Source: Utricularia gibba
Lineage: Eukaryota > Streptophyta > Magnoliopsida > Lamiales > Lentibulariaceae
Assembly: GCA_002189035.1 (NCBI GenBank)
Contig: CM007992.1
Location: 3,596,001 to 3,660,000 of the forward strand
Length of the DNA: 64,000 nt
Direction: 5' to 3'
The notes under the pieces are model-generated. The model saw only the letters and a program-made list of their open reading frames with translations, ran no database searches and was not told the origin of the DNA. The position numbers were made by a program, and so were the translations under genes. Of this stretch, positions 1 through 64,000 are shown piece after piece (the stretch's first letter is position 1; every line of letters begins with the position of its first letter).

Positions 1-1031
1 GAATATAAATAACTTATTTCTCATTTGATATTTTTAAATTCCCTTAGTTCTTTTTTATTCACAATAAAAAATAATAATTGCATAAGTGACATATTCTTAT
101 TGCATCCACATATCGTTATTAAAACATTTAGGGTGTGTTTGATGGATTGTTTGAAATTCTAATTATGTGGTTTGGAATAAAATATATTTTATATATTTAC
201 ATTTAAAATACGTTTTTAAATAAACGTATTAGGTTTGATTTAAAAGTGATTACCGAATATTTGTATTAAGTAAAACAACTTCATACACCAACTCAAAAAT
301 ATCAACCAAAAACCATCTTTACAATATAGTTAAATCCCGTAACAAAAAACGCCCTAATGGCAACCAAGTGAAATTGTTGGTTTTTGTGGGTACAAAGTGA
401 AATTGTTGGAAAATTGACTTAACCATGGTTAGGGTGCCTGCGTGTTTCCACTCCTTATTAACTCGCATTTATCTGCCCTCTGTTTTACTTTGTTTTTTTA
501 CCGTCTCCCAAAACGCTAGGCCGATGGAAAACAGCCTCTCGTGAATGAAGGAGTTCAGGTTTTCAACAGCCGGTTTAATTGCTGGGGGCTCGAGTTACTG
601 CGGTTAAATAAAATGCGACGACCAGTCTAGTGGAATTACTGGGGGAGTTAATTTTTGGTATATTAATTCAATATTTGATTATACGAAATATTTTACGAAA
701 ATTATTTCTATTTATGTTATTTTCGTATGAGAAATCGTTCGTATTTGTTTGATAACAAAACTGCTATAATGGAATGGAGTTTCTTGTATTGCAAGGTGGG
801 TTATATAATGATTTTCCAGTGGTGGGCATAGTCGTCACCAGCATACGGTCGTTAAGAGGACATATATATTATGATTTGGGACTTATGCATTGATGCAAAA
901 GATATTAGAGCCAAACCCGACTCTATAACTGATGGTGAGGCAAACCTCAAAGAGGATATTGAATTTTCAAAGAGAAGGGAAGGGCCTGATCTAAAGAAGC
1001 ATATAAGAACTTAAGATAAATCCCATATCGT
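1..1031. other. AT-rich intergenic DNA
   Basis: No convincing coding region is visible. The stretch is AT-rich with scattered low-complexity runs. A GGGTGTGTTTG sequence preceded by TTA near 128-141 resembles the end of a Tourist-like MITE, but no matching second end could be placed nearby. Confidence 0.6.
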
Positions 1032-1195
1032 TTAGGGCGCGTTTGGTTGCTGGGTTGCGACGTGGGTTGCGACGTGGGTTTAGACATAAAATCATGTTTG
1101 GTTCGTCGGTTTCAGTTGGGTAAAAAAAAACCCACCTTTTAACCATAAACAAGGTAGTAACCCATGGAGGTGGGTTTAGCTAAACTCAAGGGGGA

Positions 1196-1207
1196 GGGGG
1201 GGGGGGG
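1196..1207. repeat. poly-G run (12 G)
   Basis: A homopolymer of G lies inside the Tourist-like element. Its true length is likely to be unreliable in any assembly. Confidence 0.8.
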
Positions 1208-1372
1208 TAGGTTTAGCTAAAACCATCTCGGCACTTCCATTTTTGCTCTCATATGAACCATATTTGAACGTAGATTTATTAGAAACCAAATGCACAGATC
1301 TATTTACCAATTTTTTTGAAAGTTAAAATTCCATAGATCTGTAGCATATTTATTCATATATGTTCAAATCTG

Positions 1373-1440
1373 TTGAAGAAGAAGAAGAAGAAGAAAATGA
1401 AGAAGAAAAAGAAGAAAAAATAAAGAAGAAAAAGATGAAG
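1373..1440. repeat. GAA/AAG microsatellite
   Basis: An imperfect (GAA)n tract with AT interruptions. On the opposite strand it gives a Ser/Phe-rich open frame that is low complexity and not a gene. Confidence 0.85.
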
Positions 1441-2319
1441 ATGAAAATAATAACAGCATATCTAATATTCTGGGTTTTCATTTTTGGTGTTGAATGTGAG
1501 TTTTCGTTTTGAAGACGAGCACTGCGTCTATTATTATCCGATGCTTGCTGTAAAATGTGAATTTTCGTTGTGAATACAAACAAAGTGTCTATTATTACTC
1601 AGTGCTTGTTATAAAATAAAATTTCAACGAAGCATCGTTATTTATGCTATGCGGTGCTCGATTGAACTTATAAAATGATATAGAAAAATAAAATATATAA
1701 TAATTTATTTTAATTAACCAAAAGGGTATATTGGTAATTTCATATGAAAATTATTACAAACCCAATTTTAAACCCACGTACCAAACGTGTATTCATCTTA
1801 TATCCAAATAATTTAAACTCATCAAACAAACATGGATTACACCCTTTAAACCCATGAAATCGGGTTATCTAAACCCAAATAAACTAAACCTGGGTTTAGA
1901 TCAAACCTAACAACCAAACGCGCCCTTAATGATGAAATAAAAGGATAATTTATATGAAAGGATTATTGATATTGAGTTTCTAAGGGAGGGGGAAGGGTTC
2001 AGCACAAGGAAAAATACAAGAATCTTATACGAATTTCACATCAATTACGGATGAGATACAAAGACAATTTATATAAAGAACTCATCTTTAATCTTGTATG
2101 AAACATTTTACATGAAAAAAAAGAATATAAAATCATGAAAATTGAATATCATACAAATATAGACCATTACAAAGTAGATGCATACTATTGGGTATATGGC
2201 ACTAATAGAAGACAATATATATTAGGATTCACGCATTATTGCATGACACCGATGGTAGACAATAATGCATCATTATGCATATGATTTGATATCATGCAAA
2301 CAAAAGAAAAAAAGATATA

Positions 2320-2742
2320 ATGAAACCCCAAAATTGTTTCTCTTATTTTTTATTAATTTATTTTGTAATAGTTTTTTTGGTGGGGGTGGGTCCCCGGGAT
2401 GACGACGTATCTATGGTACCACGAACCCCTCCCATGGATACTTTATGGTCATCGCGGAAGACCTGTAACTGTCGCCCGTTTGTGCGGTCATGTGCAGGCC
2501 ACATGTTGCTCTTCATTTCCTTTGTCGCGCCAAGTGACGTCGCTCTTCCTTCCCGGTTTGTCGACGCCATATGCTGCTGCTGCTGCTGCCGCGCTGTGCG
2601 GTAATGAAACCAATGGGCGGGCGAGTGTCTGGATGACCGACTACTCAGGGGAATACAAAAATGGGATGTCGTTATGGGGCGGGGCACCCCCTCCTTGCCC
2701 GAATTCATGATTTGATGGATCCGATACCCGACCCGGACGGAT
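2320..2742. other. GC-richer segment without a recognisable gene
   Basis: Several overlapping frames of 60-135 codons are open on both strands, but none resembles a known protein and they shadow one another. The segment contains a short CTG/CAG repeat near 2571-2590. It stands out in composition from the AT-rich flanks and could be a decayed gene or transposon fragment. Confidence 0.35.
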
Positions 2743-3420
2743 TCGGAGGAGCACATGAACATCATATGTTCATGTTAGAGGAACCCAAAATCCTGTCTCA
2801 CTACTATTACAAATTAATTGATATTGAGAAGTGTTTGATAGTATAGTTTAATCGATGGATCTGATGCGAGATCGAAATTAGAGGAAGCCAAAATCTTATG
2901 CGACTACTATTACAGATCAATACAGGGTGTTTATATATATTTCATAAAATAGGTTAATTCGTTGATCCAATACGAAACTAAAACAGTATTTTGAAAAATT
3001 TTAAAAAATTAGAAATAATAATTAAAATCAAACAATTTCTTATTTTTCCAAAAATAATTTTTATAGCATAATTTTAAAAGTATTTTTTTTATTGAATTAT
3101 CTTTATAATTAAAATTATTTTAAAACAAATTATTTTTATTTTTAAAAAATATAAATGAATTTTAAAAATTTTACAGAACATTACTTAGGATTGAGAGTAC
3201 ATGAGTATTTTATGTTCATGTTAGAGGAACCAAAAATCCTATTTGATTACGATTTATGCTTAAATTTGACTATAAATGTTTTATACTATACTATCAAACA
3301 TTCTCTTAGAATTATTATGCTACGTTTGATTGTATAGATTAATTTATGAATTGGATACGAAATTAAGATCAGGAGTACATAAACATCACATATTCATGTA
3401 GTTATAATTGAAAGTATATA
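2743..3420. repeat. degenerate tandem repeat, about three units
   Basis: The phrase ATGTTCATGTTAGAGGAAC followed by CC(A)AAAATCCT occurs at about 2767 and again at about 3211. A diverged form, TTAGAGGAAGCCAAAATCTTATG, occurs at about 2878. The phrase ACTACTATTACA and a 'GATCxGATxCGA' phrase also recur. A further 'GGAGTACATAAACATCACATATTCATG' lies near 3371. The units are diverged and have no coding capacity. Confidence 0.6.
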
Positions 3421-3700
3421 TTTAAAATATTATTATGTTTGATTAATATCGATTTAATACGTGGTTTGCTATCGTAAAGAATTTTTGTTTTTTTTTTTTT
3501 GACGTTGAATGGATATTTTGAGAATGTAAGACTAGAAAACAAGACTTAATTATGAATTAATATTGTTGGAGTTATTGATGGGAGTTTAATGAGGTAGGTA
3601 GGAGGGTTCAAAACTGGCTTCCCGTTTTTGACGAGAATCAAACCGGGAAATAAAAGAAATAAAATAATATTCAATAATTGGTATTTTCCTGATAAATAAA
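3421..3700. other. AT-rich intergenic DNA
   Basis: No gene is visible. The stretch includes a poly-T run near 3488-3500. Confidence 0.5.
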
Positions 3701-3982
3701 TATAAATGGAAAGTAATTGCCGTAATCCGGCGTCACATCACTTTCACAATTTATACGCATGCAAGAAATTCTTCTCCATATGTCTGTCTTTTGTCCAGCA
3801 GCACACACAACTGGCCCTGCGCCCTCACCCACTCCTCCCGCCGGATCTCCATCGGGAGGAGGACGGCGAGCCGCCGCCGCCGCCTCCGCCGTCGGCCGCA
3901 GACGCCCCCAAGGCGGATTCGTTTTCGAACATGGATATGCTTTGAAAGAAGCGACAAGGTCCACGTTCTGATGGCAAGAATC

Positions 3983-4013
3983 GGGAATGGAATGGGAATG
4001 GGAATGGGAATGG
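3983..4013. repeat. (GGAATG)n microsatellite
   Basis: About five imperfect GGAATG units in a row within the GC-rich island. Confidence 0.85.
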
Positions 4014-4342
4014 TACTGGGTGTTTTGTGTGGAAAGACGGAATCGTCCCTGATGGGTCTTCGTCACCCACCTCCCCTACCATTAACTGCTCCTCCTCTCT
4101 CCAGTCCACATCGACTTCACTCCAGAGCTGCTGAGAGCCCCCATTTTCTCTCTTTTTTTCAAAGGGCACAGACTCAGACAAACACACCGGGCTTGATTCT
4201 TGCTCTGACAGAATATTAATTCATAGTAATGAATAAATGAATATATATGTGTATACAGTGAAAGGATACAGAAGAGTAAAAGACACTTTGGAACAAAACA
4301 AATTGTGGGGTAAGGGAGTTGGGAAGTTGACAAGAGATGGGT

Positions 4343-4367
4343 GGATGGATGGATGGATGGATGGATG
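4343..4367. repeat. (GGAT)n microsatellite
   Basis: Six consecutive GGAT units. Confidence 0.9.
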
Positions 4368-4884
4368 CCTTGGAGAAATGAATGGCTTATTTATTCATAA
4401 AGACAGGGGGAGAGCAGAGGCGAAAGCGACGGATGGGGAGAGGGACGAAAATGATTCTGCAATCGATTGCTGCATGATTGCGGAGGCGCGGGCCGGGACA
4501 AGAGCTAAAGAAAGACCCGGCGCCGGGATGGGGATTTGGGAGTTGAGATTCAAATTCTATATTTTCTTCTTGGGCAGCCGCACAGTTGGAATATTTGGAA
4601 TCTGTTGCTGCGCCGTCGTCTCCGACCGTCGCCCTGTCATCGGTTTCCGGCGATAGGAACCCACCAGAGAGTGATGAAGGGGGGGCGGGGGGCAGGTGCA
4701 GAATACTGCAGTAGATGACGCTGACCCAATTGTCTTCCCCGCATTTAAAGCGCGCCATTGCCCCCCTTCACTGCTACTACTGCTACTGCTTCTTCTTCCT
4801 CTTTCACAGGCGACATTAAAACATGTCTTCTGTCTCATCATTTCGAATCTCGGACTGCTAGTAATGTTAAAAGGGGATATGCGG

Positions 4885-4995
4885 TTCTCCGGCCCATTTA
4901 ATATTGAGCCCTTCAGATAGCCCATCTTTACATGGGCCTATCTATGTTTATTGGACTACTGTTCAGGCCTATCATTATTGCACTTGGGCTGACTT
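4885..4995. promoter_or_regulatory. cluster of GGCCCA / TGGGC (site II-like) motifs
   Basis: GGCCCATTTA, GAGCCCTTC, TAGCCCATC, CATGGGCCTA, GGCCTATC and CTTGGGCTG fall within about 100 bp. Such site II/TCP-type motifs are common in plant promoters. No adjacent gene could be confirmed, so a promoter role is inferred only from motif density. Confidence 0.3.
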
Positions 4996-4999
4996 ATTC

Positions 5000-6860
5000 A
5001 AGTGCCCTAGTTCAGATTTTTAAGTTCCCCTTTGTTTTGTTCACTTTTAAAAAATAATCCTAAAAAAGTTTATTTTTTTTAACAACGTGTGATGATTGTT
5101 TATGCTAAAAGTTAAATTTAGGTCTGTATTCATATAAATATAGATGAGATTAATATTCATTCAGGTTGATTAAAATTATTACATTCATATTTTGGTTAAT
5201 TAAATAGATATACCAAATATTAATATGTTTTCAAAAACTATATATTTTGATTTATTTATGTCTAGATAATATAAACTCATAAATCAATGAAACAACATCT
5301 TCCCATCAAAACAAAGGTTAATGCATGTTATTTGACTAGTGAGTGTGAGGTTAAGGACTAGAGACAATGATGGAGCCCGAAATCCGCAAGTACAACGTGG
5401 AGGCATGTAAAGGAGAGATTTACAAATCGGGTGGTCATGAAATAACGAAACCGATCCGTTTTGGACAAAACCAATTGGAAAGAGGTTGGAAAATCATCCT
5501 CACAAGTGGATAGACGGATAAGTGTTAGAATTGGATTGTGGCGACCGTTTTGATCGGTTTGAAAAGTAATCGAATTACTGGGATTAAAGAATAGTTGGTG
5601 GTTATCTATTAACAAAACCACAATACGACTAACAAGCGTAGAAAGTAATTGACACTTACAGAATTGGATTGGATCGACTCTAATGGGGGGTAAATCGATT
5701 GATGATAATCGGTTTTTAAAAGGCTTCCAAAAAGAGCTTTGATGGGATGGGCAACGGCAGTCGATGGACCGATAAGTGTCAGACATCTAACAACGGTATC
5801 CGTATGGCACTGTCTGAAAAGCAACCGAAGTTCGGTAGAGCAGGCGACCGGTATCTAAAAAGCAAGATCAGGTAGAAGGCACAAGAAGCAACCGATATTT
5901 GCAGAACTCATGACTCGAACAGATCGATCTCTCCCATAAATAGGAGAAGCTCTTAGAAGCAAGGGGTTAGACCCCAAGCCTTCCAACCTATATCTTATTC
6001 TACCATCTCTAGATAGTGAAGGGTTTTTCCGGCGAGCTCCGTGGTTTTCTTCGTCTTCCGGCGGTTTCCAGGTAAAACTCTCCGCCTATCCCCTTTTCCG
6101 TTGATCAAATTGAATGTAATCGTGAAAAACATAATTTGGTGCGGAATTTCCCAGTTGCACCTTTTACCCAAAAATCGGTCAAACCACGAACACTGATTTT
6201 CAGCCTTAACAGACTCTCTCTATAAATATAAGAAAATTTGAAAAAAAAAAAGAGTTGAAACCCCTATATTTTGAACTTGCATTCCTCTTCTTTTTTTTTT
6301 TGTTTCTTTTTTAGTGAAACCCTATATTTAAATGAATTTCGATAGCTTCGTGATTTTTTTCTTCTTGTAGCGATTTCCATGTAAAAACCTTTACGTCTTT
6401 TCATTTCTTCTTTCGTTCTCAATATCTACCTAAAATCGGTATACCACATATCAAGATCCATCAAACCCCATTTGCGACTCGAAAATAGATCGAGTCCAAA
6501 ATAATCAATTTTCAACGTCAATATACTACATATCAAAATAATTACTGAAAATGAATAATACATGTTTAAATACAGTGGATCTTTTTCTAGAAAAAAATAA
6601 CTTAAAATCTTATCTAAGAATGATAGAAGCGTTTTTCAATTTCATTTTTTAATTTTCATCTGAGATGAGGGTTTATTTCAACACACCACAAATCACACAC
6701 AAAGAGAATTAGGCATTGGATTGGAATATGGAGATCAACGTTTCTACACAAGAACGAGTTATGGTAGTCGCAGAGGAGGAGGAAAAAGAGGAGTTTGCTG
6801 ATAAGCTAAAGCGACAAATAATCTACCTTGAAACTCGGTACTGTGGATGGGAATTGAAGC
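5000..6860. other. intergenic DNA with a possible decayed LTR or promoter stretch
   Basis: 5000-5350 is AT-rich. Between about 5500 and 6110 there are short internal repeats ('ATAAGTGT(C/T)AG', 'AGAATTGGATTG'), then a TATA-like ATAAATAG at about 5936 and a pyrimidine-rich leader ending in a splice-donor-like CCAGGTAAAA near 6068-6077. A second TATA-like CTATAAATAT lies at about 6220. A leader-like copy of the 6035-6100 sequence recurs at 6338-6400. This could be LTR-derived or a non-coding transcription unit. No gag or pol coding was seen. Confidence 0.35.
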
Positions 6861-6862
6861 GC

Positions 6863-7360
6863 TCATTCTGTTTTCATGATCGCAGCAGATTGAGATTCTT
6901 TAAGGGGTTGGAACCGAAGCCACTCGCTAACTGAACTCTGAATCAAGAGTTGTTCGAGTAATTCAGGACCCAAATCTTCCAGAACGATCAAGTCCTCTTC
7001 TTTCACTCGATTCCTGGGTTCAGATCTCTTGGTTCTTCTAACCTGCCTGTGGTGCTCTTTGAGAACTCTAGCAGGCGACACCCCATGTGCACACCTGTAA
7101 TTCAACTTGGCAAGTGATTGCTCAACAACACTGACTGGAAAATTCAGCTGCACCGAAGACCCTCTCAGGCTCAGTGCAGCTTGGTCATAAGCTAAGGCAG
7201 CTTCCTCCGGTGTATCGAATGTCCCCAGCCACACCCGTCTCCCACTCCGACTCGAATCCCGAATCTCGGCGGCGTGTTTTCCCCACGGCCGCGTTCTTAC
7301 ACCCACGAACTTCCTTCTCTCCGACGGATAGGCTTCCGGGCTCTGTTTCTCGACCGCCAT
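6863..7360 (-). CDS. AP2/ERF transcription factor, ERF1-like (group IX)
   Basis: Single-exon protein of 165 residues. A complete AP2/ERF DNA-binding domain spans about residues 16-75 ([40 protein letters not shown]). The Ala and Asp of AAEIRD mark it as ERF rather than DREB. Near the C-terminus, [12 protein letters not shown] (about residues 127-138) resembles the conserved acidic motif of ERF1/ERF15/ORA59-type group IX proteins, which activate GCC-box genes downstream of ethylene and jasmonate. The domain begins KFVGVR rather than the common HYRGVR, so the first base-contacting Arg position is Val; aliphatic residues there also occur in some ERF1 relatives. The start is the first ATG of the frame. 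The upstream region contains a long inverted repeat (7499-7753) and a MITE (7900-8166). The exact orthologue cannot be fixed from sequence alone. Confidence 0.93.
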
Positions 7361-7498
7361 TCTTGAAAACCCTTGCTTACCTGTGGCTGAGATCCCCTAT
7401 TTATGCATCAATCATCATGCTTCGAAATAGTTGCAATAATGAGTTGCGTTTGCAGACAGTTGGGAACTTTAAATTATGTTCGATCAACCGCAGAGAGA

Positions 7499-7753
7499 GG
7501 TCAGTTAGAAAAGTGGCCACTGTCACTTTCTCTCTCACACAGTAAGGCAAAAATTTTACACATAGGTGGCCACTTTTATCACACAGTGAGATGACAGTGG
7601 CCACTTTTTTAAATCACCCGGCTCGATTTAAAAAAGTGGCCACTGTCATCTAACTGTGTGATAAAAGTGGCCACTCTATGTGTAAAATTTTTGACTTACT
7701 GTGTGAGAGATGTGTGAGAGAGAAAGTGACAGTGGCCACTTTTCTAACTGACC
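7499..7753. repeat. large near-perfect inverted repeat (hairpin element)
   Basis: The left arm (7499-7615) starts GGTCAGTTAGAAAAGTGGCC. The right arm (7625-7753) is its near-perfect reverse complement, with a loop of about 9 bases. The arms differ by a few substitutions and by an extra ~11 bp 'GAGATGTGTGA'-type duplication in the right arm. The palindrome AGTGGCCACT, or a one-base variant, occurs about three times per arm. No clear target-site duplication was found. It sits 139-393 bp upstream of the ERF start codon. It may be a foldback MITE; a transcript across it would form a long hairpin. Confidence 0.9.
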
Positions 7754-7899
7754 ACCCGAGCAAACCCCTCAAGTGTACTTTTTTTGAGGAACAGTTGTTG
7801 GTAAGTTCAAAGCTGTGTGCTGAACTCCGAGGTGGCGAAGGCAACATTGCAGCTAACTGGCCCATGCCTCCTAACACGCGACATTAACTCAACTAGTAA

Positions 7900-8166
7900 T
7901 GGTGTGCTTGGTTTATGTGAATGTGATAAAATGGGTTTAGTTTATTTGGGTTTAAATAAAGTTAATATATTGGGAATATTTTTTTAAGTAATGTTCAGTT
8001 GTTGGGATTAACAATGGGATTAATTGGTTTAAATAAAAGAAAAGATGGATGTTGTTTTAAATAAACCCATGTACATGGAATTAAAAAAAACCCATGTAAT
8101 CCCAAATTTATCCTTATAATTTATAATCCTAATTTTAAAATGTAATCCCATAAACCAAACACACCC
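7900..8166. mobile_element. Tourist-like MITE (267 bp)
   Basis: Terminal inverted repeats TGGTGTGCTTGGTTTATG and GGGTGTGTTTGGTTTATG (read inward from the right end) are flanked by direct TAA duplications at 7897-7899 and 8167-8169. No coding capacity is present. The ends resemble those of the 891 bp element at 1035-1925, in keeping with one superfamily. It lies about 540 bp upstream of the ERF start codon. Confidence 0.82.
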
Positions 8167-8568
8167 TAAGTACTACAAAATAGTGTTAAAAAAACTATGA
8201 TATATTGCAAACTGTAATGATTATCACATTGCTAATAACATATCGTTTTGAACCTTGTTACGACTCGATCATTTGAAAATTTAAAAATATTAAATTTAAA
8301 TAATAATGAATTAAATTAAACTCATGATCAATAGTAATATGTTGTTTGTGTGGGAGAAAGTTAGGAATTATTATTTTCAAAACGAATAATTAATTTCCTA
8401 AGTATTATTTGCCAGGGTGGCTGATTTTGTGAATAACCCCAAGAATTGATGAAAATATCCACTTTCTTAGGTGAATTCTCGGCTGCATACCACCTCAAAT
8501 CGGTCCTTTGTCGTGCCCGACGGCGGCTGGGACCCACTGGGGGTATATTGGTAAATATTACACGCATT

Positions 8569-8589
8569 GGGGGGGGGGGGGGGGGGGGG
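8569..8589. repeat. poly-G run (21 G)
   Basis: An uninterrupted run of 21 G. Runs of this length are prone to sequencing and assembly length error. Confidence 0.9.
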
Positions 8590-11580
8590 ACAAACTGGGC
8601 CGCCCGAATAGTCCCGGCCGTCACCATGGTTATGAATAGAGGCCGGGTTTTTAGGATTAATTAAATGAAATCGGGAATCTAATAAGTATATAAATTAATA
8701 ACCGACATTGAAATGAATTAGATCGGTTTGGTTTTGAGTTAACCGGTTTTGAAAAAATAATTAAATATAAAAATATATAAATTATTCAAATTACTTTGAA
8801 GAATAATCGATTTATGTCAAATTCCACTATTCTAAACCGAACCGAATTTTTCGATTTCGGTTAGATTCAATTTGATTTTCTTCGATTAATCAGTTTGTTC
8901 GGTTATTAACTGAATTGTGTTCACTCCTAGTTGTGGTCGTTCCATCGGTTGCAAGTGAAATATGAATTTGTTATTAAAAATGATATTGATTTATGTTATA
9001 AAAGTATTTTTTTTACTAAACATAAATATTTATGCTTCAAAAATATAATAAATTAAAAATCTATTTTTAGGAAGCAAAATCGATCAATATCTTAAACTTT
9101 GTCAAGAATAAATACCTTATGTTTTTAAAAATATATTTTAAAAATAATTTATTATTATGATTTTACTTCCGAATAAATGGATATTTAAAAGAATTTTCAT
9201 TTTACTGAAAATACTGTTGGAAAAATATTATAAACCCCGACCACAATATGTTAAATCAAAATCCAATCAGAAACCAAGTGGGTACAGCTGTCACGTTCTT
9301 GACGTTTCCGTTTTGAATTAAAAAAGAATTGGTGGGACCGGACCCATTAAACGCCGGCTCCATCAAAATATAAAAATATTTTTTTAATATTTTTTGATAT
9401 CTGCCACGCAACTAATCAATTATGTCGAATAATAATAGGTAATTTAAATTAATTTTTTTTGGTATAATTTTTACTTTATTTAATTCATAAAAGTATTACC
9501 ATCAAAATACTTACTTAATTTTATAACTTACACATGAATAACTTTTTGATTATGAAAAATTTAAAATATCCATAAATATATCTACCTCTTGTTTTCAAAC
9601 ACACTTTTGTGATATGGATATTTGGGAAGATTTATTTGAGACAGTTTTCCAAACAACCACTTCCCTTATGTGGGTGGCTCGATATGGTGTTTGCGATACT
9701 ACAACCAAATTCCAGGCACCCACTTTTACTCATAAGTAACGTTAATATAAAATAATTAAATAAATGAATTTCAATACATAAAATTAGAGAATGATTGAAG
9801 AGTCGAAGCCAAGAACCTTATCCAGATAAAAAAATGTAGAAGGTTAAAAATGAATTTGTTCAAAATCTTTAAAAATTAATCCAATATATATGTACTAAAC
9901 AACTCATGGTATATCTTATTCCAATCCATAAATTCCATACTACCAAACATAATGTGTATTTATAGGAGGTATAATTTTTATATAATATAAATTATACCAG
10001 TATTACTAAAACTATTACCAAACACGGGCTCAACGGATAAAAAAATATTACAAATATTTTTTAATATATATTGATTATATATTATAAATTGTCAATTTTT
10101 AACGGCATCCATCAAATGTCATTGTGGGATGAACTTATATTATATAGAAATCCACCTATTTTGTGTATTGATATTATAGAAATATAACGTGTTCAAATTT
10201 GCAAATTAATCTATTACCCTTTTTTCTACTGATAAAAGAAAAAGATATTTGATTCCAATATACGGAAAATTGTTTATTTTTTTAATTGTTTATATAGCAT
10301 AAGATATCTTAAAATTAAATGAGGAAATGGTATTTCAGTGAGGTGTCAGAGAGGAATTAATTAGTGTAGGTTTATGACATTCTCCACCTTGACCTTTCCC
10401 GTATTTTGTCTTTTGCGGCGGCACCGGGACCCACGGAGGGTTACATACGTAAATCTACTTTTGGAAATATAAAACTACGTCGACATTTTACCGGTGTGAC
10501 GTCTGCCATTTGTATTTTACCCTATTAACACAGTTTCTTTGCAATTTACCTTACTAATAACATTTATTTGCACTTTATATTTTATCAAAAATAAATAAAA
10601 TAACTTTATGATTTTATCAAATAGCGTATTTATTTTCCTTTTTAAAAATTTGCAAAATCTAATTATCAAAATAATAAAATCTGATACCTTATTTTTGTCA
10701 AAAAAATTTTAATATTACATTAATGATAAAAAATAAAATAGATTTCATGAAAAATATGAAACATACGATAATATGGAGTATCAAAAATAAACTATAACAA
10801 ATTTTATTGTTAATATATGTTGTATATCAATAAAAATTATTATATAAGATAAATGAGTATTTTATTTCAAAGATTTTTTTATTTATATTAAAATTAAATT
10901 TATTTAAAATTTCATAAAAATTAAAAAGAATAAATTTCATAAAATATACTTAAGTGAAAATTGAATAAAAAATCATGCATAGTTGAATTTTAGCTTTATC
11001 TTTTATTTAATATAAAATAAAAACTACATGTTATATAAATAAAAATAACAATAAATTTTGAATACATCTAACAACACATAGAACACTGATGTGATACGGA
11101 ACTGAACTGTTTAACAAAGTGAACACAAAAAAGTATGGTTCTAATCATTCGTTGAAGATCGAGCAAGATAATCCTAAATGGGGATAAATCTGAAGGCAGC
11201 GACTTTATTAAGAATATAATAAATACGAAAATCATAGTATTGAGGTAAATTGCAGAGAAGAATTATTTTTTTTTGGTGATTTACAAAGTGTTCAGAAACG
11301 TACGGTAAATCACAGATAAATTAAAAAAGGTGAGGCATTTGCCTCATTTACTCTATCTACGTGGGTTTCCGTACACGCCGTATTTTATTCTCAAAGCTTA
11401 TTCCCGTTTCAAATGGCGTGGGTATTTCCTAAAATATTTCAAATTAAAATTCCGTAAACTATATTTTTTATATTAAATCGTATAATTAAAATTTGAGAAA
11501 ATTATCTTGATTTTACAAATTAATGGGCTTATGTAATTTTAGCCCGTTTACAATCGGACTTTTGAAGTCCAACAATGGGC
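8590..11580. other. AT-rich intergenic DNA
   Basis: About 3 kb of very AT-rich sequence with no gene-like open frame on either strand. A few GGGACC/GGACCC islands (about 9335 and 10425) and homopolymer tracts are present. No paired terminal repeats could be matched. Confidence 0.65.
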
Positions 11581-11589
11581 CTGGGATTA

Positions 11590-11922
11590 TCACCGGTGAA
11601 GGCTCATATTTTTAATCACCGTCGCCGGCACCAGTTTCCCTCCACGGCGGGGGTGCTTGTGATGAGCCCCAGTACGGCGAGTGTCTCGATCCGGGCGATT
11701 CAGCTCTCGAAGCATCCGCCGGGGCATCCCTAGTCGCGCCATTGTGTCTACTCCGGATCCGAGCAAGAGGGAGGAGCTATTCGGGATGAAAATGTTCAAC
11801 GGCGTCGGTTCTGGAACCAGGAGGAGGAGTCGGCCACCGGAGACAACGACATCGCGATATTCTGTGGTACTTTCTGGGTCGACCGTTAAGGCATTAGTAT
11901 ATGAAACTACAACATGACCCAT
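11590..11922 (-). other. isolated open frame in a GC-richer island, uncertain gene
   Basis: A 110-codon frame on the minus strand overlaps a 78-codon frame on the plus strand (11681-11917, Arg/Ser-rich). Neither resembles a family I know. The island sits between AT-rich flanks and has TGGGC/GGGCC motifs at its left edge (11524-11583), as expected of a plus-strand promoter. It may be a small orphan gene, a non-coding transcript or a fragment. Confidence 0.25.
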
Positions 11923-11929
11923 TAAATAA

Positions 11930-12780
11930 ACAATGTATCAACCCCCGAAAATTTAGTTAATTTAATTAATTAATTAATGGACTTCTACTGCCAAATAATA
12001 ATGTAGATGACGACCCACATTCATATTATAATATATTATCTGTTTTGAATATATAACATTCACTGTTTTATGTTATTCATTTTTTAGGAAAATATATATA
12101 ATATTAGAAGTATCATTATATTTAAACATATTTATTAATTCGTCTGTAATCAATATAAGATATCGTAATTATTTACATAATATTACATATATACATATAT
12201 ATATGCATATATATATTTTTTGTTCTATGAAAATGATTGAAAGGAGGGGAGGGGGTGACGGGAGATAATAAATAAAAGATGTGGGCGTGGGGGTGAAATA
12301 ATTCCATTCCTACGGGGGTCATTAATCATTTGGGAGGATGGGAGGGGTTTAAATGCAGCGGGTGCACGTGCTCCGTCTCCCAGTCACCACTCACATTCCA
12401 TATCAAATCCTCTTCGCGCACTCAAGAAATGAACAAGACCCATCCTTCACTCCCTTTTGTCGGCTCCCCCTTTCGGATTCCTCGGACCTGTCCGGAAGTC
12501 GGATCCCATGAAACGACACCGTATTCGGAAAGAATAATAATTTCCTGTTACATTTAATATAACTTATTGTAAAATATTTTTCTAGAAATAAAAAATAAAA
12601 TAACTTATTGAAGCGACACCGTATTCAGGAAATCAACTATTTTTTTGTATTTTAAAAAATAATTATTAGTATACAATCTCAAATATACATCAATTTTAAT
12701 TGTATTAAAATTATTGTCACTAGACTGGGAACCGCGGGCCCGCCGTCCACGCCGTCCAGGCCCACCGGCGGCGCCATCTT
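11930..12780. other. intergenic / upstream region of the aspartyl protease
   Basis: An AT-rich half is followed by a moderately GC-rich stretch (12240-12530). A sequence close to AAGCGACACCGTATTC(A)GGAAA occurs twice, at 12511-12531 and 12610-12632, about 100 bp apart. No gene is seen. Confidence 0.6.
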
Positions 12781-12782
12781 TA

Positions 12783-12791
12783 CTATAAATA
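12783..12791 (+). promoter_or_regulatory. TATA box of the aspartyl protease gene
   Basis: CTATAAATA lies about 50 bp before the start codon at 12839, predicting transcription from about 12815 and a very short leader. Confidence 0.75.
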
Positions 12792-12838
12792 CCACCCCTC
12801 CAACGGTCTGCTCTGCTGTAATTTGTTCTTCCGTCGCA

Positions 12839-14089
12839 ATGGATTTCTTGCGCATTTTCCTCGTGCTCTCTCTCTTGTTTCTCTCTGTGCGGCTCACTCT
12901 TCAGCAAAAATTTCCTATAACCAGAGCTCCGGTCTCCCATTCCCTGACCGTTAGGAGGACTGCGGGGGCTGGATTTGATTACAACTACCACTCCTCCTTC
13001 AAGTACTCGATGGCTATGGTTATTTCTCTGCCGATCGGAACGCCGCCGCAGATTCAGAAGATGGTGCTGGATACCGGCAGCCAGTTGTCGTGGATACAGT
13101 GTCACAGGAAATCGCCACCACCCACGACGGCGTTTGATCCTTCGCTGTCGTCTTCGTTCTCGGCGCTCCCATGCAATCACCCCATCTGCAAACCGCAGAT
13201 TCCTGATTTTACGATCCCAACGATGTGTGACCAGGATCGGTTGTGTCACTACTCCTACTTCTACGCCGACGGAATCCTCGCAGAGGGGAATCTTGTCAGA
13301 GAACAATTTACTTTCTCTCCTTCCCGCATCACCCCTCCTCTGATTCTCGGATGCGCTACTCATTCCGGCGACGATGAGGGCATTTTGGGAATGAATCTTG
13401 GTCGGCTGTCGTTTGTTTCTCAGGCGAAGGTTCCGAGATTTTCGTACTGCGTTCCCTCAAAAAATGCGCAGGACAAGACGAGTAATCCCACCGGAACATT
13501 TTTTCTCGGCCCGAATCCGAATTCCAAAAATTTCCGTTATATCAATTTACTGAACTTCCCTGAAAGTCAACATAAACCCAATTTCGACCCGTTGGCGTAC
13601 AACATCGGGCTCGTCGGAATCAGAATCGGCGGAAAGAAGCTGAACATTTCTACGGCGTCGTTCCGTCCCGACGCCAGCGGGTCCGGCCAGACGATGATGG
13701 ACTCCGGAACGCAGTACACCTTCTTGGTGGACACTGCGTACTCTAAGGTCCGGGAGGAAGTGGTGAGGCTTGCCGGCGGGAAGTTGAAGAAAGGTTATGT
13801 TTTCGGCGGGGCATTGGATATGTGCTTCAACGGGAATGCGGCGGAGACCGGGGAGTTAATTGGGCAAATTGCATTTGAATTCGAAAACGGGGTTGAGATC
13901 GTAATCGAGAAGGAGAGAAACCTTGACGACGTCGGTGGCGGCGTCCACTGCGTCGGGATCGGCCGATCCGAGTCTCTCGGCGTGGCGAGTAACATCATCG
14001 GAAACTTCCATCAACAAAATCTGTGGGTGGAGTTTGATCTGAGCAATAGAAGGGTAGGATTTGGGCAAGGAAACTGCAGCAGCTTATAG
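12839..14089 (+). CDS. pepsin-like (A1 family) aspartyl protease, At1g66180/PCS1-like
   Basis: Intronless, 416 residues. A hydrophobic signal peptide covers residues 1-22, so the protein should enter the secretory pathway. The first catalytic motif is DTGS (Asp about 78, in VLDTGSQLSW) and the second is DSGT (Asp about 288, in MMDSGTQYTF). The Cys-rich nepenthesin-type insert lies between (PCNHPIC, CDQDRLCHYSYFYADG), with the conserved GILGMNLGRLSFVSQ after it and the C-terminal NIIGNFHQQNLWVEFD. Length and motifs are typical of plant atypical aspartic proteases; wording is closest to my recollection of At1g66180/At5g37540, with PCS1 as a more distant relative. Substrate is unknown. A TATA box lies just upstream. 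It converges with the PPR gene, whose stop codon is about 230 bp away. Confidence 0.95.
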   Translation: MDFLRIFLVLSLLFLSVRLTLQQKFPITRAPVSHSLTVRRTAGAGFDYNYHSSFKYSMAMVISLPIGTPPQIQKMVLDTGSQLSWIQCHRKSPPPTTAFDPSLSSSFSALPCNHPICKPQIPDFTIPTMCDQDRLCHYSYFYADGILAEGNLVREQFTFSPSRITPPLILGCATHSGDDEGILGMNLGRLSFVSQAKVPRFSYCVPSKNAQDKTSNPTGTFFLGPNPNSKNFRYINLLNFPESQHKPNFDPLAYNIGLVGIRIGGKKLNISTASFRPDASGSGQTMMDSGTQYTFLVDTAYSKVREEVVRLAGGKLKKGYVFGGALDMCFNGNAAETGELIGQIAFEFENGVEIVIEKERNLDDVGGGVHCVGIGRSESLGVASNIIGNFHQQNLWVEFDLSNRRVGFGQGNCSSL

Positions 14090-14318
14090 TTTAGAAACAC
14101 GGGATAACCACCGGAACACGACGCCGGCGGCACTGTGTGCCCCGGACGAGCCTATAGTGTATAGTGTAACTTTTTATCTGATTTCCGGGAGCAAACCAAA
14201 CAGCCCAACTCAAAAGAACACCTTTTTACCAAACTAATTCAATACAATCACTTCTATCAATAATTAAAGAGATCACGACGTTTCATTATCCCCAATCACC
14301 GTCATTTTAAATTTTCGA

Positions 14319-16115
14319 TCATGGCGTATGAGTTTCAGTCTTGGTCAAGGTGCTGACCATTGAAATGTAGGAAGGATAGTCAAGAACAAGCCCTTGTGCG
14401 CTGCGAAGAGCAGAACACAGCTCCTGCTCAAAGCCGAGGCGCCTGCAGTGTCCTTGTAGCATTATATTGTACGTGATATCATCAGGAACAATTCCAAGAT
14501 TCAGCATTGCATTCAACAGCATATCTGCATTTCTCATCTGCCCCTTCTTGCAGTAGCCACTCAGCACAACGTTGTAGGTAACCACAGAGGGCACACGCCC
14601 ATCGTTCTGCATCTCCCTGAGCAGCTTGGATGCGGTCTTGACATCTCCCACCTTACAGAATTCATTCATGATCATTGTATATATCTGATCAGTAGGTTTC
14701 AGGTTAACCTGTAGCATTTCCCTTAACATCTTCTCCGCTTCTGAAGCTCGTCCTTCTCGACACAAACCAGAAATCAGGGCTGTATAGGCAATGTTGTCAA
14801 GTGAAATACCTGCCTTGATCATCCTTTTCCGGAAATCAAAGGCACTCTCTAGATCTCCATCCCTGCAGCAGCCATCTATGAGGGTTGTGAATGTGATTCT
14901 ATCAGGCTTCAAATCCTTTTTAGCCATCTCATGAACAAGGGCCAGTGCTTCCTTTAGATCCCCCTTCTTGCATAAACCATTGATCAACGCATTGTAAGCT
15001 ATCAGATCAGGAACAATACCTTGTGATAGCATTCGTTTATATGTGCCCACGGCTAAGTCAACTCCTCCGGCTTTGCAGTGCCCATCGATCAACGTAGTGA
15101 AAGTGACATTGCTTGGAGTCAATCCATTGTTAATCATCTCAATGAACAGACTGTTAGCATCATCCATCACCCCCTTTTTGCACAACCCATTAATGAGCAC
15201 ACTGTAGGTATAAACATCAGGCTGGACTCCTGTTGTTTCCATGGAGTTCTTGAGTTTAAAGCCTTCTTCCAAGTTTCTCAGTTTAACATAACCGTTTATC
15301 AAAGTATTGAAGCTGACAACACTCGGCCGTAAGCCCCATTTTCCTATTGCATTGAAAATTGATTGTGCAAGTTGAATTTCCTCAGCTTTACAAAACTTGT
15401 GCATCAAAATGTTGAAAAAGTACAAACTTGGGGCATATTTACATTCCAAAATCTCCTGATAAAACTCCCAGCACAACTCAAGAGAATTATGATTCATCAA
15501 ATGTTCAAGTACTTTTCTGCAAGAATCGAATGGGACGTACAGTTTATGCTTTCTGGACAACTTAAAGCACTGAATCGCATCAAGAACAAAGCCTGCGTCT
15601 ACATAAGCGATCATCAATGTGGAAAGAGCACAAATTTCATACCTATGATTACCTCTTGTTTCAAAAATTGCTTCCGAAACCTCATAAGCCGAGTTTTTCC
15701 CTTTTCTGGAAACGAGAATTCCCAACAAATTGTTGGTTTCCACAGTCATTCCGTGAGCGCAAAGAAAGTTAATCATCGTACAGTAAGAGTGGAGGGTATG
15801 TCGGAAAGTGCAGTTCCCTGGAGACGAGAGCCATGAGAAGAAAAAGTAGAGAGATTGCGGGGATAGACCTTGGGGGTTTAAATTGATGAGACTGCAGACA
15901 TGCTCAGGCTTCAAAGAAGGAAGAATATGCTTCAGAGAAGCGTGAAGAGATTTTGTCGGATATTTCTGAATTGCTTGCGAAATAGAATTGATAAAGGAGA
16001 CATCTTCTGGTTGAGAATCGCCGCTTGAAGGCGACAATGTGTACCAGGGCCTTGATTTCGTGGAAGTTGAAAGGGTACGCCATGCCGATGCTCTCGGGAA
16101 GAAGTTCGCCGCCAT
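14319..16115 (-). CDS. P-class pentatricopeptide repeat protein (At1g09680-like)
   Basis: Intronless, 598 residues, typical of plant PPR genes. The N-terminus is rich in Ser, Thr, Arg and Ala without acidic residues (first 25 residues), as in mitochondrial or plastid targeting peptides. From about residue 195 onward there are about ten tandem 35-residue PPR motifs (for example VVSFNTLINGYVKLRNLEEG, VYTYSVLINGLCKKG, ITFTTLIDGCCRDGD). No E, DYW or SMR domain follows, so it is a plain P-class protein. Such proteins bind organellar RNA in a base-specific manner and act in stability, processing or translation. The overall sequence is close to what I recall of Arabidopsis At1g09680. GGCCCA motifs about 110 bp upstream match promoters of organelle-related genes. 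Confidence 0.95.
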   Translation of the reverse strand: MAANFFPRASAWRTLSTSTKSRPWYTLSPSSGDSQPEDVSFINSISQAIQKYPTKSLHASLKHILPSLKPEHVCSLINLNPQGLSPQSLYFFFSWLSSPGNCTFRHTLHSYCTMINFLCAHGMTVETNNLLGILVSRKGKNSAYEVSEAIFETRGNHRYEICALSTLMIAYVDAGFVLDAIQCFKLSRKHKLYVPFDSCRKVLEHLMNHNSLELCWEFYQEILECKYAPSLYFFNILMHKFCKAEEIQLAQSIFNAIGKWGLRPSVVSFNTLINGYVKLRNLEEGFKLKNSMETTGVQPDVYTYSVLINGLCKKGVMDDANSLFIEMINNGLTPSNVTFTTLIDGHCKAGGVDLAVGTYKRMLSQGIVPDLIAYNALINGLCKKGDLKEALALVHEMAKKDLKPDRITFTTLIDGCCRDGDLESAFDFRKRMIKAGISLDNIAYTALISGLCREGRASEAEKMLREMLQVNLKPTDQIYTMIMNEFCKVGDVKTASKLLREMQNDGRVPSVVTYNVVLSGYCKKGQMRNADMLLNAMLNLGIVPDDITYNIMLQGHCRRLGFEQELCSALRSAQGLVLDYPSYISMVSTLTKTETHTP

Positions 16116-16214
16116 TCACGGCGTCGACGGCGACTTACTCCATTTCAGACAAAGGAGCCCAGTAAAAATGTCTGGCGTATAATGTCCGGCGCATGTTATC
16201 ATCGTCGCTTCCTA

Positions 16215-16244
16215 TTGGGCCTTCTTATGAGTGGGTCGGCCCAT
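16215..16244. promoter_or_regulatory. site II-like motifs upstream of the PPR gene
   Basis: ATTGGGCC and GGCCCATAA lie within 30 bp, about 100-130 bp upstream of the minus-strand PPR start. Paired motifs of this kind are frequent in promoters of nuclear genes for organelle and ribosome functions. Confidence 0.45.
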
Positions 16245-16249
16245 AACAA

Positions 16250-16735
16250 AACCACCATTTATCATTTTGCCCAAATCCTTACAATATCCAAGATGTTGTT
16301 TATAATTTTAAATAAATATTTCGTAATCAGTTTTGTTATCAAATACGAATTAAAAAATATAAAATCATTATTTATTATAAAAAATTACAAAACATGAAGT
16401 TTTATATTATCATAAATACAATTTGAGAATTCCATTTAATGTAATTAAACCAAACAAAATTTTAATTTGAAAGTACTACATTATCATTCATAAAATTCAA
16501 GATCGAATGGATCCAACATTTTATTGAAATCCAAATTTATCCAAAGATGCAACGATGTCATAAAAATTATAAACAAAATAGTTGTTATTATCTGATAATT
16601 CTTTATAAACTTGTGCATTTCACATGGGAGATGATTGTTTATAACATCATCATACTTCAAGAGGCATCTCTGAAACCTTAACAAGGGCATTACAGTCTAC
16701 ACTAAGCCTCTACTGGGGCAAGGAGATCATTCCTT
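16250..16735. other. AT-rich intergenic DNA
   Basis: No coding signal is seen. It lies upstream of the PPR gene and downstream of the next gene, both on the minus strand. Confidence 0.6.
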
Positions 16736-17230
16736 TCACTTAGTACGGATTCCCGGCCGCCGGCGGCCAAACTCAGCGGCCACAACTCTCCCTTTTTCCA
16801 GTCTAGCGTACGCTATTCGTTGACTGTCAATCACGTCGCTCGTCGACGAACCGCAGACCGGAACAGGCAAAAACCCCTTCTTAACCTTCATTCCTTCACC
16901 CCTGTTCCTGATCAGCGCCTCAGATTCGACCCGCTTTGGGTTTTTCCGGCAGTGAGAATCCAGCAAGCTCGATATACTCATAAGCTCGAAGCTGTCAAGA
17001 AGAGAACTCTCGCTAGAAGCCCTAGAAACATGGCCCCCTTGTCTGCTTCTCAAAGCTTCAAGCTTATACCTGGAAGGTCTCGGTTCCGTTTTCATCCTCC
17101 GGGCGTCGGATTCCCGGACACCCCAGTCGTCAGCGGTGGATCGATGGTTTAACCAGGCCCATGCAGCTGACTTAGACAACGCCGATTCATCGACGACGGT
17201 GGATAACTTTGCGCCTCTTCTCTCCGCCAT
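16736..17230 (-). CDS. conserved-looking plant protein of unknown function
   Basis: Single-exon frame of 164 residues starting MAERRGAKLSTVVDESALSK. The N-terminal stretch SALSKSAAWAWLNH, a Ser-rich centre (SRASSESSLLDSFELMSISSLLD, about residues 68-90) and a C-terminal RIAYARLEKGRVVAAEFGR give it the look of a small nuclear or cytosolic plant protein. I have a vague recollection of plant proteins with a similar AAAWAW start but cannot name the family. No signal peptide or membrane segment is present. Composition and frame preference favour this strand over the antisense frame at 16820-17152. Confidence 0.7.
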   Translation of the reverse strand: MAERRGAKLSTVVDESALSKSAAWAWLNHRSTADDWGVRESDARRMKTEPRPSRYKLEALRSRQGGHVSRASSESSLLDSFELMSISSLLDSHCRKNPKRVESEALIRNRGEGMKVKKGFLPVPVCGSSTSDVIDSQRIAYARLEKGRVVAAEFGRRRPGIRTK

Positions 17231-17399
17231 GATGAAGAACAGAAACTCACGGGATGGAGAAGGAATTCAGTTATAAAGAAGAAGCTCCCTCTCTCCTCCA
17301 CAAACGTGTAGCCCGTGGAGCAGCTTCTTTCCGCTGCCGGCCGGTTTTCAAGGAGGAGTACGGAAACTTTCTGTGGTGTTCCATGAACTCGTTAGGTTA

Positions 17400-19100
17400 A
17401 GCGATAGGATTCTCTGGCCGTCAAATCAATTTTTTTTAAAAAAAATTAATATTTTATAAATAAAATAATGTAAATATAAATATAGGATTAGGATTTGATG
17501 TGTACTTTGTTTTATTAGCTACTAATTAATCTCATTAATGAGTAGCCTAACCTCTTGTCTCATCCCAAACCTGTAACAAATTATTGGGGTTTGCAAATTC
17601 ACAATTTGGCTTCTTAATTTAGATCCCATGAGTTCGAAAAAGGAATCCTCAATAACAAATGAGAACTCGAAACACGATCTTTTCCGAAATATGTTTTTTT
17701 ATCAATACATATTTTTTTAATTTTTTGATAATAAAAAAATATACATACTTAATTAGATGTTCGTATTGTAGAATAGAATTGATTCTCATAAAATTAGACC
17801 CTATTTGGTTGTGCTATTTATTATTAGAATCGTTTCTAATTTTTTGTTTTTTTATTGAAATAGATTTATATTCTCGATTATAGATAGGAAGTGAGTAAAA
17901 TCATAGTAGAATAATTATATTAATCTTATATTCGATATTTTCTCGATTACAAAAAATATAATTTTTAAAAGTTTAGTGCTTGCTTGGTGTAGATTGATCC
18001 CAAGATGGATGATCACACGTGCAAGACAACTAGTGGATGATAAAAACATAAAATAGTATGAATTAATTATTCAAATCATATAATATCGTATCCGTTATTA
18101 AACTTTTATATCTTTACGTGTACGAACCGCGGTCCAGGACCGACCGTGATGTAGTATGAACGGACCGGAAACATTCAAAAGATCTGTCGCGTCCTATCCG
18201 CAGTCAAAGCTATGACTCATCCCTGCACAATTTTTTTTTATGTGGCATGATGGGGAATATCCATCCAGCCTTATCCCCATAACCAGATTGCCCTCTTCAT
18301 TTCTGTGGATGCCACTGCGCTGCTGTGTATTCCAGAGGAAGATCCCATCAAGCTTTCAAGACTGGAAAATGGATTGTGGGGAAATGGTTGCATTACTTTC
18401 ATCTGTAAGCCCTAATCCCCATTTGTGAGTGGACGAACTGTGCTTCACAGATGCACAGGCGATCAATCACATGGCACCAATTCAAGGGGAGCCTGAGCCA
18501 AACATTGCTGAATATGAATGCTTCCTTCGTCAACGTTTTCTGCATACAAATGCGTTCCCAATTTGACATTTGGGACTGAACATGGAACCCAAAAACACAG
18601 TTGGGAACATAACGAAAGCGCAACCTGGGAGACATTATTGACAATGGTCTGTGGGAAGTGAACGTTTTGCACTAAACCAAGGAATTAGAAGCAAATATTC
18701 ATTCGAATAGGTATCGTTATCCATTGGGGTGTTCACACAACTTTCGGAAGCTTCAGTGTAACTCCCCTACCACGTAAACTAATGGAACTGCTTTCCCCAC
18801 AAAAAAGACAGTTTTTTTTTTTTTGGTTGGGAAAAAATGTTTTCTTTAGCTGAGTCTGAATCCTGGAATTCCAACTTGGGAAAAATAAGGTTTTTTTAAT
18901 GGGTTATTATTACAGGATGATGTGTATTTAATGCATCTACGGATCAACGGTATCCGTGTTGGTTTTGGGTGAAGGAAGGAGACAAGAAGCCCAGATTGTC
19001 TACTGCAAGTGGATGGCGAGCGTCTATCGGACCAGTCAATGCTGACTGCGGTTGACTATTCCTTTCCCTTTTGGATCGTCGTCAATAAGTCAGCGCCAGG
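17400..19100. other. intergenic DNA
   Basis: 17440-18120 is AT-rich with no gene. 18230-18700 is less AT-rich and has short overlapping frames on both strands (60-81 codons) without recognisable products; a gene fragment or non-coding transcript is possible. 18840-19100 is the promoter side of the Nudix gene. Confidence 0.5.
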
Positions 19101-19114
19101 GTTTTGTGGGTGTC

Positions 19115-19120
19115 TATAAA
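19115..19120 (+). promoter_or_regulatory. TATA box of the Nudix gene
   Basis: TATAAA lies 40 bp before the ATG at 19155 and 76 bp before the in-frame ATG at 19191. Confidence 0.6.
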
Positions 19121-19154
19121 TCTGTTGTTTCCGAAAACGAACAGCGACGAAGGG

Positions 19155-20037
19155 ATGAGATTCTTTCTATGGCAGAAGGTCTGCAACAGAATGAGTGAAG
19201 AGGAATCTTTCGTGATTCTCCAGGTTGAGGAATCTAAAGAAGAAATGAAGGTAGCTACGGCTACGGCTGCGGCTGCGGCTGTTCTCGTTTCCCGTACCGG
19301 AAGAGATTTGCAGCGTTACAATTTCCTCGGCCATCGCCAAGTCGTCGGGTACGATTTCCAAATCATTCGTCAAATCTGCAAAAATCATTTCTTTATAGTT
19401 GACGGATTATGAACTTCATTCAAATGTGTAATTGTTTCTTGGGCCAATGCAGATGCATTCCCTACAGATACAAAAGCAGTCACAGTTCATTATCCTCAAC
19501 AGCAGCCGAGGAAGACATTGAAGTTCTTGTCATCTCTTCACAGAGACCCGGAAAGGGAATGCTGTTCCCTAAGGTACCTGATTACTTCTCCTTTCCGATT
19601 CCAATGAATTCTTCCGGTCAAACTAAAGCTCTCCGTGATCGGATTGGACTCAGGGAGGCTGGGAAACAGACGAGTCCATCGAAACTGCAGCCCTGCGCGA
19701 GACCGTCGAGGAAGCAGGAGTTGTTGGTGAAGTGGGGTGCGTTATCCAGCATGAACCATTCGTCTTCTACATACTTCCATACGCACTGCTTACTCACAGT
19801 AAGGTTACTCCAATCATGCAGGAGGAACTGGGAGACTGGCACTTCAAGAGCAGAACCGATGAGACTCACTACGAAGGCCACATGTTCCCTTTGCTCGTGA
19901 GAGAGGAGCTGGAGATGTGGCCGGAGAAGGGCTGCCGGGAAAGAAGATGGGTCAGTGTGAGTGAAGCAAGAGACGTCTGTCAGTACTGGTGGATGAAGGA
20001 AGCCCTCGATCTCTTCATGAGAAGAATAACGAAATGA
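19155..20037 (+). CDS. Nudix hydrolase (NUDT12/13/16/17/18-like), 4 exons
   Basis: Inferred exons are 19155-19348, 19453-19573, 19654-19731 and 19822-20037, giving 202 residues. Exon 2 gives CIPYRYK and VLVISSQRPGKGMLFPK. Exon 3 encodes a full Nudix box, GX5EX7REUXEEXGU, read as G-GWETD-E-SIETAAL-RETVEEAGV. Exon 4 gives ELGDWHFKSR, YEGHMFPLLVREELEMWPE and VSEARDVCQYWWMKEAL, as in the plant NUDT12/13/4/16/17/18/21 group that hydrolyses diphosphoinositol polyphosphates or dinucleoside polyphosphates. The substrate cannot be told from sequence. The TATA box would leave almost no leader for the first ATG, so the in-frame ATG at 19191 (190 residues) may be the real start. The third intron is 90 bp, in frame and free of stops, so its retention would add 30 residues after the Nudix helix. 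Confidence 0.9.
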
Positions 20038-20197
20038 AACTTAACCATTTCGGATCCAGCTAGGGATGATACCTTGCAAGTGTACTCATAGCTAACCCTC
20101 GTTTTTAAAGTATTTATGAAAATAAAAAATATTATTTTGAATTTTTATTAATTGGGCCTAAGTGGGCAATTTTTATGACGGGCTTCAAGGCCAGGAA

Positions 20198-20204
20198 GGG
20201 CCCA
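20198..20204. promoter_or_regulatory. GGGCCCA motif upstream of the BAP31-like gene
   Basis: A palindromic GGGCCC site II/TCP-type motif lies about 95 bp before the start codon, with a further GTGGGC at about 20163. Confidence 0.4.
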
Positions 20205-20297
20205 TAATGATACTTTGCTTAGGGTGCTCATCTTTGGCCGCCTCATTCAACCCCAATATCTTCTCGCGGTCTGTCTTTTCTCGCCGATCGAGATCGG

Positions 20298-20690
20298 ATG
20301 GCTCTGGAATGGGTTGTTGTTGGCTACGCCGCCGCGGCAGAAGCGATTGTGCTGCTCCTGCTGACGCTCCCGGGGCTGGACCCGATCCGTAAGGGGCTCA
20401 TCAGCGTGACGCGGAGCCTTCTGAAGCCGTTCCTGTCCGTGGTGCCCTTTTGCCTCTTCCTGTTGATGGATATCTACTGGAAATACGAGAACCGGCCTAC
20501 CTGTGAGTCCGATTCCTGTTCTCCGTCCGAGTACCTCCGCCACCAGAAATCGGTGATGAAATCGCAGCGAAACGCGCTTCTCATCGCGTCGGCGCTTTTG
20601 TTCTACTGGCTTCTGTACTCGGTTACGGCGCTTGTCGTCAAGGTCGATGTTCTGAATAAGCGGATCGAGAAGCTCAAGTCCCAGGAATGA
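20298..20690 (+). CDS. BAP31-like ER membrane protein
   Basis: Intronless, 130 residues. Three hydrophobic segments lie at about residues 5-25, 43-58 and 92-112, followed by a short charged C-terminal helix (VDVLNKRIEKLKSQE). This is the short plant form of the B-cell receptor-associated protein 31 family, which lacks most of the cytosolic coiled coil of the animal protein. The family sits in the ER membrane and is linked to export and quality control of membrane proteins. The motif ENRPTCESDSCSPSEYLRHQKSVMKSQRN between the second and third segments is typical. It begins only 260 bp after the Nudix stop codon, so its promoter must be compact. Confidence 0.88.
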   Translation: MALEWVVVGYAAAAEAIVLLLLTLPGLDPIRKGLISVTRSLLKPFLSVVPFCLFLLMDIYWKYENRPTCESDSCSPSEYLRHQKSVMKSQRNALLIASALLFYWLLYSVTALVVKVDVLNKRIEKLKSQE

Positions 20691-20699
20691 ATCCAGGGA

Positions 20700-22540
20700 A
20701 TTAGGGATTTAGGTAACGGATTTGGCTTTCCCAGCGTTTGTCCCGAGTAGATGAACAGGAAAAATCGGTGTGTCGTTGCTGCAATAAACGTTGATGTGCA
20801 TTTCTGTGTTTTCCTCTGGGCTCGAGATCCCCAATCCTAATCCGATTTAGGGCTTTTCCAAACAATAAAATCCCCAAATCAATTGTTTCGAATAAAAAAA
20901 TTGAATCTATAATTACTATTTTCATTTTAAAAATCTATAAATTTAAAATTTTAAAAAATTATAGAATCTACTTAAATTTGTTATCGAATAAAAAAAATGA
21001 ATTTAATTCGTTTTTAAAACAACCACCAGCATTAATGGCAAGTGCTCTATAATAACCTTTGAAATGGACTGGTACCCTCCTTGGATTAGGGGAATAGCCA
21101 TTTGATCAAGAGACCATATTTTATATTGATACTAATATGTCGAATTTGATCAGAAATCCGAAATTAAACGTAATTACGTGGTACAATCTTATAGATAAAA
21201 AGAAGTTAAAATGGTGTGGATTGGATTAGATGGGTGCGTTTTTCCTCTTCTGTTGATCTAATTTGTGCAATTCTAAAGTTTCGGGTACGATTTAGACGAA
21301 GATGAATGCACGGGATCTCATCAAAACTCGAAGTTCATTATGTTTGAATCAGAGTATTTTGATGATAAAAAAATATTAAGGTGGGGTGCGATTGGATTAG
21401 AAGGAAGGTGAAGGGGAGACAGCAGCAGCATTATGCGGAGTGTATAAGTTTGTGGTAAAATAATTGGCAGCAAAATGTTTAATAACCGACAAAAAGCATG
21501 GTGATGGATGCAATTGGGCGGGAGGATACATAAATAGCACGTGACGGACAACTAATGGTGTGAGCCCCACCTCTGTCCACGTCAATAAATGTTTTTCTTA
21601 ATTACATAATTATACCATGCTTTATCATTAATTCGGGGGATGTGGAGGGTCGAGAAGTTGGATCGAAATGGTATTTTTGAGTAATTTTTGGCATATTAAA
21701 TTGTTATGTTCGAAACAATTTCTATTTATGGATAATTATTTCAAAATTAATTTTGTTATAAAAAAAGAGTTTCAAAACAGGAAAACCACATGAATAGCAA
21801 TTAATGTTTGTCTAAATATCATAATTGATCCCAATAAATAGTGTTTTAATCTCTATAATTTCAAAATACATTATTCGAAAATCGAGCAAAAACAATCCCC
21901 ATTCAATTTTGTTATTACCGAATTGCCCATCACCTCGTGACACATGTAATTTTATCAAATTATAAAATAATATGAATTAAGTATATCTTATTTTTAAATA
22001 TTGAAAATCAGTTATAACTATTATTTAAAACATACAAACTAAAATATGTTATAAAATAATTGAAGTAAATATGTTAATGAGGATTAATTATATCATTTTA
22101 TTAAAAACAGTGAATTTATCAAAACATAAGATTCTAATTTATTTTTTTGAGAAGTTATATTAAGTAAAATCCTAAAAATTTATATGATTATGATTCTTGG
22201 AAATCATTCTTTGATAATTACTTGTAATAAAAGTCTCTATGGCTTCTTATTTTAAATGTATACTTTTTGTTGGATAAAAAGTGGTAATAAGATTAATTTT
22301 GGAACGTTCTATAAAAATAGAAACGGTTTGAATAAGAAAAGGAACAGAAAATTGGAATTAAATGGAGGGTGTCATTTGGTTTACATTTGAGTTTTGAGTA
22401 TTAAATGTAATTACAAGGAATCCGGTCCCAAGATAAATACGCTTTTCATCGGATTTTGTTCGGGATGTTACTGCAGAGATTGCCGCAACGGCGCCACTGT
22501 TGAAGCGCAAGATCTGCGCCGGGGATCTCCGGTGAATCGT
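20700..22540. other. intergenic DNA
   Basis: 3' flank of the BAP31-like gene, then AT-rich sequence up to the receptor kinase. Short open frames at 21321-21585 (minus) show no family features. No repeat ends were matched. Confidence 0.6.
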
Positions 22541-22548
22541 TCTTGGGA

Positions 22549-24474
22549 ATGGGTGTTTCCGGTTTGTGGATACTCCTGTTGGTGGCTCTGGTTCTGCCTG
22601 TTCCGGCGCCGGCCGACATAGTGTCGGAAACGGCGGCGTTGCTGGCTCTCCGATCTGCTCTGGGCGGCCGGCTCCTTTTGTGGAATGTTTCGAGTTCTGC
22701 GTGTGGATGGGCAGGAGTGAGGTGTACGCCGGAAGGGGATGCGGTAGTTGGGCTTCGGCTTCCGGGAATGGGGCTTGTTGGGGTTGTGCCGCCTGGTACA
22801 ATATCGAATCTTACGAATCTGCGTACTCTGAGCCTGCGTTTCAATTCGCTGGCGGGTTCGCTTCCAGAGGATACGTTCTCGTCGCTTACTCTTCTGCGGA
22901 ACCTGTATTTGCAGAATAACTTTTTCAGCGGCGAGATCCCGGGGTCGCTGTTTGGTTTGACGTCGCTTGTTCGTCTGAATTTGGCGAACAACAACTTCTC
23001 AGGCGCGGTTTCTTCTTCTTTCAACAACTTGACTCGACTTGGGACGCTTTACTTGCAGAACAATCATTTTTCTGGGCCGTTTCCTGATCTGAGATTCCCG
23101 GCTTTGGCTCAATTCGACGTTTCCAACAACCAGCTTACTGGACAGATCCCAGCAGGTTTATCTGGTCATTCCAGTAGTTCTTTTGCGGGAAACTCCCTCT
23201 GCGGCGCCCCTCTTGATTCTTGCGGCGTTGGGACTCGCAGGAAAAGGTTGTCTGGCGGCGCCATTGCCGGAATCGTGATTGGTTCCCTGCTTGGCTTTCT
23301 TCTTATCCTACTTCTCTTGTTCTGTTTGTTAAAATTCCTGGCCGGAAAAGGTGAGAAATCGAAGGATAAGAAGAAAGATGGGAACACAGTAGAGAGATCG
23401 GTGGAGACCACAGGTGTGGCTACTAGTTCCTTAGCAACTGCCGCCGCTACAGAGAAAACGGTTGTCGCAGGCGGTGGCAACAAAGCTTTGATTTTCTTCG
23501 GATCCACCAGTTGGAGTTTCAACTTAGAAGAACTCCTAAAGGCTTCTGCAGAAGTTCTTGGGAAAGGAACCTTTGGAACCACTTACAAGGCGGTGCTTGA
23601 AAAAGGCGCGGCGGTTGCAGTGAAACGGCTGAGAGAAGTGAAACTTGGGGAGAAGGAGTTCAAGGAAAAGATTGAAGAAGTTGGAGCTGTAAACCATGAG
23701 AATTTGGTTGCTCTGAGAGCTTATTATTTCAGCAATGACGAAAAGCTTCTGGTCTTTGATTATCTCCCTCTGGGAAGCTTATCTGCATTGTTACATGGTA
23801 AGAGTTTCAGATTCATCTCTTTTTCGTTTCTCTTATGAAACCCATTTGCAGGAAACAAAGGTTCCGGCCGCACGCCATTGAATTGGGAAACAAGAGCCTC
23901 GATTGCGCTCGGTGCCGCCAGAGGAATCACTCATCTCCATTCACAGGGCCCTTCAGCTTCTCACGGTAACATCAAGTCTTCCAACATTCTCTTGACCGAG
24001 TCATACGAAGCGCAGGTCTCCGATTTCGGCCTTTCACATATCGCTTCTCCGACACCTACTCCGTCGCGCGTCGCCGGTTACCGCGCGCCGGAGGTAACCG
24101 ATCCCCAGAAGGTTTCGCAGAAAGCCGATGTCTACAGCTTCGGAATTTTGCTTTTGGAGTTGCTGACGGCGAAGGCGCCGGCGAATTCGTTGACAAACGA
24201 AGAAGGGGTGGATCTTCCGAGATGGGTTCAATCAGTGGTGCGTGAAGAGTGGGCCAACGAAGTTTTCGATCTCGAGCTCCTCCGCTACCAGAATGTGGAG
24301 GAGGAGATGGTTCAGCTGTTACAGCTTGCAGTCGATTGCACTTCTCTGATACCCGACAACCGGCCGGCTATGACCGAGGTGACCGCCAAAATCGAGGACA
24401 TTTGTCGCCGTAGTTTGGAGACCGGCGGCGTTGACATAGAAGAAGATGTCAGGGGTGCGTCGGCAACAAGTTAG
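22549..24474 (+). CDS. LRR-III receptor-like kinase, RLK902/RLK1-like
   Basis: Two exons, 22549-23797 and 23852-24474, give 623 residues. Order: signal peptide (about 1-22), LRR N-terminal cap with CGWAGVRC, about five leucine-rich repeats (about 75-205), a basic juxtamembrane start, one membrane helix (about 240-265, [20 protein letters not shown]) and a cytosolic kinase domain (about 330-600). The glycine loop [10 protein letters not shown] and the ATP lysine in VAVKRL are present. The catalytic loop reads HGNIKSSN instead of HRDxKxxN, while DFG is kept; this is the rule in LRR-III kinases such as RLK902, which are treated as probably inactive. Related proteins act in immune and developmental signalling. 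The intron splits the kinase domain after SALLHG and is only 54 bp, very short for a plant. The ATG at 22549 is the first in frame and precedes the signal peptide. Confidence 0.93.
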
Positions 24475-24479
24475 TCACC

Positions 24480-26580
24480 AAAGATTGGACTTTTTATCAT
24501 CTATTGATTGCTCCATTTGATTCCCTGCCATTGTCAGTCGGTGATTGGTTCTTTTTTCTTCATCATTTCAAGTGATTTGTTGTATATCTTCAGTTTCATG
24601 CTGTTCTATTACTACACTATCAGTCATCGAGCTCCCAAATCTCATCCATGGCGGCTTCCGCCTGTGTGTTGTATCCCACAGAAGGCAATGGATTCCATGC
24701 TAAACAGTTTCCATTACCCACAAAAACCTTGCGGTTCGATTATCTCTCTGTAGAGTGAAAGCATCTCGGTGATTTCACCTTGGTCAGTACAGACACCCAC
24801 ACACACACATGATGTGTCTCTGCTGTCTCTGTTCTTCCTCTTCTTCAAGGCCGTTGCACCTGCAACGAAAGGGTCAGATCATGATCCCATTTAATGTAAG
24901 ATGTGATAGTCTGTCTGAGCATACACAGTGCCTTTGTCCCAACAGCTCGCCATACGCAACATACACATGAGTTGTAAAGGGATGCAAATCACATCTGTTA
25001 AATGGCAACGCACAGCACAACTTTCGGGTTAACCAACTTCAACTTCAACCACAATAGCAAATTACTCGTGTTGACACGAAAGTGAAGATGTAAGGCCCGG
25101 GGCTTGTCATGGTCTAACACATAGGTTACAGACGTGGAATAATATGAGATTGCATAGAATGATCACGTAAATATTTTACGAAACTTTTTTTTCAGTATGA
25201 TGAAAAATTATTGATAATAACTTCAAAGTTTAGCATGTTTTATCCGAATTAATTTCAAGATGCATGACCATCTTGGAAGTTTCTAATCAAAGATAGAAAA
25301 AAAAACGTAAAAACATGAAGATTAGGTATTCGAAGCAAATAATATTATTCAAAATGACGTGAATCATGATATTCATTATCACATTCAAATTTGGGTTCAT
25401 ACCAATGGTATTCCATATTGAAATTAAATAGAGGTATCAACCTAATAAAACTATATCGTATAAAACGAGAATGATTTATGATATAAGACCAGTGTTTTGG
25501 AGACATCATCAATACATCTGCAACCTATAAAACACATACGCTCCCGGTTTTTGTGTGATGCCGGTTTGGTTGTAGTTGAATGGGAGAAGTATACAGCGGC
25601 TGCGAGCGCAAGAGCGTGTGGGGTGGAGACTTTTGTTGGTTTCAGCGTAAGGACATGGGGATGAGTAGGATATCAAGTGTTGGGTCGTCATGTCTGTGCA
25701 TGTACGGGGCGTGGGGACATTCTTGTCTGTTTCAGAAAAACGCTTGTAAGAGAATGGTTTCTATGGAGTACCTAAGGCATAGAGACCGAGCCCAGCCGAG
25801 GTGGCCCTTATTTCTAGGCCATGCCTAGTCTAGGACTCTGGGTCTTCTTAGTGGGCCAATTCCTAGGGCCTGTGTCTTTCCTTTGTGTTTGTCTTGGAAG
25901 TTATTTATGAAATATGAAATATGAAATTAATTATTTTAATATATATATATATATATATTATAATTTTTATATTAATATAAAATTTCTCATTCTTTACAAA
26001 TCACATTTTTTTTCTTCTTTTATTTATTTTTTAAATCACAGAATTTTAATTCGTGCCTAAGTTATTAGGTGGTATTTGGTAGATAATTTAACATGCTAAT
26101 TACTTGGTTTTAAATAAAATATAATTTATGAATTAAAATTTAAATGCATTGGAAACCTTTCTCGATAGAAATAAAGAGAATAAAAACCATTCTAGACGAT
26201 TTGAAATATAAGAAATGAAAAATGTTTCATATAAACTGAATGTTTTTCAATATAATTATTCGAAAAAGTATAATTTATGAACTATCAATGGATACGAGTA
26301 AAAGGAATTAATGTTTTTGGTGAAGTAAGTTGATATGAATGGATAACTAATTCATTACATGCTTTAGAAAATTGTATAGGCTAAGTTTTTTTTTTATCAA
26401 ATTTTGTAAGTATTCAACTTGCGGGATTCGATTTACACGTAGAGTAAGCAACTTTTGGGTTGTCTGAACGTCGAGTCTTGAAACTTGGTTCAAGTTTACA
26501 TAGAACACACCTCTGTTAACGAATTTACCTGCCATGACCTAAACGAAGGAAAAGATCTTAGGAATTTCCATGGTTTTTCT
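24480..26580. other. intergenic DNA
   Basis: 24480-24900 is probably the 3' UTR and flank of the receptor kinase. The rest is AT-rich, with a moderately GC-rich patch at 25550-25880 that gives no recognisable protein. Confidence 0.6.
25939..25959. repeat. (AT)n microsatellite
   Basis: About ten consecutive AT units. Confidence 0.85.
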
Positions 26581-26584
26581 GCCT

Positions 26585-27485
26585 TCATTGCCATGGAGCA
26601 ACGTAGGATTCTGTACAAATTTCATTCAGCTCACTCTGCTTGTTGATCAGGTAGAGATCGTCGAACCAGGCGTCGTCCATCGTCATCTCCCGGATAATAT
26701 CCACCGGGAATTGGAGTTCCGAACTGTGGGTTGATGAAGAGGGAGTGGTAGAAGTTGATGTATTTTCCTCCCATGGAAGAAGCAGAATGTCTTCTGGATC
26801 CATCACCGGGATCTCTTCGACGCTGAAATCGGTATCGAGGAATGACTCCGTTACTTCTTCAGCGAGGTTGCTTTCACGAGTCTCCTTGCCGGATTCTTCC
26901 ACCGGAGAAGAGCTGAGTATGTCACCGCTATCTCCGGCGGCCTCCTCCGGCGAAGCTACCTCCTGGGATCGGAGTGGCTGGTGCGTTGAAGGATCTAGTC
27001 CCATTTTCCTTAGCTTCTTCTTAATGTGAGTGTTCCAATGGTTTTTTATCTCGTTATCAGTTCTCCCAGGCAGCTGCGACGCTATCTTGGACCATCTGTT
27101 TATGGAGTATTTTTTATGAAAAATAAAAAAGAAATGAGAACCATATGAAACTGCACCTGTTTCCGAGCTTCGCGTGAAGATCGATCACGACCTTCTCTTC
27201 GTACTCCGACAGAAGCCCTCTCTTCACACCAGGTCTCAAGTAATTCGTCCACCGCAGCCGGCAGCTCTTCCCACATCTCAACAACCCTAAAAGAATCGAT
27301 ATTGTCAAGAAGAATCATATATTGTTAGAGCAATCGGTGTGGGATTCCAGACCTGCGAGCTTAGGGAGGGCGCGCCAGCAGCATTGGCCGTTGGTGAGAA
27401 TGAAGGTGATGAGCTTGCGGTCTTCGTCGGCAGTCCAGGGCCCTTTCTTCAGACCAACTTTGTCGCAGCAGGGTTGCCTCCCCAT
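26585..27485 (-). CDS. R2R3-MYB transcription factor, MYB20/43/85-like
   Basis: Three exons on the minus strand, 27485-27353, 27286-27157 and 27095-26585, give 257 residues. The N-terminus reads [18 protein letters not shown], the classic R2R3 start. R2 (about 14-61) has its three tryptophans and [10 protein letters not shown]3 (about 67-112) follows with [29 protein letters not shown]. The introns sit at the usual R2R3 positions, after PKLA-G and after [22 protein letters not shown] and the [16 protein letters not shown] extension match the MYB20/42/43/85 group, which promotes lignin and secondary-wall genes; MYB40/99 are close relatives, so the function is inferred. The acidic Ser/Glu-rich C-terminal half, ending in a Trp/Asp-rich segment ([14 protein letters not shown]), fits an activation domain. 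It diverges from the GH17 gene, with about 1 kb between starts. Confidence 0.93.
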
Positions 27486-28522
27486 CCTCTGGTTTACGAC
27501 GGCAGCCCCACGATCATATCAATGCAGCAAATAAAGTATACAGCAGGAGATCTGGTGGACAGACTCTCACCAGCTCCGGGAAGACTTTCTCCGCCTATTT
27601 ATAATACCAAAAGCATACAGAAACAACGGCGTAGCATCAACTATTCTTTGTATTCAACTCCTTGGAAGAAACATCAATTCTCTATTATTTTTCACATAAA
27701 ATTCAAACAAAACGATGGCTGGTCGCAGTACATGCGGCGCTGTCAGCAAGGAAAAGGCAAACAAGAAAACAAAGTTTTCTTCTTTGTCAACACCGACGTT
27801 CTGATCCATACTCTTCGAAGAGCGTCGTTGTACTTGCTGTTGGGGGGTGGCTTTCCGAAGCGAGAAGGGTGGGTTGGCGTTCGTACGTTCAAAGCAATCC
27901 AAATAGAAGAATGAAGTGGGGTCTGGAGCTTGTCTTCAAGTGTCAGCTACGTTACTGGTAAAACGGGGTGGCAATTCAAACACGTGTGGGTTCGACTTCT
28001 CCTTTATTTCTTCAAAAACGGCCAGCCAGAAAAGAAAGCGCGTTATCCATCTGCAAAATGCGATTATCCGTTTATGGTGCGCTTTATTGGGGCCGCCATT
28101 GTTAAACGTGATTTCCTGGATCTCGAATGGGTGGAAGTCTTTGTTGGGGCAGGCTTGTAAAAACATGGGCTACATTTCCTTGACTTTTTGGACCGTTGGA
28201 TCCAGCTCTTCTTCTCGGCAAAGGCCGGATCCTTTGTCCAATCAGAGAGTGGTGGCTCTGTGGTCGAAGGGTACAAAGTACTGGTGTTTACTGTGCTTCA
28301 AGCTGTAGGAGTAGCCGTTGGTGGTAGTAAATGATCTTCTGACAACGATTTTGTGATTGACGCTCTCAACCATTTTATTCTTTTCTGCCTTTCTGTCCTC
28401 AGGACCCCCCTCCCCATTCGAAAATATTTCTTCCCTTTTTGCTTGCTGAGTCTCTTGTATTTGTCTCTATTTTTCAAAGTTTCTACTTTTTCCTCACTTG
28501 TGTTTCTGGGGTGAAACAAGAA
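27486..28522. other. intergenic region between divergent MYB and glucanase genes
   Basis: About 1 kb separates the two start codons. Many short frames are open in both directions, but none has family features. The last ~100 bp are pyrimidine-rich, as expected of a leader for the glucanase. Confidence 0.6.
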
Positions 28523-30287
28523 ATGGCCTTGCTGCGCTTTCTTTTGCTTTTCATTGTTCCTTTTGCTTCAGCTCAAGAAGGTAGATGAAACTAGAAATGG
28601 GGTCGTAGTGTTACCCCTTAATCTGCGATTAATGACTTGTTTTTAAACCTCCTTTTTTCATGATTCTCTTGCAGAAGCTTTCATAGGAGTGAACATAGGA
28701 ACTGATCTCTCGGACATGCCTCACCCAACTCAGGCAGTCGCTTTGCTGAAAGCCCAACAAATACGCCATGTGAGGCTGTACAATGCTGACAGAGGAATGC
28801 TTCTTGCTCTTGCCAACACTGGAATCAAGGTTACTATAACCTTGCCGAATGACGAGCTCGTAGGGATTGGCCAATCTAATTCCACTGCAGCCAGTTGGGT
28901 TTCACAGAACGTGGTTGCTCATTACCCTGCTACTAATATTACAGCAATTTGTGTTGGCTCCGAGGTTCTGACATCTCTTCCCAATGTTGCGCCTGTTTTA
29001 GTTGATGCCCTGAAGTTTATACATTCTGCATTGGTTGCTTCAAATCTTGAAACCAAAATCAAAGTTTCAACTCCTCTTGCTTCTTCCATTATCCTGGACT
29101 CCTTCCCACCTTCGCAGGCCTTTTTCAATCGCTCATGGAATCCTGTTTTAGTCCCATTGCTCAAGTTTTTGCAGTCCACTGATTCCTATTTCATGCTTAA
29201 TATTTATCCATACTTTGAGTACATTCAGTCAAATGGTGTGATTCCATTGGATTATGCACTTTTTAAGCCCCTTCCCTCAAATAAAGAAGCTGTGGATGCC
29301 AACACCCTTCTCCATTACACAAACGTCTTTGATGCTATGGTTGATGCTGCTTACTCTGCAATGGCTGATCTTAACATCACGAATGTTCCTGTTATGGTTA
29401 CCGAGTCCGGATGGCCGTCCAAAGGGGATTCCAATGAACCAGATGCAAATCCCGGCAATGCTAATACTTACAACAGTAATTTGATCAGGCATGTGCTTAA
29501 CAAAACTGGAACTCCTAAGCGGCCTGGTGTGGGAATTAGTGCTTTCATCTATGAGCTCTATAATGAGGACATGAAACCAGGGCCAGTGTCTGAGAAAAAC
29601 TGGGGCTTGTTCAACTCAAATGGTGCCCCGGTTTATGTTCTCCAGCTTTCCGATTCTGGCTCTGTGTTGGCAAACGACACCATGAACCAGACTTACTGTG
29701 CTCCAAGAGAAGGGACAGATGAAAGAATGCTGCAAGCTGCCTTAGACTGGGCTTGTGGTCCTGGAAAGGTGGATTGTTCACCATTGTTGCAGGGGAAGCC
29801 TTGCTATGAACCAGATACAGTGTTTGCACATGCTGCGTACGCATTTGATGTGTATTATCATCTAATGGGGAGAGCTCCCGGGAGCTGTGATTTCAATGGA
29901 GCTGCTACAATCACCACAACCAATCCAAGTAACCATCACACAGTTGAATTCTTAAATTTTGATCATCCCACTCTTTCAGTAGTCTCACACTTGTGTATTT
30001 GATTGTTTCAGGTCATGGTTCTTGTATCTTCCTTGAAAGGTGAAGGGAATCCAAGAACTGTCTGTGATTTCTGCTGTGGAATAAGTAATTATGGTTACTA
30101 ATGTGTGTGTTTTTCTTTTATCTGATGCAGCAGTTACAGGAATGGTACACTTCTGAATACAACTATTCCAGCTTCAGATTCAGACGCCAAGTTCAAATTC
30201 TCCCCTGCATATGTTGTGATTGCTTCTGCTGTCCTGCATATAGCTTTTGCTGATGTTTATGAGATGAGACTGATGAGACTCTCCTGA
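28523..30287 (+). CDS. glucan endo-1,3-beta-glucosidase (GH17 with X8 domain)
   Basis: Four exons, 28523-28580, 28675-29928, 30012-30039 and 30131/30134-30287, give about 497 residues. Exon 1 encodes a signal peptide cut near FASAQ. The GH17 domain (about 22-345) has the proposed acid Glu in CVGSEVL and the nucleophile Glu in MVTESGWPSKG. An X8/CBM43 callose-binding module (about 365-450: YCAPREG, ALDWACGPGKVDCSPL, CYEPDTVFAHAAYAFD, CDFNGAATI) follows. A hydrophobic C-terminal tail (AYVVIASAVLHIAFADV) suggests a GPI anchor, so the enzyme should sit at the outer plasma membrane or plasmodesmata and cut callose. The tiny 28 bp third exon completes the last X8 segment (HGSCIFLE). The final intron ends in CAGCAG, allowing two acceptors three bases apart. 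It converges with the carrier gene, 175 bp away. Confidence 0.92.
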
Positions 30288-30461
30288 ATATATTTGTTTA
30301 AATTCTAGCAGTTCTTATTGAAATCAGGAGGAACAAAAGCTCAAAACTACATTCTTTACACAAGGAACAAGCAATGCCAATTGTCAAACATTGAGAAAAT
30401 GAGGATATAGAGTGGCCATGCATTGAAAATACATTCAGCAAGATAAGGTAAAGAAATGGGG

Positions 30462-31431
30462 TTACTTGTGATCACCCCAAGCTCGATCGAGTAACTTCAT
30501 ACGCGAGGAAGCAGGCGGCGTTAGCCGGAACACTGCGAGCCATCGCAGGACCGAACCCTTGTACAGTCCTTTGATCCCTTCTGCTTTCAAGGTCTTGCGG
30601 AAAGCATCGATGGATCCTGAGAACTTGGGGTTCTTGTAGTCATCCACTTGCACGACGCTCTTGACTACATCAGTAGGATAAACAGCAAGCCAGAAGGCAG
30701 CTCCGGCCAAGCCTCCAGCCAACATCAATGATCCTCTTCCTAATTTAGATGTGTCTTCGCCACCGGCGAGATACTGTTTCAAGGCTTCATAGACACCAAA
30801 CATGGCAGCATTTCCGGGTACTTCACGAGCCAAGGTTGGGGCCAGTCCCTTGAAAAGTCCCCTCGCTCCACCTTCTGAATGAAGCACATGCCTTGCCACG
30901 TCAACTGGTCCAGCATACCTCAGTGCAACGCTGCCCTCTCCGGCCACCGTCGCTAGCACACTTTGTGCCTGCAGCCTGCATGATATGGATTATACAATAA
31001 GCTTTGCATCTTTATGGTCGAGTTGTTTAATTTACACACCTGCATTTGATGAGCTCAGTGGGGCAAGCCAAAAAAGAAACAGCAACACCGGCACCGGCGC
31101 CACAAATGACCTGCTGTTGAACAGAGAGGGGTGCACCAGGTTCAGTTCTCAACAGTGCTTCCATTTGGCCACGGACAGTGAACAAAACGGCATTGAAGGC
31201 TGCCACGGTAGCAAGAGGCGCGCCCATACCCTTGAACAAGCCCCTTGGACCTTCTGCAGCGATTGTTTGCTTTAAAGCATCAACGGCACCAGCATATTTT
31301 GGGGCCTGTCCAGGAGGAGGAATCGGCTGGCTTTGGAGCTTGACCTTGATGGTATCGAAGGGGTGACCGCATATCAGCTGCGCTGAACCTCCAACAGTCC
31401 CAGCAACAAGATCTTTGGCTACGTCACCCAT
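30462..31431 (-). CDS. BOU: mitochondrial carrier, BOU (A BOUT DE SOUFFLE)-like, with a C-terminal frameshift
   Basis: Two exons, 31431-31040 and 30975-30462. Carrier signatures are PFDTIKVKLQ, CPTELIKCRLQAQ and PTDVVKSVVQVDD, the PX[DE]XX[KR] motifs of the three repeats, with LFKGMGAPLA and LFKGLAPTLAREVPG between them. The sequence follows Arabidopsis BOU, a carnitine/acylcarnitine-type inner-membrane carrier linked to photorespiration and seedling growth, almost throughout. After GLYKG the frame reads SVLRWLAVFRLTPP, unlike the family. Adding one base in the short A run at 30554-30555 (T run on the coding strand) restores a normal last helix (FGPAMARSVPANAAC..., ending RSSLG) and a stop at 30472-30474. 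The open frame as given instead ends at 30462. Sequencing error or a recent mutation are both possible. TTCTGTCTACAG just upstream of the ATG suggests a 5' UTR intron. Confidence 0.9.
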
Positions 31432-32257
31432 CTGGAGAAATTCCCTGTAGACAGAAGAAATCAGAAAGAATCACTAAAGTTCACAACTTGGCAAGTTTCA
31501 GAGCAATAATACAGTGATCCCGGCACATAAACGTAATGTTTCACTTGAGACATTCACAGGGACGAACATATGCCGGCAAAGGCACATTATTTTAAGAAGA
31601 AATGTTAGGTATGAACTATAGAAATACCCAGCAGCCTACGTAGAAATACTTGATCCGAGTAAAACTTCCTTGACTACAAGAAACTTGAAATCCAATGTTC
31701 CATTTTCCTTTTGGGAAATACCAAAACCATTACTTGCAGGATTCAAAGGAAGACAAAAACATTATAGTGAAGAAGCTATTTCGACCGTCTCACGAAAATA
31801 TCGAGACCTCGGAGAAATTCGTCTCAAGCAAGATGGCAAACCTCAGATGGCTTCCTGTCAACCGTCAAGAAAATGAATCAAATGGGACTCAAGAGAGATC
31901 CCCAGATGTATAAAAGATGAGATTCAGAGAAATCGCAGCTACTCAGTACAGCAGAACATGAACAGTGTGTATAGGCATGGAGAGAGAATTATTGAATTTA
32001 GAGTTTCGTTGAGAGAAAATGCAGACCAGAAGAAGGGGGCGAGGGAAATGCGGCTGGCGTTCTTGCGTCAACCTCAGCCTCTCGCCTCGCTTGGAGTGAG
32101 TAGTATTAATGCCCCCGAACTCCAAGAAATCCGCAGATTCCTTATTCCATAAAGGCTCGAAAAATGTATGGATGTCCTCAAAGAAAAAGAATAAAAATAG
32201 ATTTTCCACAAGAGAATAAATCTGGCCCCGTGCATGATTGTAGGTAGCTCGCATGTC
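31432..32257. other. upstream/leader region of the carrier gene
   Basis: No protein gene is recognised. Reading the minus strand, a pyrimidine-rich stretch at about 32100-31960 followed by AT-richer sequence and an acceptor-like CTACAG just before the carrier ATG is compatible with a 5' UTR exon and intron. This is an inference only. Confidence 0.35.
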
Positions 32258-32722
32258 TCAGTCGCCGGAGAGAAAGGTTTCTGCATTGAAAGATTTGATT
32301 TTTCCGTCAACTTGGAGGGCATACCGTATGAAAACATGGCCATATTTGTGATGGAGTACGTTGAGAGCGTGATGCCGAACTACCCATCGGAATATAACTC
32401 TTGGCGAAGATCCTAACTTTGCTACATGCCATGATACTGGTGCTAGGGCAACCGGGGGCTCTCCTAATCTTGTGATGAAGTCACCCATTTGCTCTTCCGT
32501 CTTGGGGCAAACATGTGGAGAGTAGGTACCTTTTAAACTTGCATAGCATCTTGAAACCTTCTTGGGCGTTAAAGTTCTGATATAGAGTGGATTGCCACTT
32601 TTTAGAACTGCAAGGCGATTTTGTGTAACACTGTGAATTGGATCTTTTGGAATGTTCTTCTTTTGCTTTTTCAGGGTTCTTGTTGGAGGTCCAAAAGCAC
32701 TTACAATGGACTTCACCTCCAT
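32258..32722 (-). CDS. hypothetical protein, unrecognised 154-residue frame
   Basis: An uninterrupted frame with mixed, protein-like composition: a Lys-rich start, then GEPPVALAPVSWHVAKLGSS and an Arg/His-rich VVRHHALNVLHHKYGHVF. I recognise no domain, signal peptide or membrane segment. It could be a small orphan gene, a fragment of a larger gene or transposon, or chance. The shorter overlapping frames nearby (32074-32343, 32481-32729) look like shadows. Confidence 0.3.
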   Translation of the reverse strand: MEVKSIVSAFGPPTRTLKKQKKNIPKDPIHSVTQNRLAVLKSGNPLYIRTLTPKKVSRCYASLKGTYSPHVCPKTEEQMGDFITRLGEPPVALAPVSWHVAKLGSSPRVIFRWVVRHHALNVLHHKYGHVFIRYALQVDGKIKSFNAETFLSGD

Positions 32723-32759
32723 GAAGCATTTACAATTGGATCTTTTCCGGGCTAGCGGT

Positions 32760-33155
32760 TGGAAGAACGGATGATGATATCATCACTTGCCATGGGCTTA
32801 CATTTGTTCCTAGTTTTCTGGGATTTTGAACTCTGCTCGCCACATAACCCACTAGGATGCTCATGGCAGCTTCAGGGATGATTGGCAGGGAGGATTCGGT
32901 TTCCATTTCAGATTCAGGGCAGTAAATCTAAATTTCAGACAGAGGAACAAGAACACCAAGATGACTCTTTCGCTGGGTTCAGTAATCAAATATTCAGAAG
33001 AGGAGAACAAGATCCTTCCCGAGTTCAAGCACCTCAATTTCACACTGAATTGGTCGCATATACAGATATACTTGCTAGAAGGGAAGAACAAAGAAGCTAT
33101 ACTGAGGAGGTATACAGATAGTGACACACTGGGCAGACACGCAATGAACAATTCG
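32760..33155. other. intergenic / 3' flank of SKIP34
   Basis: No gene is recognised. It probably holds the 3' UTR of the SKIP34-like gene. Confidence 0.5.
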
Positions 33156-33458
33156 TCAATCACCAGCAGCAGCAGCCAAGGAAGGGGACGAAGAAGAGTA
33201 GAGACGAACCAGGTATTCTTGCTGTTCTCTGTATCGACTCCTGAGGTAGGTTTCGAGGATCTCCATGACGCGCACGAACTTCTTCATTTCTTCCAGACGG
33301 CGGCTGAGGTCGGCTTCCCTCGCCCTGGCTTCCTCCAAACGCGCCTCGGTTTCGGCTAATCGATCTCTCAGATTCTGCACCACCGTGTTTCGATTCTCCT
33401 CCAACCAGATTCCGAAGGTGTCATCTTGCGGCGGCGATCGCTCCTTTCCGTGGCACAT
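33156..33458 (-). CDS. SKIP34: SKP1-interacting partner SKIP34-like small coiled-coil protein
   Basis: Intronless, 100 residues, starting MCHGKERSPP. The central half is a strong heptad coiled coil (VVQNLRDRLAETEARLEE, AREADLSRRLEEMKKFVRVMEILETYL, about residues 25-72), followed by RSRYREQQEYLVRL and a Ser/Ala tail. Length, start and coil sequence match plant SKIP34, reported as a partner of the SCF adaptor SKP1. It has no F-box, so a direct ubiquitin-ligase role is not shown by sequence. Its start codon is 205 bp from that of the divergent ecdysoneless homologue. Confidence 0.85.
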   Translation of the reverse strand: MCHGKERSPPQDDTFGIWLEENRNTVVQNLRDRLAETEARLEEARAREADLSRRLEEMKKFVRVMEILETYLRSRYREQQEYLVRLYSSSSPSLAAAAGD

Positions 33459-33663
33459 TTCCGTTCCACCGTGTGCTTTGTCAAGCGTTATCCGGTTTTG
33501 ATGTGCATTTGTATTTGTGTTGGGGGCTTGTACTTTATTCTATTTACCAATTGTGATCCATATTTACTTGAAATTACTCAAATGGTCCCTTATTTATCCT
33601 TAATTATGTAAGTCTTCTAGGGGTTCTTGCATCTTCAAGAACCCTCCTTTTTGAGGTTTAGCG
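33459..33663. promoter_or_regulatory. shared bidirectional promoter interval (SKIP34 / ecdysoneless)
   Basis: Only 205 bp separate the start codons of the two divergent genes, so both promoters and both leaders must fit here or overlap the coding regions. A clear canonical TATA box is not evident for either direction. Confidence 0.6.
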
Positions 33664-36191
33664 ATGGCTGCTGTAGAATCCTCATCTTCATCAGTTTTTC
33701 CTCCCGGAAATTCACGTCCGCCGGAGGATACAGTTTTCTACTCCATATTCCCGGACTCTTCCGTAGATCCTGCGGCCGGTGGTGCTGCAAGTGAGGAACT
33801 ACAGTCGCTTCATCTCCGAATTCTTCGCCACATAGCTCCAATTACGGCCGCGTACATATGGCAGCATCAGCCGTTTTCTATTTCAGTAACACTGTCTCCG
33901 CTTCGCGGCCTCGCCGGACACCTCCGCTTCGGCGACAATCTCGAGGACGAATGGTTCGTCGTTTACCTTCTATTCGAGATCTCCAAAGCGTTTCCAAATG
34001 TTACGGTTCGCGTTTGGGACACAGATGGCGAGTTTCTTTTGATTGAGGCTGCTTTCCACCTTCCTAAATGGCTGAATCCCGAAACATCAGTGAATCGCGT
34101 CTTCATCCGCCATGGTCTCCTCCATATCATTCCAAAGTCGAGGTTCCCTTCGACGCCGAGCGTGGAGGATTCGTTACGCTTCCTAGGGGTGACAGATGAA
34201 TCCGAGTCTCGTGCAGCCGATGCTGTTCAGTTGCACTTGAGTCGGAGAATTTGTGAATATCCACAGCGTGCATACAGGAATGTGCATCAAGCGAGGGCTA
34301 CACTGCCATTGTCGGTAGCGTGGGTTCTAAAGCACGAGCCATTGTTTGTGTCTTTGGCTGTTGAGGGATTCTACGATAGAGATATCGATAGTATGAAGTA
34401 TGCTGCTAAAATGGAGAGATTTTTGCCCAGGGGCAAGGAAGAGGAGATGGTGGAGGTGGTTGTGAGGATGTCGAGGGCAATGTATGCGCAGCTGGTGCAA
34501 CAGAAGTTCCAGGCTCCAAGTTGTTTCCCGATGCCTGAAAGAACCAGCATGGTGAAATACATGGAGGCAGAGCTTGGCTTGAAAATAAGTTGTGGACTTG
34601 AGATGATTTATCAGCACAAAAAGAAGCAGGGCGTAGAAGGGAAAGGAAGCTCATGGGCAGCGTTCCTTGAAAGCTTGGAGAGAAGCGGCTATTTTGAGGG
34701 ATTGTTGCCAGGATCGAAAGAATACCGCAGGAGGATGGAAAATGTGGATGAATATTATCGAAATAGTTCGCTGCACTCCAGAGAAAGGTAGTTGATCTTC
34801 TTTTAATGTTTAGTTTATTGTTGAAGCATGATCGTCTGTGCTCCTATTACCGTTAAAACTTAAAATGGCTGATTTCGTAAAATTTCAGTGAAGCTTTAAA
34901 TGCACCCGTGAGACGCATAGATGAAGTTCTTGCACTTCCATATTCAGTTAATGATTTCAGCAGTACTGAGCTTCCTCCATCTGATGATGATTCGTGGCTT
35001 TATGGTGGTGGTGATGAACTAGATTCTGCTCTTGAGGAGAGGCAGAAGGAAATGGAGCTTTATGACATGAAGAAGAATAAGAACCAGTCTAGAGTTCAAG
35101 CTGACCATGTGGATGTGTCAACATCCAGCAAGGATTCTGAAAAATATAATCTTGGAGGAATTGCTGAATCGATGCAGGCATTCGTTGCAAAAGTATCAAG
35201 CTACGAAGGAGCGGAAGTTCCAGAGAACAGGTTTGTCTTTCTCTTTTTCTTATGCTGTTTCGTTGTAATTTGCTCTCCTTGTTAGGGAAAATACTTGTTC
35301 CAGATCTAGATATATAAAAATTTATGATGTCTTAGCAAACCCAATGAACCCCTATCAAGCCATTGAACTGGAAGAATATGATAATGACTAGTTGCATAAT
35401 TATGTCTTGACCAGAAGCTTGAAGGCCGTAGATTTTAAGGTGGATGAATTTATGAGAGCCATGGATGCAGCCTTTGGACTCCACCAAGGTTCTAACGAGG
35501 ATGACAGTGATGCTGATCTTGAAGATGGATTACCATCGGATCTTGACTATGGTATTCTCATACTCATGATTTTTACAGTAGCTTTGAGATCTACGGTTGT
35601 GAAGGTCTTACAATGCCTGAAAAACCACATCTTGCGGAGTAACCCTTATCTTTATCAAACCCGAGAATTATTTCCACCTGGTGCTTTCGGTGATTATTCG
35701 AAGTATGTAAGCTTTTTTAGTTAACCATCGAAACCGGATAACTATTGGACATGACATGCAGATGATTCTGGGGATGAAAGCCTGCGTTCTGAGGATATGG
35801 AAGACGCTGATGCTGGCTTCATGAGTTCCTATACTGATGCACTGAATCGGGAATTAAAGGCAACGACACTGCACAACACCTTTGCTCGCCATGAACAACG
35901 GCCATTGACGACGAATAATGAGGTAATATTTACCATAGTACGCCTTTCTTCCTCCTTCCAATGCTCAAAATCGAATCCCAAACGCAGGGAATCAACAGGA
36001 ACGATGATACGGAAGAGTTGAATCCCTTGGACGTGGACTTCAACCTTGTGAAGAACCTGCTGGATTCCTATTCCTCTCAGGAAGGCATGTCAGGCCCCGC
36101 TTCCAATCTACTGGGACTCATGGGAATCAAGCTGCCTGATAATGCCCCTACCAGCAAGTCGGATCCCTCTAGTTCCCGAGCCCAGCCTTGA
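33664..36191 (+). CDS. ecdysoneless / SGT1-family homologue, 5 exons
   Basis: Inferred exons are 33664-34787, 34889-35230, 35415-35551, 35762-35922 and 35988-36191, giving 655 residues with all phases consistent. The N-terminal two thirds carries the SGT1/ecdysoneless core (DTVFYSIFPD, YIWQHQPFSI, LRFGDNLEDEWFVVYLLFEISKAFP, DGEFLLIEAAFHLPKWL, RVFIRHGLLHIIP). The C-terminal third is acidic and low complexity (DSDADLEDGLPSDLDY, DDSGDESLRSEDMEDADAGFM), then ELNPLDVDFNLVKNLLDSYSSQEGMSGPASNLLGLMG, the usual ending. The family takes part in pre-mRNA splicing and cell-cycle control in animals and yeast; the plant role is little known. It is unrelated to the SGT1 co-chaperone of disease resistance. 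It shares a short interval with divergent SKIP34. Confidence 0.92.
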
Positions 36192-36199
36192 TCCGGGCC

Positions 36200-37474
36200 A
36201 GTTGTCTATTTGCTGATACGTGCCATTGGACCAGAAACACACCACATCACCTTGTTCAATAGAAAACAAGCTCCAGTTCGAAGTTGGGAGCTCAGATCAT
36301 TCATTTTTGCCCCAAACCAAATCGAAGGTACATGCTGTGCTGTTCATACATGTCCTGAGCATGAACTGTAGCCCCAAGTGATGATGATTGGTCGGATCTG
36401 TGGTTCGATTGGCCATATTATAACATTACCCCAGGCGAAAAATAGCATTTTGCTTTACCCCTGTGAATGTTGTGCATCTTTTTCAGATGGAAGGACCACT
36501 CTTTTGGGGCACAAACCGTGAAATAAATGTACATTTTGTAGTCTGAAGTAGTCCCTTTTGCTTCCCTGGCTGGGGGAACTTTCAACTATTACTGTTACAA
36601 CCAACACTTAAACTTCAAAAAAATCAGATCTTAAGTACTTGAAAAGGTAGTCTTATTACAGATAACGAATGATGTTGGCCCAAATGTAAGACCGACAGTG
36701 AAAACTGAAGAAAGTGGATCCGGTTTTTTGCCCCAATTTCATCCCTCATGTCCATCTATCCACCTTTTTACGCACTAAACCTCTGAACAAAAGTCACATA
36801 TCCTCTGCGGTGCAATATCATTGCCCTTTTGAACTTCATCAGCATAACCCCGGAAAAGCTTTCCTTCCTCAGTCAGCCATGGCCCCCATCTGATAATATT
36901 CTCTTCTTACATTCCACCCAATCCCTTCTTCTGAGGTCTCCCCCTTTTGTTCAACACACAAAGTACATATTCTCATACAAAACACATTTAACAAACAAGC
37001 TCATGAGTTGATGTGATAACTAAAGATCTCTCTTTCTCACACTTGCTGTACTACAGGGTAGTGTAATCTTCTCAGTGCATGGATCATGTAAGTAGAGAGA
37101 GGGAGAGTAACTATGAGCACCAACAAGGAATTATGTATGTGATCTTTGCAAGATGATTTCCCTTCTGACAGACTGTCAGTCTTCTACTATAAAAAGAGCA
37201 TGCATTGTTGTTGTTGACAATACACTCCAAGGCCAAGGTGGTGAAGAGGGATGAAAACATGAAAGAATGACAGGCAGATGAGGAGGAGTAAAAGATAAAG
37301 CCAGACCTCTTCCCTAGTTTTTGCTTCATTACAACGCCAAGATCAAAAACTCAGCTGATTCCTGGTTTCCTCTCAAGGGAAACGTGCTGATCAGATCACA
37401 CAGAAAGCTCAGACACTCGTCACAGGGTGCTGTAATGATATTCTTTCCTTTCTTGTTCTTGCTCGTAACATGAA
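36200..37474. other. intergenic DNA
   Basis: 3' flank of the ecdysoneless homologue, then about 700 bp upstream of the bHLH gene. Short frames only. The 36,800-37,470 part is pyrimidine-rich in places and may include the bHLH leader. Confidence 0.6.
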
Positions 37475-38503
37475 ATGAATATTCTTGCTGATAGAATACA
37501 GGAGATGTTTTCGTCTACGAATGTTTATGGAGTGGGGAGCTGTTCGGAGATAGACAATGGAAACCTTAGCCCAAGAACAATGGCGGAAGCTAAAGCTGCG
37601 GCGGCGAGTAATAGTCACAAGGAAGCTGAGCGTCGCCGGAGAAAGCGGATCAATGGCCATATCGCTACCCTCAAATCTATCCTCCCCGATGTAATCAAGG
37701 TACTCTTCTCATCGGATGAATTTTTTCATCAAGATTCCATTTTTCGTGGCATGAAGGGTAATTAAGGCACTCTTCATATGTGATGAATATCCCATCTGGC
37801 TTTTCACAATGTAATGCCAAGATCACGTTTTTTCGCCGCACACACAAAACCCACTCGATATCATGAATGGTGATCAAGGTAAATGTTGAAATGTCATCTG
37901 GGTTTCACCAGATACTGCCAAGATTCCATTTTTCGCCAGAATACATAAAACCCATTTGATCTCATGAATGATAGAGACGCCACAGTCATAAAATGGAATA
38001 ATCCTTGATAGAGAAAAAAAAAAAAGGGCAGCACTCATTATGGTTCTTTCATTTGACAGACAGATAAAGCTTCGTTGCTAGGAGAAGCCGTCCGGCGAGT
38101 TCGGGAACTGAACAAGGCGGCGGCGGAACTAGCCCCCATGAACCATCACCACCAGCACCACGTTCTGTTCCCAAGCGAAACAGACGAGTTGAAAGTAATC
38201 CCCTGCGACGAAACGGGAATTGTAAAAGCTACAATATGCTGTGAAGATAGACCAGAGCTTGTAATGGAGTTGATAGAGGCGCTGAAGGCAGTGGAAGCGA
38301 AGGTGGTGAGGGCAGAAATGTCCACAATGGGCGGAAGGACAAAGAGTGTTCTGTGGGTTCGATTGAGTGTCGGGAAGGAAAGCGATGCGGGTTTGGCGAC
38401 ACTGAGACGAGGTCTGAAATCGGTCATGGATAAGTCCACTTTGTTGGCCGGTTCGATTCAGGGTTTGCCGGGGAGCAAAAGAAGCCGTTACTATCCAAAC
38501 TGA
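37475..38503 (+). CDS. bHLH transcription factor, AIG1/bHLH30-32-106-107-like
   Basis: Two exons, 37475-37699 and 38060-38503, give 222 residues. The bHLH domain spans about 47-97: SHKEAERRRRKRIN holds the His-Glu-Arg triad for E-box binding, and the second helix starts TDKASLLGEAVRRVRELN, with the intron in the loop at VIK-TDKAS. The second half (about 125-205, VIPCDETGIVKATICCEDRPELVMELIEAL, KVVRAEMSTMGG, VLWVRL) has the beta-alpha-beta pattern of a C-terminal ACT-like dimerisation fold. This arrangement is typical of the AIG1 (bHLH32)/bHLH30/106/107 group; bHLH106 has been tied to salt response. The ATG used opens a frame preceded by a very short upstream ORF (ATGAAATGA at 37470-37478). 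Confidence 0.9.
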
Positions 38504-38509
38504 ATCACC

Positions 38510-39331
38510 CTTCAACTTATTCTCCTCTTTGGATTAGGGAACAGTTCTGTTCCTTCTTACCAGTTTCAACCGCCTGTTTCCCTCAATTGTACCTAGTAAA
38601 CTATAATGAGCTCAACGTTTTATGAAGAAAATACGAATCCTCCTAAAGTCAGAGGCACAAACAATGCCAATACGGGAAGCAAAAGTTGCTTTCAAGGCTG
38701 AGAGAACATGGAATGCGACAACAACATTGAATTTCTGAGTGTTCTCCTGCTTGCTGTCTTGCTCCAGCTCTCTGATCAATTTCTGTCATAACAGCCAGCC
38801 TGTTGTGTGTCTTATTCTGTACAACTTACATGATGACAAAAGGGAATCACACATATACCACTCAGGCATTGCACTGTGATTTCGCTCTAAACATTCATGA
38901 GGGTGAGCAACCTCACGTTATCAAAACCGATAGCTCATGAAATGGATTTCGAATACAATCCCTAATAAGCAGCAGTTCCGAAGGCATGGCTTCTCCGTCA
39001 GCGGTGTTGGTTAGGAAGTGAAGCCCACGCCACCGGAGAAGGTCGCCGGAAAGTTCGAGATGCAGAGCTCCATACCAGCCGTCGCGATTTCGTCCAATTA
39101 CTGGATTAGGGTCTAAAGTGGGCTTTCGGGGCAGCTTATTAACTTGATTAAAAGGCCCAATAAGAATTAGGCCCAATAGGAAAGAAGAGGCTGAGTAGGA
39201 TCCTACTCATGTGCCCTAATCGGTCGCCATTGATGAGCTGATTAACGGAATACAGACGAGCTATGGTGTGCTGATTCTTCCTTCGTGCCTGTTCATTTTC
39301 GTTGTCTAGTTTTCTCCTCCATTTTTTTCCG
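38510..39331. other. intergenic DNA
   Basis: 3' flank of the bHLH gene and promoter of the 14-3-3 gene. No gene is seen. The 38980-39120 part is GC-richer without family features. Confidence 0.6.
39153..39177. promoter_or_regulatory. paired GGCCCAATA motifs upstream of the 14-3-3 gene
   Basis: GGCCCAATA occurs twice within 25 bp, about 155-180 bp before the start codon. Such site II/TCP-type motifs mark promoters of housekeeping and growth genes in plants. Confidence 0.5.
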
Positions 39332-40749
39332 ATGGCATTGACCAGAGAGCAGTACCTGTACATGGCGAAGTTGGCGGAGCAAGCCGAGCGCTACGAGGAG
39401 ATGGTACAATTTATGGAGAGCCTCGTCGTCAGCGCTGCCGGTACTGAACTGTCAGTTGAGGAGAGGAATCTACTCTCTGTGGCTTACAAGAATGTGATCG
39501 GCTCGCTGCGAGCCGCCTGGCGGATAGTCAGCTCCATTGAGCAGAAGGAGGAGGAGCGCAAGAACGACGACCACGTGGCTCTTGTCAAGGATTATAGGTC
39601 GAAGGTGGAGAATGAGCTCTCGCATGTTTCTACAGGCATTTTGAAGATCTTGGTCGAGAGTTTGATTCCGTCTGCCGCTTCCAGCGAATCTAAGGTTTTC
39701 TATTTGAAAATGAAAGGGGATTATCATAGGTACATAGCGGAATTCAAGATTGGGAATGAACGGAAGGAGGCTGCTGAGGAGACTATGTTAGCTTACAAAG
39801 CTGCTCAGGTGTGTGATTACGGATCTCATTTTTGGTTGAATCAGTTTCACCTTTATTCCTCATTGTATTCCAGTAAAAATTACTCTTTTTGCTTCTAGGT
39901 TTAAGATCCTAGTGCAATCATTGCAAGATTTAAAGCACTCGCATTTGAGGGTAGATTCAGCCAAACTGATTTTGTTTACTCTTGGAATACAAGATAGCTT
40001 TTCTCTTAAATTAAATTATACTCGTTCAGGTAGTGAAATGCCTTAAACGTTGTGCCTACGAGACTTGAATGTTTAATGCATGTTAATTGCGCATTATTTT
40101 TAAAATCGTGTGGTGTTTGGTGATGCCATGTGATGAATCATTAGTTTTAGTTTGTGAATCATTATGGGAAATATTATTTAGCTTCTGTTTTTCTGTTTGA
40201 TCATTCGTTATTGTAATTTGTTGCCAACAGGATATTGCTCTTTCTGATCTTGCTCCCACATATCCTATACGGTTGGGCCTGGCACTGAACTTCTCGGTTT
40301 TCTACTATGAGATTCTAAATTCTCCAGAAAAGGCTTGCGAGATGGCCAAACAGGTATTTTTTTAAGTTACACCATGATGCTGTAATTCTTCGCCTTCATA
40401 GTCGACTGATTCGCTAGCCCCTTGGCACTGATTCGCTCTTATTGGGTATTGTTTTCATTTCTCTCTTATGATGAAGGCTTTTGAGGAAGCAATTGCGGAG
40501 TTAGACACGTTGGGTGAGGAGTCTTACAAGGACAGCACTCTGATCATGCAACTTCTGAGAGATAATCTCACTCTATGGACCTCAGATATGCAGGTACCCT
40601 GCTCTGATCCTTGTGTTCTTTCAAAAAGTTTTTTACTGGCTAATTCCTTTCAATCGGTATACCATGCACTCGCATCTGCGGAGTATACTCTATGCTACTA
40701 AACTAACATACTTTCTGCATCGTTGCAGGACCAAATAGACGAGTCATAA
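39332..40749 (+). CDS. 14-3-3 protein, GF14 kappa/lambda-like, 4 exons
   Basis: Exons 39332-39808, 40231-40353, 40477-40593 and 40729-40749 give 245 residues, all junctions in phase 0. Both family signatures are present: [11 protein letters not shown] (about 45-55) and [21 protein letters not shown] (about 217-237). The phosphopeptide-binding basic groups lie in [13 protein letters not shown] and HRYIAEF. The N-terminus ([27 protein letters not shown]) and the 4-exon structure match the GF14 kappa/lambda pair. These dimers bind phosphorylated clients in the cytosol and nucleus, for example in brassinosteroid and stress signalling. The last exon encodes only DQIDES. The frame is open upstream to 39302, but the ATG at 39332 gives the family's normal start. 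Confidence 0.95.
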
Positions 40750-42866
40750 GCCAGTTGCTTTGCATTTATCTTTGCTTATGCATGCCGTGGGTTGCTACTG
40801 CATTCTGTAAACTAAACACTTCGCTATGCACTCGCTGTCATCTGCTCCACAGTTTCATAGAAACAAACAGAAATCATCATCCTATTTCTCTAGGAAACCC
40901 CTGTCTGAAGTTTGTAAATGTTAAAACACATGTCATTTCTTCCTCCTCTTCATCTTGTGGTTCTGTTTGATGTGCCATCGATGCAGTGCAAGGAAGCAGC
41001 ATTGTACCCTCCCAAGATGCCCACAGCCCAGTGAGCCAGAAGAGATTTGATTGGTGCATCGAATCCCTTCTCTTCTGGAAGAGTTGATGACAGAGGGAGA
41101 GGGAATCTCATGCCCCCATTTCGCCTTCTCCTTTTCTCTCATCTTCTTCCCCTCCCTCCCTTCGGCACCCTTCACCCCATCACTGTAAAAAAACGACAAA
41201 AGTAACATAAACTGTCCTCTCATGAACATTATTACAAGTAAAAAGTATCATTCTAACAATTTCGTGTCTTATTTCAAAGAAGCTTATATTGAATTTTTAT
41301 TAATTTTGTGTAAATTTTTTTTTCAAAATAAAAAATATAAATTATAAGTATACCAGATATTTTAAGTAATTTTACATGAAATAGAATAATATAAAACAAT
41401 GAGAATTAAATGTTTTAAATTAATAATATGGAAGTTTAAAATGTATTTATATTGAATTTTTATTAATTTAGTATAAAGTCTTTTTTTTTCAAAATAGAAA
41501 AATATAAATTATAAGGATAATATTTGAGAAATAGATAATATGGAAGGGGAGAGTTTATATTGAGATATTTTTACTAGTTGAAATAGAATAATGTAAAATC
41601 CTAATATTTTAATATTCAAAATGAATAATATCATATAAATAAAATGTAAATAATTACATGGAACATCACTCAAAAAAAAATATTGAGTTGTTAAAATGGG
41701 AGAAAATATAAGATTTGGGATGAAAATTTTGATCCAAAAAAGAAATGTAAAATCCAAAAGGATTGAATGCCAAAATGGTCGATGATGAAGTGACCGCACT
41801 GCGTGCGAGACACCCATTGTAATAAAAAGCCCAGAAGGGTGGCGGTAGGTCGGAGTTAAGGACTACTAACTGGAAAGCGCAGTGGGAAAAGCACGCAGAT
41901 CTCAAGAAATACTAATACAAAATTACAAGGAAGAAGAAACAAGAAGCAGTGGGGATTAAATGACACCCAACTGGAGTAGGCGCACGGGCGGACCACTCTC
42001 GTCGTCAACCACTGTGTTGGTTTCCAGACACCCGGTGGGTGTCATCATTCTTACATACGCTTCTCCCCTTCTTTGTTTTACCCCCACCCACTAACCATTT
42101 TAATCCCCGGTAGGGAGCAACAAACATCCAGTCACTTACTGCAATTAGTTTACTGTAAAATGAAGGTATTTGATGATGCTGGATTCTGTGTTTGGTAAAT
42201 TCGATCGTGTGTTGTTTGAGATTCCAAATCGGATGTCTTGAACCCCATTGTATAGACACGTATTCAGCATTTCTCTGTATCTTGTTCGGCAGCACCCCTT
42301 GGGGGACAAAATACAAATGCAAAAGTACACGCAGCGTTCACAAGCGCTGGGTGCAAATCACATTACAAACACAAGGATACATGGAAAACTCACAGGGTGA
42401 AACAATGGAGCTCTGTTGCCTCAGAGCCACCGCTATTAGAATGACATTCAGATGCAAAGGGAATGGCATTGATTAGGGATTGACATGAGATTCATGTCTA
42501 AGATCCCTTTTAAGCTTTAAATTTCTGTCTTCTTCCTCCTCTTGTGTGGAGGATTGAGGATTTGGTGCTGGAAATTGTTTGTTTGTAATCATATTCTTTT
42601 TTTTTCTCAAGAAAGGAGAATACATAAAGTAGTGTCTTTAATAGCCTAGCGAGTAGCGACAAGTCTCATTTTCTACATAAAGCTCTTCTTCATCTTCTCC
42701 GTAGACCACTTTCTTCTCCTCTTCAGTCTCCTCCCATCACTGGGTTTTGCAGAGATGGCAGGAAATAAATGGAAATCCTGAGAATGCGCTAAATGTAACT
42801 CAAAAATCGATTCTTGATGGGAGTTTGATATTTTGACTCACATTGCTGGTTTTGGGCGTTTTTTCA
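40750..42866. other. intergenic DNA and cyclin leader
   Basis: 40750-41230 is the 3' flank of the 14-3-3 gene. 41230-41800 is AT-rich. 41810-42500 is less AT-rich with no recognised gene. From about 42,600 the sequence is pyrimidine-rich and is probably the cyclin leader. It contains several upstream ORFs, annotated separately. Confidence 0.6.
42755..42828 (+). promoter_or_regulatory. cluster of four short upstream ORFs before the D-type cyclin, one a bare ATG-TAA
   Basis: Four ATGs lie before the main start at 42867: an 8-codon uORF (42755-42781), ATG CGC TAA (42784-42792), ATG TAA (42793-42798) and ATG GGA GTT TGA (42817-42828). If the transcript starts upstream of 42755, scanning ribosomes meet all of them. 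AUG-stop elements are known to stall ribosomes and destabilise mRNA, as in boron control of Arabidopsis NIP5;1. The transcription start is not visible, so their presence in the mRNA is inferred. Confidence 0.55.
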
Positions 42867-44615
42867 ATGGGTGAGAAAGATGAGAGCTTTGTCTCCGTAG
42901 AAGCAGACCTGCTTTGCGATGAAGCTACAAGTCTTGGCTTCCATGATGGCGAAGTGGCGTCCGAAAATGCCCATAAAAGGAACGGGAGGACTGGAACCGG
43001 TTTCTGTAATGGCGGAGAGAAATCGGAGCAGGTGGCTGATTTGCCGTTGCTCACCGATGAGTGTTTTGGGTGGATGATTGACAGGGAGAAAGATTACTTG
43101 CCCAGAAGTGATTATCTTGAGAGATTTAGAAGCGGGGAGCTTGATATAAGTTCTAGAAGAGAGGCGCTTGATTGGATGTTGAAGGTGAAGATTCAATTTT
43201 TAACTCTGATTCATATCATTCACCTTTTTTTCTTTTCATTATGCAGCATGATTTGTGAGCCTTTTCGTTAAGTCATGATTTGATGATGGGCATTGTTTTG
43301 TGTTAGTTCACTTTCTTCTTTGAAGAACTAAAGTAAAAGTTGAAGGATAAAGATCCCTTCTTCCTAGTGATTACATTCACTAGTTTCCCTTCGTTCTTTG
43401 TTTATTTTCTGCTTCATTCTCTTGAATTCCTGCTACTGTTCTTCGAATGAAGAAAGTGGATCAAGATTTCAGATTCTCTTGACTTCACTGCTCTTTGATT
43501 ACCAGGCTTGTGTTCATTTCAAATTTGGAGACGTCTGTCTACATTCATCTGTGAATTACTTCGACCGGTTCTTCTCCGAGTATGATCTTCCAGTATGTCA
43601 TCAACAAATTCATGCTTTGTTCAGTTAAACATCTGCATTTGGTATGATGATTCATTGCTCTTTGCTGAAACTCAGGCAGGCAAAACGTGGGCTACTCAAC
43701 TGGCAGCAGTTGCATGTTTATTGCTTGCAGCCAAGATGCATGAAGTTGATGTACCCAACACACTTGATTTACAGGTAAAGTATTTACTTGGAAGCATTCA
43801 TCCTCCATTGTTTCCATCATCTGCATCCCAATTGATCTGATCTGTTCAGTTTCGTCCTTCTGCAGTACGGTGTTCTGGAACAGCCAGGGGAACCAAGATT
43901 CTTCTTGTTTGAGCCAAGAACTGTTAAGAGAATGGAGATGCTGCTGCTTAACATCTTGAAGTGGAACATCAACCCTTGCACCCCATTAAGTTTTGTTGAG
44001 TATTTCCTCCAAAAGATGAACCACAGCCAGCTTCGAATCCAGCAACTGATCGCACGATCACTACAAATAATTGCGAGAACAGTCAAAGGTAGCATGCCTC
44101 ATTATGTAAAAAAACAGGGATACGAATTAAAGCTTGGTTCTTGACCGAATGCAGAGACCGATTTCTTGGAGTGCAGACCATCTGAAATAGCAGCAGCTGT
44201 CACCAGTTACGTCTTAGGAGAAATTCAAGACTCCCCTGAAGCAACAGCAAATTTTTGGTCCATTGTAACAGAGAAGGTAGTATTTGACCCCCACCCCCCC
44301 CCCCCCCCCCCCCCCCCCCCAATAAAAAAAAAAGCAAACTGATCTGATAAACTTGATCATTGTATTTTGCAGGGAAGAGTAATGAAGTGCCTACAGCTTA
44401 TTCAAGATTTGACACCAAGAAGTTGCACCACAAGTGCCTTTGCTCCTGCTGCATTCTCCTCGCTTACGAACAGCCCTAACGGCGTCCTGGAAACTGCATT
44501 TTGGAGCGACGAGCCTGTAGCATCGGGATCATGGAGAAGTTCTTCAGACGGTACTCCTGATGCTAAAAGGAGGAAACTGGATCACCCCAGAACAAGTTCA
44601 GGAGGCGATTCATGA
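42867..44615 (+). CDS. D-type cyclin, CYCD2/CYCD4-like, 6 exons
   Basis: Exons 42867-43184, 43506-43592, 43676-43774, 43866-44088, 44155-44276 and 44373-44615 give about 363 residues. LLCDE (about residues 15-19) is the LxCxE motif that binds the retinoblastoma-related protein. The cyclin box follows (YLERFRSGELDISSRREALDWMLK, VNYFDRFFSEYDLP, KTWATQLAAVACLLLAAKMHEVDVP, ILKWNINPCTPLSFVEYFLQKM) and then a C-terminal cyclin fold (PSEIAAAVTSYVLGEI). The tail SPNGVLE, rich in Ser/Pro/Asp, matches CYCD2/4. With a CDK it should drive G1/S entry. Exon 4 may instead start at 43884 (second CAG acceptor), removing six residues and giving DLQ-PGEPRF, closer to the family. VNYFDRFFSEYDLP and VHFKFGD are more diverged than usual. 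The fifth intron holds a 37 C run. Confidence 0.88.
44294..44330. repeat. poly-C run (37 C) in a cyclin intron
   Basis: An uninterrupted run of about 37 C begins 17 bp after the exon 5 splice donor and is followed by an A-rich tract. Its length is unlikely to be accurate. Confidence 0.9.
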
Positions 44616-44639
44616 AATTTGAGTTTCTTTCCTTCAAGT

Positions 44640-47600
44640 TTGGACCCCTTATGCCTCCAGGATAAAATTTTGATGGAGAAGAAAGATGAGGGGGTGCCCA
44701 TGGAGAAGGGTTTTTCCCATGAACACATCATCTAGACACTAAGAGAACTTACAGTAACGAACAACAGCACAGTGACAGCTGAGTTTTGAAGCTGGGCCAG
44801 GTCGCTGGCTTTGAAGCAATATGAGCCGATCCACTAAACGGGAAAAAGGCCTCAAAAAATGGGCCGACATTAAACCGATATATATATTTTGTAAAATAAA
44901 ATGAATATTATGTGAAACAAGATATGGATGAGAATCAAGGCGTCCTTTTACTCTTCATCATTATTTTACTATCATTTTAAAATAAATATTAATAATGAAT
45001 TTTTCAATCTATTTTTAGATTTATTCATATTTTCAATATGATTTTTTTCAATCAATTCAATTAAATTCAATATAGAACTATTATATTTAAATTTAATATT
45101 TCTAAATATCAATTTTTTATTAGTTTATAAAAATTGTTGAATCAAATAAAAAAAATCATGAATTCAAATTGAATTACATCTAATCCTAAATTTTAAAACA
45201 CTACATAACAATGACTAATCTATTTGAATTATTTATATTTATATAAATATAAATTATATCGTCAAAACTGAAATTGTATTTGGTACACAAATCTTATAAA
45301 TATATATTTAAATTAATACTATGTTTCATAAATCCTTTTACAGTAAATAAAAAAATAAAGCAAAACTCAATTTTTCAAAAACATAATTGGATTATTATGC
45401 ACATGTTCTAAAAATCACGTTTCTATTTAATAACACGTAAGACTGTGTATTCAGAAATGCCCCAACTTTGGACAATTTGCAATACAATGAGATTACTATT
45501 CCACAAGTATTGACACAAATCGAATTTTGGTACATGAATGATGCTACGACATTCTTTGGATTATTTTTTACACGATCACATTTTTTTAATGAAACAATGT
45601 CCAAAATTGATAATTTCACACGGGTGGTCAAGACAACGGCCGATTGGGTGTTGGAAAATCAGCCACTGTACGAATCTAATGATTTGTATGTTACAATTTT
45701 GAAACAAATTCTGACATCATACCCATAATTTCATAACATAATAATAGCGCATCCAGATATCAATATTTTTAAATTATTTTTGTAATTTAATTTTGTAAAT
45801 TATTAAATATAAATACACACATTTGGGGGAATATTATTGTAAAATACAAATACAGAAACATAATTAAAACCCTCATACTGTTTAAAAACAAAAAAAATAA
45901 GTTTTCAACATAATTTAAACTTAAATCATGGGTTATGAAAGATGTGTTTTAAAACACTAAGGATGGTAAACTTTATGAAAAATACAAATTTTCTTGTCAA
46001 TAAATCCTAAAAAATATTTACTTTCAACTAAATCCATGTATAATCCCTAATAAATTAAACCACACCATTCCTTTACTTTTAATCAAACATGGCCTTAGTG
46101 TTATATTGAACATGGGTACTGTTGAAATTAGGGATCTGATGGATTGGGTAAATGCACACGTAAAGTCTAAATACATAAGAAACGTGAATCACAATAGAAA
46201 ATATTATACTCAATCGATTACTAATGATATACAATTTATTATATATTTGAATATTTCATTTTCATTTTCCAATGTGGAATTGTGTATTTTAACAAGTATG
46301 ATATATCACATTAGTTATAATTGAAAATGTGATATACTTGTAAATATATATTTTTGAATGAGAATGAGTATTGGAATGGGATAAGAATGACGTAAGTTAT
46401 ATCATATTTTACTTTGAAGCCGAGGGAGGTGTGTAGAGACGACAGAAAGGGCGAGACACGATAGGCAGCAATGATTCAATTGTAACCATGGAATTACTCA
46501 CTTTGCTTTGTTTTTTGTTGGAAATATGTGGGCGAATTTGGACTTGCGTGTGAATATTCGAAGGCATAGGCCCCCATCGTGTACTGTCAAAGGAGTGTGG
46601 TGCACTCCAGCTTTGTGTTTGCTTCCCGCTTGTAAATGTGTGGAGGGGAGGTAGCAAGTGACCCCAAGTAGCCTTCTTTTGGTTATTACAAGGCACTTGT
46701 CACATGCCCCATGTCGTTAACACTCCATATTATTGGTTACATATATTTGATTTTTACGATTTTATGTTCTAATTTCTCGTTTGTAACTGATTCTAAGCCC
46801 TTCCATATACATTTTTCCCATTTAGTCACTCAACATACTGCCTAAGTTCGTGTCCTATCATTATCATGCATTTGGATTAGATTATGATATCCAATGTCAA
46901 ATCCACGTTCGCGTTCGTTTTTTTTCTATTTGGTCGTCATAATTTTACATTATTCCTTTTTAAGAAAGGAGTGTTCCTTATTTAACTTCTTCATCGCGAA
47001 CAATGTGGATAGAACACTAAGGCCAGAGCATGTGGGGAGTGTCCCACGTCATAAAAGGAAACCGAGTGCGTGCAGCCGAGGGGATGATGGATGGCCTCGA
47101 CCCAGACACAAGTTGTGGTTGGACGGGGGTGACGAAGAAGCGTTCAAAAATATCAAAACAAACAATTTTATATCGAGATTTGAAATTAAAGTAATTAAGT
47201 ATAATTATAAATTATAAATCATTAATAATTGATTGAATCTAATTTTTTTAATATGATTTATATTTTTTATATATAATTATTTAACCACATCCTGAATTTC
47301 AACAAAAAGATAACAATTCGGCGGATAAGAGGGTTGGGGAGGATGGTTGGCTGTGGAGAGGGATGGGAGCTTGAAGTGGACCTATCTGAGTCAAATTGGA
47401 GAATTTGGGAACTGGTTTTTGAGACTGCGGGTGTGGATCGATCTTCACGTGCCTCTGCGTCAAAATCGTCCTATTCTTCATTTACTTATTCTGGGTTTCT
47501 CAATTTGCCTGAAAACCATTCACGCCTCCAAAGGCCAGGTTCCCAGCTTTATCTCCGACATGGCGCCCCGCTAACGGCCACCCGGATAGCCCCGCAAACC

Positions 47601-48058
47601 CACAGCTTCAAATAAAGGTAGCAGTAAACGTAAACCGCTTGACAGAGAGTTCCACGCTATAAAAAATGATGAAGTCTGCGCCTTTTTCTCTCTTGTATCA
47701 AAGGAGCAAAGTCAAACCCTAACGAATTGAACCCTTGGGCAGTGACATGAGACCTTTTGGTAAAAGGGAATGCTTGAAAAAAGGGTTGCAATGTCGATAG
47801 AACCTCACTGTCTCCCTTCTACCAGGAGTAATTTCATTGGGTGGCTTGGAGCTATCACATCAGGTATGAGCTCATTCATGGGCCCAGACGCCATAAAATA
47901 ATTCGCAGCCTCACGAGCAACTAGGTGGTGAACTGGTGATGCCCACTTGCCTTATCAATCTCTAGTACTCAAAGCTTTTTTTATATATACGGCCGCAAGC
48001 CTTTTCATTTCATCCCACATTCGGAGAAGAAAGAAAAATAGGGAGGGATCAATCATTC
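44640..48058. other. intergenic DNA between cyclin and tandem bHLH genes
   Basis: 3' flank of the cyclin, then about 1.9 kb of AT-rich sequence. An 86-codon frame at 45468-45728 (+) has ordinary composition but no family I know. 46400-46700, 46990-47130 and 47320-47640 are GC-richer patches with only short overlapping frames. The last 300 bp carry the promoter of the first bHLH gene. Confidence 0.55.
47982..47989 (+). promoter_or_regulatory. TATA box of the first tandem bHLH gene
   Basis: TATATATA followed by CGGCCGCAAGC lies 77 bp before the start codon. The second tandem copy has a matching arrangement (TATATA then GAGCCGCAAGC), supporting a functional core promoter. Confidence 0.7.
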
Positions 48059-49277
48059 ATGGCCGCAATTTACCATGAAAACCAGTCGCTTTTCGCCGGA
48101 AACCTTTTCGATTGCGGCGGCGGAGGTGGAGGAATAGAGCAAGTGGGCACCACTCGAAATGGGGACTTCAAGTCTCCCCTCTTTTCAGTTCCTTCCGAGT
48201 CTCCCCCGGCGGGTGTCCGCCGCCGATGCCGAACCGCCGGAAAAGGAGACGGACGAGGACTCACAAGAATAAGGAGGAAATTGAGAACCAGAGGATGACG
48301 CATATCGCCGTGGAGAGAAACCGCCGCCGCCAGATGAATGACTACCTCGCTGTGCTCCGCTCCTTGATGCCCCCCTCTTACTCCCAAAGGGTATGTTGCT
48401 CCTCCTGCCTTCTTCTTTCCGACCGGCACTTGCTTAGGAGTAACCAAGATCAATTTCCTGTCAATTTTTCGAATAATAACTGTACAAAACGTAAGATACC
48501 CAATTATTGTATGTCTGAATTGATTATGTAGGCATGCATGTATTTTTGCGGTTGGTAGGGTATGTTTGTACATGCAGTTGTGAATAAAAACAAACCAACC
48601 TCTGCGCGAATCTCTTGTACGTTACGAGTATGTTTCTTTTTTTTTTTTTTTTGATGTAATAATCATTTCATTCCCATAATCGGAATGCATTTTCTGGTTA
48701 CTGTCGAAAGGGTGATCAAGCGTCGATCGTGGCCGGGGCGATTAACTTCGTGAAGGAGATGGAGCAGCACGTGCAGTTCCTGGAAGCCATGAAGCTCTCC
48801 GGCGCAGCGCGGCCGCAGGATCTCAACGTCTTCTCCAGGTTCTTCACCTTCCCGCAGTACACTACCAGCGCCGAGGAGGGCAACTGCGGCGACAGGCGGC
48901 GGTCGAGCATCGCCGACATCGAGGTGTCCATGGTCGAGACCCACGCAAACATCAAGGTGGTGTCGGAGCGCCGACCCAAGCTGCTCCTCCGGCTCGCGAC
49001 GTGGCTTCACTCCGCCGGCCTCTCGATCCTCCACGTCAACGTCACCACCGTGGACCCATGGGTGCTATACTCCTTCAGCGTCAAGGTACGTCAGTACATT
49101 ACATTGCATCACATTACACCAACCGCGGCAGGCACATAGTACGATGTTCTAACACACACACACACCGTGCGCGGCTTCTGATTGGTCAAGGTGGGGGAGG
49201 ACTGCCGGTTCTCGACTGTGAACGAGATCGCGACGGGGGTGCACGACGTTCTGCGGGAGGAAGCTCAGCAGCCCTGA
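48059..49277 (+). CDS. subgroup Ia bHLH factor (bHLH94/96-like), tandem copy 1, frameshifted in exon 1
   Basis: Exons 48059-48390, 48711-49085 and 49191-49277. The bHLH region is intact ([47 protein letters not shown], then [26 protein letters not shown]), with the His-Glu-Arg contacts and the intron in the loop. A C-terminal ACT-like domain follows ([49 protein letters not shown]). The wording matches bHLH94/96/70/71, the FAMA-related group. The N-terminus MAAIYHENQ is in another frame and hits a stop at 48296-48298; one extra base in the C run at 48203-48207 would join it to [13 protein letters not shown], giving 264 residues that align with tandem copy 2. As given, only the internal ATG at 48226 yields the bHLH domain. 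A sequence error or a disabling mutation could explain this. Confidence 0.85.
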
Positions 49278-49279
49278 GT

Positions 49280-52200
49280 CAGGACGAGTAGAGTGTGGTG
49301 TGACAACTCAGGTGTGGAAGAAAACGGTTATCCCGACCGGATGCGACAACCATGGCTTGGTTTCATAATGCTTCGCTGCCGGAGAATTAATTTAACGCTC
49401 TTGTTTGTGGAATTCAATTTGGTACCTATTTTCGCAACCTTTGTAATAACAATCACCTACCACCTTTATTGTCATCAAAATCCCCAACTTCAACCCCTTT
49501 GGTTCGGGTAACGATGATACAATTTGATGAAATTTGTAATAAAAAAATGATTTCAATTCATATAAATATTTTATTTCGATTAAATTGTACATTATTAATT
49601 TTATATCATTCCAAGCTATATTATTTCACCACTCTTAAGAGTTTTTTTTTATTTAACTTTCATTCCAATTTTTCACTATTTTCAATTTATTTACATTTTT
49701 AACACTAATTTGATTTATTTGTAAATAAATAGAATGTTGTGGATTTTTAGTATATTTTTGGGATCAATTTGAATAAAAACAAGACTTAACAATTTATGGA
49801 TTTGTTAGAACACAAATCTCAATTTAATACTAGGTCAAAGTATGAATATTTGGTCGAAAATTTGTTAATGAAATAAATATTTGAAGATAATCCAGAAATT
49901 TTTTTTAAAAAATTAGTTAGAAGATTTTACCCAAATATATCAAGATTCAGATATTATTTTCTATAAATACTCTACTTTCTCATTCAAAAATATTAATATT
50001 TAATATTTTGACAAAAAATAGTCTCCGTTTTTTAATATAAATAATGCATTTCATTTCCACAATCAAAATAAGTCCTCAAAATTTTGTGTATTGAGTATAA
50101 TTAATTTCTAAAATTTGATATATAAGCATAATTAGTCTTCAAAATATTATATTTTAAACATATAACGGTCTTTCATTATTTGAACATTGAATATAATTAG
50201 TCCTGGTTATTTTATAAATTAGGCATGATTAGTTGGATACTAATTTTTAAATATTTTAAAAAGTTTAAGTATTTCCTAATTATTTTAAATATTAAAAATT
50301 ACTTATATTGAAATAGAGGATACTACATTAAACCAATTTTATCATTATTTGAAAATATTGAAAACTAATTATATCGAATTTGTAAACAATGAGGATACTT
50401 TTGTAAATTTCACAGATAGTGGGAATCAATGATGTCGAATACCTATTTCATTTTTTTATTGACCAGCAAAACACAGTGTAAATATTTCAATTAATTTTAA
50501 AAAATTAATTTAAATTATCTCATTTGATTAGTTGTGATTTTTCCATTTTCCTTTTCATTGCGAATTTTGATTTACCAGATTCTGCGGAGTCAAACTGAAG
50601 TGTGGCTGGTTAAAATGTCACGGGGAAAATATTAAAAAAATAAAAAGTATACTCTTTTTATTTAATGCTGTCAAGGCCGGTGCTGTCGAGGATAATATAT
50701 AATATTTCTTATAAGATTGTTGGGCGCCACTCATCCATAACATGCCATATCATTCCATGCCTATTCCAATGTGGTTCATTTTGGATGTATGTGATAAAAA
50801 CGATCATTATTAATATTATTTTTTAAAAAATAATATACTAGACATTAAAATTATATTTCTAAATGATCCAATTCCGAATTTGTGGTTTCGTGGAGCCCAC
50901 GAGGGCCCTCAATGAATTTTTTGGAGAAAAAAATGGTGTTTTTTATTATTGAAAACAGGGTGGCCCTCAATTATTCGTCATATTTTATTTATCGTATTAT
51001 ATGTTTATTTGTTTTTATTCAAATAAAAAAATGACCACGTTCGAACATAAGAGAGGGTGAATGATCCAAGAGAATAAACAGGGGGTAAAAAAATACTATA
51101 AAAAAATTTAAAGTGAGGGGTGCAATTATTTCGTATCTCTAGAAGCATTTCGAAGCCAAGACACGAGAACATGTTTATAAGACAATGTTGTCCCGTTTTT
51201 TGATTAAGTATGTTATTGGTAGGGTAGTATAATTAATAATTCGATTAAATTATTAATATTTAAATAAAAAAACATTAAATGATTATAATTGAAAGCATGT
51301 TTGGTGAATAGATTTTACAATTACGTATTTAAAATATGTGTGTCATGACCCACCTTCACTATATTCACTTCAATCATCCAATTTTCATAATTTTATACTT
51401 TTTCATTATAGGTCATCTTAATTGTTCTTAATCAATATAAGATACTGTCACAACGTACCTGGTCTTATTACATATTTTTATCTTATTTGAGTAAGAAAAC
51501 TAATCTCATATGAGAATACTAGCATAAAAGAGACGTAATTCTCAATACATTTAGAGTGTGTTTGATAAAAAGTATAAAGTAGTATAATTAAATAAAAAAA
51601 AGAAAACATGATATTTGATAAGTAAAATAAATTATATTTCGAATAATTTATAACATGAATATGAGATAAAATAATAAGATGATAAAGATTGGAATAAAAT
51701 TGTACTGTCATAAAACTCTTTTTTATATACTTATTTTTATCCCAATTATAATTTATCTGTGTACCAAACACAATATTATGTTATATGAAATTAAATATGA
51801 AGTTAGGGTTGGGGAATTGGGGATATGTTGAGGAATGGGAGTCGCAAATTTTGGCAGAACGGTTGTTTCCTTTTTTCTGTTGCCACTTGTGATGAGCAAC
51901 AACAATAAGCGGCGCACAATTTGTTTAAATCAAGTGGCAAATTCTGAAGAGGAAGGCAATGATTGCGAGGGAGGCGCTCTTCTTCAGGTTGTGGGTTGAA
52001 TAAGCTTGGTAACTTCTGGTTGCTGGGGTGAAATCGTGGGTCAGAAGGGGAAAACTTTGGGAGTTCACATGGTTTTTCTGTAGTTCTTTGGGAGCGCCTG
52101 CGAGTTCCTCACCGCGGCAGACTCGTGGTTCAGCTTTTGTAAGAAGACACCACGCTACTTGACATGCATTTCATTCAACGTGTGGCAGGCACTTAACCGT

Positions 52201-52290
52201 CTGTAGCTGCATTCGGGGGTGGGAGTATCAGAAATTTAAAAGATATGTTTTGAGCTTGGGGTTGCAAGATGAGTGAAAGAAGGTGAAATG
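49280..52290. other. AT-rich spacer between the tandem bHLH genes
   Basis: About 3 kb with no gene. A possible small inverted-repeat element spans about 51553-51772, with ends AGTGTGTTTGATA and TGTGTTTGGTACA read inward, but its target site is unclear. 51,800-52,290 is GC-richer and forms the upstream region of copy 2. Confidence 0.55.
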
Positions 52291-52423
52291 TCAAGGGAAA
52301 CTACACTGTCTCCAGTCCACTGTTGGTGATTTCGTTGCGGACATGGACGATGTGTGGTGAACAGAGATCCTCACGTGCAGTGCCGTGATTACAGGCATTA
52401 TATGGTTTGACACTCGTACTCTT

Positions 52424-52429
52424 TATATA
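52424..52429 (+). promoter_or_regulatory. TATA box of the second tandem bHLH gene
   Basis: TATATA lies 48 bp before the start codon and is followed by GTAGAGCCGCAAGC, as in tandem copy 1. Confidence 0.7.
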
Positions 52430-52471
52430 CGTAGAGCCGCAAGCTTACGGCAGGGGGATAAAGGAATATCC

Positions 52472-53677
52472 ATGGCTGAATTCTACCATGAAAACGAGTC
52501 CACCCTCACCGGAGGTCTGGATGAGATGGTTACTCAGAACAGTGGCCACACTCCTCTTCCACTTAACGAGTTTCTCGGATCCAAAAACCCTACATTTCTC
52601 TTTGCATCTCCTCACACTGGATGCCCGGCGCCGGTGCCCATCCGTCGGCACAGACGGGGAGTCAGGAGTAAGAAGAATGAAGAGGATGCGGAGATCCAGA
52701 GGCTGGCGCATATTGTCTCGGAGAGAAACCGCCGCCGCCAGGTCAACGACTACCTCGCCGTTCTCCGTTCCTTGATCCCTCCAACTTATCCCATCAGGGT
52801 ACGTTTTCCTTTGGATTGATCAGTTTTTACAAACATTTCATATTGCGATTGAACTCCGTATTTCGTTATGATTCATGTATTTGGACTTTTTTTTTTTTTT
52901 TTTTTTGCCAATCCACACACTTTTGTGGTAGGGTATGCTTGTGAATGGAAACAAACCTGTCACTACGAGAATCTCTTGTACTTTACAGTATGCAACCATT
53001 TGTTTAATCTGAAATCCCATGTCTAATGTCGAGCAGTGTGACCAAGCATCGATCGTGGGTGGGACAGTCAACTTCGTGAAGCAGCTGGAGCAAGTGGTGC
53101 ATTTCCTGGAAGCAATGAAACTCGCACGTCGGACGCCGGGAGAGCATTTCAACGTCTTCTCCCAGTTCTTCAGTTTCCCGCAGTACACTACGAGCCTCGT
53201 GGAGGTCTACGACGGGGAGCGGCGGCAGTCAAGCATCGCCGACGTCGAGGTGTCCATGGTGGAGAAGCACGCGGCCATCAAGGTGGTGGTGAAGCCCCGA
53301 CCCAAGCTTCTACTCTGGCTCGTCTCCGGGCTCCAATCCCTCGGCCTCCCGGTTCTCCACCTCAACGTCACGACTGTCAACACCTCGGTTCTTTACTCCA
53401 TGAGCGTCAAGGTACTCCGACAATTGAGGAAGCATCTGCTAGCTTCTGACAGTTTTATTCTTAATCTAATCAAACCAGACGTAAAGTACAGCTCACAGCA
53501 CATCAACCTAACACAATTCTGCTGATGCCGTCGATGCAGGTGGAAACTGACGGCGGGTTTCTGACGGCGAACGAGATCGCCACGGCGGTGCACCGCATGC
53601 TGGGCATGTTTCACGACCAGGCTCCAGACCAAGGAACGGAGCCCGGTGTGGACAAAAATTCAGTGATGGAAAGTTGA
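52472..53677 (+). CDS. subgroup Ia bHLH factor (bHLH94/96-like), tandem copy 2
   Basis: Exons 52472-52798, 53037-53411 and 53540-53677 give 279 residues, with no break. The start MAEFYHENES parallels [10 protein letters not shown] of copy 1. The bHLH region is [36 protein letters not shown], then DQASIVGGTVNFVKQLEQVVHFLEAMKLA. The basic stretch before it (IRRHRRGVRSKKNEEDAEIQRLAHI) differs from the near-invariant RRKRRRTR...[14 protein letters not shown] of this subgroup, so copy 2 is the more diverged in its DNA-binding flank though it keeps His-Glu-Arg. The ACT-like C-terminus (IADVEVSMVEKHAAIKVVVKPRPKLLLWL, LHLNVTTVNTSVLYSMSVKV) is well kept. Exon 2 is exactly 375 bp in both copies, showing a tandem duplication. 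Confidence 0.92.
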
Positions 53678-53679
53678 TA

Positions 53680-54283
53680 TATTATTAATTCGGGTCATCG
53701 AATCATTGTTTTTAACCGTCGGTTTTTTATCTCCGTAATTTCTATCAAGATTTAAACCCGAAAATTTAAAATTGATTTATGTAAATCGACCTGCACAAGT
53801 TATTGGTGGGTTTATAAATAGTATGTGCGTATATTTTTAAACTCCCGTACCAAATGTGAGTTTATTAATAAATTTACATTAATACCTACCTAACCTGTCC
53901 AACCAACCTTGATCTTATTTTTTAAAAGATCCATTTTATCAAAATCAATTTAAGTATTCATGGAATTATTTTGATTGAAACCCTAAAATTGCCGTTTTTT
54001 AATTGAAATCATTACTTGACACCAAGAAACACTACTTTTATAAATATGAATAAATAACAAATAACAATTTTGAGTGATATTTTAATAGGTGTAAATACAA
54101 TTTTATAAATAATAATGTTGCCTCTGTGGTCCTCTCGATCCGTGCCCGTCCATCATCCATGAATCCTGACCGTCCGTTCAAATTCAGAAAGCACATATTT
54201 GGAGATCGTCTGCCGTCCGATTCCGTAAGTGGATAGTGATTCGTGGCCGTTAGATTATATATCTCTAGTCGTTGAAAGATCTC
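53680..54283. other. intergenic DNA, promoter side of histone H3.3
   Basis: AT-rich to about 54,100, then GC-richer. No gene is seen. Confidence 0.6.
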
Positions 54284-54290
54284 TTTATAA
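54284..54290 (+). promoter_or_regulatory. TATA box of the histone H3.3 gene
   Basis: TTTATAA precedes a leader of about 60 bp that ends at a GTGAGT splice donor (54373). Confidence 0.65.
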
Positions 54291-54372
54291 GCGCCGAAGG
54301 CCCTTCCCATTCCGGCTTTTCAAAGTTTGTTTCGTTGGTGAAGGAGAAGATCCTGCGCGCGGTCTTGAAAGG

Positions 54373-54794
54373 GTGAGTCTTCTTCTATCGGCGTCGGAGT
54401 GCTGAAGCTGTTTCACTTGCTTGATTTCCGAGGACGATTGTGTCGAATTGCTTGGTGGTAGTCTTTGATAGGAAACGCTTGATTCGAAGAGTATTCGATT
54501 GTTAAGGGTTTATTTTAGGGGTTTGAGGTTTGATTTGGTTTTATATCGGCTGATTTCTTCCACAAGGAGTGATTTCGTTCTGTTTCTAGGAAAATCCGTC
54601 TTGTCGATTGCATGTGTGATACGCGATCTGCAAGCTTCGCTCCTTTTTCTGTTAAAAACAAAACTCAAGAACATCCGTTGTATCTGTTTCGCGTGGTCTT
54701 GAGTTTTGACTTGCGGATGCCGTAGTGCAGTCTATCTTTGGCATGAATGTGGAATTTCTGTTATCTGATTTCACCTGCTTCCTCTTTGTTCTAG
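54373..54794 (+). other. 5' UTR intron of histone H3.3
   Basis: The leader ends GAAAGG|GTGAGT and the acceptor TTCTAG lies directly before the ATG. The T-rich 422 bp between them fits the leader intron known from plant H3.3 genes, where it often raises constitutive expression. Confidence 0.75.
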
Positions 54795-55451
<657 letters not shown>

Positions 55452-55459
55452 AGGCATTT

Positions 55460-56109
55460 CCAGAGGCCGCCTCCTTATTTTGATATTCGTTGCCGTCATT
55501 ACCCGTGCGAACCCATTCCTCCTGCTTGCTTCCTTCTGTTTCCTAGGGACGATGATCACTCAACTTACTGCTGTGTTTCCAGAACAACTCACTGTTGTGG
55601 TGCCTTCTGTGATTAGTTTTAAGTGGGCTTTTTCAGCCCATTAGAAAGTTAAGCGTCATTGTGTCAACCCAGAAAAATTAGATTATCTTGTTTCCTTGAA
55701 AAATAAAAAAAGGACTGAAATTTGGAATACCATGTCAGCCATCTTCAATTAGAAAGTCAAAAAACGATATTTTATTAACAAAATCGAAAGATTTGGTCAT
55801 TAATTAGGAAATGCCGAATTAATTAATTAATTATAACTCAAGCATCAAAGTGGTCAAACTCTGCCGCCATGTTCAACGTCACCGGCACTCTCCTACGCAT
55901 AACCGCTGTCCTCGGTTTTCTTTCTTCTCTGCCCAAACATGACCAAATACCGCACGCCCATCTCCCTGTCCAAGTCTAAAGTCAACCCTCCACTTTGCCA
56001 TTATTAAAAGTTCTGTCTTGTTTGTTTAACGGACGATCCCTGCTGTTTGTCACACCAGGGGTGTTCCGGTGAACCCGAGATCGTCGCTGGATCCGAGTCG
56101 GCAGTCATC
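55460..56109. other. 3' UTR of H3.3 and upstream region of the WEB-like gene
   Basis: No other gene is seen. 55,680-55,860 is AT-rich. Confidence 0.6.
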
Positions 56110-58126
56110 ATGTCACGTTCAAAATCGAGGTGTTTGTTTTCCCACTTGAGTGCGTGTGTGTGTGCATATGCTAATTGTTTCTCCTGTTTTTTCGGTTCAT
56201 CGTTCATACATGTGTGTCCGTTTTAATGGGTGTTTTGTGTAATTTCCTTGTTGGGGTGATTGCAGATCAGAAGAGAAGAAGACCCTTCATTGTGGAAACA
56301 TTTCTGTGTCGAAGCTTTGTAAGGGAGGTTCAATCCGGTGGCAGGTGGATGAAGATGCCCTTAAGTCCGTTTCCAGAAATTCGTCTGATGTTTCATCTTT
56401 TTCCAAGGTATTTTCCTCGATCAGGAATGTCATCATGAAACGTGGGTTGTGTTGAACTTATTTCAATTGGTGTGTGTAGCCTCGGGTTAGAGCCATGTTG
56501 ATGCAGCTGGAGGAGATGGAGCGGGAGCTGCGTGGGACTAAGGAGAAATTGGATGTTAGTGAGATGGAAAAGTTTCAGCTTCTCGATAAGCTTGAGGAGG
56601 TGAAAGATGAGTCGAATATGAGGGCCGCCGTAGCGGCCGAGGAGAATCGGCGGTTGAAGACGTCAATATTTCATTCGGACAACGACCGGAAGGCGAGGGA
56701 TGAACGGATCAAGGTATTGGAACGGGGGATGGCTGAGAAGGAGGAAATTTTGAGAGATTTGAGGGAGAGGGAGAAGCGTTTGATGCTTCTGCTTTCTGAG
56801 AACGAGAAGAGGATCCAGGAGTTGCAGCGCACAGTTGCTGATTCATTATCTCTTCATGGTAAGCTTGATTCTTCTCCTGTATCTCAAGGTGGAGAAGCTG
56901 AATCCAATCTGCGAAATGAGCTGCAAGAGGTGAAGGAGAATCTAGCGCAGGCTGAAGAAAGGGAGAAGAGGATGCAAAAGGAAATGGAAATGCTGAAGAG
57001 CGAGTGCAAGAAGTCTGAGGAAGCCATGGATGGCTTTGCTTTCGCCCTCAAGGAAGTGAATACTGAATTAAAGCATGTAAAGGAGAGGCTGGAGTTTAAG
57101 GAAGACGAACTGGAACACGTTAGAGTCGAAGCTGATCGGTTGAAGGAAATGCTTCGCAGCAGCGAGGAGAAATACCAGAAGCAGATCCGGGAAGCCAACC
57201 AGGAGGCTGAGTTACACAGAAACATAGCAGACCGCTATAAACTGGAAGCTGAAGAGTCGCTTTTGGCGTGGAATGAGAAGGAGATGGGATTTGTGGGTTG
57301 CATCAAAAGCGCAGAAGAGGAGAAGGCAATGGCACAGCGTGAGAGCCGCAAGCTCACGGAATCCGTTCGAGCAGCCGAAAACGAAAAAAGGGCAGCGAAA
57401 GAAGAAAATTTCAAGCTGAGGGATATACTGAAACAGGCCATCAGCGAAGCGAATGCAGCAAAAGCTGCAGCTGGGATAGCTAGAGAAGAGAACTCCTTTC
57501 TCAAGGACTGCCTTGCAGACAAGGAGGAGGCATTGCTTTTGCTAACCAAAGAAAACGAGCGGTATCGAGTTAGCGAAGCTGCAGCGATTGAAAACGCCAA
57601 GCAATTGAGGATCTTGTTATCAACAGTCTCATCAGATTGCAATGATAAGAATCAGAGTGAGCTTCTGATGTTCACAGCCCATTTGGATGGTGAAAATGAG
57701 GAGCCAAGTTTGAATAAAACCTTCAGTTTCAGTCTTGAAGATTTGAAGTTTTTGAATGGCCCTGAAGATGAGATCATTTTACATGAAGATCCAGCGAAAG
57801 CAGCAGTTCTCAAGGGCTCAATATTTGATACCAATGCAGAGACACCCAAATCGGAGCCACGAACTCCACAGTCGGTGTTTACTCGTCGTCATCAGAGAAG
57901 ACATTCTTATGCAATATCAGAGGGTGGAAGCGGGCCGAATTCGGAGGATTACGATCATTTCGATTCGGGGCACGATGATTCCGACTCCGAGAAACATTCG
58001 CACAGACGAGTCAAAACAATGTTCAGGCGTGTCGGGGATCTGCTGACTATCAGAAGAGGAGGGATCCATAAGAAAGAGGCGTCCATTGATTCCCTGATTG
58101 TTGCCCATTCTCCACATGAGAAATGA
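56110..58126 (+). CDS. WEB-family-like long coiled-coil protein, 3 exons
   Basis: Exons 56110-56129, 56266-56407 and 56480-58126 give 602 residues. Exon 1 codes for only MSRSKS plus two bases; its use is supported by phase and by the basic Ser-rich start normal for such proteins. Exon 2 gives SEEKKTLHCGNISVSKL...SSFSK. Residues about 60-430 form a nearly continuous heptad coiled coil rich in Glu, Lys, Arg and Leu (LEEMERELRGTKEKLDVSEMEK, SEEAMDGFAFALKEVNTELKHVKERLE). The tail is Ser/Asp-rich (FTRRHQRRHSYAISEGGSG, HDDSDSEKHSHRRVKTMFRRVGDLL). The architecture and the AMxxxAxALxEVxxE phrase recall plant WEB family proteins, some linked to chloroplast movement. That role is not demonstrated here; a cytoskeletal or scaffold function is the safest guess. 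Confidence 0.82.
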
Positions 58127-58270
58127 GATCACTCGCGTTTGTAAAGCATTTTTCACACACAGCGCATACTCTCTGTCTTACCATAGATTCATATACAACG
58201 AACACAGTCATCTTCTTATTTCGAAACTGGTTTGATCCAAACTAGCGGATTCGATCGATTCCATTATTGA

Positions 58271-58769
58271 ATGGAAAACCCAGACCCATCTTTTCTCGCC
58301 TCTGAAGCCATCACGTGCGTATCCTGCGACGGCGGTACCCCATCCAACGCCTTCAGTCTCGATGATTTTTTTCAGTTCTGGAGTACGCGGCCCTCGTTTC
58401 CACGGCGGCGATACCTATTTCCCTCGCGTCGAATCGTATACTGCTACTCATTGGGGGAATTTTGCGAAGCAACTTTCTGGTGGGTTAACGTGCGCTTCTC
58501 ATCATCGGCTTCGTAGATGGGACGGGGATAGGGGCGGAGGGGTAGTGGCCGAAAATTACCGAAAAACTGGCCGCGTCTGTGCCGATTGAGAAGGTGGGAA
58601 TCTGGATACAGAAAACCCTCAAAGATCCCCATCTTGAGGTAAATCAAACCTCTGAATTGAGAAAATTCAGATTTCATTTTGAAAGATCGCATTTTGGTTA
58701 CAGGTATCGGCGTTACCCAGAGAAATTCTCTCAAGACTCGAGCTTTGGTTGCTGATAGGGAAGTTTTAG
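58271..58769 (+). pseudogene. possible small gene of unknown function, broken by two homopolymer shifts
   Basis: Starts MENPDPSFLASEAITCVSCDG and runs to LDDFF. Removing one T from the T7 run at 58366-58372 lets it continue as SSGVRGPRFHGGDTYFPRVES...HWGNFAKQLSGG. Removing one A from the A4 run at 58552-58555 then continues into EKLAASVPIEKVGIWIQKTL. A normal GAG|GTAAAT donor at 58638/58639 and TTACAG acceptor before 58704 add VSALPREILSRLELWLLIGKF and a stop at 58767-58769. The stitched reading has natural composition and a sensible splice, but I do not recognise the protein. It begins only 145 bp after the WEB-like stop. It may be a real gene with assembly errors or a decayed one; the chain is my inference. 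Confidence 0.4.
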
Positions 58770-58779
58770 GAGTAAGAAA

Positions 58780-59151
58780 AGCTTTCCCAGACCCTGAAGA
58801 CGAGATTGTGTTAAATGTTGAGTTTTAGAAGACAAAAGAAATGGTTTAATTCTATTCATACCAGTAGATCGAGTACCATATGTATGTTAGAGCAGGCGAC
58901 TCGTCTAGTTCGCTTTGTTGTCTATCTGGGTGTAGGGCCAGAGGAGCATGGAACCGTTAAAGCGTTCCTTTATGGTGCCTGATCCTCGATGATGATCATG
59001 ATAGATAGTGAGCGTTAACGCTATTTCCGGCCCCTCCCCCGGAGTAGCCGTTCCCCACCACCATTCCTCTTCATTCAGATTCTGTCTGCACACCCACACT
59101 GTAGAAGAGTAAGCATAGCTTCGTTTGGAAGCGCTGGATCGGAATCTGAGA
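58780..59151. other. intergenic / promoter region
   Basis: No gene is seen. It lies upstream of the next small gene; a CCCTCCCCCGGAG patch is present at about 59030. Confidence 0.5.
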
Positions 59152-60115
59152 ATGGCGGCCGATTCCAGTAATGGGGTGAGATTCCTTTTCCTCTATGTGT
59201 TCCTCATTCTTCCGATTTGGACTGCATTTCGTTTTCTTCCCGCATTCAATGGCTAGATCCGTAGGCTACAGTGTCCGTCATTTGGTGAAAATGAAGTGCT
59301 GTTTCGCTTAGCATTGAGTGCATAAATCCCTGATTCAAGATCATATGCATCCATATCTGAACTGTTCTCTGTCGTCAGACGTGCTATTGCTTGGATCCAA
59401 TTTCATCTGGAGTTATTTCTTCCTTCCTCGTCTCTGATGACCTGTGAACTTTCTCAGTGCCACAGTTTCCATACAGTCATGGTTCTCCCCAAGGGAACCA
59501 CCGGCCTGCAATGTGAACCATCCCGGTTCAACATCGACTTGGTTCCCGAAGTGGTTCCCATCGGAGTGAAGAGTGAAATGTGCCTGAACTCTGAGCCTAC
59601 TCTGTTGACTGGGATCAAAGTGAAGGTGGAGAACTACGTGCCCTGCATCACAGACATCGACAGCGAGATGGGGAATTCAGACCTGAGAAGTGATCACTCA
59701 AAAGTGGTTTGTCGCCTACTCAAAACTCCCCAGCATTTCTTTTCCAGTGTAACACGAACATTTCTTCTCTGCAGCGGGCGGTGCTGAGAGAGCTGTATCT
59801 TCAAATACGGGAGAAGTTCATGGTGCTGGCGAATGACAAAACAGACCTCCATAAGGTCATCTCAAGAGGTAGCCTGAATCCATTTCTCTAACGCGATGTG
59901 ATTGGTTTGCTTGAACCAACAGAAGGATAGTGCTGCAATTTCATACTTTTGTGCTAATGCAGATAAAGTCCATGATATCCCCTGCCATAGATCTAGAAGC
60001 TACAGACGGTCTTCTTCCTTCAACTCAAGGAGAGTCGTTCTCCTTTCATCAGTTCTGTAAGCCGCGCAACACCCCCTCATATACTACTCCAGAACAGCTT
60101 CAGAAAGCACTGTAG
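59152..60115 (+). CDS. unrecognised small plant protein, 4 exons
   Basis: Proposed exons are 59152-59175 (MAADSSNG), 59458-59706, 59775-59868 and 59997-60115, giving 161 residues with consistent phases. Exon 2 encodes CHSFHTVMVLPKGTTG...FNIDLVPEVVPIGVKSEMCLNSEPTLLTGIKVKVENYVPCITDID. Exon 3 gives a helical RAVLRELYLQIREKFMVLANDKTDLHKVISR. For exon 4 a TAG acceptor before 59997 yields EATDGLLPSTQGESFSFHQFCKPR...TPEQLQKAL, protein-like in composition. The stronger-looking CAG acceptor before 59963 would instead give an Arg/Ser-rich tail ending at 60060 (154 residues). I know no family for it. There is no signal peptide or membrane segment. Exon assignment is inferred. Confidence 0.6.
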
Positions 60116-60368
60116 GTACAAGAAGGGACACCGCTGATGAATGCATGGTTCCTCTTCAGGTCGATCATGGGGACAATCATTTTGATACATATGACGCTTC
60201 GCTTGAGAAAAACCTGTAACGGATCTGGAAACCTGTGAAGAAAGAGGAAGCTTTCCACATTTTTCATTGATTGTTTCTCTAGCCAATAACTTGATGCTTT
60301 GAAGGGCAATATTGATTTAAAGTGACGCCCAAAAGTAAATATATATAATATAATGCTTTCCATACAAC

Positions 60369-60441
60369 GACTCCGTGGCCCAATGGATAAGGCGCTGGTC
60401 TACGGAACCAGAGATTCTGGGTTCGATCCCCAGCGGAGTCG
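60369..60441 (+). tRNA. tRNA-Arg (anticodon ACG)
   Basis: Full cloverleaf: acceptor arms GACTCCG and CGGAGTC pair perfectly. The D arm is GGCCCAATGGATAAGGC-type and contains the A box. The anticodon stem CTGGT/ACCAG closes the loop CTACGGA, with ACG at the anticodon positions. The T arm CTGGGTTCGATCCCCAG contains the B box, and the discriminator base is G. CCA is not encoded, as expected for a nuclear gene. There is no intron. A T4 tract at about 60448 can end Pol III transcription. Confidence 0.96.
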
Positions 60442-60741
60442 GCTCCATTTTATTACATTTTTACGCATTTTATTTATTTTTCTATTTAAATTGGGAGGAT
60501 AAATCAGATCATCCCTATCTTCTTTTGCGCAAATTAAAATAAAAATTTAATACTAAAAATTAAAGATGAATAACAATCTGCTTTCCATAGTCCGTTACTT
60601 TTTGTTCGTATTTAACACGTTGGGTTATGATGACGACAAAAGCAGCCTAAAAGCTTTTACAAAGTGCATCGATGCGCATTTGATGCCACATTGAAACGGC
60701 GGCGTTTCGTTCCATCACCCTGCTGCTGGCGGACGGATGCC
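60442..60741. other. spacer between tRNA-Arg and annexin
   Basis: An AT-rich 300 bp holding the Pol III terminator of the tRNA and the promoter of the annexin. No other gene is seen. Confidence 0.6.
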
Positions 60742-60751
60742 TATATATATA
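60742..60751 (+). promoter_or_regulatory. TATA box of the annexin gene
   Basis: TATATATATA lies 65-75 bp before the start codon. Confidence 0.7.
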
Positions 60752-60815
60752 TGTGAGCGTGCAGTGTGCTCCCATCCATTTCGGACTCCTCGCAAAACGC
60801 GTAGCTCGATCGGCA

Positions 60816-62203
60816 ATGGCTTCTCTCAGAGTTCCGGCATGCGTTCCCACGGCGGCGGAGGATGCCGAGCATCTCAGGAAAGCTTTCGCCGGTTCGTTTA
60901 ATTTCCCTGCCTGTTTTGCTTCCTTCGTTGCGGATCCGGCGCTCTTACTTGCAACACTGGACTGCATTGAACTTGAAATATCCTTTGTTTTCTAATTTTC
61001 GTTTTCTCTGTTTGATCCGTGTCTTTTCCGTGGGATTAGGGAAAAATTAGATCAGCAATTTCGGTTGTTTGGGCATCCGTTATGGTTTTGATTTGGCTAT
61101 GGTTTTCAGGATTGGGAACAAATGAAGCATCCGTTATCCGCATTCTGGCGCATCGGAACGCAGCGCAGAAGAAGTTGATTCGCGATGCTTATTCTGCTCT
61201 GTATAATGAGGATCTTCTCAAGGAGTTGGAGAAAGAAATCTCCGGTGATTTTGAGGTAATTTCTTGAACCCCATGGAGAGGATGATTTTGAAGGCCTATG
61301 ATTCCCGTGTCTCCTCCATTTTTTACAGCGTGCGATGCTTCTCTGGACCCTTGATCCATCTGAGCGCGACGCTCAATTGGCTAATGAAGCGCTGAAAAAG
61401 AATTCCAGTTCTTCAAACTTCGTTATCATGGAAATTGCTTGCACCAGGCCACCGCATGATCTTGTGAAAGTTAGGCAAGCGTACCATGCTCGCTACAGGA
61501 AATCCCTTGAAGAAGATGTTTACTCTTACACAACTGGAGACCTGAGGAAGGTGAAACCTTCTGAACAAAAAATGCATTCCAATTTACATATATATGCATC
61601 CCATGACCTTTTTGAAACAGCTCTTGGTCCCTCTTGTGAGCACATTCCGGTACGATGGTGATGAGGTTAACAAAACGGTTGCGAAGTCTGAGGCGAAGAT
61701 ACTTCACAATAAGATAACCCACAATGCCTTCGCTGATGAGGAGCTGATCAGGATCATTTCAACAAGGAGCAAAGCTCAACTGAATGCAACCCTCAACCAC
61801 TACAATGATCTATTTGGAAACTGCATCAAGAAGGTAGAAGATAGATATCCATCCCCGGCCCACACAATCTCTCTTACATTCATGACATCCCTTTCTCTTG
61901 TAGGATCTGAAAGCAGATTCGAAACCCGATGGGTACTTAACACTCCTCAGAGCAACCATTAAGTGCTTGACCACTCCAGAAAAATACTATGAGAAAGCTC
62001 TGCGTGGGGCGATGAAGGGTCTGGGAACCGATGAACGGACTCTAACCCGCGTGATCGTTACTCAAGCTGAGTCCAATATGCTGAAGATCAAGGAGGAGTA
62101 TTACAAAAGGAACAGCACTCCCCTGGAGAAAGCTCTCGCCGGCGACACTTCCGGCGATTACCAGAAACTGCTTATTGTCTTGGTGGCACAGCATGATGCT
62201 TGA
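60816..62203 (+). CDS. annexin, ANN2-like, 5 exons
   Basis: Exons 60816-60891, 61110-61255, 61329-61550, 61621-61833 and 61904-62203 give 318 residues, the usual plant annexin length. Four annexin repeats are visible. Repeat I starts [31 protein letters not shown], with a type II calcium site (GLGT, and the acidic ISGDFE about 40 residues on). Repeat IV has [22 protein letters not shown] and a second GxGT plus GDTSGDY site. Repeats II and III lack the loop, as in most plant annexins. [19 protein letters not shown] and [16 protein letters not shown] match the ANN2/6/7 group. Annexins bind acidic membranes with calcium and act in secretion, growth and stress. It converges with the membrane protein gene, 187 bp away. 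Confidence 0.95.
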
Positions 62204-62390
62204 ACCATCCCCCTGATTCCATCATTACACATAATTTAACACCATGGGTTCTCGTTTCAAAGCTTACCCATCTGAACTAGACAACCAATTACACCAAATT
62301 CAAAACTTTGCAGTACTGCAGAGAACGTAAAATTACAGTTGATTGATATTTGAAATTGAAGGTTACAAAAAAAGTAAAAAAAAAAAAGAT

Positions 62391-63557
62391 TCAATTTTTT
62401 TTACCATCGTCTTCCCCGCCTTCAAAATAACACTTCCTCCCACGATCAAGTCTCCCCAGAAGGCAAATCAGAACGAAAGACGCGGCGTAGAGCGCGTGAG
62501 CTTTCCAGCTCGTCCTCGGCGGCTGCCGCAGGATGGCTCTGTGGAACACCGTCACGTAATAATGAAGTCCCACTGCAAATCCCACAAAAGTGTACCCCAG
62601 GCTCAGCAACCTCGTCCCCAACCCAGTTTCCGTGGAGAAAACCAGGACCAGGTACATCAGGAGAAGCAGGAGATACAGCACGTAGGACAGCGTCTGCAGC
62701 ACTTGAACGGCGACGTAGGTGGACTGGGCAGACGTGCAGAAGAATCGGAGCGGCTCTAATCCCGTGATTAAGGAGGATAAACAGAGGATTGAGAAGTAAA
62801 TCGCGAGGTAAACCTGGATGAAGATGAGCATCTTCTGCAAGGAAAAATGCGCTTTGATTCGATTGAAGATTAGGGTTACGAGTACGAGGGGGATGAGTAT
62901 GAATGCCAAGGAGACGATCGAAGCGATTGTGGATGCGTATTTGTTGCCGACGTAGGGTTTGAAGCCTTTCGCGAACTGTTTGCTGTATCTGTTGAGGTAT
63001 GATTTTGAGGTTTTCGAAATTCTCTGCAAATCTGGAACTATTGTTTGTTGGAATCTGGCTGGGAGTTCCCTGATCTCTGCAACGAGATCATCGTCTTCAT
63101 CATTTGGTGAGATGGGCTGCTGCTTTTTCTGCACTTTCTTGACACTGGTTTTGAAATTGGTCTTTGCCTCCTCCGATTTGGCCGTCTTGTTCATGGCTGC
63201 TAGATCTGTAGAAGTATCCAGAACTGAAGCTTTTGCAGTTGGTTTGGAGGTGGAGTTGAATTTCTTGAGCTTGGGTTTGAGTAACGGTGTTTCGGGATGG
63301 ATGGTTGTGTTTCTGGGCGGTACGTGGGATTTCAAGATGTTGGTCTGGTTCTTGATGGAACCAAGCCTGTTGCTGCTGGCGATGGTTTTTGTCCGGTCTA
63401 CCTTCTTCTTGATATCCATAGGCTTCTCCTCTTCACCTTCATCAGTCTGCAGCAAATGCCGATTCTGTAAATGGGAAGCAGAGATCACCCCAGAATTGAT
63501 CACAAGGAGAAGCAAGAGCAGTAAACTCCAGGGGCCTTTTGGGAGTGAAGAAGCCAT
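62391..63557 (-). CDS. plant membrane protein of unknown function
   Basis: Intronless frame of 388 residues. A signal peptide (about 1-27, SLLLLLLLVINSGVISA) leads into a hydrophilic, Lys/Thr/Ser-rich stretch of about 170 residues with several NxS/T sites, probably lumenal or extracellular. About five or six hydrophobic helices then run from about 210 to 370 (STIASIVSLAFILIPLVLVTLIF, IFIQVYLAIYFSILCLSSLI, LYLLLLLMYLVLVF, HALYAASFVLICLLG). The HYYVTVFHRAILRQPPRTSWKAHALYA segment looks conserved, and I vaguely recall it from uncharacterised plant proteins. The C-terminus is charged (EGGEDDGKKN). No catalytic motif is recognised; the protein could be a secretory-pathway membrane component. Confidence 0.82.
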   Translation of the reverse strand: MASSLPKGPWSLLLLLLLVINSGVISASHLQNRHLLQTDEGEEEKPMDIKKKVDRTKTIASSNRLGSIKNQTNILKSHVPPRNTTIHPETPLLKPKLKKFNSTSKPTAKASVLDTSTDLAAMNKTAKSEEAKTNFKTSVKKVQKKQQPISPNDEDDDLVAEIRELPARFQQTIVPDLQRISKTSKSYLNRYSKQFAKGFKPYVGNKYASTIASIVSLAFILIPLVLVTLIFNRIKAHFSLQKMLIFIQVYLAIYFSILCLSSLITGLEPLRFFCTSAQSTYVAVQVLQTLSYVLYLLLLLMYLVLVFSTETGLGTRLLSLGYTFVGFAVGLHYYVTVFHRAILRQPPRTSWKAHALYAASFVLICLLGRLDRGRKCYFEGGEDDGKKN

Positions 63558-63559
63558 TC

Positions 63560-64000
63560 GAGCTCTTTATTGAGATCTGAAACAGAGACTGGCCCTGGAA
63601 GTGGAATCAGCAGGGAGAAGAAGAATCACTCAAGTGGAGATTTACAACACGGAGGAGGAAAGGAGTCACTCACTCGGCAACATCAGTGTCCACATAAAGC
63701 AGCAGATGCAGATTCGGATCCAGTCTGAGGTCACATGGTCCAGAGTTTCTCCACTGCACCGCGCAACGCGGTTCCATATTTAATCTCCCTTCTCTCCTGT
63801 AACGAACTACATGCGCCTCTGTCGGTTGCAAACACAACAGCCATCACTGCATAGACCTTGTTATGCTGCCATTAATGCCGAGCTAGCAGCGACACTATGA
63901 AATACAGGGAGAAAGAACCCTCAAAGTATTTTGTACCACTCGTGACGTTACAGTTGGGGGACCTACAACAAAGGCATTTCTTTTTCACTGAACGCCCACT
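63560..64000. other. upstream region of the membrane protein gene, window edge
   Basis: No gene is seen. It should hold the minus-strand promoter and leader of the membrane protein gene. Confidence 0.5.

Follow-up and report, generated by a model that had tools for sequence, protein, structure and literature searches.

In Arabidopsis, about 486 of 634 inverted repeats located near genes, many of them derived from MuDR-type MITEs, give rise to 24-nt siRNAs (reviewed in PMC12595863), and in sunflower a 260-bp MITE lying 600 bp upstream of HaWRKY6 alters chromatin looping (PMC12595863). Repression of ZmNAC111 is exerted by an 82-bp MITE in its promoter, which acts via RdDM (PMC4595727). Mu killer of maize, which comprises ~1.3 kb of a transposase gene, silences MuDR in trans (PMC3440606).

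Here we describe a 255-bp hairpin found in a 64-kb stretch of DNA (the window). It very probably consists of two copies of a ~123-bp non-autonomous Mutator-like MITE, joined head to head in inverted orientation and lying in an ERF-type promoter. Like the MuDR-family MITE inverted repeats of Arabidopsis and the HaWRKY6 MITE, the dimer is a ~260-bp inverted repeat that precedes a transcription factor gene by a few hundred bp. In those systems, however, measurements exist for siRNAs, methylation and chromatin loops, whereas the dimer is described from its sequence, and each of those hairpins corresponds to one unit and ours to two. The ZmNAC111 element is likewise a promoter MITE that forms a hairpin, and its gene also codes for a stress transcription factor, although it is a different element and its effect on expression has been demonstrated, while that of the dimer is putative. 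Mu killer is a looser analogue, since it also consists of an inverted duplication of Mutator-type sequence; unlike it, the dimer contains no transposase sequence and could match short termini only. As with other plant Mutator-like MITEs, the unit is short (~123 bp), non-coding and multi-copy, with terminal inverted repeats (TIRs), 9-10-bp target-site duplications (TSDs) and MULE termini, but this locus differs from them in being a back-to-back pair that lacks a TSD of its own and some terminal bases. As an insertion in a plant promoter the hairpin is of an ordinary kind; its inverted-pair layout is uncommon in the genome and not conceptually new. A literature search with the terminal motif of the unit found no paper on this motif.

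The hairpin and the neighbouring ERF gene

The original prediction described an inverted repeat of ~120 bp, with arms of 117 and 129 bp separated by a loop of ~9 bp, and this structure was present as described (Table 1). It was also expected to fold into a long hairpin, and in agreement with this, RNA folding yielded -198.9 kcal/mol, compared with -70.4 +/- 4.9 kcal/mol for shuffled sequences (z = -26.4), none of the shuffles being as stable. Among the inverted repeats of the window the hairpin ranked first. The repeated palindromes that had been noticed in the arms were confirmed, with five exact occurrences of AGTGGCCACT and six of the core GTGGCCAC within the 255 bp of the hairpin, compared with one GTGGCCAC in the remainder of the window. 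The 11-bp internal duplication was likewise found in the right arm and was missing in all other aligned copies of the MITE. Besides this duplication, two substitutions and a 1-bp indel distinguished the left arm from the right.

The nearby gene had been taken for an ERF gene, and its product indeed contains an AP2 domain (PF00847, E = 1.1e-14), the closest proteins in the PDB being ERF096 and AtERF1. The dimer occupies the region from 139 to 393 bp upstream of the AP2/ERF start codon, so that 138 bp separate the ATG from the hairpin. Because a TATA-like box is located between the hairpin and the gene, the hairpin is probably promoter DNA that lies outside the ERF transcript. The position of the dimer upstream of this probable TATA box also makes a read-through hairpin RNA from the ERF promoter less likely.

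Table 1. Coordinates of the hairpin, its components, the neighbouring gene and related elements. Positions are those of the window unless another sequence is named.
Feature	Position	Strand	Size	Remarks
Hairpin left arm	7499-7615		117 nt	
Hairpin right arm	7625-7753		129 nt	
Loop/junction ACCCGGCTC	7616-7624		9 nt	Left-copy end ACCC (7616-7619) plus 5 bp, GGCTC
Tandem duplication	7700-7721		11 bp	TGTGTGAGAGA at 7700 and 7711, right arm
Left MITE copy	7499-7619	+		Orientation GGTCAG...AAATCACCC; A at 7498 replaces the outermost G
Right MITE copy, inverted	7625-7753	-		Lacks inner terminal GGGT; has the 11-bp tandem duplication
TIR, left copy, outer end	7499-7525	+	27 bp	Partner 7592-7618
TIR, left copy, inner end	7592-7618	+	27 bp	Partner 7499-7525
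ERF-type transcription factor gene	6863-7360	-	165 aa	Single uninterrupted frame, ATG at 7360
TATA-like box ATAAATAGGG (putative)	7393-7404	-		About -44 from the ATG, between hairpin and ERF gene
MULE relative L078	C98:62258-66225		~4 kb	Exact 10-bp TSD TAAAACGGAC; MULE domain, E = 3.7e-16
MULE relative L079	C375		~4 kb	~96% identical to L078; 10-bp TSD GGGGTTTTTC; PF10551 domain
TSD of MITE copy L003			9-10 bp	TTCTCTAGAT
TSD of MITE copy L004			9-10 bp	AAGCGAAGCC
TSD of MITE copy L005			9-10 bp	CAAATTCATG
TSD of MITE copy L018			9-10 bp	GTTGCTTCGC
TSD of MITE copy L027			9-10 bp	CTTGTTATT
TSD of MITE copy L041			9-10 bp	ATTATTTTTA

The repeated unit and its copies in the genome

Each arm of the hairpin corresponded to one copy of a ~123-bp transposon unit. 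The search for copies elsewhere that had been proposed with the original prediction, in which the hairpin was the query against a 100-Mb part of the genome, revealed ~28 other places, a lower bound because the genome sequence is possibly incomplete and the search scored the best candidates only. All of them lay outside hairpin pairs of this kind and held single units matching either arm, and 6-7 of these copies were 93-98% identical. The unit is non-coding, begins with GGGTCAGTTAGAAAAGTGGCCACTGTCA and finishes with the inverted TGACAGTGGCCACTTTTTTAAATCACCC; its own TIRs, 27 bp long and 89% complementary, contain GTGGCCAC motifs. The left copy was 98% identical to the solo copies L003 and L004 and matched the profile over positions 1-122. 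Compared with the consensus of young copies, it lacked one G and had a substitution at the terminal G, and the stretch 7592-7619 matched GGGTGATTTAAAAAAGTGGCCACTGTCA perfectly. The right copy matched profile positions 1-118 on the minus strand. Counting the terminal base, the left arm carries 1 substitution from the young-copy consensus and the right arm 4.

Related units were also seen close to each other at other places. L018 contains a divergent inverted pair (1335-1434 and 1501-1617) whose members lie 67 bp apart, and in L016 two units (1501-1583 and 1583-1690) abut directly in the same orientation, the second carrying GTACCCAC in place of GTGGCCAC.

Target-site duplications and MULE relatives

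A TSD of 8-11 bp was taken as the criterion, as in PMC3903597. Duplications of 8-10 bp with a score of at least 7, which random pairs reach in ~0.2% of cases, were present at 9 of the 28 places tested (examples in Table 1), and the L025 copy had a 9-10-bp TSD with one mismatch. In L012 and L026 the GGTCAG end is gone, yet inspection by eye revealed that direct repeats of 9 bp are still present where the copy is truncated (AAGTTAGTA; ATTGATCCA), which suggests that, as at the dimer junction, the end disappeared while the copy was inserting or later. For the dimer and its two units, the scores of -1, -5 and 1 were at chance level, since 39%, 95% and 23% of random pairs score as high. With no TSD recognisable at the dimer or its units, the locus shows no trace of a clean insertion event. 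The ACCCG that borders the right copy on both sides was considered as the TSD of a nested insertion and rejected, as its score of 1 is the one that 23% of random pairs attain.

MULE relatives were located by a pattern search for the termini and a search for PF10551, the MULE transposase domain, which coincided at two places, L078 and L079. The left ends of both elements correspond to GGGTCTTTTAGAAAAATGGCCACTGT, three TGGCCA repeats are found in each end, and their TIRs share the termini of the MITE; in addition, GGGTGATTTAAAAAAGTGGCCACTGTG inside the right end of L078 matches the MITE terminus. Because the termini and the 10-bp duplications are common to the unit and to these elements carrying a MULE domain, we consider the unit to be a non-autonomous Mutator-like MITE. 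TIRs, TSDs, a MULE relative with the same termini and dispersed non-coding copies, by which such MITEs are recognised, were all found for the unit. The transposase region of both L078 and L079 falls into several ORFs, owing either to introns or to defects, and the two elements are putative autonomous relatives. The AGTGGCCACT palindromes characterise the whole family, being shared by the MITE and the TIRs of the putative autonomous relative, and for this reason they would most simply be transposase-recognition repeats. The MULE family would have mobilised the MITE units, its transposase binding the repeated GTGGCCAC-containing ends. We also observed in the right end of L078 (3950-4026) an extra stretch of ~18 bp, TTAAATCACCCCACTTTT, that recreates the MITE terminus and that L079 lacks.

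Origin of the inverted pair

A close inverted junction between two units occurred once in 100 Mb, at this locus only, and a pattern search of the genome detected no tail-to-tail dimers. We propose that two copies were joined, either because one inserted at or beside the end of the other or through inverted duplication soon after insertion, and that small amounts of sequence were lost at the junction and at the ends while the pair formed. Both two insertions from one burst and an inverted duplication fit the data, and we favour two insertions by giving them slightly more weight. The flanks of the dimer are single-copy in the assembly. An empty site or a second haplotype was looked for in the assembly and none was found, so that the state before insertion cannot be read.

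The inverted duplication of one MITE, through a one-ended transposase cut, sister-end fusion or fold-back template switching, is a serious competitor, with a little less than an even chance of being correct. It would account for a junction that is unique in 100 Mb, for the lack of a TSD at either unit and for the way in which the units abut, with 5 non-element bases between them and a few terminal bases lost at the junction, where the right copy is without its inner GGGT. The absence of the outermost G at both outer ends of the dimer also speaks for it. In contrast, the divergence of the arms does not set them apart as sisters: they differ from each other at 4 of 118 positions, compared with 3 of 122 between arms and solo copies, and an alignment with the solo copies gave no clear private mutation common to both arms. 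Furthermore, the inverted homology stops at the ends of the element and does not extend into the flank.

Alternative readings of the hairpin

It is improbable that the locus is a microRNA gene or a dedicated siRNA gene, in which the hairpin itself would be the selected feature. The hairpin is very stable, MITEs are known to give rise to miRNA genes (PMC12595863), and the Rfam MIR821 model aligned along its whole length (E = 4e-23). However, the score of 117 bits is far below the gathering score of 249, the other strand scored 114, and such near-equal scores on both strands are expected of any long perfect hairpin; besides, the arms have diverged by the 11-bp duplication. Membership of the known MIR821 family was therefore rejected, the match reflecting generic hairpin similarity.

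Still less probable is that the ~255 bp form a single foldback-type transposon and move as one unit. The long arms and tiny loop would suit such an element, and Mutator/Foldback families exist (Tm1, PMC3169594), but only single units were found elsewhere in 100 Mb, with no second dimer, and no TSD was found around this one; these results, together with the unique junction, led us to reject it. The "young foldback element" of the original prediction therefore held in so far as the hairpin is young, transposon-derived and located in the ERF promoter, and failed in that it comprises two copies, inverted relative to each other, of a MITE that moves separately. Finally, an assembly artefact in which a single MITE was duplicated in inverted orientation would agree with the unique junction and the single allele in the assembly, but it can practically be dismissed, because the arms differ by the duplication, two substitutions and an indel, which is unexpected if one unit had been copied, and long reads easily span a 255-bp repeat.

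Possible effect on the ERF gene

Taking the head-to-head MITE dimer as the preferred reading, its cytosines on both strands comprise 76 in CHH, 22 in CHG and 4 in CG context, so any methylation would be mostly of the CHH type. Its likeliest effect would be that the ~255 bp stay CHH-methylated through 24-nt siRNAs, derived from Pol IV/RDR2 transcripts or hairpin transcripts that may arise at the dimer and at its dispersed relatives, with the ERF gene mildly or not repressed. By analogy with the systems described above, the inverted-pair layout might attract silencing small RNAs. We put the chances that the dimer is targeted by siRNAs at about even, and consider it less than evenly likely that such targeting alters ERF expression; otherwise, the dimer would represent inert spacer DNA. 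The most far-reaching proposal is that a transposase-linked inverted duplication turned one MITE into the dimer, which became a dedicated siRNA source, setting ERF promoter methylation in cis and silencing the dispersed family and the MULE termini in trans, as a miniature Mu killer; we regard it as a long shot.

If siRNAs are drawn to the dimer, it would add a natural case to the MITE inverted repeats that tune stress-type transcription factor genes, and it would be usable as an insertion-polymorphism marker. Without such a siRNA role, the dimer would be ordinary plant promoter composition. The MITE family, with its TSDs and coding partner, is a ready set for studying how MITE pairs form.

Other features of the window

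A second, unrelated MITE-like element of ~270 bp is located beside the dimer (7894-8172). It has the ends TGGTGTGCTTGGTTTATG and CATAAACCAAACACACCC, TAA on both sides and ~40 other matches in the genome, and from the 3-bp TAA duplication it looks PIF/Harbinger (Tourist)-like. Farther away, a GGGCGCGTTTGGTTGCTGGGTT-like inverted repeat (1027-1056 and 1904-1933), 87% complementary and with its two parts ~850 bp apart, may represent further transposon ends. A run of ~20 G at about 8570-8590 is a possible slippage or assembly-sensitive site.
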